Source of the DNA: Tremella fuciformis
Taxonomy: Eukaryota; Basidiomycota; Tremellomycetes; Tremellales; Tremellaceae
Direction: 5' to 3'
Length of the DNA: 64,000 nucleotides
NCBI GenBank assembly: GCA_032768795.1
Contig: CP136496.1
Span: forward strand, 1,984,001-2,048,000
Below the pieces are notes generated by a model, which was given only the letters and a program-made list of their open reading frames with translations, was not told where the DNA came from and searched no databases. Shown here piece by piece: positions 1-64,000 of this stretch. Each line of letters starts with the position of its first letter. Within the stretch, counting starts at the first letter, position 1. A program made the translations under genes and the position numbers.

Positions 1-1091
1 AAACAAAGGTCTGTGGTGCCTCTGATGTACCGAAGTAGATGTTTGGCCGCTTTCCAGTGCTCTGTGTTGTATTTGGATATGTATCTTGATAGCAGAGAAG
101 CTGGAAAAGCGAGATCCGGTCTTGTAATTGTTGAGGCATAAAGAATGGCTCCCACTGCTTGGGCATATGGGTAATGCTTTGCCTCTTCAAACTCGGTATC
201 TGTGGCTGGAACAGGGCGAAAACTGGCAGGCAGAGGAGTTCTGGCTGGGTTGCAGTCACTCATACCAAACCGGTCCAAAATTGACTCCAAATAATGTTCT
301 TGACTCATAAACAGCTTGTTCTGTGTCCGATCTCGATGAATATTGAAGCCTAGGAAATAGGAAACCGGCCCTGAGTCCTTGCACTCAAATTCTGAGTTGA
401 GAGCGATTTTGAAAGCGTCCAAATACTTTCTGTTGTTGCAAGCAATCAACTGATCATCCACATGAACTGAGAGCATGAGGAAATTGCCATTTTCGAATTT
501 GTAGTAAAGGCAGGGGTCTGCAGAGGTTGGTTTGAGGCCTTGAGACCGAAGCCAATTGTCCAGAGCTTTGTTGAAGCATCTAGGAGACTGCTTGAGACCA
601 TAAAGCGATTTTCTGAGTCGCAAAACTTTGCCCGCAGGAATGTTGGAGCCTTCTGGTGGTTCCATATATATTTCCTCTTCCAAATCGCCATTGAGGAAGG
701 CTGCAATGATGTCTACTTGGTCACACTCCATGTTGAAGTGATTGACCAAGGCCAGGAAGACTCTGATGGTGTCCTTGTGCGCAACAGAGGCAAATAACTC
801 GTTGAAATCGAGTCCTTCAATTTGTGAATAGCCCTTGGCAACAAATCTGGCCTTGTAGGTTGAAGGTTTACCGGTTTCACCATCGATCTTTCTGGTGTAG
901 ACCCATTTTCCTTTGAGGACTCTTTGATTTGAGCGATCCACAACCGCCCAAACTCGATATTTGTCCATTTTGGCAAGCTCAGAATCCATGCTGGATTTCC
1001 AGTGCTCCCACTCGCCAGAATTGCGCGCTTGCAAATATGTTTGAGGTATATTTGTTGCGAGCATAGCACAGGCAACATTTGCATCTTGAAT
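1..1091 (-). mobile_element. Ty1/copia copy C5, distal part (RT to RNase H), cut by window edge
   Basis: Minus-strand continuation of the gag-pol frame that resumes at 17294. Read on the minus strand it runs from the linker before reverse transcriptase, through the RT core with the metal-binding VDD motif, to the start of RNase H, where the window ends. The join to the other half is exact: C6 sits between them and both sides carry the 5 bp duplication tgaat (1087-1091 and 17289-17293). I see no stop in this stretch. The 3' end and 3' LTR of C5 lie outside the window to the left. Plus-strand open frames here are shadows. Confidence 0.93.
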
Positions 1092-1244
1092 TGTCAGAAT
1101 TGTGAGCAATACTGATCTGTGCCACACTGCCACACTGACACATCGCTTTATACCTTTCCTATTACATAAGAAAACTCTTGTAGCTTCGCTTTTCCTGCTC
1201 TGTGAGCAGGGAACTGTCTCTATGCATTTCTTATCCATCCGACA
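1092..1244 (+). repeat. 5' LTR of C6
   Basis: 153 bp, starting TGTCAGAATTG and ending ATCCGACA, so the ends form a short inverted repeat typical of LTRs. It contains three tandem copies of an 8 bp unit close to CCACACTG. Directly followed by the tRNA primer site. Confidence 0.95.
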
Positions 1245-1257
1245 GGTTATGAGCCTG
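1245..1257 (+). promoter_or_regulatory. Primer binding site, half-tRNA type (initiator tRNA-Met)
   Basis: GGTTATGAGCCTG begins directly after the terminal CA of the LTR. It is complementary to the anticodon arm and loop of eukaryotic initiator tRNA-Met (loop CUCAUAAC), not to a tRNA 3' end. Drosophila copia is the known precedent for an internally cleaved tRNA-iMet primer. The same motif follows every 5' LTR of this family in the window, e.g. 5101, 11792 and 25282 on plus, and 20799 and 22863 on minus. Confidence 0.8.
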
Positions 1258-2289
1258 AATCGCACCCGATTCGCCTGCCGACAAGCGACCCAATAGAGCT
1301 CGACGTGCTCTTTCACGAGGTATCCTCGGATTTACGGTAGCTTCCGTGGTTCACCCGCAATCGCCTTCGCCATTTACACGGCTTCCGGCTTCTCTACCAT
1401 CTCTGTCGCTTCACCTACAAACGCCAGAACGACACAGCACTCTATCTACAGTGCAAGCACACGTCTTACGGCCCCTGAAGAGTCCAGCACTCACAGAAGG
1501 CCGAGATAACGGACGTTTACAACTTGGACGATTTCTCGCGTTCTATCAGCCCGATCGGTCTCTCTGTTTTACACAACACTTGTGATCACTGCGTCTACCG
1601 TTCCTGTAAAGGATTTCGCAGTGCGGGGTGTTGTTCAAGAGATATCAATTTATCATTTCCGAGAAACTCAGAATTTGGAGTTGAGTCTTTCAGCACCAGA
1701 AATCCGATTTCTCGCCCATCGCTGCACCGATCCGCCCGCCGCTTCTAGACAACATAACGGCACCTACGGACTGAATTTGGGCTTCAGTAGAGCTCAATTG
1801 GCTCACTCGTTCTCGAGTTATTGCCTTATTACTGCAATCGGATTTTCCGATTTAACAACATCATCACTGCTGCCCTATCGCTGGGTGAAATCGCGGCCTG
1901 CTGGGCTTGGCAGGTGAAGGCAAACGTCCTAGACCGCACTGCTAGGTCACATCGAGGGAGTTCAAGCAAATCCGGACTTGGCTCTGCAGAAATCAATTCT
2001 AGGCCGATCCCTAGCATTGCTGGAGCATCCAGGAGGTCGTACACCGTTCCGGTGGCCGCAGAATCCAGTGAAACCTGGTGGGCAGCCTCTGAGCCTCTGG
2101 CAATTCAAGCTGCTCTCGCTTTCAGCTGAGTCTCTTTGAGAGTCTCATTCAAACTTTTGCGATTGCAGCTGACACTCGCATATTTAAAATTTCTCCTTCG
2201 CACACGATATACCTCCTACCGGTCAACCTTACCCCTCTCAACGGCAACCCAATCGGCCCGTCCGTTCTCGAGATATAATTATTGGCAGA
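1258..2289 (+). other. Long leader of C6 (no gene)
   Basis: About 1 kb between primer site and gag ATG, present in every complete copy. No recognisable protein; a 100-130 codon open frame recurs across copies but shifts frame and length between them. Near the 5' end are palindromic blocks (GAGCTC, then CGAGGTATCCTCGG) conserved in all copies. An AT-rich TATTTAAAATTT-like element lies about 110 bp before the gag ATG (near 2180), a possible internal promoter. Function is inferred only. Confidence 0.5.
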
Positions 2290-4947
2290 ATGGAGGAGAG
2301 CGAAATCAAAATCAAAGTTGTTACTCTGAAAGGCAGCGATAATTATCCTCAATGGGAATCGCATATTGCCACCACTCTTATGGGCAAGGGCTTGCTTGCC
2401 TGCATCAGAACCGAGCCGATTTCGCCAATTTCAGCTGCAGACCAGCTCAAATTCGATAAATCGTTTGCGATAATTTTCCAGAGCCTCTCTGAGACCGTCC
2501 AGGCTGCTCTACCGGCTACAGTCAAAGATTGGACCTCCCCATCACCCAAATCGCTTTGGGACGAGTTGAAACGGCAGCATTCTGCCTCTACTGGTGCCAG
2601 GCAGGCCGCTCTTTTCCAATCTCTTGCCAGGGCCGAAATTATCGATGGAGAAGATCCGATGCCAATTCTAGCAGCCCAGCAGAGCGCCCATACTCAGCTC
2701 AACAGCTCTGGCGAAATTATTTCCGATAAAATCCTTGCTTTCTGCATGACTCTTGCTCTCCCTGAGTCATATGCGACCACAAAGCAGAATCTATGGATGC
2801 GACAGCCTCTCAGCTCTTCAGAGGTCAAATCGGCAGTCCAGGCTGAATATGAGAGGCGGAAAAATTCGGATTCAGCTACAGCTCTTGCTGCAATGAAGAG
2901 ACCGGCATTCAAGCCAAATCGCCCCAGAGACATGTCAAAATATTGCGATTATCACCGGATTCATGGCCACAGCAATGCAGAGTGTCATAATCAGCAAAAT
3001 CGGATCAAGCAGACACAAAGAATTCCGCCCAAGGCCGAGATTGCCTCCGTCAGCCCTGAGATCGATACCGACATTGGAACAGCATCTGCTTTCAATGCAG
3101 TAGCGACCGCATCCGCCCATCATGCAAAATGCGACCGCTATGAATTTATTGTCGATTCTGGAGCAACACATCACATGTGTAATGATGCTCAAATGCTATC
3201 GGATCTGAAACCGGCTCAGAAAATGCAAGTCCGGTTTGGCAATTCAGCACATCTGCCTTGCAACATGACCGGCACTCTCTACCTTGCCGGAATCGCTTTT
3301 CCGGGCTGCCTCTATATTCCTGGGCTGGATCGGAACCTCATCTCGGTCTCTGCAACTCCACAAGGCTTGGGATGGAGATTTGCGGCCGGAAATGCAACCT
3401 TGTGCCAAATCAGCACCGGAAATACTTTTCTCAAAGCCCCAAAGCGATCCGGCCTCTATATATACCAGGAGGCAAGCGCATCAGCAAATATTGCTTCTGC
3501 AGCTGATTTACAAGACATCCATGAGCGACTTGGCCATTTGAATATATCTGCAGTCATGAGAGTCATCAGGAGTGGAAGAATGGGCGATATCGAAATTTCA
3601 GCTTCAGATGCAAAGTCATTCCAGTGCCAAAGCTGCATTCTGGGCAAAACCGGCCGGCTTCCATCTTTGCCAAGCGATATCAGAGCATCTACACCGCTTG
3701 AGATCGTCCACATTGATTTATGGGGGCCTGCCAGAGTGGCCTCTGCAAATGGAGCTCGATATTTCCTCACTTGTTATGATGATTTCACCAGAAAAGCCCA
3801 TCTCTATTTTCTGAAGCAAAAGTCTGGCGCATTTGAGGCGATTCAGCAATATATTGCTCTAGTTGAAAGACAGCTATCCACCAAAGTCAAGACAATCAGA
3901 TCTGACAATGGTGGTGAATTCTCCTCTAATGAGTGGAAACAATTCATAAGGAATCACGGAATTCAGCATATTCAAGTCCCACCAGATGCGCACACTCAAA
4001 ATGGGCGGGTTGAGCGATTGCATCTTACAATTCTCAATGGGGTCAGAACAGTCCTTGTTCATTCCGGATTACCTCAGAATCTATGGGCTGAGGCGGCAAA
4101 TTATATAGCCTACACTCGGAATCGTACACCCTGTGGTCCAAAGCAGGAAATACCCGAAGACAAGTGGCAAAATCGAAATTGCCAAATTACACACCTTCAA
4201 CCATTTGGCTGCAAAGCATTTTTCCGAAATCATACAGAGAAAAACAAGCTGGCTCCAAGATATCAAGAGGGGATTCTTGTGGGGTATCAAGAGGCCACCA
4301 ACAATTACCGGATATATTCCAAGGTGACCGGCAGCATCACAATCAGCCGGGATGTTATTTTTGCAAACACAGAAATCAATTCAGAGCAAATTGAAATTCC
4401 GGAATTGGAACTTAAGGGTTTACAGCCTCAAATCGAGTCCGATAAATCTGTCCTTTTGCAGGAAGATAGTCTGCAGGAGCCTCTACCGCCACCGACACAG
4501 GGAATGCAGGAGGTAGAGCGGTTCTTTCAAAATTTGGCAAATGAGCAAAAAGTCGCCAATCAAAATTTACAAATTCCAAATATCATTGAAAGAGATCATC
4601 ATCGCCAAATTGCTGCAGAACGCCGCGCTTCTGCTGCACCACCGATACCGCAGCAAGGGGGGCATAATGGCGATAATTCAAGCGACTCAGACTCATCAGA
4701 TGAGCTGAATTTGCGAGATGATGAGGAATTTGAGAACGAAATTCAAGCTGCAAATGTTGCCTGTGCTATGCTTGCAACAAATATACCGCAAACATACTTG
4801 CAAGCGCGCAATTCTGGCGAGTGGGAGCACTGGAAATCCAGCATGGATTCTGAGCTTGCCAAAATGGACAAATATCGAGTTTGGGCGGTTGTGGATCGCT
4901 CAAATCAAAGAGTCCTCAAAGGAAAATGGGTCTACACCAGAAAGATC

Positions 4948-5100
4948 TGTCAGAATTGTGAGCAATACTGATCTGTGCCACACTGCCACACTGCCACATC
5001 GCTTCTACTCCTTCCCCTGAGATGTTTCAGACTTGTAGCATCGCTTTTCCTGCTCTCTGAGCAGTGCAGATGTCTCTATGCACTTCATATCACCCCGACA
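4948..5100 (+). repeat. 5' LTR of C7
   Basis: 153 bp, TGTCAGAATTG...CACCCCGACA; identical by eye to 10192-10344. Followed at 5101 by the tRNA-iMet primer site GGTTATGAGCCTG. Confidence 0.95.
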
Positions 5101-6155
5101 GGTTATGAGCCTGAATCACGTCCGATTCGCCTGCCAACCAGTGCCCCAATAGAGCTCGACGCGCTCTTTCACGAGGTATCCTCGGTTCTCCGGTAGCTTC
5201 AGCTGTTCACCCGCAATTGCCTTCGCCAATTACTCGGTTTCCGGCTACCTACCTCCCTACCTACCATCTCTGCTGCTTCACCTACAAGCGCCAGAACGAT
5301 ACTGCACTTTCTCTACAGTGCAAGCACACGTCTTACGGTCCCTGAAGAGTCCAGCACTCACAGAAGGCCGAGATAACGGACGTTCACGACTTTGCCGATT
5401 TCTCGTGTTCCACCAATCCGATCGAGCTCTCCGTTTTACACGGCAGTCTCTATCATTGCATCCATCACCTCGGCAAAGCACAGCAAAGCAGCGTCCACCG
5501 TTCTCGAGAAATCGATTTGTCAATTCCGGCAAACTGCAAATTTGGAGTTGAGTCTCTTCATACAAAGAAATCAATTTCTCGCCCATCGCTGCACCGATCT
5601 GCCTGCCGTTTCTACACAATACAGCGGCAACTACAGGCTATATTCGAGCCTCGGTAGAGCACAACTGGCGCACTCGTTCCCGAGTTATCGCCTCATCACT
5701 GCAATCGGATTTTCCGATTGCTTTATCTATCGCTTCTGCCCTATCGCTGGGCGAAATCGAGGCCTGCTGGGCTTGGCAGGTGAAGGCAAACCGCCCTAGA
5801 ACGGAATCTAGGTTACACCGAGGGGGTTCAAGCAAATCCGGACTTGGCTCTGCAGAAATCAATTCTAGGCCGATTCCTAGCATTGCTGGAGCACCCAGGA
5901 GGTCGTACACCGTTCCGGTGGCCGCAGAATCCAGTGAAACCTGGTGGGCAGCCTCTGAGCCTCATAGGCAATTCAAGCTGCTCTCGCTTTCAGCTGAGTC
6001 TCTTTGAGAGTCTCATTCAAACTTTTGCGATTGCAGCTGACACTCGCATATTTAAAATTTCTCCTTTGCACACAATATACCTCCTACCGGCCTACATTTC
6101 CCCTCCCAACGGCAACCTGATCGGCCGGGCCGTTCTTGAGAAATAATTATTGGAG

Positions 6156-9100
6156 ATGGAGGAACTCGAAATTTCCAAAGTCAAGGTCATCACCTTGAAG
6201 GGGAGCGATAATTATCCACAATGGGAATCGCATATCGCCACCACTCTCATGGGCAAGGGCTTGCTTGCCTGTATCAGATCCGAGCCAATTTCGCCAGTTA
6301 CAGCTGCAGAACAGCTCAAATTCGATAAATCGTTTTCCATCATCTTTCAATCGCTCTCTGAGACCGTCCAAGGCGCCCTGCCAGCCTCAGTCAAAGATTG
6401 GACATCACCCTCTCCAAAATCGCTCTGGGAGGAATTGAAGCGGCAGCATTCTGCTTCTACCGGTGCCAGGCAAGCCGCTTTATTCCAATCGCTTGCTAGG
6501 GCCTCAATAATCGATGGGGAGGACCCAATGCCGACTTTGGCTGCACAGCAGAGCGCCCACACCCAGCTGAACAGCTCTGGCGAAATTATTTCCGATAAAA
6601 TCCTTGCATTCTGCATGACATTGGCCCTGCCTGATTCATATGCGACCGCAAAGCAGAATCTATGGATGCGACAGCCCCTCAGCTCTGCAGAGGTCAAATC
6701 GACAGTGCAGGCTGAATATGAGAGGCGGAAAAATTCAGAATCGGCCACAGCTCTAGCTGCAGCAAGAAGACCGGCTCCATTCAGGCCAAATCGCCCCAGA
6801 GAATCGAAATATTGCGATTATCACAAATCACACACCCACAATAATGCAGACTGCAGAAATCAGCAAAATCGGAGTACATCAGCACAAAGAATTCTGCCCA
6901 AGGCCGAAATCGCATCAGTCAATGTTCCTATCGATACCGACATTGGTCCAGCATCTGCCTTCCATGCCACAGCGACCGCATCAGCCTACCATGCAAAATG
7001 CGACCGCTATGAATTTATTATCGATTCTGGAGCAACACATCACATGTGTAATGATGCTCAAATGCTATCGGATCTGAGACCGGCTCAGAAACTGCAAGTC
7101 CGGTTTGGCAATTCAGCACACCTGCCTTGCAACATGACTGGCACTCTCTACCTTGCCGGAATTGCTTTTCCAGGCTGCCTATATATTCCTGGGCTAGATC
7201 GGAACCTCATCTCGGTCTCTGCATCACCACCAGGCCTGGAGTGGAAATTTGCGGCCGGAAATGCGAAATTATGCGAAATCCAGACCGGAAATCAAATTCT
7301 CACTGCTCCAAAGCGTTCCGGCCTCTATGTCCATCAGGAGGCAAGCCCATCAGCCAATATCGCTTCTGCAGCTGATTTACAAGACATCCATGAGCGATTG
7401 GGCCATTTGAATATATCCGGTGTGCTCAGAGTGGTTGGAAGTGGGAGAATGGGCAATATCGAAATTTCAGCTTCTGATGCAAAGTCATTTCAGTGCCAGA
7501 GCTGCATTTTGGGCAAAACCGGCCGTCTCCCATCATTACCAAGCAATATCAGAGCTTCTACACCGCTTGAAATTGTCCATATTGACTTATGGGGCCCTGC
7601 CAAAGTCCCCTCTGTCAATGGGGCTCGATATTTCCTTACCTGCTATGATGATTTCACAAGGAAATCGCATTTGTATTTTCTCAAGCAGAAATCGGGAGCA
7701 TTTGAAGCAATTCAACAATATATTACCTTGGTTGAGCGCCAATTGTCTACAAAGGTCAAAACAATTAGATCCGACAATGGTGGTGAATTCTCCTCAAATG
7801 AGTGGAAACAATTCATGAGGAATCACGGAATTCAGCACATCCAAGTCCCACCAGATGCGCACACTCAGAATGGGCGAGTTGAGCGTTTGCACCTTACAAT
7901 CCTCAATGGTGTCAGAACTGTGCTAGTTCATTCCGGATTACCTCAGAATCTTTGGGCTGAAGCGGCAAATTATATAGCCTACACTCGAAATCGCACACCC
8001 TGTGGCCCAAAGCAGGAAATACCAGAAGACAAATGGCAAAATCGAAATTGCCAGCTTGGACATCTTCAGCCATTTGGCTGCAAAGCATTTTTCCGAAATC
8101 ATACAGAGAAAAACAAGCTTGCACCAAGGTATCAAGAGGGGATCCTTGTGGGGTATCAAGAGGCAACAAACAATTACCGGATCTATTCAAAAGAGACCGG
8201 CAGCATCACCATCAGCAGGGATGTGGTGTTTGCAAACACTGAATTCAATTCAGAGCAAATTGAAATTCCGGAATTGGAACTTAAAGTTTCACAGCCTCAG
8301 ATCAAGTCCGATGAACCTGTCCTTTTGCAGGATGATGGTCCATATGTGCCTCCATCACCTGTGAAAACGGGTATGCCACAAGTTGAACGGTTCTTCCGGA
8401 ATTTGGCAAATGAGCAGCAAAACAACAAACAAGCTCCAAAAGTGATTGACAGAGATCATCATCGCCAAATTGCTGCAGAACGCCGGGCATCTGCTGCTCC
8501 ACCGATACCGCAGCAAGGGGGGCATAATGGCGATAATTCAAGCGACTCAGACTCATCAGATGAGCTGAATTTGCGAGATGATGAGGATTTTGAAGGTGCA
8601 AATGTTGCCTATGCCTTACTTGCAACCAATATACCTCAAACATACTTGCAAGCGCGAAATTCTGGCGAGTGGGAGCACTGGAGAGCCAGCATGGACTCAG
8701 AGCTTGCCAAAATGGACAAATATCGAGTTTGGGAAGTTGTCAATCGCTCAAATCAAAGAGTCCTCAAAGGCAAATGGGTCTACACCAGAAAAATTGATGG
8801 TGAAACCGGCCAGCCTTCAACATATAAGGCCAGATTTGTTGCCAAGGGCTATTCTCAAATTGAAGGACTCGATTTCAATGAGTTATTTGCCTCTGTTGCG
8901 CACAAAGACACCATCAGAGTCTTCCTGGCATTGGTCAACCACTTCAACATGGAGTGTGACCAAGTAGACATCATTGCAGCCTTCCTGAATGGCGATTTGG
9001 AGGAGGAAATATATATGGAACCACCAGAGGGTTCCAATGTACCTGCAGGCAAAATTTTGCGACTCAGAAAATCGCTTTATGGTCTCAAGCAGTCTCCTAG

Positions 9101-10184
9101 ATGCTTCAACAAGGCTCTAGATCATTGGCTTCGGTCTCAAGGCCTCAAACCAACCTCTGCAGACCCTTGTCTGTACTACAAATTCGAAAATGGCAATTTC
9201 CTCATGCTCTCTGTTCATGTGGATGATCAATTGATTGCTTGCAACAACAGAAAGTATTTGGACGCTTTCAAAATCGCCCTCAACTCAGAATTTGAGTGCA
9301 AGGACTCAGGACCGGTCTCCTACTTCTTGGGATTCAATATTCATCGAGATCGGACTCAAAACAAGCTGTTCATGAGTCAAGAACATTATTTGGAGTCAAT
9401 TTTGGACCGGTTTGGTATGAGTGATTGCAACCCAGCCAGAACTCCTCTGCCTACCAATTTTCGCCCCATTCCAGCCACAGACACCGAATTTGAGGAGGCA
9501 AAACATTACCCATATGCTCAAGCAGTGGGAGCCATTCTTTATGCCTCAACAATTACAAGACCGGATCTCGCTTTTCCAGCTTCTCTACTGTCAAGATATA
9601 TATCCAAATACAACACAGAGCACTGGAAAGCGGCCAAACATTTACTCCGGTACATCAGAGGCACCACAGACCTTTGTTTGACCTTCAACAAAGAAAACTC
9701 CAACAGGATTGCTCTGGGCTATGCAGATGCAGACTGGGGAGGTGATCTAGACACAAGGAGATCGACTACAGGCTACATCTTCAAGGTCTATGGTGGGATT
9801 GTGGCCTGGAAAAGTCGACGTCAAAATACAGTGGCGCTTTCCACCACAGAAGCAGAGCTTATGGCCTCTTCTGAAGCGACCAGACAGGCCATCTGGCTTA
9901 GGCAACTTCTCAGTGACCTTCAGCTTGGTCTAGAGGAGCCTCTGCCAATCCTAAACGACAACAATGGAGCAATTGCCTTGTCAAAGAACCCAGTCAATCA
10001 TGACAAGTCAAAGCACATTGACATGAGACACAAGTTTGTTAGGGAGAAGGTGGAGGACAACACAGTGACTCTATCACATGTCCCATCAGCTGAGAACATG
10101 GCGGATCTCCTCACCAAGTCGCTCCCAGCAGAGGTATTCAACAGGCTGAGGGAGTTACTTGGAGTTCAGCAAAGATCAGATTGA
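6156..10184 (+). CDS. Copia gag-pol polyprotein (C7)
   Basis: About 1,342 codons; I take the ATG at 6156 (MEELEISK), since the two codons before it are TTG GAG. Order: gag; variant zinc knuckle CX2HX4HX4C near residue 220; aspartic protease IIDSGATHHMC near 290; integrase HHCC zinc domain (HERLGHLN ... CQSCILGK) near 400-450; DDE core (HIDLWG, RSDNGGEF, NGRVER); reverse transcriptase with HVDDQLI (usual YVDD) near 1000; RNase H (YADADWGGD, STTEAEL); and the ending AENMADLLTK. Protease-integrase-RT order defines Ty1/copia. Gag and pol share one frame with no frameshift, as in Drosophila copia. All catalytic motifs are present, so it could be active. Confidence 0.95.
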   Translation: MEELEISKVKVITLKGSDNYPQWESHIATTLMGKGLLACIRSEPISPVTAAEQLKFDKSFSIIFQSLSETVQGALPASVKDWTSPSPKSLWEELKRQHSASTGARQAALFQSLARASIIDGEDPMPTLAAQQSAHTQLNSSGEIISDKILAFCMTLALPDSYATAKQNLWMRQPLSSAEVKSTVQAEYERRKNSESATALAAARRPAPFRPNRPRESKYCDYHKSHTHNNADCRNQQNRSTSAQRILPKAEIASVNVPIDTDIGPASAFHATATASAYHAKCDRYEFIIDSGATHHMCNDAQMLSDLRPAQKLQVRFGNSAHLPCNMTGTLYLAGIAFPGCLYIPGLDRNLISVSASPPGLEWKFAAGNAKLCEIQTGNQILTAPKRSGLYVHQEASPSANIASAADLQDIHERLGHLNISGVLRVVGSGRMGNIEISASDAKSFQCQSCILGKTGRLPSLPSNIRASTPLEIVHIDLWGPAKVPSVNGARYFLTCYDDFTRKSHLYFLKQKSGAFEAIQQYITLVERQLSTKVKTIRSDNGGEFSSNEWKQFMRNHGIQHIQVPPDAHTQNGRVERLHLTILNGVRTVLVHSGLPQNLWAEAANYIAYTRNRTPCGPKQEIPEDKWQNRNCQLGHLQPFGCKAFFRNHTEKNKLAPRYQEGILVGYQEATNNYRIYSKETGSITISRDVVFANTEFNSEQIEIPELELKVSQPQIKSDEPVLLQDDGPYVPPSPVKTGMPQVERFFRNLANEQQNNKQAPKVIDRDHHRQIAAERRASAAPPIPQQGGHNGDNSSDSDSSDELNLRDDEDFEGANVAYALLATNIPQTYLQARNSGEWEHWRASMDSELAKMDKYRVWEVVNRSNQRVLKGKWVYTRKIDGETGQPSTYKARFVAKGYSQIEGLDFNELFASVAHKDTIRVFLALVNHFNMECDQVDIIAAFLNGDLEEEIYMEPPEGSNVPAGKILRLRKSLYGLKQSPRCFNKALDHWLRSQGLKPTSADPCLYYKFENGNFLMLSVHVDDQLIACNNRKYLDAFKIALNSEFECKDSGPVSYFLGFNIHRDRTQNKLFMSQEHYLESILDRFGMSDCNPARTPLPTNFRPIPATDTEFEEAKHYPYAQAVGAILYASTITRPDLAFPASLLSRYISKYNTEHWKAAKHLLRYIRGTTDLCLTFNKENSNRIALGYADADWGGDLDTRRSTTGYIFKVYGGIVAWKSRRQNTVALSTTEAELMASSEATRQAIWLRQLLSDLQLGLEEPLPILNDNNGAIALSKNPVNHDKSKHIDMRHKFVREKVEDNTVTLSHVPSAENMADLLTKSLPAEVFNRLRELLGVQQRSD

Positions 10185-10191
10185 GTGGGAG

Positions 10192-10344
10192 TGTCAGAAT
10201 TGTGAGCAATACTGATCTGTGCCACACTGCCACACTGCCACATCGCTTCTACTCCTTCCCCTGAGATGTTTCAGACTTGTAGCATCGCTTTTCCTGCTCT
10301 CTGAGCAGTGCAGATGTCTCTATGCACTTCATATCACCCCGACA
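10192..10344 (+). repeat. 3' LTR of C7
   Basis: 153 bp, same sequence as 4948-5100; flanked on the right by the TSD agatc and resumed C6 pol. Confidence 0.95.
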
Positions 10345-11638
10345 AGATCGATGGTGAAACCGGTAAACCTTCAACCTACAAGGCCAGATTTGTTGCCAAG
10401 GGCTATTCACAAATTGAAGGTCTCGATTTCAACGAGTTATTTGCCTCTGTTGCGCACAAGGACACCATCAGAGTCTTCCTGGCCTTGGTCAATCACTTCA
10501 ACATGGAGTGTGACCAAGTAGACATCATTGCAGCCTTCCTCAATGGCGATTTGGAAGAGGAAATATATATGGAACCACCAGAAGGCTCCAACATTCCTGC
10601 GGGCAAAGTTTTGCGACTCAGAAAATCGCTCTATGGTCTCAAGCAGTCTCCTAGATGTTTCAACAAAGCTCTAGATCATTGGCTCCGGTCTCAAGGCCTC
10701 AAACCAACCTCTGCAGACCCCTGCCTTTACTACAAATTCGAAAATGGCAATTTCCTCATGCTCTCAGTTCATGTGGATGATCAGTTGATTGCTTGCAACA
10801 ACAGAAAGTATTTGGACGCTTTCAAAAGCGCTCTCAACTCAGAATTTGAGTGTAAGGACTCAGGGCCGGTTTCCTATTTCCTAGGCTTCAATATTCATCG
10901 AGATCGGACTCAAAACAAGCTGTTCATGAGTCAAGAACATTATTTGGAGTCAATTTTGGACCGGTTTGGTATGAGTGACTGCAACCCAGCCAGAACTCCT
11001 CTGCCTACCAATTTTCGCCCCATTCCAGCCACAGATACCGAGTTTGAGGAGGCAAAGCATTACCCATATGCCCAAGCAGTGGGAGCCATTCTCTATGCCT
11101 CAACAATCACAAGACCGGATCTTGCCTTTCCAGCCTCTCTGCTGTCAAGATATATTTCCAAGTACAACACAGAGCACTGGAAAGCGGCCAAACATCTGCT
11201 TCGGTATATCAGAGGCACCACAGACCTTTGTTTGACCTTCAACAAAGAGAACTCAAACAGAATTGCTCTGGGCTATGCAGATGCAGACTGGGGAGGCGAT
11301 CTAGACACCAGGAGATCAACCACAGGCTACATCTTCAAAGTCTATGGTGGAGTTGTGGCCTGGAAAAGTCGGCGACAAAATACAGTGGCGCTTTCTACCA
11401 CAGAAGCAGAGCTCATGGCCTCTTCTGAAGCAACCAGGCAAGCCATTTGGCTCAGGCAACTTCTCAGTGATCTCCAGCTTGAATTGGAACAGCCATTGCC
11501 AATTCTAAACGACAACAATGGAGCAATTGCCTTGTCAAAGAACCCAGTCAACCATGACAAGTCAAAGCACATTGACATGAGACACAAATTTGTCAGGGAG
11601 AAGGTGGAGGACAACACAGTGACCCTATCACATGTCCC

Positions 11639-11791
11639 TGTCGGAATTGTGAGCAATACTGATCTGTGCCACACTGCCACACTGCCACATCGCTTTCTCC
11701 CACTTCCCCTGAAGTGTTTCATATCCATAGCATCGCTTTTCCTGCTCTGTGAGCAGGGAACTCTCTCTATGCACTTCTTATTCATCCGACA
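11639..11791 (+). repeat. 5' LTR of C8
   Basis: 153 bp, TGTCGGAATTG...ATCCGACA, giving a perfect TGTCGGA/TCCGACA terminal inverted pair. Primer site follows at 11792. Confidence 0.95.
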
Positions 11792-12837
11792 GGTTATGAG
11801 CCTGAATCGCACCCGATTCGCCTGCCAACAAGCTACCCAATAGAGCTCGACGCGCTCTTTCACGAGGTATCCTCGGTTTCCCGGTAGCGCCAGCGGTTGA
11901 CCAGCAATTGCCTTTGCCGAATACACGGCTTCCGGCATACCTACCATCTCTGTCGCTTCATCTACAAGCGCCAGAACGACACAGCACTCTCTCTACAGTG
12001 CAAGCACACGTCTTACGGTCCCTGAAGAGTCCAGCACTCACAGAAGGCCGACATAACGGACGTTCACAACTTTGCCGATTTCTCGCGCTCCACCGGTCCG
12101 ATCGCGCTCTCCGTTTTACACAGCGGTGTCTATCGTTGCATCCATCACCTCGGCAAAGCACACCACAGCAGCATCCACTGTTCTTGAGAAATCGATTTTT
12201 CAATTCCGGCAAACTGCAAATTTGGAGTTGAGTCTTCTCATACAAAGAATTCGATTTCTCGCCTATCGCTCCACCGACCCGCCTGCCACTCCTACACAAC
12301 ATAGAGGCCACTACAGTCTATATTCCAGCACCGGCAGAGCACAATCGGCTCACTCGTTCTTGAATTCTACCATCATTCCTGAAATCGGATTTCCGATTTT
12401 ACAACAATCACCCTATCGCTTTGGCCCTATCGCTGGGTGAAGTCAAGGCTTGCTGGGCTTGGCAAGTGAAGGCAAATCCTGGCCGGTCTAGGTTACATCG
12501 AGGGAGTTCGAGCAAATCCGGACTTGGCTCTGCAGAAATCAAACTTTGGGCCGATTCCCAAGCTTGGTGGAGCACCCAGGAGGTCGTACACCGTTCCGGT
12601 GGCCGCAGAATCCAGTGAAATCTGGTGGGCAGCCTCTGAGCCGTCTGGCATTTCAAGCTGCTCTCGCTTTCAGCTGAGTCTCTTTGAGAGTCTCATTCAA
12701 ACTTTTGCGATTGCAGCTGACACTCGCATAATTAAAATTTCTCCTTCGCACACAATATACCTCCCACCGGCCTACATTACCCCTCTCAACGGCAACCCAA
12801 TCGGTTCGACCGTTCTCGAGATATAATTATCAGCAGA

Positions 12838-15800
12838 ATGGAGGAGAGCGAAATCAAAATCAAAGTTGTTACTTTGAAAGGCAGCGATAATTATCCTCAA
12901 TGGGAATCGCATATCGCCACCACTCTTATGGGCAAGGGCTTGCTTGCCTGTATCAGAATCGAACCTGTTTCGCCAATTTCAGCTGCAGAGCAGCTCAAAT
13001 TCGATAAGGCCTTTTCGATTATATTTCAGAGCCTCTCTGAGACCGTCCAAGCTGCTTTACCGGCCTCAGTCAAAGACTGGACATCACCCTCTCCAAAATC
13101 GCTTTGGGAGGAGTTGAAACGGCAGCATTCCGCCTCTACCGGTGCCAGGCAAGCCGCTCTTTTCCAATCGCTTGCCAGGGCTTCAATTATCGATGGAGAA
13201 GACCCAATGCCGACTTTGGCTGCACAGCAGAGCGCCCACACCCAGTTGAACAGCTCAGGCGAAATTATTTCCGATAAAATCCTTGCTTTCTGCATGACAC
13301 TGGCGCTTCCTGAGTCTTATGCGACCACAAAGCAAAATCTGTGGATGCGACAGCCTCTCAGCTCTTCAGAGGTGAAATCGGCAGTCCAGGCTGAATATGA
13401 GAGGCGGAAAAATTCGGAATCGGCCACAGCTTTTGCTGCAGCAACAAGGAGACCGGCAAGACCTCCCAGAGATATGTCAAAATATTGCGATCATCACCGG
13501 ATTCATGGCCACAGCAATGCAGAATGCCATAATCAACAAAATCGGATCAAGCAGACACAAAGAATTCCGCCCAAGGCCGAAATTGCCTCTGTCAGCCCTG
13601 AGACCGATACCGACATTGGGCCAGCATCTGCTTTCAATGCAGTAGCGACCGCATCAGCCTATCATGCAAAATGCGACCGCTATGAATTTATTATCGATTC
13701 TGGAGCAACCCATCATATGTGCAATGATGCTCAGATGCTGTCGGATCTCAAACCGGCTCAGAAAATGCAAGTCCGATTTGGCAATTCAGCACATCTGCCC
13801 TGCAACATGACCGGTACCCTCTACCTTGCCGGAATCGCTTTTCCAGGCTGCCTATATATTCCTGGGCTGGACCGGAACCTCATTTCGGTCTCTGCAACTC
13901 CACAAGGCTTGGAATGGAAATTTACAGCCGGAAATGCGAAATTATGCGATATCAAGTCTGGAGCACAGGTCTTCACAGCTACCAAGCGATCCGGCCTATA
14001 TGTGCATCAGCAGGCAAGCGCCTCAGCCAATATCGCTTCCATTGCTGAAATACAAGACATCCATGAGCGACTTGGCCATTTGAATATATCTGCAGTCATG
14101 AGAGTCATCAGGAGTGGGAGAATGGGCAATATCGAAATTTCAGCATCAGATGCAAAGTCATTCCAGTGCCAGAGCTGCATTTTGGGTAAAACAGGTCGAC
14201 TTCCATCATTGCCAAGCGATATCAGAGCTTCAACACCGCTTGAAATTATCCATATTGACTTGTGGGGTCCAGCCAGAGTGCCATCTCTCAATGGTGCTCG
14301 ATATTTCTTGACCTGTTATGACGATTTCACAAGGAAATCGCATTTATATTTCCTCAAACAGAAATCAGGAGCGTTTGAGGCGATTCAGCAATACATTGCC
14401 TTGGTTGAGCGCCAATTGTCTACAAAGGTCAAAACAATCAGATCCGACAATGGTGGTGAATTCTCCTCAAATGAGTGGAAACAATTCATGAGGAATCACG
14501 GAATTCAGCATATTCAGGTCCCACCAGATGCGCACACTCAAAATGGGCGAGTTGAAAGATTGCATCTCACAATCCTCAATGGTGTCAGAACCGTGCTTGT
14601 TCATTCCGGATTACCTCAAAATCTTTGGGCTGAAGCGGCAAATTATATAGCCTACACTCGAAACCGCACACCCTGTGGGCCAAGGCAGGAAATACCTGAA
14701 GACAAATGGCAAAATCGAAATTGCCAAATTACACACCTTCAACCATTTGGCTGCAAGGCATTTTTCCGAAATCACATTGAGAAGAATAAGCTTGCACCAA
14801 GATATCAAGAGGGGATCCTTGTGGGGTATCAAGAGGCCACCAACAATTACCGGATATATTCCAAAGTGACCGGCAGCATCACAATCAGCCGGGATGTTGT
14901 TTTTGCGAACACAGAATTCAATTCTCAGCAAATTGAAATTCCGGAATTGGAACTTAATGATTCACGGCCTCAAATCGAGTCCGATGAACCTGTCCTTTTG
15001 CAGGAAGATTGTCTGCAGGAGCCTCTACCGCCACCAAAACAGGGAATGCAGGAGGTTGAGCGGTTCTTCCGGAATTTGGCAAATGAGCAGCAAAACAACA
15101 AACCAGCTCCCAAACTCATTGAAAGAGATCATCATCGCCAAGTTGCTGCAGAACGCCGCGCTTCCGCTCCAGCAATACCGCAGCAAGGGGGGCATAATGG
15201 CGATAACACAGACTCTGAATCAAGCTCTGAAAGCTCAGATGAGCTGAATTTGCGAGATGATGAGGAATTTGAAGGAGCAAACATTGCCTATGCCTTACTT
15301 GCAACCAATATACCTCAAACATACTTGCAAGCGCGAAATTCTGGCGAGTGGGAGCACTGGAGAGCCAGCATGGACTCAGAGCTTGCCAAAATGGACAAAT
15401 ATCGAGTTTGGGAGCTTGTGGATCGCTCAAATCAAAGAGTTCTCAAAGGCAAATGGGTCTACACTCGGAAAATTGATGGTGAAACCGGCCAACCTTCAAC
15501 CTACAAGGCCAGATTTGTTGCCAAGGGTTATTCCCAGATTGAAGGACTCGATTTCAACGAGTTATTTGCCTCTGTTGCACACAAGGACACTATCAGAGTC
15601 TTCCTGGCATTGGTCAATCACTTTAACATGGAGTGTGACCAAGTAGACATCATTGCAGCCTTCCTCAATGGCGATTTAGAGGAGGAGATATATATGGAAC
15701 CACCAGAAGGCTCCAACATTCCTGCAGGCCAAATTTTGCGACTCAGAAAATCGCTTTATGGCTTGAAGCAATCTCCTAGATGCTTCAACAAGGCTCTAGA

Positions 15801-16863
15801 TAATTGGCTTCGATCTCAAGGCCTCAAACCAACCTCTGCAGACCCCTGTCTTTACTACAAATTCGAAAATGGCAATTTCCTCATGCTCTCTGTTCATGTG
15901 GATGATCAGTTGATTGCTTGCAACAACAGAAAGTATTTGGACGCATTCAAAATTGCTCTCAACTCAGAATTTGAGTGCAAGGACTCAGGTCCAGTCTCCT
16001 ACTTCTTGGGATTCAATATACATCGAGATCGGACTCAGAACAAGCTGTTCATGAGTCAAGAACATTATTTGGAGTCAATTTTGGACCGGTTTGGTATGAG
16101 TGACTGCAACCCAGCCAGAACTCCTCTGCCTGCCAATTTTCGCCCTATTCCAGCCACAGATACCGAGTATGAGGAGGCAAAGCACTACCCATATGCCCAA
16201 GCAGTGGGAGCCATTCTTTATGCCTCAACAATCACAAGACCAGATCTCGCTTTTCCAGCTTCCCTGCTGTCAAGATATATATCCAAATACAACACAGAGC
16301 ACTGGAAAGCGGCCAAACATCTACTTCGGTACATCAGAGGCACCACAGACCTTTGTTTGACCTTCAACAAAGAGAATTCAAACAGGATTGCTCTGGGCTA
16401 TGCAGATGCAGACTGGGGAGGCGATCTAGATACAAGGAGATCGACTACAGGCTACATCTTCAAGGTCTATGGTGGAGTTGTGGCCTGGAAAAGTCGACGT
16501 CAAAATACAGTGGCGCTTTCCACCACAGAAGCAGAGCTTATGGCCTCTTCTGAAGCGACCAGACAAGCCATTTGGCTCAGGCAACTTCTCAGTGATCTCC
16601 AGCTCGAATTGGACCAGCCATTGCCAATTCTAAACGACAACAATGGAGCAATTGCCTTGTCAAAGAACCCAGTCAACCATGACAAGTCAAAGCACATTGA
16701 TATGAGACACAAGTTTGTCAGGGAGAAGGTGGAGGACAACACAGTGACACTGTCCCATGTGCCATCAGCTGAGAACATGGCGGATCTCCTCACTAAGGCG
16801 CTCCCAGCAGAGGTATTCAACAGGCTGAGGGATCTACTTGGAGTTCAGCAAAGATCAGATTGA
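12838..16863 (+). CDS. Copia gag-pol polyprotein (C8)
   Basis: 1,341 codons from the ATG at 12838 (MEESEIKIK). Domain order and motifs as in C7: gag with CX2HX4HX4C knuckle, DSGATHHMC protease, HHCC and DDE integrase, HVDDQLI reverse transcriptase, RNase H with STTEAEL. No stop or frameshift is seen. It differs from C7 mainly in the variable gag C-terminus and in the acidic Ser-rich linker between integrase and RT. The purine run GTGGGAG just before the 3' LTR is the likely plus-strand primer. Confidence 0.95.
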   Translation: MEESEIKIKVVTLKGSDNYPQWESHIATTLMGKGLLACIRIEPVSPISAAEQLKFDKAFSIIFQSLSETVQAALPASVKDWTSPSPKSLWEELKRQHSASTGARQAALFQSLARASIIDGEDPMPTLAAQQSAHTQLNSSGEIISDKILAFCMTLALPESYATTKQNLWMRQPLSSSEVKSAVQAEYERRKNSESATAFAAATRRPARPPRDMSKYCDHHRIHGHSNAECHNQQNRIKQTQRIPPKAEIASVSPETDTDIGPASAFNAVATASAYHAKCDRYEFIIDSGATHHMCNDAQMLSDLKPAQKMQVRFGNSAHLPCNMTGTLYLAGIAFPGCLYIPGLDRNLISVSATPQGLEWKFTAGNAKLCDIKSGAQVFTATKRSGLYVHQQASASANIASIAEIQDIHERLGHLNISAVMRVIRSGRMGNIEISASDAKSFQCQSCILGKTGRLPSLPSDIRASTPLEIIHIDLWGPARVPSLNGARYFLTCYDDFTRKSHLYFLKQKSGAFEAIQQYIALVERQLSTKVKTIRSDNGGEFSSNEWKQFMRNHGIQHIQVPPDAHTQNGRVERLHLTILNGVRTVLVHSGLPQNLWAEAANYIAYTRNRTPCGPRQEIPEDKWQNRNCQITHLQPFGCKAFFRNHIEKNKLAPRYQEGILVGYQEATNNYRIYSKVTGSITISRDVVFANTEFNSQQIEIPELELNDSRPQIESDEPVLLQEDCLQEPLPPPKQGMQEVERFFRNLANEQQNNKPAPKLIERDHHRQVAAERRASAPAIPQQGGHNGDNTDSESSSESSDELNLRDDEEFEGANIAYALLATNIPQTYLQARNSGEWEHWRASMDSELAKMDKYRVWELVDRSNQRVLKGKWVYTRKIDGETGQPSTYKARFVAKGYSQIEGLDFNELFASVAHKDTIRVFLALVNHFNMECDQVDIIAAFLNGDLEEEIYMEPPEGSNIPAGQILRLRKSLYGLKQSPRCFNKALDNWLRSQGLKPTSADPCLYYKFENGNFLMLSVHVDDQLIACNNRKYLDAFKIALNSEFECKDSGPVSYFLGFNIHRDRTQNKLFMSQEHYLESILDRFGMSDCNPARTPLPANFRPIPATDTEYEEAKHYPYAQAVGAILYASTITRPDLAFPASLLSRYISKYNTEHWKAAKHLLRYIRGTTDLCLTFNKENSNRIALGYADADWGGDLDTRRSTTGYIFKVYGGVVAWKSRRQNTVALSTTEAELMASSEATRQAIWLRQLLSDLQLELDQPLPILNDNNGAIALSKNPVNHDKSKHIDMRHKFVREKVEDNTVTLSHVPSAENMADLLTKALPAEVFNRLRDLLGVQQRSD

Positions 16864-16870
16864 GTGGGAG

Positions 16871-17023
16871 TGTCGGAATTGTGAGCAATACTGATCTGTG
16901 CCACACTGCCACACTGCCACATCGCTTTCTCCCACTTCCCCTGAAGTGTTTCATATCCATAGCATCGCTTTTCCTGCTCTGTGAGCAGGGAACTCTCTCT
17001 ATGCACTTCTTATTCATCCGACA
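16871..17023 (+). repeat. 3' LTR of C8
   Basis: 153 bp, same as 11639-11791; followed by TSD gtccc and the last ~100 bp of C6 pol. Confidence 0.95.
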
Positions 17024-17135
17024 GTCCCATCAGCTGAGAACATGGCAGATCTCCTCACCAAGGCGCTCCCAGCAGAGGTATTCAACAGGCTGAGGGAGTT
17101 ACTTGGAGTTCAGCAAAGATCAGATTGAGTGGGAG

Positions 17136-17288
17136 TGTCAGAATTGTGAGCAATACTGATCTGTGCCACACTGCCACACTGCCACATCGCTTTATACCTT
17201 TCCTATTACATAAGAAAACTCTTGTAGCTTCGCTTTTCCTGCTCTGTGAGCAGGGAACTGTCTCTATGCATTTCTTATCCATCCGACA
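17136..17288 (+). repeat. 3' LTR of C6
   Basis: 153 bp, differing from 1092-1244 at one site by eye. Right flank is the TSD tgaat, then C5. Confidence 0.95.
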
Positions 17289-17293
17289 TGAAT

Positions 17294-19747
17294 CTCGTTC
17301 TCAAATTCCTCATCATCTCGCAAATTCAGCTCATCTGATGAGTCTGAGTCGCTTGAATTATCGCCATTATGCCCCCCTTGCTGCGGTATCGGTGGTGCAG
17401 CAGAAGCGCGGCGTTCTGCAGCAATTTGGCGATGATGATCTCTTTCAATGATATTTGGAATTTGTAAATTTTGATTGACGACTTTTTGCTCATTTGCCAA
17501 ATTCCGAAAGAACCGTTCAATCTGGGGCATTCCGGTTTTTACAGGTGATAGGGGCATGTATGAAGCAACATTCTGCAAAAGAACAGATTTGTCGGGCTCG
17601 ATTTGAGGCCGTGACCCTTTAGGTTCCAATTCCGGAATTTCAATTTGCTCAGAATTGAATTCTGTGTTTGCAAAGATAACATCCCGGCTGATGGTGATGC
17701 TGCCGGACTGTTTTGAATATATCCGGTAATTGTTGGTGGCCTCCTGATACCCCACAAGGATGCCCTCTTGATATCTTGGTGCCAGCTTGTTTTTCTCTGT
17801 ATGATTTCGGAAAAATGCTTTGCAGCCAAATGGTTGAAGGTGTGTAATTTGGCAATTTCGATTTTTCCACTTGTCTTCGGGTATTTCCTGCTTTGGCCCA
17901 CAGGGTGTGCGATTTCGAGTGTAGGCTATATAATTTGCCGCTTCAGCCCATAGATTCTGAGGCAATCCGGAATGAACAAGGACTGTTCTCACTCCATTGA
18001 GGATTGTGAGGTGCAATCTTTCAACTCGCCCATTTTGAGTGTGCGCATCTGGTGGGACCTGAATATGCTGAATTCCGTGATTCCTCATGAATTGTTTCCA
18101 CTCATTTGAGGAGAATTCACCACCATTGTCGGATCTGATTGTTTTGACCTTTGTAGACAATTGCCTTTCAACTAAAGCGATATATTGCTGAATCGCCTCA
18201 AATGCTCCTGATTTCTGTTTGAGGAAATATAAATGCGATTTCCTTGTGAAATCATCATAACAAGTGAGGAAATATCGAGCTCCATTAATTGATGGTACTC
18301 TGGCAGGGCCCCATAAATCAATGTGGACAATCTCAAGCGGTGTAGATGCTCTGACATCGCTTGGTAATGATGGAAGTCGGCCGGTTTTGCCTAAAATGCA
18401 GCTCTGGCACTGGAATGACTTTGCATCTGAAGCTGAAATTTCGATATTGCCCATTCTTCCACTCCTGATGACTCTCATGATTGCAGATATGTTCAGATGG
18501 CCAAGTCGCTCATGGATGTCTTGGATATCAGCTGTAGAAGCGATATTGGCTGATGCGCTTGCCTCCTGATATACATACAACCCGGATCGCTTTGGGGCTG
18601 TGAGGAGATGATTTCCGGTGTCCATTCTGCAGAGTTGGGCATTTCCGGCCGCAAATTTCCATCCCAGGCCTTGTGGAGTTGCAGAGACCGAAATGAGGTT
18701 CCGATCAAGCCCAGGAATATATAGACAGCCTGGAAAAGCGATTCCGGCAATGTAGAGGGTACCGGTCATGTTGCAAGGCAAATGGGCTGAATTGCCAAAC
18801 CGGACTTGCATTTTCTGAGCCGGTTTCAGATCCGATAGCATTTGAGCATCATTACACATGTGATGTGTTGCTCCAGAATCGATAATAAATTCATAGCGGT
18901 CGCATTTTGCATGATAGGCGGATGCGGTCGCTACTGCATTGAAAGCAGATGCTGGCCCAATGTCGGTATCGGTCTCAGGGCTGACAGAGGCAATTTCGGC
19001 CTTGGGTGGAATTCTTTGTGTCTGCTGGATCCGATTTTGTTGATTATGACATTCTGCATTGCTGTGGCCATGAATCCGGTGATGATCGCAGTATTTTGAC
19101 ATATCTCTGGGGCGATTTGGCTTGAATGGAACCGGTCTCCTTGCTGCAGCAAGAGCTGATGCTGAATCGGAATTTTTCCGCCTCTCATATTCAGCCTGGA
19201 CTGCCGATTTGACCTCTGAAGAGCTGAGAGGCTGTCGCATCCAGAGATTCTGCTTTGTAGTTGCATATGACTCAGGGAGAGCAAGAGTCATGCAGAATGC
19301 AAGGATTTTATCGGATATAATTTCGCCTGAGCTGTTCAGCTGGGTGTGGGCGCTCTGTTGGGCTGCTAGGACCGGCATTGGATCTTCTCCATCGATAATT
19401 GAAGCTCTGGCAAGCGATTGGAATAAAGCGGCCTGCCTGGCACCGGTTGAGGCTGAATGCTGCCGCTTAATTTCGTCCCAAAGAGCCTTGGGTGAGGGCG
19501 ATGTCCAGTCTTTGACTGAGGCTGGCAGGGCGGCTTGGACGGTCTCAGAGAGCGACTGAAAGATGATGGAAAAGGCCTTATCGAATTTGAGCTGTTCTGC
19601 AGCTGAAATTGGCGAAATCGGTTCGGTTCTGATGCAGGCAAGCAGTCCCTTGCCCATGAGGGTGGTGGCGATATGCGATTCCCATTGAGGATAATTATCG
19701 CTGCCTTTCAAAGTAACAACTTTGATTTTGATTTCGCTCTCCTCCAT
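17294..19747 (-). pseudogene. gag-protease-integrase of C5, interrupted by C6
   Basis: Starts with the ATG at 19747 (MEESEIKIK) and stays open to the C6 insertion at 17294; it continues at 1086 toward 1. Contains gag, CX2HX4HX4C knuckle, DSGATHHMC, HERLGHLN with the CQSC zinc pair, HIDLWG, RSDNGGEF and the acidic linker. The frame is also open upstream of 19747 to 19879, but the family start (MEESEIK) argues for 19747. The break is a clean insertion, not decay. Confidence 0.9.
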
Positions 19748-20799
19748 TTCCAAAAAATTATTTCTCAAGAACGGCTCGATCAAATTCGGTTTTGTTGATA
19801 GGGATGATAGAGGCCGTTGCGAAGTATATTGTGTGCAAAGGAGAGATTTTAAATATCCGGGTGTCAGCTGCAATCGCAAAAGTTTGAATGAGACTCTCAG
19901 AGAGACTCAGCTGAAAGCGAGAGCAGCTTGAATTGCCAGAAGGCTCAGAGGCTGCCCACCAGGTTTCACTGGATTCTGCGGCCACCGGAACGGTGTACGA
20001 CCTCCTGGGTGCTCCACCAAGCCTGGGAATCGGCCCAAGGTTTGATTTCTGCAGAGCCAGGTCCGGATTTGCTTGAACTCCCTCGGTGTAACCTAGACCG
20101 GCCAGGACGTTTGCCTTCACCTGCCAAGCCCAGCAGGCCGCGATTTCGCCCAGCGATAGGGCAGAAGCAATGATGTTGAGAAATCGGAAATCCGATTTCA
20201 GGAATGATGGAATTACTCGAGAACAAGTCGGCCGATTGTGCTCTGCCGGTGCTGAAATATAGCCTGTAGTGGCCCCTATGTTGTGTGGGAACGGCAGGCG
20301 GATCGGTGGAGTAATGGGCGAGAAATCGATTTCCTGGTGTTGGAAGACTCAACTCCAAATTTGCAGTTTGCCGAAATTGATAAATCGATATCTCGGGAAC
20401 GGTACTAGCTGCCGGGCTGTGCTTTACCGTGACGATGGATCCAACAACAGACGGTGCTGTGTAAAACGGAGAGATCGATCGGGTGGCTAGATCGCGAGAA
20501 ATTGTTGAAGTTGTGAACGTCCGTTATCCCGGCCTTCTGTGAGTGCTGGACTCTTCAGGGGCCGTAAGACGTGTGTTCGCACTGTAGAGAAAGTGCTGTG
20601 TTCTTCTGGCGCTTGTAGGTGAAGCGACAGAGATGGTAGGTAGGGAGGAGGGTAGCCGGAAACCGAGTATTTGGCAAAGGCGATTGCGGGTGAACCGCTG
20701 AAGCTACCGAAAATCCGAGGGTACCTCGTGAAAGAGCGCGTCGAGCTCTATTGGGTCACTTGTCGGCAGGCGAATCGGATGCGATTCAGGCTCATAACC

Positions 20800-20951
20800 T
20801 GTCGGATGATATGAAGTGCATAAGACATGTTCCCTGCTCAGAGAGCAGGAAAAGCGACGCTATAGAGTTTCCTTATGTAATAGGAAAGGGCTAGAAGCGA
20901 TGTTGCAGTGTGGCAGTGTGGCACAGATCAGGATTGCTCACAATTCCGACA
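20800..20951 (-). repeat. 5' LTR of C5
   Basis: 152 bp. On the minus strand it reads TGTCGGAATTG...ATCCGACA, followed by the iMet primer site (minus strand, 20799 downward). Confidence 0.94.
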
Positions 20952-21221
20952 GATTGCGGGTGAACCGCTGAAGCTACCGAAAATCCGAGGGTACCTCGTG
21001 AAAGAGCGCGTCGAGCTCTATTGGGTCACTTGTCGGCAGGCGAATCGGATGCGATTCAGGCTCATAACCTGTCGGATGATATGAAGTGCATAAGACATGT
21101 TCCCTGCTCAGAGAGCAGGAAAAGCGACGCTATAGAGTTTCCTTATGTAATAGGAAAGGGCTAGAAGCGATGTTGCAGTGTGGCAGTGTGGCACAGATCA
21201 GGATTGCTCACAATTCCGACA
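20952..21221 (-). mobile_element. Copia copy C4: leader fragment plus 5' LTR only
   Basis: 270 bp consisting of 118 bp of leader and a 152 bp LTR (21070-21221). It appears identical to 20682-20951 of C5. The fragment ends at the C5 insertion point on the left and at gag of C3 (flank gatgc) on the right. Read as nesting, C5 inserted into the C4 leader and C4 into C3 gag; their remaining parts would lie left of the window. A tandem duplication or assembly duplication is the alternative. Confidence 0.8.
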
Positions 21222-23015
21222 GATGCTGAATCGGAATTTTTCCGCCTCTCATATTCAGCCTGGACTGCCGATTTGACCTCTGAAGAGCTGAGAGGCTGTC
21301 GCATCCAGAGATTCTGCTTTGTAGTTGCATATGACTCAGGGAGAGCAAGAGTCATGCAGAATGCAAGGATTTTATCGGATATAATTTCGCCTGAGCTGTT
21401 CAGCTGGGTGTGGGCGCTCTGTTGGGCTGCTAGGACCGGCATTGGATCTTCTCCATCGATAATTGAAGCTCTGGCAAGCGATTGGAATAAAGCGGCCTGC
21501 CTGGCACCGGTTGAGGCTGAATGCTGCCGCTTAATTTCGTCCCAAAGAGCCTTGGGTGAGGGCGATGTCCAGTCTTTGACTGAGGCTGGCAGGGCGGCTT
21601 GGACGGTCTCAGAGAGCGACTGAAAGATGATGGAAAAGGCCTTATCGAATTTGAGCTGTTCTGCAGCTGAAATTGGCGAAATCGGTTCGGTTCTGATGCA
21701 GGCAAGCAGTCCCTTGCCCATGAGGGTGGTGGCGATATGCGATTCCCATTGAGGATAATTATCGCTGCCTTTCAAAGTAACAACTTTGATTTTGATTTCG
21801 CTCTCCTCCATTTCCAAAAAATTATTTCTCAAGAACGGCTCGATCAAATTCGGTTTTGTTGATAGGGATGATAGAGGCCGTTGCGAAGTATATTGTGTGC
21901 AAAGGAGAGATTTTAAATATCCGGGTGTCAGCTGCAATCGCAAAAGTTTGAATGAGACTCTCAGAGAGACTCAGCTGAAAGCGAGAGCAGCTTGAATTGC
22001 CAGAAGGCTCAGAGGCTGCCCACCAGGTTTCACTGGATTCTGCGGCCACCGGAACGGTGTACGACCTCCTGGGTGCTCCACCAAGCCTGGGAATCGGCCC
22101 AAGGTTTGATTTCTGCAGAGCCAGGTCCGGATTTGCTTGAACTCCCTCGGTGTAACCTAGACCGGCCAGGACGTTTGCCTTCACCTGCCAAGCCCAGCAG
22201 GCCGCGATTTCGCCCAGCGATAGGGCAGAAGCAATGATGTTGAGAAATCGGAAATCCGATTTCAGGAATGATGGAATTACTCGAGAACAAGTCGGCCGAT
22301 TGTGCTCTGCCGGTGCTGAAATATAGCCTGTAGTGGCCCCTATGTTGTGTGGGAACGGCAGGCGGATCGGTGGAGTAATGGGCGAGAAATCGATTTCCTG
22401 GTGTTGGAAGACTCAACTCCAAATTTGCAGTTTGCCGAAATTGATAAATCGATATCTCGGGAACGGTACTAGCTGCCGGGCTGTGCTTTACCGTGACGAT
22501 GGATCCAACAACAGACGGTGCTGTGTAAAACGGAGAGATCGATCGGGTGGCTAGATCGCGAGAAATTGTTGAAGTTGTGAACGTCCGTTATCCCGGCCTT
22601 CTGTGAGTGCTGGACTCTTCAGGGGCCGTAAGACGTGTGTTCGCACTGTAGAGAAAGTGCTGTGTTCTTCTGGCGCTTGTAGGTGAAGCGACAGAGATGG
22701 TAGGTAGGGAGGAGGGTAGCCGGAAACCGAGTATTTGGCAAAGGCGATTGCGGGTGAACCGCTGAAGCTACCGAAAATCCGAGGGTACCTCGTGAAAGAG
22801 CGCGTCGAGCTCTATTGGGTCACTTGTCGGCAGGCGAATCGGATGCGATTCAGGCTCATAACCTGTCGGATGATATGAAGTGCATAAGACATGTTCCCTG
22901 CTCAGAGAGCAGGAAAAGCGACGCTATAGAGTTTCCTTATGTAATAGGAAAGGGCTAGAAGCGATGTTGCAGTGTGGCAGTGTGGCACAGATCAGGATTG
23001 CTCACAATTCCGACA
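21222..23015 (-). mobile_element. Copia copy C3: gag N-terminus, leader and 5' LTR
   Basis: Holds the 5' LTR (22864-23015), leader, and the first ~196 codons of gag (ATG at 21811 down to 21222, broken at ERRKNSDS). The 1,794 bp match C5 19158-20951 at a constant offset of 2,064, with no difference in the parts I compared. The right flank (gattc) is plus-strand C2 gag. The frame that runs from gag into the C4 LTR is chimeric. Confidence 0.85.
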
Positions 23016-25130
23016 GATTCTAGCAGCCCAGCAGAGCGCCCATACTCAGCTCAACAGCTCTGGCGAGATTATTTCCGATAAAATCCTTGCATTCTGCATG
23101 ACACTGGCCCTGCCTGAGTCATATGCGACTACAAAGCAGAATCTCTGGATGCGACAGCCCCTGAGCTCTGCAGAGGTGAAATCGGCAGTCCAGGCTGAAT
23201 ATGAGAGGCGGAAAAATTCGGAATCGGCCACAGCTCTTGCTGCAGCAACAAGGAGACCGGCCAGACCTCCCAGAGATATGTCAAAATATTGCGATCATCA
23301 CCGGATTCATGGCCACAGCAATGCAGAATGTCATAATCAACAAAATCGGAACAAGCAGGCACAAAGAATTCTGCCCAAGGCCGAAATCGCATCACTCAGT
23401 GTTCCCATCGATTCCGACATTGGCCCAGCAGCTGCTTTTGATGCTGTGGCAACCGCATCAGCCTATCATGCAAAATGCGACCGCTATGAATTTATTATCG
23501 ATTCTGGTGCAACACATCACATGTGTAATGATGCTCAAATGCTGTCGGATCTCAAACCGGCTCAGAAAATGCAAGTCCGGTTTGGCAATTCAGCACATTT
23601 GCCTTGCAACATGACTGGCACTCTCCACCTGGCCGGAATCGCATTTCCAGGCTGTCTATATATTCCTGGGCTAGATCGGAACCTCATCTCGGTCTCTGCA
23701 ACTCCACAAGGCATGGGATGGAAATTTGCGGCCAGAAATGCGATCTTGTATCAAATGAGCACCGGAAACCCTCTTATCACTGCTCCAAAGCGATCCGGTC
23801 TCTATACATATCAGGAGGCAAGCGCATCAGCAAATATCGCTTCTGCAGCTGATTTACAAGACATCCATGAGCGACTTGGCCATTTAAATATATCTGGTGT
23901 GCTCAGAGTGGTCAGAAGTGGGAGAATGGGCAATATCGAAATTTCAGCTTCTGATGCAAAGACATTCCAGTGCCAGAGCTGCATTTTAGGCAAAACCGGC
24001 CGACTTCCATCATTACCAAGCGATATCAGAGCATCCACACCGCTTGAGATTGTCCACATTGACTTGTGGGGTCCTGCCAGAGTGCCATCTATCAATGGTG
24101 CTCGATATTTCTTGACTTGCTATGACGACTTTACAAGGAAATCGCATTTGTATTTCCTTAAACAAAAATCAGGAGCATTTGAGGCGATTCAGCAATATAT
24201 CGCTTTAGTTGAGCGACAGCTATGCACCAAAGTCAAAACAATCAGATCCGACAATGGAGGTGAATTTTGCTCAAATGAGTGGAAACAATTCATGAGAAGT
24301 CACGGAATTCAGCATGTTCAAGTCCCACCAGATGCGCACACTCAGAATGGGCGGGTTGAAAGATTGCATCTCACAATCCTCAATGGTGTCAGAACCGTGC
24401 TTGTTCATTCCGGATTACCTCAAGATCTTTGGGCTGAAGCGGCAAATTATATAGCCTACACTCGGAATCGCACACCCTGTGGCCCAAAGCAGGAGATTCC
24501 TGAAGACAAATGGCAAAATCGAAATTGCCAAATTACACACCTTCAACCATTTGGCTGCAAGGCATTTTTCCGAAATCATACAGAGAAAAATAAGCTTGCA
24601 CCAAGGTATCAAGAGGGGATCCTTGTGGGGTATCAAGAAGCCACAAACAATTACCGGATATATTCAAGATCAACCGGCAGCATCACCATCAGCAGGGATG
24701 TCATATTTGCCAACACAGAATTTAACAATTCTGAGCAAATAGAAATTCCGGAATTAGAACTCAAACGTTCACAGCCTCGAATCCAGTCCGATCAGTCTGT
24801 TCTTTTGCAGGATGATAGTCTGCATGCTCCGCCACCACCTCCAAATCACGGAATGCAGGAAGTTGAGCGGTTCTTTCAACATCTGGCAAATGAGCAAAAG
24901 CTTGTCAATGTCATTGAAAGAGATCATCATCGCCAAATTGCTGCAGAACGCCGCGCTTCTGCTGCTCCACCAATACTGCAGCAAGGGGGGGATAATTCAA
25001 GCGACTCAGACTCATCAGATGAGCTGAATTTGCGAGATGATGAGGAATTTGAGGGAGCCAACATCGCATATGCCTTACTTGCAACCAATATACCTCAAAC
25101 ATACTTGCAAGCGCGAAATTCTGGCGAGTG
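23016..25130 (+). pseudogene. Copia copy C2: internal gag-pol fragment
   Basis: Open plus-strand frame starting inside gag (LAAQQSAHTQ) and running through the CX2HX4HX4C knuckle, DSGATHHMC protease, HHCC zinc region, HIDLWG, RSDNGGEF and NGRVER to the acidic linker. It stops at the C9 5' LTR (after RNSGE). Start and end of the element are missing: the left is cut by C3, the right by C9. The apparent N-terminus of the long frame here is LTR sequence of C3 and not real. No stop within the fragment. Confidence 0.88.
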
Positions 25131-25281
25131 TGTCAGAATTGTGAGCAATACTGATCTGTGCCACACTGCCACACTGCCACATCGCTTTCAGCCCTTTCCT
25201 ATTACATAAGGAAACTCTATAGCGTCGCTTTTCCTGCTCTGTGAGCAGGGAGCTTGTCTATGCATTTCATATCATCCGACA
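25131..25281 (+). repeat. 5' LTR of C9
   Basis: 151 bp, TGTCAGAATTG...ATCCGACA; clearly diverged from the 3' LTR of the same element. Confidence 0.92.
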
Positions 25282-26332
25282 GGTTATGAGCCTGAATCGC
25301 ATCCGATTCGCCTGCCGACAAGTGACCAAATAGAGCTCGACGCGCTCTTTCACGAGGTACCCTCGGATTTTCGGTAGCTCCAGCGGTTCACCCGCAATCG
25401 CCTTCGCCAAATACTCGGTTTCCGGCTACCCTCCTCCCTACCTACCATCTCTGTCGCTTCACCTACAAGCGCCAGAAAAACACAGCACTCTCTCTACAGT
25501 GCGAACACACGTCTTACGGCCCCTGAAGAGTCCAGCACTCACAGAAGGCCGGGATAACGGACGTTCACAACTTCAACAATTTCTCGCGATCTAGCCACCC
25601 GATCGATCTCTCCGTTTTACACAGCACCGTCTGTTGTTGGATCCATCGTCACGGTAAAGCACAGCCCGGCAGCTAGTACCGTTTCCGAGATATCGATTTA
25701 TCATTTTCGGCAAACTGCAAATTTGGAGTTGAGTCTTCCAACACCAGGAAATCGATTTCTCGCCCATTACTCCACCGATCCGCCTGCCGTTCCTACACAA
25801 CATAGGGGCCACTACAGGCTATATTTCAGCACCGGCAGAGCACAATCGGCCGACTCGTTCTTGAGTAATTCCATCATTCCTGAAATCGGATTTCCGATTT
25901 CTCAACATCATTGCTTCTGCCCTATCGCTGGGCGAAATCGCGGCCTGCTGGGCTTGGCAGGTGAAGGCAAACGTCCTGGCCGGTCTAGGTTACACCGAAG
26001 GAGTTCAAGCAAATCCGGACCTGGCTCTGCAGAAATCAAACCTTGGGCCGATTCCCAGGCTTGGTGGAGCACCCAGGAGGTCGTACACCGTTCCGGTGGC
26101 CGCAGAATCCAGTGAAACCTGGTGGGCAGCCTCTGAGCCTTCTGGCAATTCAAGCTGCTCTCGCTTTCAGCTGAGTCTCTCTGAGAGTCTCATTCAAACT
26201 TTTGCGATTGCAGCTGACACCCGCATATTTAAAATCTCTCCTTTGCACACAATATACTTCGCAACGGCCTCTATCATCCCTATCAACAAAACCGAATTTG
26301 ATTGAGCCGTTCTTGAGAAATAATTTTTGGAA

Positions 26333-29300
26333 ATGGAGGAGAGCGAAATCAAAATCAAAGTTGTTACTTTGAAAGGCAGCGATAATTATCCTCAATGGGA
26401 ATCGCATATCGCCACCACCCTCATGGGCAAGGGACTGCTTGCCTGCATCAGAACCGAACCGATTTCGCCAATTTCAGCTGCAGAACAGCTCAAATTCGAT
26501 AAGGCCTTTTCCATCATCTTTCAGTCGCTCTCTGAGACCGTCCAAGCCGCCCTGCCAGCCTCAGTCAAAGACTGGACATCGCCCTCACCCAAGGCTCTTT
26601 GGGACGAAATTAAGCGGCAGCATTCAGCCTCAACCGGTGCCAGGCAGGCCGCTTTATTCCAATCGCTTGCCAGAGCTTCAATTATCGATGGAGAAGATCC
26701 GATGCCAATTCTAGCAGCCCAGCAGAGCGCCCACACTCAGCTCAACAGCTCTGGCGAAATTATTTCCGATAAAATCCTTGCTTTCTGCATGACTCTTGCT
26801 CTCCCTGAGTCATATGCGACCACAAAGCAGAATTTATGGATGCGACAGCCTCTCAGCTCTGCAGAGGTCAAATCGGCAGTGCAGGCTGAATTTGAGAGGC
26901 GAAAGAATTCCGAATCGGCCTCAGCTCTAGCTGCAGCTGCAGCACGGAGACCGACACCATTCAAGCCCAATCGGCCCAGAGATATGTCGAAATATTGCGA
27001 CCATCATCGGATTCATGGCCACAGCAATGCAGAATGTCATAATCAACAAAATCGGACACAAAGAATTCCGCCCAAGGCCGAAATTGCCTCTGTCAGCCCT
27101 GAGACCGATACCGACATTGGACCAGCATCTGCTTTCAATGCAGTAGCGACCGCATCCGCCTATCATGCGAAATGCGACCGCTATGAATTTATTATTGATT
27201 CTGGAGCAACACATCACATGTGTAATGATGCTCAAATGCTATCGGATCTGAAACCGGCTCAGAAAATGCAAGTCCGGTTTGGCAATTCAGCCTATTTGCC
27301 TTGCAACATGACCGGTACCCTCTACATTGCCGGAATCGCTTTTCCAGGCTGTCTATATATTCCTGGGCTTGATCGGAACCTCATTTCGGTCTCTGCAACT
27401 CCACAAGGCCTGGGATGGAAATTTGCTGCCGGAAATGCCCGACTCTGCAGAATGGACACCGGAAATCATCTCCTCACAGCCCCAAAGCGATCCGGGTTGT
27501 ATGTATATCAGGAGGCAAGCGCATCAGCCAATATCGCTTCTACAGCTGATATCCAAGACATCCATGAGCGACTTGGCCATTTGAATATATCTGCAGTCAT
27601 GAGAGTCATCAGGAGTGGAAGAATGGGCGATATCGAAATTTCAGCTGCAGATGCAAAGTCATTCCAGTGCCAGAGCTGCATTTTAGGCAAGACCGGCCGA
27701 CTTCCATCATTACCAAGCGATATTAGAGCATCTACACCGCTTGAGATTGTCCACATTGATTTATGGGGCCCTGCCAGAGTCCCATCAATTAATGGAGCTC
27801 GATATTTCCTCACTTGTTATGATGATTTCACAAGGAAATCGCATTTGTACTTCCTCAAGCAGAAATCTGGAGCATTTGAAGCGATTCAGCAATATATCGC
27901 TTTAGTTGAAAGGCAATTGTCTACAAAGGTCAAAACAATCAGATCCGACAATGGTGGTGAATTCTCCTCAAATGAGTGGAAACAATTCATGAGGAATCAC
28001 GGAATTCAGCATATTCAGGTCCCACCAGATGCGCACACTCAGAATGGACGAGTTGAAAGATTGCACCTCACAATCCTCAATGGTGTCAGAACTGTGCTTG
28101 TCCATTCCGGATTACCTCAGAATCTTTGGGCTGAAGCGGCAAATTATATAGCCTACACTCGAAATCGCACACCCTGTGGTCCACAGCAGGAAATACCTGA
28201 AGACAAGTGGCAAAATCGAAAATCCCAGCTTGATCATCTTCAACCATTTGGCTGCAAGGCATTTTTCCGAAATCATACAGAGAAAAACAAGCTTGCACCA
28301 AGGTATCAAGAGGGGATCCTTGTGGGGTATCAAGAGGCCACCAACAATTACCGGATATATTCAAAATCAACCGGCAGCATCACCATCAGCAGGGATGTCA
28401 TATTTGCCAACACAGAATTTAACAATTCTGAGCAAATTGAAATTCCGGAATTGGAACTTAAGGGTTCACAGCCTGAAATCGAGTCCGACAAATCTGTCCT
28501 TCTGCAGGAAGATAGTCTGCAGGAGCCTCTACCGCCACCAAAACAGGGAATGCAGGAGGTAGAGCGGTTCTTTCAAAATTTGGCACATGAGCAGCAAAAC
28601 ATAAAACAAGCTCCAAAAGTGATTGAAAGAGATCATCATCGCCAAATTGCTGCAGAACGACGCGCTTCTGCTGCTCCACCGATACTGCAGCAAGGGGGGC
28701 ATAATGGCAATAATCCCAGCGATATCTCAAGCGACTCAGACTCATCAGATGAGCTGAATTTGCGAGATGATGAGGAGTTTGAAGGTGCAAATGTTGCCTA
28801 TGCTTTACTTGCAACAAATATACCCCAAACATACTTGCAAGCGCGAGACTCTGGCGAGTGGGAGCACTGGAGAGCCAGCATGGACTCAGAGCTTGCCAAA
28901 ATGGACAAATATCGAGTTTGGGAAGTTGTGGATCGCTCAAATCAAAGAGTCCTCAAAGGCAAATGGGTCTACACCAGAAAAATTGATGGTGAAACCGGCC
29001 AGCCTTCAACATATAAGGCCAGATTTGTTGCCAAGGGCTATTCTCAAATTGAAGGACTCGATTTCAATGAGTTATTTGCCTCTGTTGCGCACAAAGACAC
29101 CATCAGAGTCTTCCTGGCATTGGTCAATCACTTCAACATGGAGTGTGACCAAGTAGACATCATTGCAGCCTTCCTCAATGGCGATTTGGAGGAGGAAATA
29201 TATATGGAACCACCAGAGGGTTCCAATGTACCTGCAGGCAAAATTTTGCGACTCAGAAAATCGCTTTATGGTCTCAAGCAGTCTCCTAGATGCTTCAACA

Positions 29301-30373
29301 AAGCTCTAGATCATTGGCTTCGGTCTCAAGGCCTCAAACCAACCTCTGCAGACCCTTGTCTGTACTATAAATTCGAAAATGGCAATTTCCTCATGCTCTC
29401 TGTTCATGTGGATGATCAATTGATTGCTTGCAACAACAGAAAGTATTTGGACGCTTTCAAAATCGCCCTCAACTCAGAATTTGAGTGCAAGGACTCAGGA
29501 CCAGTCTCCTACTTCTTGGGATTCAATATTCATCGAGATCGGACTCAAAACAAGCTGTTCATGAGTCAAGAACATTATTTGGAGTCAATTTTGGACCGGT
29601 TTGGTATGAGTGATTGCAACCCAGCCAGAACTCCTCTGCCTACCAATTTTCGCCCCATTCCAGCCACAGACACCGAATTTGAGGAGGCAAAACATTACCC
29701 ATATGCTCAAGCAGTGGGAGCCATTCTTTATGCCTCAACAATTACAAGACCGGATCTCGCTTTTCCAGCTTCTCTGCTGTCAAGATATATATCCAAATAC
29801 AACACAGAGCACTGGAAAGCGGCCAAACATCTACTTCGGTACATCAGAGGCACCACAGACCTTTGTTTGACCTTCAACAAAGAGAATTCAAACAGGATTG
29901 CTCTGGGCTATGCAGATGCAGACTGGGGAGGCGATCTAGACACAAGGAGATCGACTACAGGCTACATCTTCAAGGTCTATGGTGGAGTTGTGGCCTGGAA
30001 AAGTCGACGTCAAAATACAGTGGCGCTTTCCACCACAGAAGCAGAGCTTATGGCCTCTTCTGAAGCGACCAGACAAGCCATTTGGCTCAGGCAACTTCTC
30101 AGTGATCTCCAGCTTGAATTGGAGCAGCCCCTGCCAATTCTAAACGACAACAATGGAGCAATTGCCTTGTCAAAGAACCCAGTCAACCATGACAAGTCAA
30201 AGCACATTGACATGAGACACAAGTTTGTCAGAGAGAAGGTGGAGGACAACACAGTGACCCTATCACATGTCCCATCAGCTGAGAACATGGCGGATCTCCT
30301 CACCAAATCGCTCCCAGCAGAGGTATTCAACAGGCTGAGGGAGTTACTTGGAGTTCAGCAAAGATCAGATTGA
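26333..30373 (+). CDS. Copia gag-pol polyprotein (C9)
   Basis: About 1,346 codons from the ATG at 26333 (MEESEIKIK; the preceding TTG GAA is not a start). All family motifs are present: CX2HX4HX4C, DSGATHHMC, HERLGHLN/CQSC, HIDLWG, RSDNGGEF, HVDDQLI, YADADWGG, STTEAEL. No stop or frameshift. Its pol half is nearly the same as C7, whereas its gag resembles C5. The coding region is intact but the element is probably disabled, because its 3' LTR is split by G1. Confidence 0.94.
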   Translation: MEESEIKIKVVTLKGSDNYPQWESHIATTLMGKGLLACIRTEPISPISAAEQLKFDKAFSIIFQSLSETVQAALPASVKDWTSPSPKALWDEIKRQHSASTGARQAALFQSLARASIIDGEDPMPILAAQQSAHTQLNSSGEIISDKILAFCMTLALPESYATTKQNLWMRQPLSSAEVKSAVQAEFERRKNSESASALAAAAARRPTPFKPNRPRDMSKYCDHHRIHGHSNAECHNQQNRTQRIPPKAEIASVSPETDTDIGPASAFNAVATASAYHAKCDRYEFIIDSGATHHMCNDAQMLSDLKPAQKMQVRFGNSAYLPCNMTGTLYIAGIAFPGCLYIPGLDRNLISVSATPQGLGWKFAAGNARLCRMDTGNHLLTAPKRSGLYVYQEASASANIASTADIQDIHERLGHLNISAVMRVIRSGRMGDIEISAADAKSFQCQSCILGKTGRLPSLPSDIRASTPLEIVHIDLWGPARVPSINGARYFLTCYDDFTRKSHLYFLKQKSGAFEAIQQYIALVERQLSTKVKTIRSDNGGEFSSNEWKQFMRNHGIQHIQVPPDAHTQNGRVERLHLTILNGVRTVLVHSGLPQNLWAEAANYIAYTRNRTPCGPQQEIPEDKWQNRKSQLDHLQPFGCKAFFRNHTEKNKLAPRYQEGILVGYQEATNNYRIYSKSTGSITISRDVIFANTEFNNSEQIEIPELELKGSQPEIESDKSVLLQEDSLQEPLPPPKQGMQEVERFFQNLAHEQQNIKQAPKVIERDHHRQIAAERRASAAPPILQQGGHNGNNPSDISSDSDSSDELNLRDDEEFEGANVAYALLATNIPQTYLQARDSGEWEHWRASMDSELAKMDKYRVWEVVDRSNQRVLKGKWVYTRKIDGETGQPSTYKARFVAKGYSQIEGLDFNELFASVAHKDTIRVFLALVNHFNMECDQVDIIAAFLNGDLEEEIYMEPPEGSNVPAGKILRLRKSLYGLKQSPRCFNKALDHWLRSQGLKPTSADPCLYYKFENGNFLMLSVHVDDQLIACNNRKYLDAFKIALNSEFECKDSGPVSYFLGFNIHRDRTQNKLFMSQEHYLESILDRFGMSDCNPARTPLPTNFRPIPATDTEFEEAKHYPYAQAVGAILYASTITRPDLAFPASLLSRYISKYNTEHWKAAKHLLRYIRGTTDLCLTFNKENSNRIALGYADADWGGDLDTRRSTTGYIFKVYGGVVAWKSRRQNTVALSTTEAELMASSEATRQAIWLRQLLSDLQLELEQPLPILNDNNGAIALSKNPVNHDKSKHIDMRHKFVREKVEDNTVTLSHVPSAENMADLLTKSLPAEVFNRLRELLGVQQRSD

Positions 30374-30380
30374 GTGGGAG

Positions 30381-30412
30381 TGTTGGAATTGTGAGCAATA
30401 CTGATCTGTGCC
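30381..30412 (+). repeat. 3' LTR of C9, first part
   Basis: First 32 bp of the LTR (TGTTGGAATTG...), cut by G1. It resumes at 39459 after the duplicated gtgcc. Confidence 0.92.
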
Positions 30413-30816
30413 TGTCACGGGGCCTGGCCGGTCGTCGACTGATAGGCCCTCTCACACGTGCTGTCTGTCAATCTGTCTCTGTCCTCCACGAGAAGGTGTG
30501 TCCTACAGCCTCTCGTGCGTCGACAACACGGCTGCGCCGTTACTTTCTATCCATGGGACTCAATACCACGGTGCTAAGGACGGTCTACGGGTGAGGGCTT
30601 GTATATATATCACCCGTGCCCTCCTCTGCACCGCCTTGGGCTTTCTCCTTGAAACACCATCGACGAGGCTCGAGCTCTAAAGTCGTCGAGGCTACTCGAG
30701 CGTCGTCGAGGCTACTCGAGGATCGACGATAGGCTCACGTGTTTGACAGGCGTGCTGGGCTGGAACGAGGCTCGTAGGCGTGCTTTGGTGATCATGGAGG
30801 CGTGGCCGACGTGACA
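30413..30816 (-). repeat. 3' LTR of G1
   Basis: 404 bp; pairs with 39050-39453. Contains a TATA run at 30602-30610 and repeated CGTCGAGGCTACTCGAG blocks. Confidence 0.95.
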
Positions 30817-30830
30817 CTCTGCCCCCCTCT
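30817..30830 (-). promoter_or_regulatory. Polypurine tract of G1
   Basis: On the minus strand AGAGGGGGGCAGAG directly abuts the 3' LTR, as expected for the plus-strand DNA primer. Confidence 0.85.
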
Positions 30831-31434
30831 GAAATCGAGCTCCTGCGAGATGGCGGGCGAGGCGGGGCAGCTTGTATGGCCTGAGCCTTTGCTCCCGCCT
30901 CGCGCTAAGCCGTATCTTTTGGTCATTCCTCGCAGGGCTGATCCCGAGGGTCTGTGGGTGTGTAAGCAGGGCCTGGTCTCGTCGACGGTCCGTCCTTCTT
31001 GGTCGCTCGAGGTCTCGCGCAGCTGGTGCTATCTTTCTAGGCGCTAGTCGGGGCGTAGGCTGTGTTGCCGTTGTGGAGTGACTAACGGGCACAGGTAGTG
31101 TGCAGCCCGCATGTGTCCCGACGCGCGTGGTGTCGAGGGTGATCCCTGTGCTGGATAGCCCGCCCGTTGCTGAGCTATAGGCGTCTCATGCTGGAATTTG
31201 CGCGTATGTAAGTCGACCTCGAGTCGACCTCGGCCACGAGGCCGGGGTCAGATTGCCCAATGCGGCAGTCGCCGCGAGATAACCGGTGATTGCCGCTCCG
31301 CGCTACGCCCTTCTGTCGATCATGTTGCTCGTTGCTAGGCAACAAGTCGCCAAACTGTCGTGAAAAGTCGTGTTGCCTGCTCTCGTCGTCAAGTGCCCTC
31401 TCGTCCCTCGTCCCCGCCATGTCCCCTCCAAAAG
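30831..31434. other. Non-coding segment of G1 upstream of the antisense gene
   Basis: About 600 bp with no convincing coding frame. It would be the promoter region of the plus-strand gene below and the 3' untranslated region of the minus-strand genomic RNA. Confidence 0.45.
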
Positions 31435-31442
31435 GTATAAAC
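31435..31442 (+). promoter_or_regulatory. TATA box of the antisense gene in G1
   Basis: GTATAAAC lies about 65 bp before the ATG at 31502, which leaves room for transcription to start near 31465-31475 and a leader of about 30 nt. Inferred from position only. Confidence 0.55.
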
Positions 31443-31501
31443 CCCCTCTCGACGAGGCTACTCGTCCCGTCCATTCCAAACTCTCCACTCCAACGCATCA
31501 T

Positions 31502-33757
31502 ATGTTCTCCAACGCCACCGATCCCTCCCTCAAAATCGTCCTCCGAGGACGACCTCTACGCCTGGTCACGATGACCAAAACCCCTTCCCCCAGCCCCACG
31601 ACGCCGCCATCCTCCCCCGAGTCGGCTGTCGACGCTCCCCCTCCTCGACTGTTCCCTCGATGGGCGGTCCATCCTCGAACTCCGGAGCCCACACCGGTCG
31701 AGGAGATCGACGAGCTCGTCAATGAGCTCGACTGGTCGGATGCGGCCAGTGCTGCGCCAAGCGGTGAGTGATTGTTGAGCCACCCTACTGCTTGTATTGA
31801 TGCCCAGGGCGTACAGCGATTCTGCGCTCGCTAGCAGACATACACGCCGAGATCCGTCGGCACCAGGGGACCGTCAGAGCCGCTAGGGAGAGTAGCTGTG
31901 CTACCTCCTCTACGTCCAGCGGCTACTCAGACGCCTCGCCCCCGTCTTCCCAGGCTTCCGACGCGGCTTTCGCTGGCGAGAGTCGCTATCGAGAAGCCCA
32001 CTCCTTGCCGTTCGAGCCGGCCTCGCCTCGGCCTCTTCGCCCCTACATTGGTGGTGGGACCGGATCCCCCATCATACCGCCCTATCCCCTCGTCCCCCTC
32101 GGCTCGCCTATCCTTCTCCTTCCCCCGCCTTCTATGCCTCCGCCTTCTATGCCTCCGCCATCCCGCTCTCCGACTCCGGCAATCAACCCACGCCGCCGGC
32201 GTCGAGTCGAGTCGCCCGGTTCCCCAGGCAACACTCCCCTGCCAACGATACCGCCTCCCCTCTCCCCAACCCCAAAGCGTCGTCGCGTGTCGCCTGTTGG
32301 CGGCATGTACTCCTCTCGCCTGCGTTCAGCCTCAACCCGGTATCTTGGGGTGTCTGAGGTAGCCGATGCTCTCCCGGCCGCCGTGGACAACGCAGGTGTA
32401 GGAGAAGACGTCGTGGAGGGGAGCATCTCGACGGGAGACGGATCCGAAGCGGGCAGCGAAGGATCCGTTGGGGAATCCGAAGCGGGCAGTGGAGGATCCG
32501 ATGGGGAGGGAAGCGAGGCGTTGTCGAGGCTACTCGAGGCTGGCCCTCGAGTCCGGTGTAGGAATGCGCTGGACCGCGCCTTTTTCGGTACGTCCGCCAT
32601 CTGTTGAGGTCCCCGCTCATTCCCAGGGCCATTCTACCCGACGTTCGGCCGGGGATCGAATAGGACCCTCCCATGGGCCCTGGTGCGTTGTTGTCTTCTA
32701 CTCTCCAGCCTCTCACGCTGATCTTGCAGGCTCAGGCAAAAGGGCGACCTCTCCGCACGCTCAACGGCCGCCAGCGATGCCAGCGGTGTCGTTCGGACAA
32801 CTTGCCGTGTAGGGTCCTAGATGGAGGCGGGCCGAAGTTGAAGTGCTACACCTGTGGCACAGCCTCAGGTTGCTCGTTCAACTCCAGCCCGACTCCTCGA
32901 CGACCCGCCGGCTCGTCCTCGACACCCAGAGCTCGCCGGGCTGTGAGTGTCACGATGCTGCGCTCTCCCGTTGGCAGAGGCCCTCTCGCACAATATCAGA
33001 GTCAAGAATAAAGGATAAAGGGGTAGAAACGAGGATGTCGAGGTAGGATCCTCGTCGAGGTTGGATCCTCGTCGAGGTTACAAGGTCGTCGAGGTAACAA
33101 GGTCGTCGAGGATACAGCGTGAGTGCGACTCAGCCACGCTGCGTGCCACGGAGAGAGTGAGATCGTCAATGGTGATCCATGAGACTCAATCAGAGAGTGC
33201 TGAAGAACTACGACGGGCGCCCGGGGCATCCTATATGACTCTGCGCCTGCTTCCCGTCGTCGCGCGTTCATCCAACGTCTACTCCCTCGTCGAGGTTCTC
33301 CAGCCCGAGGTAGGTCACGTGTCGGCCACGTGAGAGGTGTCGGTCACGTGCGTAGGTTGTCGAGGGCGTGGCCGTCGTGACAGTGAGCTTCGCGGATGTC
33401 GACCCGCCTTCGCCGACTCCCGCCCCCACGCCTGTTGTCGGCCCGGCCGCCTTCACCGACCGACTTCGCCGGTCGGTTCGTCAACCCGTGCCGGCTCCCG
33501 TGCCGCCTCCGACGCCGCCTCCGGTGTCGACTCCTGCCCGCCCATCCGCGCCAGCTCCCTTGTCGTGGACTCCCTCGACGAGGCTCGACATCGGTGTCCT
33601 TCAGCACCATGTCACGCTGGCCCAGTCCATCCCGGCGGACAGGGCGTACCACGTCGAGGAGGCGAGGCGGCACGCGAGGCTCCTGGGGCTGGACCTTAGG
33701 GCGATGGTCGGGCCCATGTTCGACAACGTGGTGGAGGCGAGTGGTTCGGGGTCGTGA
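31502..33757 (+). pseudogene. Antisense accessory gene of G1, four exons, Zn-cluster protein, broken by solo LTR
   Basis: Exons 31502-31763, 31808-32587, 32627-32682 and 32730-33757, with the last exon split by a solo LTR (32948-33382). The three introns (44, 39, 47 nt) have GT-AG ends; the third has a CTGAT branch-like site. Omitting introns, LTR and one TSD copy leaves 1,686 nt, an exact 562-codon frame, which supports the model. The protein is rich in Pro, Ser and Asp/Glu and mostly disordered. Near residue 380 it has C-X2-C-X6-C-X11-C-X2-C-X5-C, close to the fungal Zn2Cys6 (GAL4) spacing, preceded by basic residues. The C-terminus is more ordered (YHVEEARRHARLLGL). It is convergent with pol (stop at 33898). 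No known gypsy protein matches. It may be a captured host gene or a regulator; function unknown. Confidence 0.7.
32948..33382 (-). repeat. Solo LTR of a G1-related family
   Basis: 435 bp beginning TGTCACG and ending CGTGACA, flanked by the 5 bp duplication gtgag (32943-32947, 33383-33387). The first 45 bp and last 20 bp resemble the G1 LTR (CCCTCTCGCAC; GGCGTGGCCGTCGTGACA) but the middle differs, so it comes from a related family. It contains a degenerate tandem array of GGTCGTCGAGG-like units near 33030-33115. A full element must have inserted and then been lost by LTR-LTR recombination. Confidence 0.85.
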
Positions 33758-33897
33758 ATGTAGATAGTGTACATAGTTCTTTCTTAGCTCATGTTCATAT
33801 GCCGTGTTGTTCATGTTGTACAGGGGATGCAGGGATAGGACTCAGCTTGGGTGACAAATCTCGATCCAGATCATCGTCACCGCCAGTAGTCCATGCG

Positions 33898-36800
33898 TTA
33901 TATTCCTCTTGGTTTCCCTGGGTTCCTTTTGTGGAAGCTCTCGACGCTTTCGAGAGCACCAGTAATGTTCTCCACTGGTTCCCAGGTCGTCTCCTCATCT
34001 GTTCCTTTGTACCCCACCCACTCGACGAGGTACTCCACCTTTCTGCCCCTTTTCCTCGAGTCGACGACGTTCTTCACCTCATAGCTAGGGCCCTCGTCGT
34101 CGACCTCCACTGGTGGCGGAGGGTCGTAGGTCTGTCCAGGGATCCTCGGCGGGTGGTATGGCTTAAGACGGAGGACGTTGAAGACCGGGCTCACCCTCAT
34201 CGTCGCCGGCAGCTCCAGCTTGTACGTTGATGGACCCGTCTTAGCGAGGATTTTGTATGGTCCCCCCCATTTGATGTCGAGCTTCTTCGAGGGTCGACGA
34301 GTCTTGATGTTCTCCATCGACAGCATGACCATATCATCCACCTTCAACACTGGCGCATCCCTTCTCTTTGCATCGTAATACTTGGCGTACCGCTCATTGG
34401 CTTGCTGTATGGCTTGTTGACAAGATCGGTGCACCTCGTCGAGGGACCCAAGCTTTTCCTTGACCGACGGTATCTCCGCTCGCTCGGCGCTCTCTCTCAA
34501 GTCATCAGTCCATCGCGGCGAGTACCCAAAGTTCGCCTCGAACGGGCTCATCTTGATCGCCGAGTGCTGGGTATTGTTATAGGCGAAGGCTGCTCTCTGC
34601 AGCAGACTCGACCAATTGTCTTGTCTGTGATCGCAGAATACCCGTAGGTACTGCTCGAGGACCTGATTAACTCGCTCTGTCTGCCCGTCGGTTTGGGGAT
34701 GGAAGGCTGTCGACAGGCTGATCTTGATCCCCAGGGCCCCACACAGTGCTCCCCATAGTCGACTAGTGAACTTGCTCCCTCGATCAGATACGATGGATCT
34801 TGGCAACCCATGCTGCGCTACGACATTGTCGATGATGAGGTCGACGAGTCCCGCCGTTGTGAGGCGAGTCGTTGTCGGCACGAAGATAGCCCACTTCGTC
34901 AGGCGGTCTACCACGACGAGGATGGAGTTGAAGCCCTGACTGCCGGGGAGCTCCTCGATGAAGTCCATGGAAATTGCTTGCCACGGGCCTTCCGGGACTT
35001 CGAGACTCTGGAGGAGACCATGAGGGCGCTGCCTGCTTGTCTTTGTCCTCTGGCAGATGGCACAACCCTGTACGTAGGCCTCAACATCGCGCCGCAGCCC
35101 CAGCCAACAGACGTCCCTCCTGAGCAACTCCAACATCTTGGTGATTCCCGGATGTCCCGCTAGGATCCCCTCATGTCGATCCCTTATGGCTCGGAGCCGC
35201 CCATCGCCCTTGCCAGTGAGGTATAGCCGCCCATTGAGTCGCAGGGCCCCGCCAGGCTCTACCTTGGCTCGTGTGGGCTCGTCGAGGCCCATCCTTTGAA
35301 CCAACCCAAACAGCTTGGGGAATCCCGCCGCATCAATCACCACTCCGTTCTCCTCCTTCTTGATCCTCTCCAACTCTTCTCCAGCGTGCTCGAATTCCTC
35401 ATCCTCCTCCCAGGTGCTCCGAGTACCCGTCTGCGGATCCTCTCTTGCCTCTGGATCTGGACTCGACGAGCCTCGTCGAGGCTCCTCGATGAGTGCCCGA
35501 AGCATGTACCCCAGCGACGTCTCGACCTTGCTTCCTTGGTCAAACCCAGGTAAGGCCTGCACTCGTTGCTCCTCCAGGTCCAATCCATCAGGCTTGTAGT
35601 CAGGCCTCCTCGACAGAGCGTCTGGGTAAGCCGCTTTGAGCCCGGGACGATACACGATTCGGAAGGAGAATCCTGCCAGGGCGTCGACCCATCGCGCAAC
35701 CCGCCCACTCAGTTTCCTCGGCTCCATCCAATAGCTGAGGTTGTGATGATCCGTGAGGACCGTACAGCTTACTTGCAGAAGGAGATGTCGCTTCCGCTTG
35801 AACGCCATCACTATCGCCAGGAACTCCTTCTCTGTAGTCGTCCAGTTCAACTCTGCCCCCGAAAACGACCCAGATTCTATGGCCACCGGGTGCTCGAGGC
35901 TCGTCGAGGGGTTAATCTGTGATATCACAAATCCCCACCCGTAGAGCGAAGCATCGGTCTGCACGATGGTCTCGAATGCAGGGTCGAAATGGGCCAATAC
36001 AGGGGGCTCGCTCATTCGCCTTTTGATCTCTTCGAAGGCTCTTGCCTGCGCGTCTCCCCAACCAAACGGAACTCCCTTCTTTGTCAGCAACACTAGGGGC
36101 AGCGCTACCTTGGCAAAGTTTGGTACGAAGCGGCGGTAATAGTTTGCCAGACCCAAGAACCGGCGTACTTCGAGCAGGTTGCTCGGTGCTGGGAAGTCCA
36201 CGACGCCTTTCACATACTCCGGATTCGCTTCCACGCCTTCTCGGGAGATGACAAAGCCCAGGAAGTCGACCTTCCTCTTCTCGAACTCGGATTTCGACGC
36301 TTTCACGTACAGTCCCGCCTTTCGCAACGCCTCGAGTACCGCCTTTGTGAGGGAACGAAGCTCGTCGAGGCTCTTGGCGTGGACCAAGATGTCGTCGATG
36401 TAGATCACCACTCCTCGCCCAACGAACTCTCTAAGCACCTCGTTGAGGAAGTGCTGGAATACTGCTGGCGCGTTCTTCAAGCCATCTCGCACTACCAGGG
36501 ACTCGAACATCCCCAGAGGCGTCCTAAAGGCGGTAAAGGCTTCGTGTCCTGGCGCCATGCGAAGAAGCTGGTATGCTCCCGGTAGGTCGAACTTGGTGTA
36601 CCACTCTGACTCTGCCAGATCGGCTGTGACTTGGGAGATCAACGGCAAGGGGTACGCGTCCGACACGGTTGCTTCGTTGAGCTTTCGGTAATCCACCACC
36701 ATTCGCCATTCTCCAGGAATCTTCTTAGGAACGAAGAAACTCGGCGACCCATACGCTGCATTCGATGGCCTGATCTTGCCCGCCGCTTGCTCTTTGGCGA

Positions 36801-37968
36801 GGAGATCCCTGAGCGCCCTCATCTGCTCCGGCGACAGCTGGTAGAGCGGTGCGACCCTTAGTTCCGCGCCTTCCTTCAGTCTGATCCGTAGGTCGTATTC
36901 CCTACTCGGCGGAAGCGTGTCGGCGGGTCGACGAGGATGGAACACATCGAGGAACTCATGGTAGTACTCCGGGACAACCCTTCGCACCGCCTGAGACTCC
37001 TCCTCTGACAGGGTATACTCGTCGAACCCAAGGTGCCCATCCAAGCGCCCCACCACTTCCTCGAGCTCGTCGGTGACAGTCGCTCTTAGTCGTTCTGCGG
37101 CGAGTCTGTTCTGCTCCCATCGGTTGATCCGCAGAGGGATGTGGTTTGGAGAGCGCCTGCGCGAAAGCCGCACGCGTTCCCCTTTTTCTCTTCTCGCTCT
37201 GGTAGCCAAAATGGCCAATTCACTTGTAGCAGCCTCGACGACCGTCGACGAGGCTACCTGTTCTGCTCCACGGGTGACTTCCATAGCCCCCATGTCCATG
37301 ACTATTTTCTTTCCTTGCATCCAGTCGTACCCTAGCACGACGTCTGCACCTGCGAGCCGCGTAACCGCTAGCCGTTCCTCACTTGTTTCCCCAAGCGCCT
37401 CCACGGGAGCCATCACTTCGTGGGTGATTTCCCCCGCAGATGACGGTTCGCCGTCGAACAGGAGAACCTTCCGGGGCCGTTCCAACATTTGTTGGGTCAT
37501 GCCATGGCCTTGCGCGTAGTCCTGATCAATGAAGGTCCCGCCAGCGCCCGTATCCAGCAGTATGCAGGCGGCCGTTCCGTCCACCTTCCCTGCTACGACA
37601 GCTTGATGCCTTCCGAGCCTGCAAGCCTCACCGCTCATGCATTCCTCAGCATCACTAGCACTCTGTACAGACTCCTTCGAAGACCCCAGGTCCTCTGCTT
37701 CTTCTTCATATTGATCTTCCTCGACGAGGGAAGCGGACCCCGTCGAGAGTGGTTGAGTGGGCGATGGATTAGAGGATTTGGGAGGTGAAGTCGGGTGTTC
37801 AGGAGGTGTGAGGGCGGAGAGTGTGTATGGAGCGGGGCCTCGAGTTTCTCCTTGTAGCTCGGGACCCCTCAGGCTTCCCCCTGCGGCTCCTGCTTCACGC
37901 GTTGGCCGGGATTGAACGAGCCTGGGCAGTCGCGCGCAAGATGCCCAGCGTTTCCGCACTTGAAGCAA
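33898..37968 (-). CDS. Gypsy pol polyprotein with chromodomain (G1)
   Basis: 1,356 codons open from an ATG at 37968, overlapping gag by 100 bp in the -1 frame, so translation is probably by frameshift and not from that ATG. Order: aspartic protease (LLDTGAGGTFID near residue 138); reverse transcriptase with YIDDILV near 525; RNase H (QTDASLYGWG; TDHHNLSY); integrase with HHCC zinc site (HPGITKML ... CAICQRTK) and DDE core (SMDFIEELPG, VSDRGSKF); and a C-terminal chromodomain (YEVKNVVDSRKRGRKVEYLVEWVGY ... TWEPVENI, split here for length) near 1285-1345. RT before integrase defines Ty3/gypsy. The chromodomain would direct insertion to heterochromatin, fitting its position inside other repeats. 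No stop seen. Confidence 0.95.
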   Translation of the reverse strand: MLQVRKRWASCARLPRLVQSRPTREAGAAGGSLRGPELQGETRGPAPYTLSALTPPEHPTSPPKSSNPSPTQPLSTGSASLVEEDQYEEEAEDLGSSKESVQSASDAEECMSGEACRLGRHQAVVAGKVDGTAACILLDTGAGGTFIDQDYAQGHGMTQQMLERPRKVLLFDGEPSSAGEITHEVMAPVEALGETSEERLAVTRLAGADVVLGYDWMQGKKIVMDMGAMEVTRGAEQVASSTVVEAATSELAILATRARREKGERVRLSRRRSPNHIPLRINRWEQNRLAAERLRATVTDELEEVVGRLDGHLGFDEYTLSEEESQAVRRVVPEYYHEFLDVFHPRRPADTLPPSREYDLRIRLKEGAELRVAPLYQLSPEQMRALRDLLAKEQAAGKIRPSNAAYGSPSFFVPKKIPGEWRMVVDYRKLNEATVSDAYPLPLISQVTADLAESEWYTKFDLPGAYQLLRMAPGHEAFTAFRTPLGMFESLVVRDGLKNAPAVFQHFLNEVLREFVGRGVVIYIDDILVHAKSLDELRSLTKAVLEALRKAGLYVKASKSEFEKRKVDFLGFVISREGVEANPEYVKGVVDFPAPSNLLEVRRFLGLANYYRRFVPNFAKVALPLVLLTKKGVPFGWGDAQARAFEEIKRRMSEPPVLAHFDPAFETIVQTDASLYGWGFVISQINPSTSLEHPVAIESGSFSGAELNWTTTEKEFLAIVMAFKRKRHLLLQVSCTVLTDHHNLSYWMEPRKLSGRVARWVDALAGFSFRIVYRPGLKAAYPDALSRRPDYKPDGLDLEEQRVQALPGFDQGSKVETSLGYMLRALIEEPRRGSSSPDPEAREDPQTGTRSTWEEDEEFEHAGEELERIKKEENGVVIDAAGFPKLFGLVQRMGLDEPTRAKVEPGGALRLNGRLYLTGKGDGRLRAIRDRHEGILAGHPGITKMLELLRRDVCWLGLRRDVEAYVQGCAICQRTKTSRQRPHGLLQSLEVPEGPWQAISMDFIEELPGSQGFNSILVVVDRLTKWAIFVPTTTRLTTAGLVDLIIDNVVAQHGLPRSIVSDRGSKFTSRLWGALCGALGIKISLSTAFHPQTDGQTERVNQVLEQYLRVFCDHRQDNWSSLLQRAAFAYNNTQHSAIKMSPFEANFGYSPRWTDDLRESAERAEIPSVKEKLGSLDEVHRSCQQAIQQANERYAKYYDAKRRDAPVLKVDDMVMLSMENIKTRRPSKKLDIKWGGPYKILAKTGPSTYKLELPATMRVSPVFNVLRLKPYHPPRIPGQTYDPPPPVEVDDEGPSYEVKNVVDSRKRGRKVEYLVEWVGYKGTDEETTWEPVENITGALESVESFHKRNPGKPRGI

Positions 37969-39011
37969 AGGCCCTGGCTGCCTCGCCTCTCGTGTTCGTC
38001 CGGAGTGAGCCTAGGGCAAGGAGGGTAGACTCGTCGAGGGGCTGCAGCGGGGTTGAGACTCGACGAGGTTGTCGGGCCAGGTGAGGGTCTGGGGTTCGTC
38101 GCCGGCGCTCCGACCTCTGACGTAACCACCGTAGATCCGCCGTTGTTGCCGCCCAGTCCAGTCTTCTTCTTTTCTCGCCTGCCCTCCGCTTTGTTCTTCT
38201 CCGCCTCCCTTGCTCGCAGACTGTTGTCGAGGCGCACCACAAACGCCTGCAGCTCGGCAAAGGTCTCGAACTCCTTGGGATGCCGGGCTACCTCGTCCTG
38301 AAGCACGTCGGAGAGCCCTTCCTTGGCACAAGCCGTTGCTTGCTCGTCGAGCTCCCATGAGAGGACTGACGTATACTCCCGAATCTTGGCGAAGTACTCG
38401 GCTGCCGACCCTGTCTGCCGCAGCGAGAAGTACTTGCGTCGAGCAGTCCCCTTCGCGTCGGGATCCCCAAAGTTCTCGCGCAGGTAGCGACGAAGCCCAG
38501 CATAAGTCCGAATTTTCTCGTCGAGGTAGTCGCCCGCCTCGACATGCTCTCCGTTCTCGTTCAAGTTGCTGTCTCGCCCTGTCGCCAAGGGCTGAATTGC
38601 GTCGAGCACGAACCCCCTGAGGAACGAGATCACATACATGACCTTGTGCGTGTCGCCAGAGAACTTCGACGGCTGCAGCTTGAAGACCGTCTCGCACTGC
38701 ATGATGAACCGCTCCAAGGCGGCTGGATCCTTGCCGTTAAACGTGTCAGGCGGGTTCGCCTTCGGCTCGGAGGGGTTCCCAACGCCAGGCGAGCCTTGCC
38801 GTTGCTGCGCCTGCTGCTCGACGAGGGCCGCCTGAAGCTGCACGATCTGCGCGAGCAGCTGCTGCACAGACGGCTGATCACCCAAGGGTTGGGCCATGTT
38901 GGTCGCGGCGGCTCTCAGTCGAGTATCCACCGGTAGTCGTAGGTTTGTGGGTAGAGCAATGTGCTGATGCTCAGGATCTGTCGACGTGATTCGTCGAGTC
39001 GATGGTGCCAT
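37869..39011 (-). CDS. Gypsy gag (G1)
   Basis: 380 codons from the ATG at 39011, 39 bp downstream of the 5' LTR. It has the conserved capsid fold region (PDTFNGKDPAALERF; LRENFGDPD; RQTGSAAEYFAKIREY) in the middle and one CCHC zinc knuckle (CFKCGNAGHLARDC) near residue 352. The stop at 37869-37871 follows a run of five G on the coding strand (37877-37881), a possible -1 slippage site into pol. Structural protein of the virus-like particle. Confidence 0.94.
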   Translation of the reverse strand: MAPSTRRITSTDPEHQHIALPTNLRLPVDTRLRAAATNMAQPLGDQPSVQQLLAQIVQLQAALVEQQAQQRQGSPGVGNPSEPKANPPDTFNGKDPAALERFIMQCETVFKLQPSKFSGDTHKVMYVISFLRGFVLDAIQPLATGRDSNLNENGEHVEAGDYLDEKIRTYAGLRRYLRENFGDPDAKGTARRKYFSLRQTGSAAEYFAKIREYTSVLSWELDEQATACAKEGLSDVLQDEVARHPKEFETFAELQAFVVRLDNSLRAREAEKNKAEGRREKKKTGLGGNNGGSTVVTSEVGAPATNPRPSPGPTTSSSLNPAAAPRRVYPPCPRLTPDEHERRGSQGLCFKCGNAGHLARDCPGSFNPGQRVKQEPQGEA

Positions 39012-39033
39012 GAACTAGTCGTGTGAGAGGTAG

Positions 39034-39047
39034 TAGCACCGTGGTAT
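39034..39047 (-). promoter_or_regulatory. Self-primer binding site of G1
   Basis: On the minus strand ATACCACGGTGCTA starts 2 nt after the LTR end. It is the exact complement of minus-strand TAGCACCGTGGTAT within the LTR (39213-39200), which lies about 30 nt downstream of a TATA run (39239-39247) and so at the predicted transcript 5' end. This is the layout of Tf1-type self-priming, where the first nucleotides of the RNA fold back as primer. No tRNA-like TGG start is seen. Confidence 0.75.
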
Positions 39048-39049
39048 AC

Positions 39050-39453
39050 TGTCACGGGGCCTGGCCGGTCGTCGACTGATAGGCCCTCTCACACGTGCTG
39101 TCTGTCGATCTGTCTCTGTCCTCCACGAGAAGGTGTGTCCTACAGCCTCTCGTGCGTCGACAGCACGGCTGCGCCGTTACTTTCTATCCATGGGACTCAA
39201 TACCACGGTGCTAAGGACGGTCTACGGGTGAGGGCTTGTATATATATCACCCGTGCCCTCCTCTGCACCGCCTTGGGCTTTCTCCTTGAAACACCATCGA
39301 CGAGGCTCGAGCTCTAAAGTCGTCGAGGCTACTCGAGCGTCGTCGAGGCTACTCGAGGATCGACGATAGGCTCACGTGTTTGACAGGCGTGCTGGGCTGG
39401 AACGAGGCTCGTAGGCGTGCTTTGGTGATCATGGAGGCGTGGCCGACGTGACA
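39050..39453 (-). repeat. 5' LTR of G1
   Basis: 404 bp. In the minus direction: TATATATAT at 39247-39239, presumed transcription start near 39213, end at 39050. Flanked by TSD gtgcc on the right. Confidence 0.95.
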
Positions 39454-39458
39454 GTGCC

Positions 39459-39579
39459 ACACTGCCACACTGCCACATCGCTTCCAGCTCTTTCCTATTA
39501 CATAAGGAAACTCTGTAGCGTCGCTTTCCTTGCTCTCTGAGCAGTACAGATGTCTCTATGCACTTCATATCATCCGACA
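39459..39579 (+). repeat. 3' LTR of C9, second part
   Basis: Remaining 121 bp of the copia LTR after G1 and its TSD, ending ATCCGACA. Compared with the 5' LTR of C9 it differs at many sites, e.g. CTTCCAGCTC versus CTTTCAGCCC. Confidence 0.92.
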
Positions 39580-39871
39580 GAAGCTGTGTAAATTGCAAAA
39601 GCGATTGCGGGTGAACCACTGAAGCTACCGGGAAACCGAGGATACCTCGTGAAAGAGCGCGTCGAGCTCTATTGGGGCACTTGTCGGCAGGCAAATCGGA
39701 CGTGATTCAGGCTCATAACCTGTCGAATGATATGAAGTGCATAGAGAGAGTTCCCTGCCCACAGAGCAGGAAAAGCGATGCTACAACTCTGAAACATTTC
39801 AGGGGAAGGAGTAGAAGCGATGTGGCAGTGTGGCAGTGTGGCAGAGATCAGGATTGCTCACAATTCCGACA
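39580..39871 (-). mobile_element. Copia copy C1: leader fragment plus 5' LTR at the host boundary
   Basis: Minus-strand leader (39580-39720), iMet primer site and a 151 bp LTR (39721-39871, TGTCGAATGAT...ATTCCGACA on plus). The right flank cgccg starts non-repeat host-like DNA, so this is the outermost element of the nest. The rest of C1 is not in the window; it should lie to the left, beyond C2. Confidence 0.88.
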
Positions 39872-40150
39872 CGCCGAGTACCCCGTCCATCTCCCTCAAC
39901 TCGCTCTTGCTTGTCGAGTTCACCCTCCTGCTCGCCAAGTTCAACGAGTCCCTCGCCGCACCCCTCGCTCAACCCGTTCATCTCCTTGAGCTCAGCGAGT
40001 CCCTCGCCAAACTCCTCGCCCACCTCTCCGAGCTCAGCCAGTCCCTCGCTGAGCCCTTCGCCCAACTCGCCCATACCCACCGACGCCAACGACCCCCCAC
40101 GCCGACCGTTTGGAGTATGTGCCCGCCGGGCCCTGGACAGAGAATGTCAT
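39872..40150 (-). other. Host flank with repetitive acidic coding-like sequence
   Basis: On the minus strand a frame encodes a degenerate Gly/Glu/Leu repeat (units like ELGEGLSEGLAE, roughly 11 residues), which may be part of a host gene interrupted by C1. The frame is not bounded by a convincing start or splice site and I recognise no family. It could equally be low-complexity non-coding DNA. Confidence 0.3.
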
Positions 40151-40169
40151 GACCAGCCAAGCCAGCAAC

Positions 40170-40440
40170 CAGCCAAAACAACCTGTGCGCTCTGTGCGCT
40201 CCGTGTGCGCTCTTGTGCGCCCCCAGTGCGGTCCTGTGCGCTCCCATCTGTAACTTGGATTTCTGGTCGATCGACAAGATCGACAAATATTCTCTGGCCA
40301 ACCGACACAATCGACAATGGGTCGACATGATCGACAAAGTGTCCCCACTCAATCGACAGAGTCGACAAAGCGTTCCCACTCAATCGACAGGGTCGACAAT
40401 GTACCACTTGGCAGTCGACATGATCGACAACTCTTCCTAG
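40170..40440. repeat. Two degenerate minisatellites
   Basis: 40170-40250 holds about six copies of TGTGCGCTC-like units. 40262-40435 holds many copies of units built on (G/A)TCGACA(A/G), some in 30 bp higher-order copies (CCCACTCAATCGACAG occurs twice). No coding evidence. Confidence 0.7.
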
Positions 40441-40443
40441 ACC

Positions 40444-40929
40444 TGTCATTCAGGTCAACCACTTAGGTTTGATAGCGCACACTTCACTTATTCTAGTTTC
40501 TCGTGTTCTCGTATTCTCGCGTTCTCGTGTTCCCGTGATCTAGGTACATCAGAGTTAGGCTTCAAGCCATCTCAGATATACGAAGGTACTCAGATATACG
40601 AAGGTACCAAACCAAGTATATATGGGATACACGCTCTTGTACCTCCACTTGCTTGATAAGCGATACTCTTTATTTAGTCCCTCCTGTAGTCATGTGAAGG
40701 GGATATAAACCCAGAGGTTTTGCCTCTGACCCCCTTCTTCTCTAGCGATGGATCTCTACTGTACTTTCTTCTACAGTTAAGTCACACAGTTGGTTTCGCC
40801 CAACACTCTCGTCCTAAGGCAGACTTCTAGGCTTTGCGAGCCAGAGACTAAGCCCCCGGGCAACCTCGTTGTACCTTCGCGTACATTCTCGCCACACCGC
40901 TCTTCAGGTGTGGAACCCCCCCCGTGACA
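40444..40929 (+). repeat. Possible old solo LTR
   Basis: 486 bp starting TGTCATT and ending CCCCGTGACA, with a TATA-like GATATAAACCC at about 40699, a CAGAGG-TTTTG-CCTCTG hairpin and a C-rich end like gypsy LTRs. It also contains an 18-19 bp direct repeat (CTCAGATATACGAAGGTAC, twice near 40580-40618). No clear target duplication is seen, so this is a weak call. Confidence 0.3.
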
Positions 40930-41068
40930 GCGTGACAGAGAAGGCGGTCGTTGTGACACAGGTCACCATGTGCAGGTCTGACATCACGACAGACCCCACC
41001 ACCTTCAACACTACCAGCAGCTTGCCGGATCCTTCCCGGCTATTGTTGACTGTCCTGTCACCAGTCAC

Positions 41069-41341
41069 TTAAAGACTTACCTCCTGTGTGGAATCCCACT
41101 CATAAATGACCTGATTTGCCCCTGTCTCCATTCGTACAGTCTGGGTCTTGTAGGGACAGGACCGTGACACCTGGAGATGCCGTATGGTAACGGTTGCAGA
41201 GCCGGAAGGAAAATGGTGATCTTGCTTTTGGGTAGCTCTGGCCTTCTGCATGCCAACATGACCGCGGATTTTGACACTAATCTCTCGTCTTGACGAACAT
41301 CTGAAAGAGATGGTGTTGAAGCAGTTCGACGTTAGCACCAC
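41069..41341 (-). pseudogene. Decayed exon, C2-domain-like
   Basis: A minus-strand frame whose pattern (QKARATQKQD ... VTI ... YKTQTVRMETGANQV) recalls a C2 calcium/lipid-binding domain (A-x-L-x-x-K-D, then K-T and N-P-x-W). A donor-like GGTAAGTC ends it at 41087. No start, no partner exons and an internal frame change suggest a relic. Low certainty. Confidence 0.25.
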
Positions 41342-42235
41342 TGCCAGTCACTCGTGGCAGAACAGGTGTAACAGAATGTGCAGCAGTTGTATTACGTCCA
41401 CATGTTCTGCGCTGTTCGCATGTTACCACTGTATGTCTTCCGATCTAACATGATTGCTCAGATCTGACAATCACTTCCCATCGCATCGTCCTTCTCCGCT
41501 TGTCCCGCCGGTCCTGGTTTAGAAAAGCAGAGCAGGTCCGGCTACGGCGGCCAGGAGAGCACCGCCGAGTGCCATGCCACTGTTAACGGGGGCAGTGACT
41601 GCTCCCCCGCCGGGAAGACCGCTGGAAGCGGCAGCCTAAGGCATCAGCGCACTTCTGATTCACGAAGCAAATGAAGGACTTGCCGAAGAAGCAGCGGTGG
41701 AAGAGGTCTTGGAGGTTCCTGCGGCCGAAGTCGTGGCGCCAGTAGTGGCAGCCGCTGCGGCGCTCGTGGTACTTGCGACACCGACCGTCACGCCGCTGGC
41801 GTCCGAGGTGAACGAGATGGAGTCGGAAGTGATGGTACCAAGTACGCCAGTGAGGGTTTCTGAAGCTGTCTCGCTGCCGCTGGGACCCGACTCAGCTCCA
41901 GTGGCACTGACCAAAGATGCGTTGGCGGTGACCGACTCGCCAGCCTCTGCGCACTCGAGCTGCAGCTGATCAAGGGCCTCTTGGAGATCGGCGATCTCGC
42001 CCTGATTCACGTCGGCCGTCTCCTGGACGACGCAGTTGAGACACGAGACAAAGTTGTTGTACGTGTCGGTCTGGCAGACCGTGAGACAGGTAGTCGTGTC
42101 GCCGCTGAGGCACGCGTTGTAGATGGTAAGTGCGGACGAGCAGGTAGATTGGCAGGCCGAGGGGACCGAGGATGAGGAGACTTGGCGCGAGGTGACGAGT
42201 CGGGGGACGAGTGAGTTGGCGGCTGGACCGTCAGT

Positions 42236-42260
42236 AGGGGTTGTCAATTTTGGTTTCCTT
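42236..42260 (+). repeat. Left terminal inverted repeat of the PIF element
   Basis: AGGGGTTGTCAATTTTGGT followed by TTCCTT; mirrored at 45334-45358 with T to A at position 20. Confidence 0.88.
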
Positions 42261-42428
42261 ATAGTTTTGGCTGCGACTTGACAAATGACACCCCCAAAGG
42301 CAGTTTTACCTATATCTTGCGTGGGGCCCCACATTTTGCGTTCAGCTACCATCTACCTTTGTTTATGACAACTTCATCACGTCGTAACATCTCTCAGAGC
42401 GCGTCCAAAGCCCTCAAACCCCGCCAGG

Positions 42429-43791
42429 ATGCCCAGAACATCCGCCCGAGAGGATCTGCTGCGAAAAATCGACGCGTTAATTGCCCATTTGGCCCATTAT
42501 CGCATCTCATCCTCAGCCCGACGGTACCTTCGGGTCCTCCTCTTACACCGTCACAAGATCCTCAGTTCTCGCTATTCCAATCGATCCGACTACCAGGACG
42601 TCATCCCCGTCCATAAGCCCGACTCCCTAGCTGTCATTCACATGGATATGAGCGCTCAACATCACCTACACGCCTTCCGAATGACCCCGAAGGAAATGGA
42701 CCGTTTGGTCGACCTGTTTGGTGATCATGAGGTCTTTAAGAGCTTTGGGAGGCGTCCGCAAGCCCCTCCAAGGGTCCAGCTGGGTGTATTGGTCCATAGA
42801 CTGGCCCACGGGCACTGTACATCGACTATAGCCCGCACATTTGGGCTGTCCCGTGAGCATCATTGATCTCTCGCAATTTCCTTCTGTGGTGTCTGCCCGC
42901 TGAAGGTGTCAGGTGGCTCGATCCATCATTATACCGTGCGCAGCGCGATCGCCATTGCGTCCCGCATGTCCACATACATCTCCTGGCCGGATCCGGAGCG
43001 TCGGGCCATCATCAAAGAGCGCATTTTTGACGAACATGCGATTCCTCATTGCCTGGGCTTTATCGACGGTATCAACATCAACCTTGATGTCGCCCCATCG
43101 CAAGGCCCGGCCGCTGGGAGCTATCACAGCCGCAAGGAGAGGTATGGCTTCAACATGCTTGCAGTCTGCGATCACCAGAAGCGTTTTACCTTCATACATT
43201 GGGGCTTCTCCGCCAGATCGTCCGACATGCGGTTGCAGGCTGCATGCGGGCTCGAGGCCAGCCCGGACGATTTCTTCGCTGCTGGCGAGTTTATCCTGGC
43301 CGACTCGGGCTTCAAATGCACACCCACCATCATACCAATGTTCAAACGTGCGCCGGGACAATCCGAACTGACTGGCAGAAGGGTATTCATGCGGTTCCCA
43401 ACATGACATCGAAGGAAGGCTGATCTATCAGGAATTCTTCAATACGAAGGCCTCTCCCGCGCGGGTAAACATCGAGCACGCCTTCGGCATCCTCAAGGGG
43501 CGCTGGCAGATGCTGCGGAACGCCCGCATGAGGCTCAAGACACCGAGAGACGAAGCCCAGGCCTACGCGATGATCCAGGCCGCATTCGTCCTACATAACC
43601 TCACCATCTCCACCTACGACCAGTTCCTCACCGCTGAAGATCTACGGGCCTCTTGGGGCATCGAGGCGGTCGTCCCCAATGACTTTGAGACCAATAGGAA
43701 CTCATATGAGAGTATGAGAGAGAATCACGTCCGCCGCGAACAGCTAGTGGATGACATGTTGTCCTATGAACCATCGCTTCTCTCAGGATGA
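42429..43791 (+). CDS. PIF/Harbinger DDE transposase
   Basis: Exons 42429-42852, 42913-43382 and 43432-43791; introns of 60 and 49 nt. Total 1,254 nt, 417 aa, with continuous frame. The N-terminal part carries the helix-turn-helix region (VLVHRLAHGHCTSTIARTFGLS, split at the first intron). The catalytic triad is visible: D in GFIDGININL, D in ILADSGF, E in VNIEHAFGILKGRW. The first intron uses the second of two nearby AGs (42912), which restores the FGLS-x-GSIHHYT motif. It cuts and pastes the element together with the Myb-like partner. Second intron donor GTATTC is weak, so that boundary is less sure. Confidence 0.88.
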
Positions 43792-43842
43792 TCTACGACA
43801 TGCAGTCTATAGCCCTAGCGGTCATCTCCGCCCGCGAACACA

Positions 43843-45283
43843 TCATTCATCGAGGCAGAGCTCCTTTCTGGCCTCGGTCTTGCAGTCGTCCCAGCTGCGA
43901 GATGGTGATAAGTCTTTCAGGATCTTGGCTGCCTCAATGACCGCTTTACCAACGTCCGCGCGGACCTTGCGGGCTTGAATGGCGTTAGCTTCATCGAGCT
44001 TGGCCAGCTTTGAGCTGCGGTACTCTGTATCTTGACGGAATAGGTCGGAACCTATGTCAAGATCACCGGCCCAGCGAGAGCGCTTTCCTATAGGTCAGCA
44101 GCCTGTGTCTGTGCATCTCGCAGGCCTACTCTGGTTGCGATCCGAGATAGACGTCGCGCTTGAGACTGTGGCCACCGACCGCACCGAACCTCGACGACTT
44201 GAGACTGTGACTGCGTCCCCGCCCGCCACGGACGGATCTTGACCTTCTCCTGCGTCCTCACGGTCACTGGGACCCCATCCCAGGTCTGAATGTTGATCGT
44301 CGGCCGCCTGTGTCCCCTGGGACTCCCTCAGAGCAGCTGCAAGGGTCTCAACGGGCGGGTTGAAGGTAGAGGTGGTGTCCGCTCGCAGAGTAGCACAGCC
44401 ACCGTCGCGCTCGGCAAAGATGGGATCTAGCTGGTCCCAGAGGGGGCAGAGGGACTTGACCGAGCCTACAGGGCGTGTCAGCAGTCCCAGACGCGTCCTA
44501 GGGCCTATAGGAATGACATACGTTCGACCATCCTGACCGCTGCATCCATCTTATCCTGCATTCCCGTCTGTTCAGCCTGCCACAAGATTGTGAGACCTTT
44601 CCCGTGCCCAGTGGTGTGCTTGTAGTCTTGTGCTTTCTTCCAGCTCTCGAACAAACTGCGAATCTTCCTGTTAGCGTGCGAACTGACCGAGTAATGTCTT
44701 TCGACATAAAGGACATATGAACCGCTGGGTGACATACCTTGAAGTTGCAAGCGTCGCTGTCTCTTGGTGTCGGACAATCGTTTGCAGCGAGCCAGTCTGA
44801 ACATAGCTGACATGCAGCCTTCTGCTTGATCCCCCCATAGCCGTTGCGCCACCTGTCGATGTTATTTGGAGCTGCTAGCCAATCTAGCAAAAGGTCAAGG
44901 CTGGACGGCCGCCCGCCCACTCCATCGCGGGACCAATCAACCGTTCTCGCCTTCTTGCGCTTCCCAGGAGGCCCGGCTTCCTCCTGGGTTGCCTCTGGTG
45001 CAGGAGCAATAGGAATTTGGGGCGATGGAAGCGCGTTGGGCACTGGGGCTGCCATAGGTAGACGAATGGTGATTTTCGTCCTGGCGGGGTCAGCGGAAGG
45101 GCCATCCATCGGCAGGGCCGATCCCGGGACGGGAGGCGCCAATTCGGGCATGAGAAGAAGCGTAAGAACCAGGAGAAGCGGCGGGGATGGTGGTGAGGCG
45201 CTTTCGACGCGTCTGAGGTGAGAAATTGATAGAGGTAACTCAAGCTCTGAGTCGTTGATAGATGTACATGCTGAATGTATCAA
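43843..45283 (-). CDS. Myb/SANT-like partner protein of the PIF element
   Basis: Exons 45283-44738, 44663-44522, 44465-44130 and 44087-43843 (introns 74, 56, 42 nt) give 1,269 nt, 422 aa. A second in-frame ATG at 45151 would give 378 aa and may be the true start. A Pro-rich N-terminus and a basic patch (KRKKARTVDWSRDG) precede a SANT-like trihelix (LLDWLAAPNNIDRWRNGYGG ... NFKIRSLFESWKKAQDY ... TGHG). Then follow CPLWDQLDPIFAERDGG and a C-terminal helical segment. In Harbinger elements such a protein helps DNA binding and nuclear import of the transposase. The last two exons are not visible as a single open frame. Confidence 0.75.
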
Positions 45284-45621
45284 AAATTACCGCTTTGGGT
45301 AACTTGTTGATAGATCAAACTACCGGTCCCTGAAAGGATACCAAAATTGACAACCCCTAGTATGGAGCTGTGGTGTTGTGGCAGAGGTATTTTGAGCGAG
45401 TTGCGATTGAAGAGGGGGTGCTGGTGATACAGGGCAAGGCCAAGGAGCTGTGGGAGGTGAATGAGGCGTTTAGATGGATGTAGATGATCGGTGGGCTCTG
45501 GCTTGCCAGGAGTCTCAACGTTTGTCAAGAGGAGAGGGAGACATCTGTGCTGTGCGTGCGTTAATGGCGACTCACATACAGCAAGCGCCGAGAGAAGGAC
45601 GAAAGCGGCCCGCGCGAGCAT

Positions 45622-45993
45622 GTTGATTGGTCGTGGAGAGACGATGGTCCTTGACGATGGATATATCTAGCACGACTGGAGAAAGAGGGCATGGCTCACA
45701 CTATAATGCAGTGAGTGTCACTTACGCTCAACTCCGCCTCGTGCCTCGCCGACGGGCTGAGCTAGTTACTCTTGTTCTTTTTTTTAGCTTGACTCGCAAT
45801 GCGACTCTTTCAGTGTCGAGGAGATCACTTCTCCTTGGGCAAGTAATCAGTCAGACAACGAGGTTGTGTCATGTCACTTGGGAGGCTCTCTTGTCCGGAC
45901 AACCTGAATGCAAAAATGCATGAAATCGTGAATCAACGAATAAGGACGTGCGCAGACTGTACAACCTACAATAGCGGGAAGGATCTGACAAAG
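45622..45993. other. Intergenic, promoter side of the interrupted surface gene
   Basis: 372 bp without a gene. On the minus strand TAGATATATCC (about 45658-45668) lies about 40 bp before the ATG at 45621 and could be its TATA box. Confidence 0.4.
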
Positions 45994-46838
45994 CTACCGA
46001 TCTCGACGGTCTAGGCGTAGTCGTGGCATATGCTCCGGACTTGGCGAGGGACTTGGATACGGATCGAGGGCTTTGTCGCTCAACACGGTCGGGTGGCCCT
46101 TGTCCCAGTCCGGTCGCCCCCTACTCTCGACAACTCCATCAAGAGCCAGTGCTCCAGTATGGCTATATTGAGATGTATTTTCGGTGAGCGAGGAAGCGAC
46201 AGAGACACGCCGGCTGCCATCCACATTTGTCTTGTCTCCACTCATGGAGCTATCATCGCTCTGATCGCCTTCTGACGTCGAAGCGTCGTCGAGGAGGATG
46301 TCCGAGTGGACTTCGTCGAGTAAATGATGAGGGGATGAGAGATGATAAGACGAGGCCGACGGGGAGCGCGGGACGCGACGGGGCGAGAGGGAAAGATGCA
46401 ACGTGCGTGCAATACCTGCGAGTATGAGTTGCGGGTCGCGCACGTTGCCGCAGGATTTGCTTACCGTATGCGATGAGATCCAGCGCGATGCATAGAGCGA
46501 AAGGTGCGGCAATGACGAAAGCAAGGATGCGACAGGAGATGGAGAACTGGAATGAGCTATGATCAAGCTTGCCCGTGAGGATCCTGTTAGTCAATGACTC
46601 ACGTAGCGCAAAGCTGTCGGAAGGTTGCCGAAAGCAAGGAGAATCAAGTAGGAGATGGTCTCGGTGGTGACGGCTAACGCAGAGCCAGCATGCAATGACT
46701 CGGATCCGCTCATGCTATCGCTTGCCCAACGGCCCAAGGACGTATGCAATGCCGATAGGTGGGAGATGCGTGGTCCAGCTCTAAGAGGCAGATCAGCCTT
46801 TGAGCGAGACACCGAGGCGGTCAAACTCACCCACTCAT
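45994..46838 (-). CDS. Predicted membrane protein, unknown function
   Basis: Four exons: 46838-46831, 46780-46603, 46546-46465 and 46415-45994 (introns 50, 56, 49 nt), 690 nt, 229 aa, frame exact. Two hydrophobic segments, ISYLILLAFGNL and ILAFVIAAPFALCIALDLIA, about 30 residues apart, suggest a hairpin in a membrane. The N-terminus (SHLSALHTSLGRWASDSM) is short. The C-terminal half is Ser/Asp-rich and probably cytosolic and phosphorylated (DDASTSEGDQSDDSSMSGD). I recognise no family; the arrangement resembles small fungal integral membrane proteins. Exon 1 is only 8 nt, so the start is the weakest part of the model. Divergent from ORM1. Confidence 0.65.
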
Positions 46839-47448
46839 GCTCGCTCAGAGCGCTGTGATGCTCGGTATGCCCATTTGAGCGAGAGATGGAGAGAGCGAGA
46901 CAGAGTTAAAAGAGAGACAAGAGAGAGAGAGAGAGAGAGAGAGAGACGTGTCGAATTGTAGCTACAGGTCTTTACAGCTTGCGTGAGAAAACCGCGGGTG
47001 ACGAACTTTGGCCTCTTCCGCTCCGCGGCCAAGACCACGACGAGTCGCCAGTCGTAATCTGAAACTAATGGGACCGTCACGAGGTTTGTATCGCAAGGCA
47101 GAAGGGTAGCTGATATGCAAACCGACTATGCGATCGTTGTTGTCATTTGTCGTCTCGGTGGGAGGGATGATCGAGTGAGTGAATGGTGGACAGGACAGCG
47201 ATGACAGACTGGCGCGCCGAAAGGTCCGAAAGGAAGGCAGCCACGTGTGTGTACAGGGAGGGTGACGTGGATTTATCACCTTTCCTTTCGGCGTCCGACG
47301 TTTGGGCTGGCTGGCTGGGTGGCGTCACGCTTCGAGACGCTGTGCTGGCGACCGACTGCGACTTGACTTGTTACATCTTCGTCTTGTCACCTTCAAATAC
47401 AGCATCCGGGACAGGCATAGTCCTATCCCTGTCCATTGCACCCTCCGG
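46839..47448. promoter_or_regulatory. Divergent promoter region with GA microsatellite
   Basis: 610 bp between the membrane-protein gene (minus) and ORM1 (plus). Contains a (GA)n tract at about 46919-46946. No coding frame convinces. Confidence 0.5.
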
Positions 47449-48554
47449 ATGGTGCCATCACCACCAACGGTCACGTTGACAGCGCCTCAATCTCCCGGCC
47501 GAGCGCGTTCAGTGTCCCAGCCTTTGCGAGAAGGCGTTGCTTCGGTCTTCGATACGCAGTCGGGGGATCGCTTCTCTACTTTGCCCAGGAATGCTTTCCT
47601 TCGTACTCAGTCTGCATCGAACACGCTCTCCAAGAGCCCTTCAATCGCGACGAACGGTGCCAGGTCAAAAAGCCTTACAAGCCGCTCAAACCATGGACGA
47701 GCTCGTAGTTCCAGTCTGGTAACGGTCACAGAAGTTGGGGGAGACGACTCGGAGAACGTTGTAGATCGTCTGGGCGTGGGTACCAATGAAAACGCAAATT
47801 GGGTCAATGCGCCAGGTGAGCCCCGGCAGAGGCTAGCCCATCGCGATTCTCAACAGCTGATCACTCCAGGTGCATGGGTCATTCACCCCGTACTGATTTT
47901 GGCTACAAAAGTTCTAGTTGACGCTATACCCGGTATGACCCAGGACGTCAGCTGGACCATTGTCAACCTGGGCTACATGGCGGTCAGCAGGCCCAACATT
48001 TTCTCGAATGGTAGATCTGATACACCCAGATGTCTTTCCTCATGTTTCACCACGTAACAGGTGTTCCATTCGAGTCCACGTGAGTTGAGGGATCATGGAG
48101 GGGAGTCTGGTGCTTATGCACACGCGCAGTATCACTACCGGTGGCGCCTACGACGAGCTCACTTTGTGGGAACAGATCGACGCGGGCGCTCAGTACACAC
48201 CCGCAAAGAAATGGTTGACCAGTGTTCCGATAGGGCTGTGGGTGTTCGCAGTCGCCGATTTACGGCTTTGGCTGACCCAGACAGATTCCTGATCTCTACC
48301 CACTACACTCGTTACGATTACACCCTGTTCGCTATCAATTTTGCCGCTCTCATCTTGGTCTTGTTTCCGAAACTCCCGGTCGTGAGTCGGAGCGCGTCCG
48401 CATAGCGTGTAGCGATGCTCACGGGCAGCTTCACCGCCTTCGTTTCCATATACTTCCGCCGACGGCCAACACAGACGCGTTTCCGACTCCCATATCCTCC
48501 AGGCCCCCTTCCCCGTCGAGGGCAGCAGATGGGTCTCTGGCCAAGCCCCGGTAA
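47449..48554 (+). CDS. ORM1: ORM1/ORMDL-family sphingolipid regulator
   Basis: Six exons: 47449-47815, 47870-47982, 48030-48079, 48130-48237, 48285-48381 and 48429-48554, total 861 nt, 286 aa. The core matches ORMDL: NWVNAPGAWVIHPVLI, VSWTIVNLGYM, FHHVTGVPFES, YDELTLWEQIDAGAQYTPAKKWL, THYTRYDYTLF, PKLPVLHRLRF. Four membrane segments in the ER. Orm proteins bind and restrain serine palmitoyltransferase, the first step of sphingolipid synthesis. The long N-terminal extension has repeated basic-Ser motifs; GRARSVS and GRARSSS fit R-x-R-x-x-S, the Ypk1 consensus used in yeast to relieve Orm inhibition. Short frames visible here stop inside introns. The second intron donor (GTCAGC) is weak. Confidence 0.93.
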
Positions 48555-48708
48555 GGGATTCTGTCGAACGATAGAGACACGACTTAGTATGCAACATGAT
48601 GAGTTCTAACGATCGGGCGCCCCTGCATTGATGATAACTGCTGCCAGTTGCATCTGTCTTTCTATGTACAACGCGATTGGACCCGTAGAGAAGATATCAT
48701 TGTCGGGA

Positions 48709-49010
48709 TTACTCCAGCGAGTCAACGGCGGCGTCGACGGCCTGCTCCTGTTGCATGGGATTGGCGTCCTTGTTCGAAGATCGAGTGTAGCCCTCGGAAT
48801 CGTCGAGCACCTCGCCTCCGCCAATCGAGTCTTTCAAACCCTCAACCTCCTCTGACCATGGTGAGCCACAGTCGCGCAAAGGACATGGTGCTCACGTTGA
48901 GAGACGACGCCTGTGGCTTCGGACTCCTCGGCCATCTGGTCCTCCTTGGCGGCATCGAGGTTGGTCTCGGGGATCTCGGCCTGGTTGTCGATGAACTCTT
49001 GATCAGACAT
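48709..49010 (-). CDS. Small acidic protein, unknown function
   Basis: Two exons, 49010-48896 and 48851-48709, with a 44 nt GT-AG intron, give 85 aa starting MSDQEFIDNQAEIPETNL. Strongly acidic (many Asp/Glu), no membrane segment or signal peptide, with a C-terminal SNKDANPMQQEQAVDAAVDSLE. Clear start context and a TATA run about 100 bp upstream support it as a real gene. I do not recognise the family. Convergent with ORM1, whose stop is 154 bp away. Confidence 0.65.
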
Positions 49011-49106
49011 TGTGTTGTGTTGTGTTGCACGTGCACGGATGGGTGAGCAGAGGCTTGTATAACGGTTTGTCGGATTGGGGGAGGACTCTAGCTGAGTCCG
49101 ATGTCC

Positions 49107-49116
49107 ATATATATAT
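49107..49116 (-). promoter_or_regulatory. TATA box of the small acidic gene
   Basis: ATATATATAT about 100 bp upstream of the ATG at 49010. The rest of 49011-49496 contains no gene. Confidence 0.45.
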
Positions 49117-49496
49117 CTGTCCTGGTGATCTGAGACAGACGGCGATGACGATGTGTTGTGAGCCTGACGTAAGTTGCAATGGTGGTATCCCGTCCTGCAT
49201 CCTGGCGATCAGCCGGGACTAGCTTACTACGTTATCAGCGGGATCGGGATGGGGGCATATGACGCCTGACGCCGCTCTTGCATCGCGTATCAGATCAGCT
49301 GAGATCAAGATCGGACCAGAAGAGAGATCATGATCGGGCAAAGTCAGTCATGGTGGCCCATCTTGGAAAGAAACAGAAATGATATCACAACCGAAATCGC
49401 GATCGGAACGTGGCTCATCTCGTCACGATCCTTCCTCCACTTGGAGACCCCACCCCACCCTTGCGACAATGTATGCATGTAGTAAGTCACTAAGAG

Positions 49497-51668
49497 TTAC
49501 TTGCCCGCTGTCTTCTTGATGAGCCGCTGCTTCTCGCCCTTGGGCATCTTCTTCTTGCGCCTCTCCCGATTCTCTTCCTTGACAGCTTTTTTCCGTTCCT
49601 GTAAGTGTCAATCCCAGCCCGTGCAGCGAGCAGAAATGGCAGACCTTTTTGGCCTCTCTGTCCTCATGTCGGTGTCCACGGGATTGCTTCGCATGGCCAT
49701 TCTCTTCTGCCCCTTCCTCTTCGAGTGATCCCTCCGAAAGCTCATCTTTTTTCTGCCCCTCGTGGCTAAGGGAGAGCTTCTCCTCGTTCTGAGTGTGGTC
49801 GGCAAGCGTCAACTGCGTCACTCCGGCATAAATCAGAGCCTCTGTCCCCTTCTCCTTGTGAATCTTGACATCGCGTTCCGGGTCGTAGACCTGGCCCAAA
49901 CTCTGAGGAATAAACGACTTCATGAAAACCGCTTCATCAGTCGCGTTGCCGAGTGCCGCAGGCGGCGTCGCTTCGGTGTGCTGTTCTTGGCCGTCCAGGC
50001 GTTCTCCTCCGTCAAGCCATTTGAGCAGAACCTCCGAAAGAAACGAGTCGGACTCTGCGTCCTCGCCGGCATCGCTGGGCACGAAACCGAGATCCTGCGT
50101 CACGATGAAATCCCAAGTGCGTCGTAGCCCCAGTGTGCGCACCTCGCCTGAGGAGCGGCGAACGAAGAAGTCTTCGGCGTTGCGAATATCTGACCGAAGA
50201 AAGTCGAAAGCCCTCGGATGGTCCTGCTCGACTGACTGAGAGACATCGATGATGAAGATGTGGTCCAGATGATACCTGCAGTCAGCAATTTACGCGCTTG
50301 TCTGCCACTCAACCACTCACAAGATGTTGTACTCGCTCAGATCCGCATGAACCAGCTTGCACACCTGGAACATCCGCCGCATAGCGATGATCAATTCGGC
50401 ATACAGATCGGGCAGTCGAGCTGAGTCGATGGGCGCATCCTTGAGTCGCGGAGCGGCACTTTGTGTGAGTACAGCGTAATGCGGCGCCGGAGAGCTTGAG
50501 AAACTCACTCGTCTCCCGACCCTAAATACTCCATGACCAAGACATTCTCTTTCAACTCAATGACCTTTGGTGCTCTCACCCCGCCCTGCTCGAGACGTTT
50601 GAGATTGCGAAGCTCCTTCTCAGCCCACACTCGCACCATCTTGCGCGGGTTCTTGGACGAGGTATACTCGCCCTGGAACCGATACTCCCCCTCCATGTAC
50701 GCCTGACGAGCACGGAAATGTAGAATGGACGTGCGGTAGACCTTGACAGCAAGCTCTGAGTAGGCTTGAAGGCTGTTCGGCCTGTTAGGCGATGCGTACG
50801 CATGGTACACGTTGGCCTTGCTGTCAGTGAAAAACGGGCATCAGGGATGGATAGACCCACTTCTTTCCCTGTGCTGATGCAGCGATCAAGCGGGCCAATG
50901 ATATCCCTGTTGAGCAGACCGGCGAGTACTAGGCGCGTTCTCCCATCTAGCACCTGCTCATGCGTGGCTCTATCGCTCTTGTCTTTTGTTGAACGATCGT
51001 TTTCGGCTTTGGGATTCGAGACAGCCCCTCCTTTCAGCAATGCGGGATTCACCACGGCCCGGCTTCTACTGCTCCCATTCGCAATGGACACGGGGGCGGC
51101 GCGATGAGGATTTTGGGCCGGCAGAGGTGTCCTTCCTTGCGGCTTGCTCGTCGCTGAAGGTCGTGACGGTCCAGCCTCGGCATTGGTCAGAACATCGCGT
51201 TGTTGGCGGAGACGGTTGTATTGTTTGGTGAAGTCTCCATGATCAGCGCAGCGAGCATTCACCTGGAAGATACGTGCCTCCATGAGACACTTCCCAATCC
51301 TCATCGTCAATGTCCCATGATTCCTCCGCCTCCCACTCTGCCTCATCCGAGACTGTGTCCAATTCCGGCAGTGAGTCTCGTGGTGGCGAAGATAGTCCAA
51401 GATCCGGTGACTCGTTGTCGGCAAATGTGATCCCTACTGCTTGGTGATGGGAGTTAGAACTCTGCTCGTCCGAGTCGTCTTCTTCCTCGGTGCTTGATCC
51501 GCTGACGGTGTCTTCGGATTCATTTTCTGGCGACTCGTGCGGATCCTCCTCATCATCATCGATGAAGCGTTCACCGCCGGGTCTGCGGCTCGCTATAGGC
51601 TCTTCCCGGTCGGCTGGAAGAGCCCCGTCACCCTTGTCGGGCTTTTGTTCGATGCTAGAAGTCGTCAT
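49497..51668 (-). CDS. RIO1: Rio1 atypical protein kinase/ATPase, 40S ribosome maturation
   Basis: Six exons: 51668-51278, 51234-50861, 50816-50509, 50458-50321, 50275-49645 and 49598-49497, 1,944 nt, 647 aa. Acidic Ser-rich N-terminus, then [23 protein letters not shown] (the Rio1 nucleotide loop), [27 protein letters not shown], catalytic [12 protein letters not shown] (D and N) and metal-binding [20 protein letters not shown]. The basic C-terminal tail ([27 protein letters not shown]) is typical of the Rio1 subfamily and separates it from Rio2. Rio1 acts in the last cytoplasmic step of 18S rRNA maturation. Intron 1 (51235-51277) seems to use GC-AG; a GT alternative would be only 28 nt. Confidence 0.93.
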
Positions 51669-51870
51669 GTCGAAAGGAGAGAAGGGGGAATTTTTGGGAT
51701 GGTTTGTCTACGAAAGCGTTGCGATTAGATTAAAATCGTCACTTGCTGCCACGTGGTGTCGGGGTGGAGGCTATCCACCATTTCTTGAGCCGGGCGTATA
51801 CGAAATGCATGACAGACGCATGTACAGACAACAAGCTCATATACAATAGCTTCGACGGAAGAGAATGTAC

Positions 51871-53665
51871 TCAATTTGCCATCGCTTCGAACCCCTGCCT
51901 AATGTCATCGATCAGGTCGTCGACATCTTCTAGCCCGACCGACAGTCGGAGCAGATTATGACTGATGCCCAGCTTCTCCCTTGTGGCTGCTGGGAGTTCC
52001 TGGCGTGTCAGTGGGGTCATCCAGTCGGGCCTCGGGTCAGCTTGCCTGATGGGTCATGCCCGCTGGGACTTCAATCAGGCTTTCCACCCCTCCGAGGCTT
52101 TCGGCAAGAGTGATGAGCCTGAGACTTGTGGCAAATTTCTCCACCTGACTCTCGGTAACGTCTTTGAGTTTGAGCGATATCATTCCCCCAAACGGTATGC
52201 CTAGACGTCGTACACTGTCCACAGTACCGAGATCTTCCTCGCTCGCAGTCGATGACTTGAATGGTAGTTGCCATCCCAAGAAAGCCAGTTCCCGACGGGC
52301 ATTGGCTGACAACAATCGCTCGACCATATGGAATGCGCCATCGGACTGTAGTCCCGGATAGCGCACGCTCTCAATTTGGGGTTGCCGTCTCAGCCAAGCC
52401 GATAGACGAAGTGCATTGATGCCGTGGCGCATCATGCGCACGCTTAGAGTCTTGAGACTGCGGACCATCAAGTGACAGTCGCGGGGAGATGCAGTTGCAC
52501 CCATTGAGTTTTGGAGGAATCGTAAGCCCTTGACGATCTTTGGCCGTTGCTGAACGGCCCGCGGGGAGACCGTGACTGCGCCCATGATTATGTCCGAATG
52601 ACCGCTGCCGTATTTTGTGAGTGAAGAGAGCACAATGTCGGCGAAAGGCAGTGCGTCGGGTGTGGTAGGGATGAGCGGGGTGAAGTAGAAGGGGGAGAGG
52701 AACGTCGTATCGGCCACGACAAGCGGCCTCGTGGCGGAAGGCAAGGAATTGACTATCTTTGCAATCGTATGGAAGGGCGGTACCAGGAGTAGAGGGTTGG
52801 TAGGGGCTTCAAGCCAGATCAGCTGGCGAAATCAGCAGTGCCACCCAAAGCCAGGAGGAATCCCACCCTTGTGTCCGGACGCAAAGCAGCTCGGATCCCT
52901 TCCTCTCCGTTCTTCTCCATGTCAAGGAAGGTCACCTCGAGACCAGCTGCGTTGGATGTTCGGCCAAGATAGCGGGCAGTACCGCCGTACTGAGGTCGTA
53001 AGCCCAAAGGGACGCAACCATGCTGCAGTCATGACCTCACAACATCGTTGACTGCCAGCACATGCCCTCCACCGCCGTTTTGCTGGGAAGCTGCGCTGCC
53101 TCCTGCCCCGCCCTCTGCCACTGCGAGGCTGACCCAAGCGCACAGTGCTGCAGTGGCTGCGCTACCACTCGCGAACACGAAGCTCGCACCTCCACTGACG
53201 TCGTGATGGGAGCAAGGACTGCTGGAAGAGCTCGGACAGGTCTCGAGAGACGAAAGGAGCTCTTCAAGCTGTGATCGAGTAGGGTTAGACGATCGGGCAT
53301 ACTCGAAGCCCTACATTGTCAGTCACTTGCAGACGAGCGACTCATCACAGCGCGTCGGATGAAGTCGACTATGGGACCGCGCAGCTGCTGCAGGTGGTGG
53401 CACGGATACCTACACGGTGTTTACCAATGCCGTCTTGCTTGAAGGTTGTAGCCACGCTGAGAAGGGGTACTACGGCACCCGTGCTGGCGTCAGGTTCTGA
53501 TCCAACGTGGATGGCTCTGGTGGTGAAGTGATCATGGCATTGAGTCTCCCTTGGCGGTGGTGGAGAGGCTCTTGATGCCGGATCGTCGTGGAACCTGGAG
53601 TAGTCTACTTGACCATTCATGGTGGCAACGCTGGTGGCTGTAGAGATCGAGATAACCTGATTCAT
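51871..53665 (-). CDS. CYS3: Cystathionine gamma-lyase (PLP enzyme)
   Basis: Five exons: 53665-53414, 53310-53041, 52989-52867, 52822-52046 and 51999-51871, all phase 0, 1,551 nt, 516 aa (501 if the ATG at 53620 is used). Cys/Met-metabolism PLP fold: HFTTRAIHVGSEPD, ARSSNPTRSQLEELL, VNDVYGGTARYL, LIWLEAPTNP, PLP lysine in SLTKYGSGHSDIIMG, LITLAESLGGVESLIEVPAGMTH, RLSVGLEDVDDLIDD. FLQNSMGATASPRDC and the C-terminus best fit gamma-lyase, which splits cystathionine to cysteine in transsulfuration; gamma-synthase or beta-lyase cannot be fully excluded. It is longer than the usual ~400 aa because of Gly/Ser-rich inserts. The last intron (52000-52045) is GC-AG. Confidence 0.88.
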
Positions 53666-53837
53666 GCAGACATCGATGCTTTATACTCTGCCCACGACGA
53701 CTTGCTTCTCTCTTGCGTCATCCACCAATAGGCGCGTGATGGGTGTGGGTGGCGACATCTGGTGCCTATCTTTCTGCAGGTCCTGAATTGCCAGGTTCGT
53801 TGTTTGTCGCATCCTTCATAGCCTTCAAGTCAACGCC
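53666..53837. promoter_or_regulatory. Short divergent promoter CYS3/EAF6
   Basis: 172 bp between two divergent starts; contains CCAAT at 53725-53729 (plus). Confidence 0.4.
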
Positions 53838-54956
53838 ATGAGTCAGACCGGACCTCCAGCGGATGCCAAACAGGCCCAGGCAGCTGCCCTGGCAGAGCTG
53901 GAAGCCGCGACCAAGCGCAAGCGCACCAGTGACATGAATGTCGTGAGTCGACTCTCGTCCCGAACTCGTCAGGCTCATGTCATGTAGGCGAAGACCGAGG
54001 CCGCCATCTATGCCTATGAAGGGAGCTATCTGGCAGAGACTGCAGCTTCAGGCGGAAACATTATCAAGGCAAGTGTTTCTGTGCCGTTGGAGTTGCGTCG
54101 TCTAATGAACAGGGGTTCGACAATTACCTCAAGCCTCCCACCGCCGCCTTGAACAAGAAGAGAATGGATCAGGTGTTAGAAGCGGATCGACTGTTCAGTA
54201 ACAGCAGCAGTACTTTCAAGGAGGTAAGCCACGAGTCGCCTGCAACTATACACTGACGCCAGTGATTGTTCTTACACGCCCCTTTCTTCGCCTACCACGC
54301 ATTATGCTTCTCTTTGACCTCTCATTTCCGTCCGCAGAGCTTAGCCGCTCAGCAGCAACTCGAAGCCCAAATGGCCGCGTACGTGTCTGGCCACCCGGCA
54401 AAGTAGACGCACCCCAACGCTGCTCTTCCCCTTTTCACCTCCCAACTGTGCATATAAACCTCGCGTACCCATTACTTTTGACTGGAACAACCGGTCGCCT
54501 TGACTGGTCCGTCAAAACGGGTACGCTCACGCCTACAGGTCTCGACAAGATCAGATTCTCGCCACCTCAAGAGGCATGGTCCTGCAGTATGGTCAGTCGA
54601 CTGTGCAGATCCCGCGACTTCCGATGGCATATGTCCCCGATGGCCTTCTTCAAGCGGATCAAGCCAAAGCATCCACCTCGGATGCTGTCGCGCCCGAACA
54701 GCGACCGTTATCAGCTATACCCGCGTATATAGCCACAACTCCGGCTTCCCTATCTGCAGTGCCGCCGGGCCTCGCGCCGAGTCCGATCATCACGAGTCCG
54801 ATGCCACTCGGGGCTGAGGATGACGGCGGGATGATGCAATTTGTGGCGGACACTCCCGTTAGCGCTGGCGAGACCGCTTCTGCTGGGGCGAGGAAGAGCA
54901 GCGGCAATGGCAGGTCATCTTCCGCCGCTGGACGGAAGCGAGCTACGAAGGCTTGA
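53838..54956 (+). CDS. EAF6: Eaf6, subunit of NuA4-type histone acetyltransferase
   Basis: Five exons: 53838-53942, 53988-54068, 54113-54223, 54338-54378 and 54539-54956, 756 nt, 251 aa. The coiled-coil start (AALAELEAATKRKRT) is followed by the family signature AIYAYEGSYLAETAASGGNIIKGFDNYLK and a second conserved block (MDQVLEADRLFSNSSSTF). The rest is low complexity with a basic end (GRKRATKA). In yeast and humans Eaf6 bridges catalytic and scaffold subunits in NuA4/TIP60, NuA3 and MOZ-type complexes. Intron 2 (54069-54112) has GC-AG ends (GCAAGT); introns 3 and 4 (114 and 160 nt) are longer than usual here and could hide a small exon. Confidence 0.88.
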
Positions 54957-55053
54957 GCTAGACTTGTAGACACTGTGAGGCATGTGCATAACAACAACAT
55001 TTTGCTGGTGATTGGGTTGAGACTTCTCAGTGGAACTGCATTGTCGCTGGCGT

Positions 55054-56682
55054 TCATTCTCCGGGCCTTGCGTGCTCAGGCAGAACATCGTAGCCAGCTC
55101 TAGCCTGGCCGCTGGCCGCTGGAACCTCTCCCGTTTCCTCCAAGTCAGGCTCGTGAGGCAAGTGGATCCCAGCTGGCGGTTTGAAGATCAACGGCTTTAG
55201 GAGACCGTTGAACACGAAGGTGCCGTACCTACTAGTCAGATGACCGACTCATTGTGGATGCCAACTTACACCAGCATGCCGAAGCCCGCGACCTGAAGGA
55301 CGGAGAACGGCCACACCAGCACCTCCCAACCGAGACTGAGGCTAACGATCCATATGCCCAAGGTTCGGCATGTATCGACGGTACTTCGGGTTGTTGCAGA
55401 GACGCGGCTTGTGACGCTCAGGCCGAAAAAGTTGAAACTGCCAATGCTGATACAGATAGCCACGCTAGACCAGATCACTGCGGGATTTGACACGATTTGA
55501 TGCCAGCCGCGGGGAATGTCGAAAAAGTCGGATCGATCCCGAAAGAAGAAATGGAGCACGGGCATCGCTACGAGCGTGGTGACAAGCCCGAAAAAGCCTT
55601 CGAGCGATACCGCGGCGATGGGCTCTACCTTGTATCGGGACATGATCCTTTCCTCAACCACCTGCTGTCAGTGTCTTTGTCGGCGACTGCAGATGGAGGG
55701 GCGCACATATTGTGTCGCGGTAAAGTTCTGGGCGAAAAGGATAAGGAGGACGCCAAGAGCGACCTTTCCTGGGTCGTCGTCGCTCCGCTTCGCCAGCTCT
55801 GATAGCGCGTTGAGCATGCCTTTTGGGCCGTCATCGAGGGCCTTCTTGACGAGACTTCCGGACAATCCGACCAGGCACACCCCGGTGGTGACGATGAGTA
55901 GCGATGCCCACTGATACAGGTACAGCTGCCGTCGAAGGAACACCACCGAGAGAGCCCCCACGAAGAGTACCAGACTACCTCTTGACATTTGGTAGATCGA
56001 CACTGGCGTGAAAATGAGCCCGACGTTCATCAGGGTCGTCCCGCAGACTGTTCATGTCAGTCTTAGAGTACTTGGGCAACAAAGGGATACTTACTGTCGA
56101 AGAAGGCAGGAAACCACATGAGGAGCATGCGCCAGCCCGTCAATGCGTTGTCCTCGTCCAATTTCACATCCAGCTCCTCCGTCTCGTCTTCATCGGCCTC
56201 AGACAAGTCGTCGTCTTGCCCGACTGGATGATATGACGGAGTGACCGTGCCGACAGACAGACGCGCCATGATCCGCGTGAAGATCGATACTTGAGGTTGC
56301 GACGCTGCGAGCTTCTTGCTCTTGCTATAAGATGTCCACGCGAGGCCGAGCACGCATAGGAATTCACCAACAAACATACTGGGAATCAGCCTCGATTCGG
56401 GGAGATGAGCCGGATGGGACTAGCTTGACAGTCTGCCATACCTGCAAGGTCAGGTAAACGACCACATCGCCATATGAGTGACCTACTGGTTGCTCGAACT
56501 GTAATGGAGCTAGCGAAGAGCCCGGTTCACAGTGTTCCACGCATTGTTTGTCTTGATACTTGGTTCTAGACAGTCAGCCAACGGTAGGCCAACGCTTGGC
56601 ATGCTACCCACAGGAGACTGTTTGCGCAGCCGGTGATGAACATGCCAACCACGAGGGTGGAGACGCCCATCTTGGACGCCAT
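55054..56682 (-). CDS. SLC35F6-like multi-spanning solute transporter (EamA/DMT type)
   Basis: Seven exons: 56682-56608, 56558-56487, 56441-56425, 56378-56095, 56047-55707, 55661-55270 and 55228-55054, 1,356 nt, 451 aa. About ten hydrophobic segments in two similar halves. Family blocks: VGMFITGCANSLLW, YQDKQCVEHC, FEQPVWQT, MFVGEFLCVLG, MSRGSLVLFVGALSVVFLRR, QWASLLIVTTGVCLVGL, FGLSVTSRVSATTRSTVDTCRT, YGTFVFNG. Closest in my judgement to animal SLC35F6 and its fungal homologues; substrate not established. A loop with many Asp/Glu follows segment 2. Intron 3 (56379-56424) appears to be GC-AG. Convergent with EAF6 (97 bp between stops), divergent from the splicing factor gene. Confidence 0.85.
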
Positions 56683-56871
56683 GCTGACCTAGTCCAGGCG
56701 GTATGTTCGAATGTTATGGAGAAGAGATTGTATGTATGTAGCGTAGAGAGAGAGTGGGCGGCAACAAACCGGTCGTCATAACCGTTGCCGACGACCATCC
56801 AGAATCCTTGTCAGACTTTCTTTTGTCTCCTCATTCACAGCGTCACAGCGTCCCTGACTTCCTCTCTCGAG

Positions 56872-59800
56872 ATGGAGGTGGAGATGGCGGAGGGAAGTAG
56901 TGGCCGTCCGACAGGTCAAAGTATCGAGAAGGCCGCCGATGAGTTGGGCGAGATCCTAGCTCACCTCGAGAGCCACCCTCAAAGTGTGCCGTATCTTCGA
57001 CGACAAGTCCGCCTTCTGCAGCTCCTTGGTCTGGCCGCCGAGGCGCGAGATGCGATACTCAAACTCTCCTCGCTGGTAATGCTGGACGAGGGTGATGCCA
57101 AGCTCAAGCCCTATGCTCTGCGCTCATGAACGCAGATACATGGCTCACTTTCTTCGACATCCTGCTTGAAGCGGCGCCTAGGCCGTTGACGCTGGATTCC
57201 TTCGTTGATTTTCTCGAGAGATTTGATCAAGCCGAGCGCGACTACCTCTGTGAGCGACGGCAAGCCCAGCCCGCGAGTCTTCAGGCTGACTGCAGCCACG
57301 CCCATCCTTTTGCGACATCTCGAATTCATCTTACTGTGCGCACACTCTGGCTCCCCAGGTGTGGTGACGACCGAGGGCACAGACTCCCTGGACATAGACA
57401 GCGAGATCGCTGAGTTTCTCACGCTCGAGACCGTAAGATCAATGGCGAAAGCAATCGTGTTTCAACGAGCGCACGGCCTGCTCGGAGACAGTCATCTTCT
57501 CTGGCAGCCTTGGATAGATTGGGAGATGGCTCAATTGGATGCCGCCAGTGACAAGTGATCGAATCCACCCTGTTAGTTCATGAAGCTGATGAGAGGTAGG
57601 CGCGAGCAGGTGGAGCAGATTCACGCTCTTTACCTGGAGAGGCTGAGGATTCCACACTCCGGTCGGTTCACACCATCACCTTTGCAGTACATGCTGAGAT
57701 CTAGCCATTGAAACGACCCTGGGCGCATATTCGACTTTCTGCTCTGAACACGCACCCAATTCTTATGAGCGCCATATGGTCGAGGCCACGGCCGCCTCTC
57801 AAAGTGCCAAGTTCAAGTACAATCAGGAGAAGCGATATGGGAAAACGAGGGAAGATCTCGAGCAGGAGCTAGTGAACATTGTCCTGTTTGGGTTTTGGGA
57901 CGCGACTGAACAGCAGGCCTATGCTGGTGACAGCAGTGTGCAACTTCAGATATTTGCGACTTACATCGACTGGGAAACAGATCAGCGAGCCCGTAATCCG
58001 AAACATCCTGGCAAATCTCCCGAGACCGATCAAGCACTAACTCGAGCCATTTTCGAAAGAACGGTCGCCCTCTATTCCCGGATCGTCGCTCCGCTGGTGG
58101 AGTCATTGTCCTCCTTGGAACTGGTGATACCCAAGCAGACGAGCAGGAAGGGGAAGGACAAGGCGCAGGATCAAAAAGCCGCAGAAGCCCTGTCAAGACA
58201 ATCTCTTCATGCTTATAAGCAAGCCGAAGCTGTGGCATGGGAGAAATATGCTTCATGGGTGGCAAGTGGCTTTCTTCGTTTCAGAGCGAGTCTGAGGGCC
58301 AGGAAGAGACCGAGTCAAGAGAAACGGCACTACTCGTCAGGAGACGGGCTGTACGCGCATGTCCGCAAATCGGCTCGGCCTGGTCAGGATTGCTGACGTC
58401 TATGGTGAGCCGAGACGATAAACCTGGCTGACGACAGGAGCAGGAAAGTGGTGACCTTGAGGAAAGCACCTCGGTCTTCGAGCAAGCCCTGTCCTTTGGG
58501 CTGCTTGACGCAGCCGAGGCCCCAACCACGGACATTGTAGATCTTTTCCTCGCCCGAGCGGCCTCAGAAGTCCGCACTGGGGAGGATGTGGACGGGGAGA
58601 CTCATCCGGTACTCTTGACGATAAGTCGGGCTTTCCAGGTGATCGAAGCCGGTGCGTATTGATGCTCTATGAGCTTGATGCTATTGCTCATTTTCTAGTC
58701 AACCGGGCTGGTGATCCTTCCCTGCGATTGGAAAAATTCTTGCTGGACTGGGTAAATGCTCAAAATCAATCCAGGCTACGAGCTGACAACAAGGCTGAAA
58801 CTCGGGCGCCTGACTTCTTGGCGCAGGCGATCGCACTCATCGACAAGCCGAACAAAAGTCGGCAGGCCTCATATATCATGGTCACTATGCGGACCGGCGT
58901 AGAAACGTCAGTTTGGCTCCACTGCGGGTGCCAGTCTCAGAATCGCTGAATTCTCAGGCGCGGTGGGAACGTAGAGCAATCCCGCAAGGTGTTTCTTGCC
59001 GCAATTCAGCGTTCGGACCTTGATTGGCCCGAAGCCGTCTACGAGGCTTTCCTGCAGTTTGAAAGTGTTCATGGAGACCTGGACAGCCTAAGTCAAGCTC
59101 AAAGCTTGATTCGCAAGGAACAGGAGAAGGTTACAAAGCGGCGGGAAAAGGCGGCACAAGAACAGGCCGCACAATATCAAATCGAAACCGCTATGCCTGG
59201 GTCTGAGGTCGTTGCCGCAGTAGCTGTCGCGAACGGTGGTCTTGACGAGGCACCGGCAGCTGATCCTCCACCTCAAGATGAGGATAGTCATTTGAAACGG
59301 TAGGTGTCACAAACAGTTAGTCATGACTACTTACCTCTTTAGCGATCGCGAGCACACTACCGTGCTAGTCACTGGACTCAAACATGGAATTGAGTCGTCT
59401 CAGCTGGACTCGTTCTTCGCCGAGGTGGGTCGAGTCCGACTTGTATGCGGTCGCTAATCCTGAAGAATGGGCGGGTCCGCGAAATCACAATTCTCGCAGA
59501 CGTGGCGGAGCAATCAGACGCGGCTTTGATCGAGTTCCGGAGCACAGATTCCATCCCAGGTGCTCTGGGTAGAGACCGGAAGAAATTGGGTGGTTCTGAA
59601 ATACACGTTTCAATGCTGTGGCGTTCCACACTTTTCGTGACCAACTTCCCTCGAGATATGGACGATGCCGCGCTACGCAAACTTTTCAGTGACGTGAGTT
59701 GCGGACACGCCCAGAATAGCGAACTGATCACAGTACGGAAACGTGCTCCAGACTCGTTGGCCCAGCCGCAAATACGCCGACAACAGAAGGTTCTGCTATG

Positions 59801-61035
59801 TCACGATGGACTCGCCAGCTTCTGCTGAGAACGCGTTGCAACTGCATGGACAGCCGACTAAGGAAGGATTCGCCCTGAGTGTCCTTATTAGCGATCCCTC
59901 CAAGAAGGTCAAACGCACCGATGCTTCGAACACAACTGTGTTCGTCAACGGCTTGACTGCCAAGACGACTGAGACGGACGTTCAGAACCTATTTGGCCAG
60001 GTCAGCGAGCGGTTCACGTATGAATCGCCGAGCTGACTGCCAGCGTGGGCAGGTCAAGGCTGTCAAACTGGGATGGAATGCAGAGAAGCAGATTTGCAAA
60101 GGCTTTGCTTTTGTCGAGATGGCGACCGAGGTGAGCGCTTGTTCCGATCTGGTTCAAGTTGCTCACATCAGGCGGACGCCAAGGAAGCATTGAATTTACA
60201 TGGGTTCCATGTCAATGGCAGATATCTGAAGGTCGAGATGAGCGATCCCAACATCGCGAACAAGAAGCGAGGAGCAAATCCGTAAATATACCTCACTTTA
60301 ATTATAGGGTCCAGCTCACGCTCTTAGCGACCAAGGAAGCGATGCTGCTGTGCAGGCCGCCGAGAAGCGCGCTCGGACGGTTCGTCTGCACAACCTACCC
60401 GACGACACGCAAGAGGGCTTGCTGCAACAAGCCTTGGAGAAGCTGGTCCCCGTCAGGCGACTGGAGCTGTTTGCCTCCAGTCATGAAGCGATAGCCGAGC
60501 TCAAATCCCAAGCAGTCAGTCTTCTTTTGACCGAGATTGGCCCGAACTGACCATGCAGGATGCCGGCAGATTGCTTTTGAGATCCGAGCCATTCTTGTTC
60601 AATGGCGTTCCAGTTGAGATTCGCGAGCAACAGCGTCGACCACCCGCGCCCGTCCCGAAGCGCGAAGACGGCCGCAGTGCTACAACGAATGCAGCTTCCT
60701 CTTCTGCGTCTGCAGCTGCGGGACCGAGTTCATTATCATTTGCACCGCGCGCCGCGCGTCGAGGCGGACGAGGCATCGGCAGAGGTCGACAAGCGCCAAC
60801 CTCGGACCGAGCGCTACCCAATTTCGTGCCGGCGTCTGCTAATGGCCAAGGTGGTCAGGATGCGTTCCGAGCGCTGGTGGCTGCGAAGAATAAGCAGCGC
60901 GAGGAGAATCTGGTGAACAAGCAGAGCTCAGCGGCGGATGCTCCATCTGGAAAGGCCAGCAAGCGTCCAGCTGAGGAAGGAGAGGTCGAGATGGGGGCGA
61001 AGCGGGCCAAAACAGATGAACAGCAAGCAGAATGA
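56872..61035 (+). CDS. PRP24: Prp24/SART3-like U4/U6 snRNP recycling factor
   Basis: Multi-exon gene from the ATG at 56872 (MEVEMAEGSS) to the stop at 61035. First introns: 57092-57135, 57250-57295, 57555-57599, 57662-57704; later ones are clear from frame changes but I did not fix every boundary. The N-terminal half has HAT repeats (WQPWIDWEMAQLD, AYSTFCSEHAPNSYERHM, WEKYASW). The C-terminal half has RRM folds: TTVLVTGLKHG, STLFVTNFPRDMDDAALRKLF with RRFCYVTMDS, TTVFVNGLTAKTTETDV with KGFAFVEMAT, and a fourth RTVRLHNLPDDT. An Arg/Gly stretch and QDAFRALVAAKNKQ, a possible Lsm-interaction tail, follow. The family reanneals U4 and U6 snRNA; HAT plus RRM architecture matches human SART3 and S. 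pombe Prp24. Confidence 0.88.
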
Positions 61036-61304
61036 GGATGTGCGAAACGTACTGTACACCTCAGATCAGCCATGCACATCTTCCATGCCTTCCATGTCAC
61101 TCGAGCACCTCTTATCAATCAATCTCTTATACTCGTCCATGTGGTTATGACAGTCCAAATGCCGCATTCACTATCCACCTTTACAGAGATCTACCTTCCC
61201 AGGAGGTGCAAAATGTATCTACATTGCAAGCGTCGGATCTGTCAAATACCGCCGCCGAGGGTATCAAATGCTATGCAAGGTATCTCGACACGCTCGCCCT
61301 CTCC
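61036..61304. other. Convergent intergenic region
   Basis: 269 bp between the stops of two convergent genes; nothing else recognised. Confidence 0.5.
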
Positions 61305-63718
61305 TCAGCCGCGCCCAAACAGCCTCCTCCACCATCTCTTGAACCTAAACCAGCCCCCGCCTTCCCAGCCAGGATCTCGTTTCTCCAGCCCGACCCACAT
61401 CCTGCCTGTCCCACTTCTCAGCACCCCTTCTTCAGCCTCCATCTCAGTCTGGGGCACCTTTGCCACTTCCTCGCCGTCCAAGACGACAGACTCCCAATTT
61501 CCAGCGGTGACGTTCCCGCTCTCGAGGTCTTTGATGCCTCTGCCCGGGCGGACAAATGGGAAGCGCACATCTTTAGGTTGATCTCTTCGAGGACGAGTGA
61601 CAGTCAGGGGGAAGAGCCGCATCAACGACTCGGCTTCCTCGTCGGTGATGTGTGCGGGGAAGACCCATAGACGATATCGTGGACGATTCAACTCGGTCTC
61701 TTCAGCGGCGATATCGTCTTCGGTCGGGTCGTCCTCCTCGTCATCTTCGGCGATGGCGTTTTCCGGTGCAGGAGCAGGTGTCCGGCTGAAGCCCAGGCCG
61801 GAATCGCTGTCCTCGCTCATCGTGCGGCGGCCAAGAAGCACGACTCGGTCATCTGAGATGTTAGAACCGCCTCTAGGCCTGTGCTCCAGCTGAGCGCTCC
61901 TCTGGGCAGCGGCTTCGAGAACGCGAGCAACACTGTCCGAAGAGTCAACATGTTCTGGCAAAAGGGGCGAATTGACATTGCTACTCGGCTCAGGGGCATG
62001 CAGAGGCGATGAAACGCCAGAGGAGCCCTGCAAAGCTTGCAAGGGGTTCGGAATGGATGTCGCGGAGTGTCCAGCACCGAGGGCACCGGAAACCTGGCGC
62101 CGCGAAGGGGGAGGTGGAGGAGCAGGACCTCTGCCGGATGTGGATCGTTTCTGTGGGGAGCCAGTTCGAGGGTCGATGAACGGATCCGAGGTTGCTCGCG
62201 AGCGAAGGGAAGAGTCATTGCGTGCTGGCAGGGGAGGTGGTCCTCCCGTCGAGGAGGCTGATGTATCGATCTCCGGAGCCAATATCTCCTCGGCTTGAGG
62301 CTGAGAGGCGAGATGTCCGGGCAGCCCACGAGAGAATGAGCCTGATCCTTGCGTCCGTTCTTGCGATCCGAGAGAACGCTGGGAACGTCCCATTCGCGCG
62401 TGCGAAAAGGACCGAGGGATTGTTCGGATGCGTCGCAACTTGGGCGGGGTGGTCAAAGGCTGATCCACGAAGCCCAATACTCCCTTGAGCATGATGACTG
62501 CTTCATGCATGAACTCCGCTCCCCTGCTTGTTAGACGATGTGACAAAAAGACTTTGGTATTGACTTGCCCCGATTCGAGAAAGACGGCGTCGTCGAGCTC
62601 CCACACCACCCTGCGAGACCCAGCGCCGCCCCTGCTCTCGTCTCCCCTGCTCTGGGCGCGCAGACAAGACCAAAGACCCCGAAAGAATGGTTCCACACCG
62701 GGATTGTTGTTGCCCCAAATGGCGACAAAGCGCGAGAGCTTGTCACGTCTCTCTAGTCTTGCCTGCTTGCTGTTGAGTTGCGAACGTGACAGGGGCGTGA
62801 GAGAGGCAGAGACTACCGTGGCCGAAATGAGGGCGTGGAACGAGGAGATCCTCAGCCGGAGATGGTGCAGATGTGCGAGGGAGCGCATAGACGCTTGCAA
62901 GCGGATGTAGATGGCTCGGTGTGCTGGTGGAAGCGAGGCTAACGCGCTCGAAATGTACGAGGCAGACTCTTCAGGTGGGCTAGGAGAGAAGTAGAATCGG
63001 CGGCAGTGATGCGCAAAGTTCTGCAAGTCCTATAACGCGCGTCAGTGAGGTTTTACCGAGGCAAGGTGAAGACAGGACATACGTGAGGATTTGGACTGAT
63101 GACGCCCTCTGTCCTTGCCCCATGGACATTGCCCTCGCGTCCGCTATAGACAGAGGTCCCTCCTGCCGTCCGAGCGACACCGCCCGGCGGCGGAGTAGCA
63201 CGACCGCGAGCCGCCTGCGTCCAGGCCGGGCCTGCCAAAGCATGATCTGAGCCTCGTCGGCCCATATTGGGCCTAACGACGGTATCCTCGGAGCCGCGTC
63301 GCGTCCATCCAGGTCGGTTCTGCACGGGGTGAGTCGAGGGAGTCGAGGGCGGCGATCTAACGACAGGGGAAGTAGTGCCGGGCCGATTGGCCATACCCAT
63401 GGCGGCCAGTCCGCCGGGTCGAGGACGTGCACTGACGGGCTGAGGCTGGAGAGTGGTCGTGCCCAGTGATCCTGGTATATCGTACAGACGGGGAAGACGG
63501 GGATCAGAGCCTGTCACTGCCGGTGCCGGGCTCTGCTCTGTCGAGCGACGTGGGGCGTGAGATGGACCGCTGTAAGCGGTATCTATGCGCGGGGGCGCTC
63601 GGGCGGGACGCATGGTGTGAGAGTGACGAGCAGGGATGGAGGGAGGGTAGTTGAAGGTCGATGGCAAGGTCGAGGTCGAGGTGGCCGCATCAGCGTGAAA
63701 GTGCGGTTCGGGCATCAA
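61305..63718 (-). CDS. Large disordered fungal protein, unknown function
   Basis: Two exons, 63718-63083 and 63029-61305, with a 53 nt GT-AG intron, 2,361 nt, 786 aa. Residues 1-210 are Pro/Arg/Ser-rich. Residues about 210-400 look folded and helical (QNFAHHCRRFYFSPSPPEES, PPAHRAIYIRLQASMRSLAHLHHLRLRISSF, AEFMHEAVIMLKGVLGF). A long Pro/Ser linker follows, with SH3-ligand-like PPPLPAR and PPPPPSRR and an acidic block (EDDEEDDPTEDD). The C-terminal part is folded (YRLWVFPAHITDEEAESLMRLFPL) and ends very basic and Trp-rich (FRFKRWWRRLFGRG), perhaps membrane-binding. No family recognised. Confidence 0.7.
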
Positions 63719-64000
63719 AGATCAAAGGAGCGAGAGGGCGTGATGTACTCGTTGAACTGATGCCATTACGTCTAGTCAGCCGGCCGCCGAGAGGAGGGAG
63801 AGAAAGGAGTGTCGTGTGAGCCACGATGCTGCTGTAGCTGCTGACTGCCTGTGGAGAGTGTAGATGTCGAATGTCGAATGATGAAGGTTGAATCAACGCC
63901 GAAACACGAAACGCGATGACTTTGACACGTGACGAGTTTCATCTTACTCCCTTCCTCATCATCTACTCGTACAAGCCTAGATGATGCATTCCGGGTTACA
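63719..64000. other. Upstream region of the preceding gene
   Basis: 282 bp to the window edge without a recognisable gene; presumed promoter of the minus-strand gene ending at 63718. Confidence 0.4.

What the first reader, a model, noticed from the sequence alone, without database searches (positions are those of the whole stretch)
31502..33757. Spliced antisense gene with a GAL4-like zinc cluster inside a chromovirus
Seen: between pol and the 3' LTR of G1, on the strand opposite gag-pol, three short GT-AG introns join four frames into an exact 562-codon reading frame once a solo LTR is discounted. A TATA box lies 65 bp before the ATG. Known: some plant gypsy elements carry antisense ORFs, and fungal transcription factors use Zn2Cys6 clusters with near-identical cysteine spacing. 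Inference: G1 carries an accessory regulator, either captured from the host or long resident, that could control element or host transcription. Introns on the antisense strand would not be removed from the genomic RNA, so the gene can be copied with its introns.
Basis: partly seen in the sequence, partly recalled or inferred. Interest (0 to 1): 0.88.

Follow-up and report, generated by a model that had tools for sequence, protein, structure and literature searches.

The report
Spliced antisense gene in fungal retrotransposon
A jumping gene in a fungus carries, on the strand opposite its own replication genes, a small extra gene with introns whose protein sequence has been kept by natural selection in two related jumping-gene families; what the protein does is not yet known.

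Summary
G1 (30413-39453, minus strand) is a chromovirus; between pol and its 3' LTR, on the opposite strand, lies a four-exon gene (31502-33757). In this copy exon 4 is split by a 435-bp solo LTR (32948-33382), so this copy is broken. Elsewhere in the genome 19 of 25 scored G1 copies have the gene open from ATG to stop; 25 of 25 keep GT-AG at all three introns. Intron lengths change by 1-2 nt while coding length stays a multiple of three (L029, L036). dN/dS between diverged copies is 0.19-0.24; other frames give 0.34-2.3. The solo LTR belongs to a second chromovirus family, G2 (pol about 66-71% identical), with a homologous antisense gene at the same place and two introns at matching positions and phases (9 of 13 scored copies open). 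So: a real, long-resident, probably spliced accessory gene. 'GAL4-like' is not supported: six cysteines are conserved, but spacing and Pfam speak against Zn_clus; no host donor was found. Antisense accessory genes at this position are known (Grande, RIRE2, Retand; Botrytis Boty brtn); the shared introns and six-cysteine protein make it a new variant. Best reading: a nuclear regulator of the element. There is no transcript evidence.

The parts
30413..39453 (-). G1 chromovirus, about 9.04 kb, TSD GTGCC on both sides
   Evidence: LTR pair and flanks; domains
30413..30816 (-). 3' LTR of G1 (404 bp, TG...CA), preceded on the minus strand by a purine-rich tract
   Evidence: 99.5% identical to the 5' LTR
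39050..39453 (-). 5' LTR of G1
37869..39011 (-). gag (CCHC knuckle)
33898..37968 (-). pol with RT, RNase H, integrase, chromodomain (protease-like region below Pfam cut-off)
31436..31441 (+). TATA box of the antisense gene
   Evidence: TATAA in 8 of 9 aligned sequences
31502..31763 (+). antisense gene exon 1 (ATG)
31764..31807 (+). intron 1, 44 nt, GT-AG, phase 1 (46 nt in L036)
31808..32587 (+). exon 2, with basic clusters NPRRRRRV and PKRRRV (possible nuclear signal) and an acidic/Ser stretch
32588..32626 (+). intron 2, 39 nt, phase 1, same place as the first intron of the G2 gene
32627..32682 (+). exon 3, 56 nt; PFYPTFGRGSNRTLPWAL, resembles the 59-nt G2 mini-exon SHYPDRGQRGYNRSLTWAR
32683..32729 (+). 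intron 3, 47 nt (48 in L029, L032, L033; 45 in L036), phase 0, same place as the second intron of the G2 gene
32730..32947 (+). exon 4, first part, up to the inserted LTR
32778..32873 (+). six-cysteine cluster C-x2-C-x6-C-x11-C-x2-C-x5-C
   Evidence: alignment A2: five cysteines in 12 of 12, the second in 11 of 12
32948..33382 (+). solo LTR of family G2 inserted into exon 4; target duplication GTGAG 32943-32947 and 33383-33387
33388..33757 (+). exon 4, second part after the target duplication: Pro-rich linker and C-terminal predicted helices, stop TGA

Best explanation
G1 carries a real antisense accessory gene with introns and its own promoter just inside the 3' LTR. The gene was probably present in the common ancestor of at least two chromovirus families of this fungus. 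Because splice sites are read only on the antisense strand, the sense genomic RNA keeps the introns and passes the whole gene through reverse transcription (inferred from strand logic; introns are present in every copy scored). The product is most likely a nuclear, zinc-binding regulator of the element's own transcription or silencing, working like HBZ of HTLV-1 or the gene23 product of maize Grande, not a replication enzyme and not a captured GAL4-type factor. Shown: gene structure, conservation, selection, matching introns in two families. Inferred: transcription, splicing, nuclear site, zinc binding, regulatory role.
For: 19 of 25 scored G1 copies open; GT-AG at all three introns in 25 of 25; intron lengths differ by 1-2 nt in diverged copies while coding length stays a multiple of three (L029: intron 3 of 48 nt, open; L036: 46/39/45 nt). 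dN/dS 0.19-0.24 for the five G1 pairs with dS above 0.2, 0.38 for L009/L029, and 0.11-0.24 for five G2 pairs; in the one pair per family tested in all six frames the annotated frame is lowest (0.215 against 0.34-2.28; 0.234 against 0.34-1.79). Introns are less conserved than exons in 4 of 5 diverged copies. G2, with pol 66-71% identical, has the homologous antisense gene at the same place with two introns in matching positions and phases; 9 of 13 scored copies open. Five cysteines kept in 12 of 12 and the sixth in 11 of 12 across G1, G2 and the relic G3. TATA region conserved. Basic clusters and acidic stretches in both families.
Against: No RNA evidence. The only database relative, P0001, reads straight through intron 3, so it comes from DNA or unspliced RNA. 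No recognised DNA-binding or regulatory domain; fold models are weak (mean pLDDT 62 and 63) and match nothing significantly. Four near-identical G1 pairs carry too few changes to show selection: 0.97, 1.55, 0.39 and one without synonymous change. In L031 introns are slightly better conserved than exons, 94.6% against 92.2%. Two diverged copies with a 48-nt intron 3 (L032, L033) are frame-disrupted elsewhere. pol is more constrained than this gene, 0.04-0.12 on the fragments compared.
Confidence: 0.6

Rival explanations
1. The antisense transcript matters as RNA (double-stranded RNA with the genomic RNA, silencing or copy-number control) and the protein is secondary.
For: The transcript would be complementary to the 3' part of the genomic RNA; a review proposes this for plant elements (PMC7264820).
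Against: Codon-level purifying selection in one frame and intron length changes with coding length kept are not expected of a purely RNA function.
Confidence: 0.12
2. The protein serves the particle or the pre-integration complex (for example nuclear import) and does not regulate transcription.
For: Basic clusters in both families; zinc-binding basic proteins often bind nucleic acid (recalled); the review discusses such a role for these proteins (PMC7264820).
Against: A separate antisense promoter would uncouple its dose from gag-pol; nothing ties it to particles.
Confidence: 0.17
3. A captured host Zn2Cys6 (GAL4-type) transcription factor.
For: Six cysteines with all but the last gap in the Zn2Cys6 range (rule recalled); the fungus has many such factors (143 PF00172 matches); Foldseek lists HAP1 at rank 3 of 4 with E 9.5, which is noise level.
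Against: No Pfam Zn_clus match for any member at E<=10; last gap 4-5 instead of 6-8; no basic run between cysteines 2 and 3; 0 of 143 Zn_clus places within 3 kb of 58 antisense-gene places; no host copy recognised among 64 own-genome matches.
Confidence: 0.06
4. Chance open frame with splice-like sites.
For: S/P-rich low-complexity protein; GC-rich sequence with few stops; no database relative apart from P0001.
Against: Frame-specific dN/dS, coding length kept across intron length changes, and the same gene with matching introns in a second family.
Confidence: 0.02

Closest known systems
Boty-like chromoviruses of Botrytis cinerea with antisense gene brtn (Zhao et al. 2011, not held; known here from its cited title and from passages of PMC8365987 and PMC4227169 and the read parts of PMC7264820)
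   Same: Fungal LTR element with chromodomain in gag-pol and an extra gene antisense to gag-pol, placed between pol and the 3' LTR
Plant antisense accessory ORFs: maize Grande gene23, rice RIRE2, Silene Retand (PMC7264820 parts 1-2 of 3 read; PMC11963269 passages)
   Same: Same place and orientation; in most copies of a family; Grande gene23 has its own promoter and a nuclear product; Retand TRP28 domain predicted to bind DNA
   Different: Retand has the TRP28 domain (PF04195), which nothing here matches; the words intron and zinc do not occur in the main text of PMC11963269
HTLV-1 HBZ and the APH proteins (PMC3185765, abstract and passages)
   Same: Antisense gene at the 3' end of the provirus, spliced antisense transcripts, nuclear regulator: the working analogy
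   Different: Transcript starts in the 3' LTR itself; HBZ is a bZIP protein; unrelated virus and host
VANDAL VANC anti-silencing proteins (PMC5735166, abstract and outline only)
   Same: Element-encoded protein acting on its own family's silencing: one possible function
   Different: Transposons of Arabidopsis; no relation shown
Fungal Zn2Cys6 (GAL4-type) factors, PF00172
   Same: Six cysteines, all gaps but the last in range
   Different: Last gap short, no basic run, not recognised by the profile

Membership tests
Chromovirus (Metaviridae) | RT, RNase H, integrase and a C-terminal chromodomain in Pol | tested here: met
   Pfam RVT_1, RT_RNaseH, rve, Chromo over cut-off
Chromovirus (Metaviridae) | Two LTRs TG...CA, target duplication | tested here: met
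   2 differences in 405 compared columns, TSD GTGCC
Antisense accessory genes of LTR elements (aORF-3R) | Between pol and 3' LTR, antisense to gag-pol | tested here: met
   G1 in the window; G2 in L065
Antisense accessory genes of LTR elements (aORF-3R) | Present and open in most copies | tested here: met
   19 of 25 scored G1 and 9 of 13 scored G2 copies open; not all copies of the genome were scored
Antisense accessory genes of LTR elements (aORF-3R) | Own antisense promoter and transcript | tested here: inconclusive
   TATA conserved in 8 of 9; no RNA data
Retand-type TRP28 proteins | PF04195 domain | tested here: not met
   No family at E<=10 for the full G1 (L009) and G2 (L065) proteins; none for exon 4 of 10 copies or the window pieces at E<=1
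Boty brtn | Sequence homology to brtn | not tested
   No brtn sequence at hand
Zn2Cys6 (PF00172) | Six conserved cysteines | tested here: met
   Five in 12 of 12, one in 11 of 12
Zn2Cys6 (PF00172) | C-x2-C-x6-C-x5-12-C-x2-C-x6-8-C (rule recalled) | tested here: not met
   Last gap 5 (G1, G3) or 4 (G2)
Zn2Cys6 (PF00172) | Profile match | tested here: not met
   0 of 12 members at E<=10, 0 of 2 full proteins; positive control 143 matches in the genome
Zn2Cys6 (PF00172) | Gal4-type fold | tested here: inconclusive
HBZ-like retroviral antisense regulators | bZIP domain | tested here: not met
   No Pfam family at E<=10; the APH relatives of HBZ also lack a classical bZIP (title cited in PMC3185765)
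HBZ-like retroviral antisense regulators | Represses sense transcription; nuclear | not testable with these tools
   Needs expression data

The most novel reading that the evidence does not exclude
Fungal chromoviruses carry a dedicated lineage of multi-exon antisense genes, kept with their introns through retrotransposition, that encode a previously undescribed six-cysteine nuclear regulator; the element thus has a two-transcript control circuit like HTLV, and the regulator modules can be exchanged between sub-families.
Probability: 0.35. Interest if true: 0.8.

Novelty: new variant of a known kind. Interest (0 to 1): 0.6.

Why it matters
Antisense accessory genes of LTR retrotransposons have no settled function, and a review asks for attention to antisense and spliced transcripts (PMC7264820). 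This family offers many near-identical natural copies, two families with a shared gene structure, strong evidence of selection and a compact fungal genome, so the question 'what does the antisense gene do for the element?' becomes testable. It also shows how an intron-bearing gene can live in an element that passes through RNA: put it on the other strand.

Full report
1. What is there. The window holds a 9.04-kb chromovirus, G1, on the minus strand (30413-39453; LTRs of 404 bp, 2 differences in 405 compared columns; target duplication GTGCC). gag (37869-39011) has a CCHC knuckle; pol (33898-37968) has RT, RNase H, integrase and a chromodomain over cut-off and a protease-like region below it. 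Between the end of pol and the 3' LTR, on the plus strand, runs a gene of four exons: 31502-31763, 31808-32587, 32627-32682 and 32730-33757, with introns of 44, 39 and 47 nt. Exon 4 of this copy is cut by a 435-bp solo LTR (32948-33382) flanked by GTGAG. This copy of the gene is therefore broken.

2. Is it real? I used the rest of the genome (28.14 Mb, 11 contigs; counts are lower bounds because 40 of 207 candidates were scored). Twenty-eight further stretches with G1 gene sequence were fetched (L009-L036; L037 turned out to hold LTR sequence, not the gene). Twenty-five hold the gene start and all three introns; 19 of 25 are open from ATG to TGA, 6 are disrupted, 3 partial ones were not scored. 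GT and AG stand at all three introns in 25 of 25. In diverged copies the introns change length by 1 or 2 nt (intron 3: 48 nt in L029, L032, L033; L036: 46, 39 and 45 nt). L029 and L036 keep a coding length divisible by three; L032 and L033 do not and are among the disrupted ones; L036 has an early in-frame stop. Coding length kept across non-triplet intron changes points to splicing.

3. Selection. Nei-Gojobori dN/dS for G1 pairs with dS above 0.2: 0.193, 0.228, 0.215, 0.233, 0.240; L009/L029 (dS 0.05) 0.378. Four near-identical pairs have too few changes (0.97, undefined, 1.55, 0.39). For L009/L036 the other five frames give 1.21, 2.11, 0.95, 0.34 and 2.28, and for the G2 pair L065/L066 1.43, 1.79, 1.41, 0.34 and 1.77; the 0.34 is on the reverse strand in the frame whose third positions coincide with those of the gene (my reading). 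pol fragments of comparable pairs give 0.04-0.12, so the accessory gene is less constrained than pol but clearly behaves as protein-coding. Introns are less conserved than exons in L029, L032, L033 and L036 (for L036 72% against 82%); L031 is the exception (94.6% against 92.2%).

4. A second family has it too. The solo LTR that interrupts the window copy is the LTR of another chromovirus, G2, whose pol is about 66-71% identical to that of G1. A protein search of the own genome with exon 4 gave 64 matches at E<=10; 23 of them form a set at 52-54% identity, of which 11 were fetched and proved to be G2. In G2 the gene again lies antisense between chromodomain and 3' LTR (L065). It has three exons; its two introns (40 and 39 nt) sit at matching positions and the same phases (1 and 0) as introns 2 and 3 of G1, around a similar mini-exon (56 and 59 nt). 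Of 13 G2 copies scored 9 are open at 505 codons with the stop; L066 has a stop, L067 is decayed, L069 is interrupted, L071 lacks the 5' part. dN/dS for five G2 pairs: 0.107-0.237. A third, decayed relative (G3, L068, with one partial second copy, both on contig C10) also has the cysteine cluster and a G1-like N-terminus. The gene is thus older than the split of G1 and G2, unless it was exchanged between them.

5. The protein. 556 aa in G1 (L009) and 504 in G2 (L065); Ser/Pro-rich, with basic clusters, acidic stretches, a six-cysteine cluster and a C-terminal region predicted helical (residues 135-192 of exon 4, block pLDDT 60-91). The cysteines read C-x2-C-x6-C-x11-C-x2-C-x5-C in G1 and C-x2-C-x6-C-x10-C-x2-C-x4-C in G2. 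The Zn2Cys6 rule (recalled) wants 6-8 in the last gap and a basic run after the second cysteine; neither is met (G1 RSDNLP, G2 VTDDLP). Pfam gives no Zn_clus for 10 or 12 members or the two full proteins at E<=10; the best weak hit is zf-HIT, E 0.21, in 4 of 12. As a positive control the same Pfam family finds 143 places in this genome, none within 3 kb of 58 antisense-gene places. After the cluster 11 of 12 members keep V-[ST]-F-A with a basic residue, arginine, two or three positions before the V, which resembles a PP1 docking motif (recalled; short motifs are often chance). No database relative other than P0001, identical over exon 4 and reading through intron 3.

6. How it most likely works. 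The gene has a TATA box 61-66 bp before the ATG inside a conserved 200-bp stretch. The antisense pre-mRNA could be spliced; the genomic sense RNA could not be at these sites, so the gene is copied with its introns. That step is inferred from strand logic; every copy scored has the introns, which agrees. The product looks like a nuclear factor. I commit to a regulator of the element's transcription or silencing (0.6), working like HBZ (PMC3185765, abstract and passages) or Grande gene23 (PMC7264820, parts 1-2 of 3). Rivals: particle or pre-integration role, antisense RNA effect, captured factor.

7. Known or new. Antisense extra genes at this place are known in plants and in Botrytis Boty (brtn). 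New here, as far as the listings of the ten paper searches show, are introns shared by two families, a six-cysteine protein without known relatives, and direct evidence of selection over many copies. Hence 'new variant of a known kind'. Limits: one genome; no RNA; host species unknown; brtn not compared.

Noticed in passing
31448-38817 in the window; L072, L073, L074: Palindrome CTCGWCGAG: 18 in the window, 15 in G1's own sequence and 3 in the inserted G2 LTR, none in the first 30 kb (mostly Copia) or in 40.5-64 kb. In gag 5 and in pol 8 against about 0.6 each after synonymous codon shuffling, 0 of 1000 shuffles reach it; weaker in G2 pol pieces, 1 and 2 against 0.2. Genome 3824 against 909 for the reversed control. 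An unrelated Copia element (L074) has four per LTR at 16-20 bp spacing plus nine in its coding part. Unexplained.
   Followed up: partly
L065 against L066: In this G2 pair the antisense coding region is about 80-88% identical per 200-bp block while the LTR and antisense promoter side is 95-98% and pol 93-96%; dS 0.50 in the gene against 0.23 in pol. Looks like exchange of the gene module between sub-families; one pair only.
   Followed up: partly
own genome contigs C9, C10, C11 (2.1 Mb together): They hold 13 of 58 antisense-gene places but 0 of 143 Zn_clus places; about 11 would be expected by length. Possibly accessory or TE-rich chromosomes.
   Followed up: no
L068 (C10:733000-737500) and C10:32905-33581: Decayed third relative of the gene (G3) without a recognisable G1-like pol within the 4.5 kb fetched; only one partial second copy at 95%.
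   Followed up: partly
about 31310-31400, upstream of the antisense ATG: A stretch with the inverted repeat GTTGCTAGGCAAC is unchanged in 9 of 9 aligned copies, also in the 79%-identical L036; may be a promoter element or serve the sense RNA.
   Followed up: no
39454-39871: The right flank of G1 matches repeats beside the window's Copia elements (25158-25248, 22723-22926, 22947-23015), so G1 is probably nested in another repeat; the left flank was not compared.
   Followed up: no
42906-43406 plus strand: ORF with DDE_Tnp_4 domain (PF13359, E 8.7e-16): a DNA-transposon or domesticated transposase gene.
   Followed up: no
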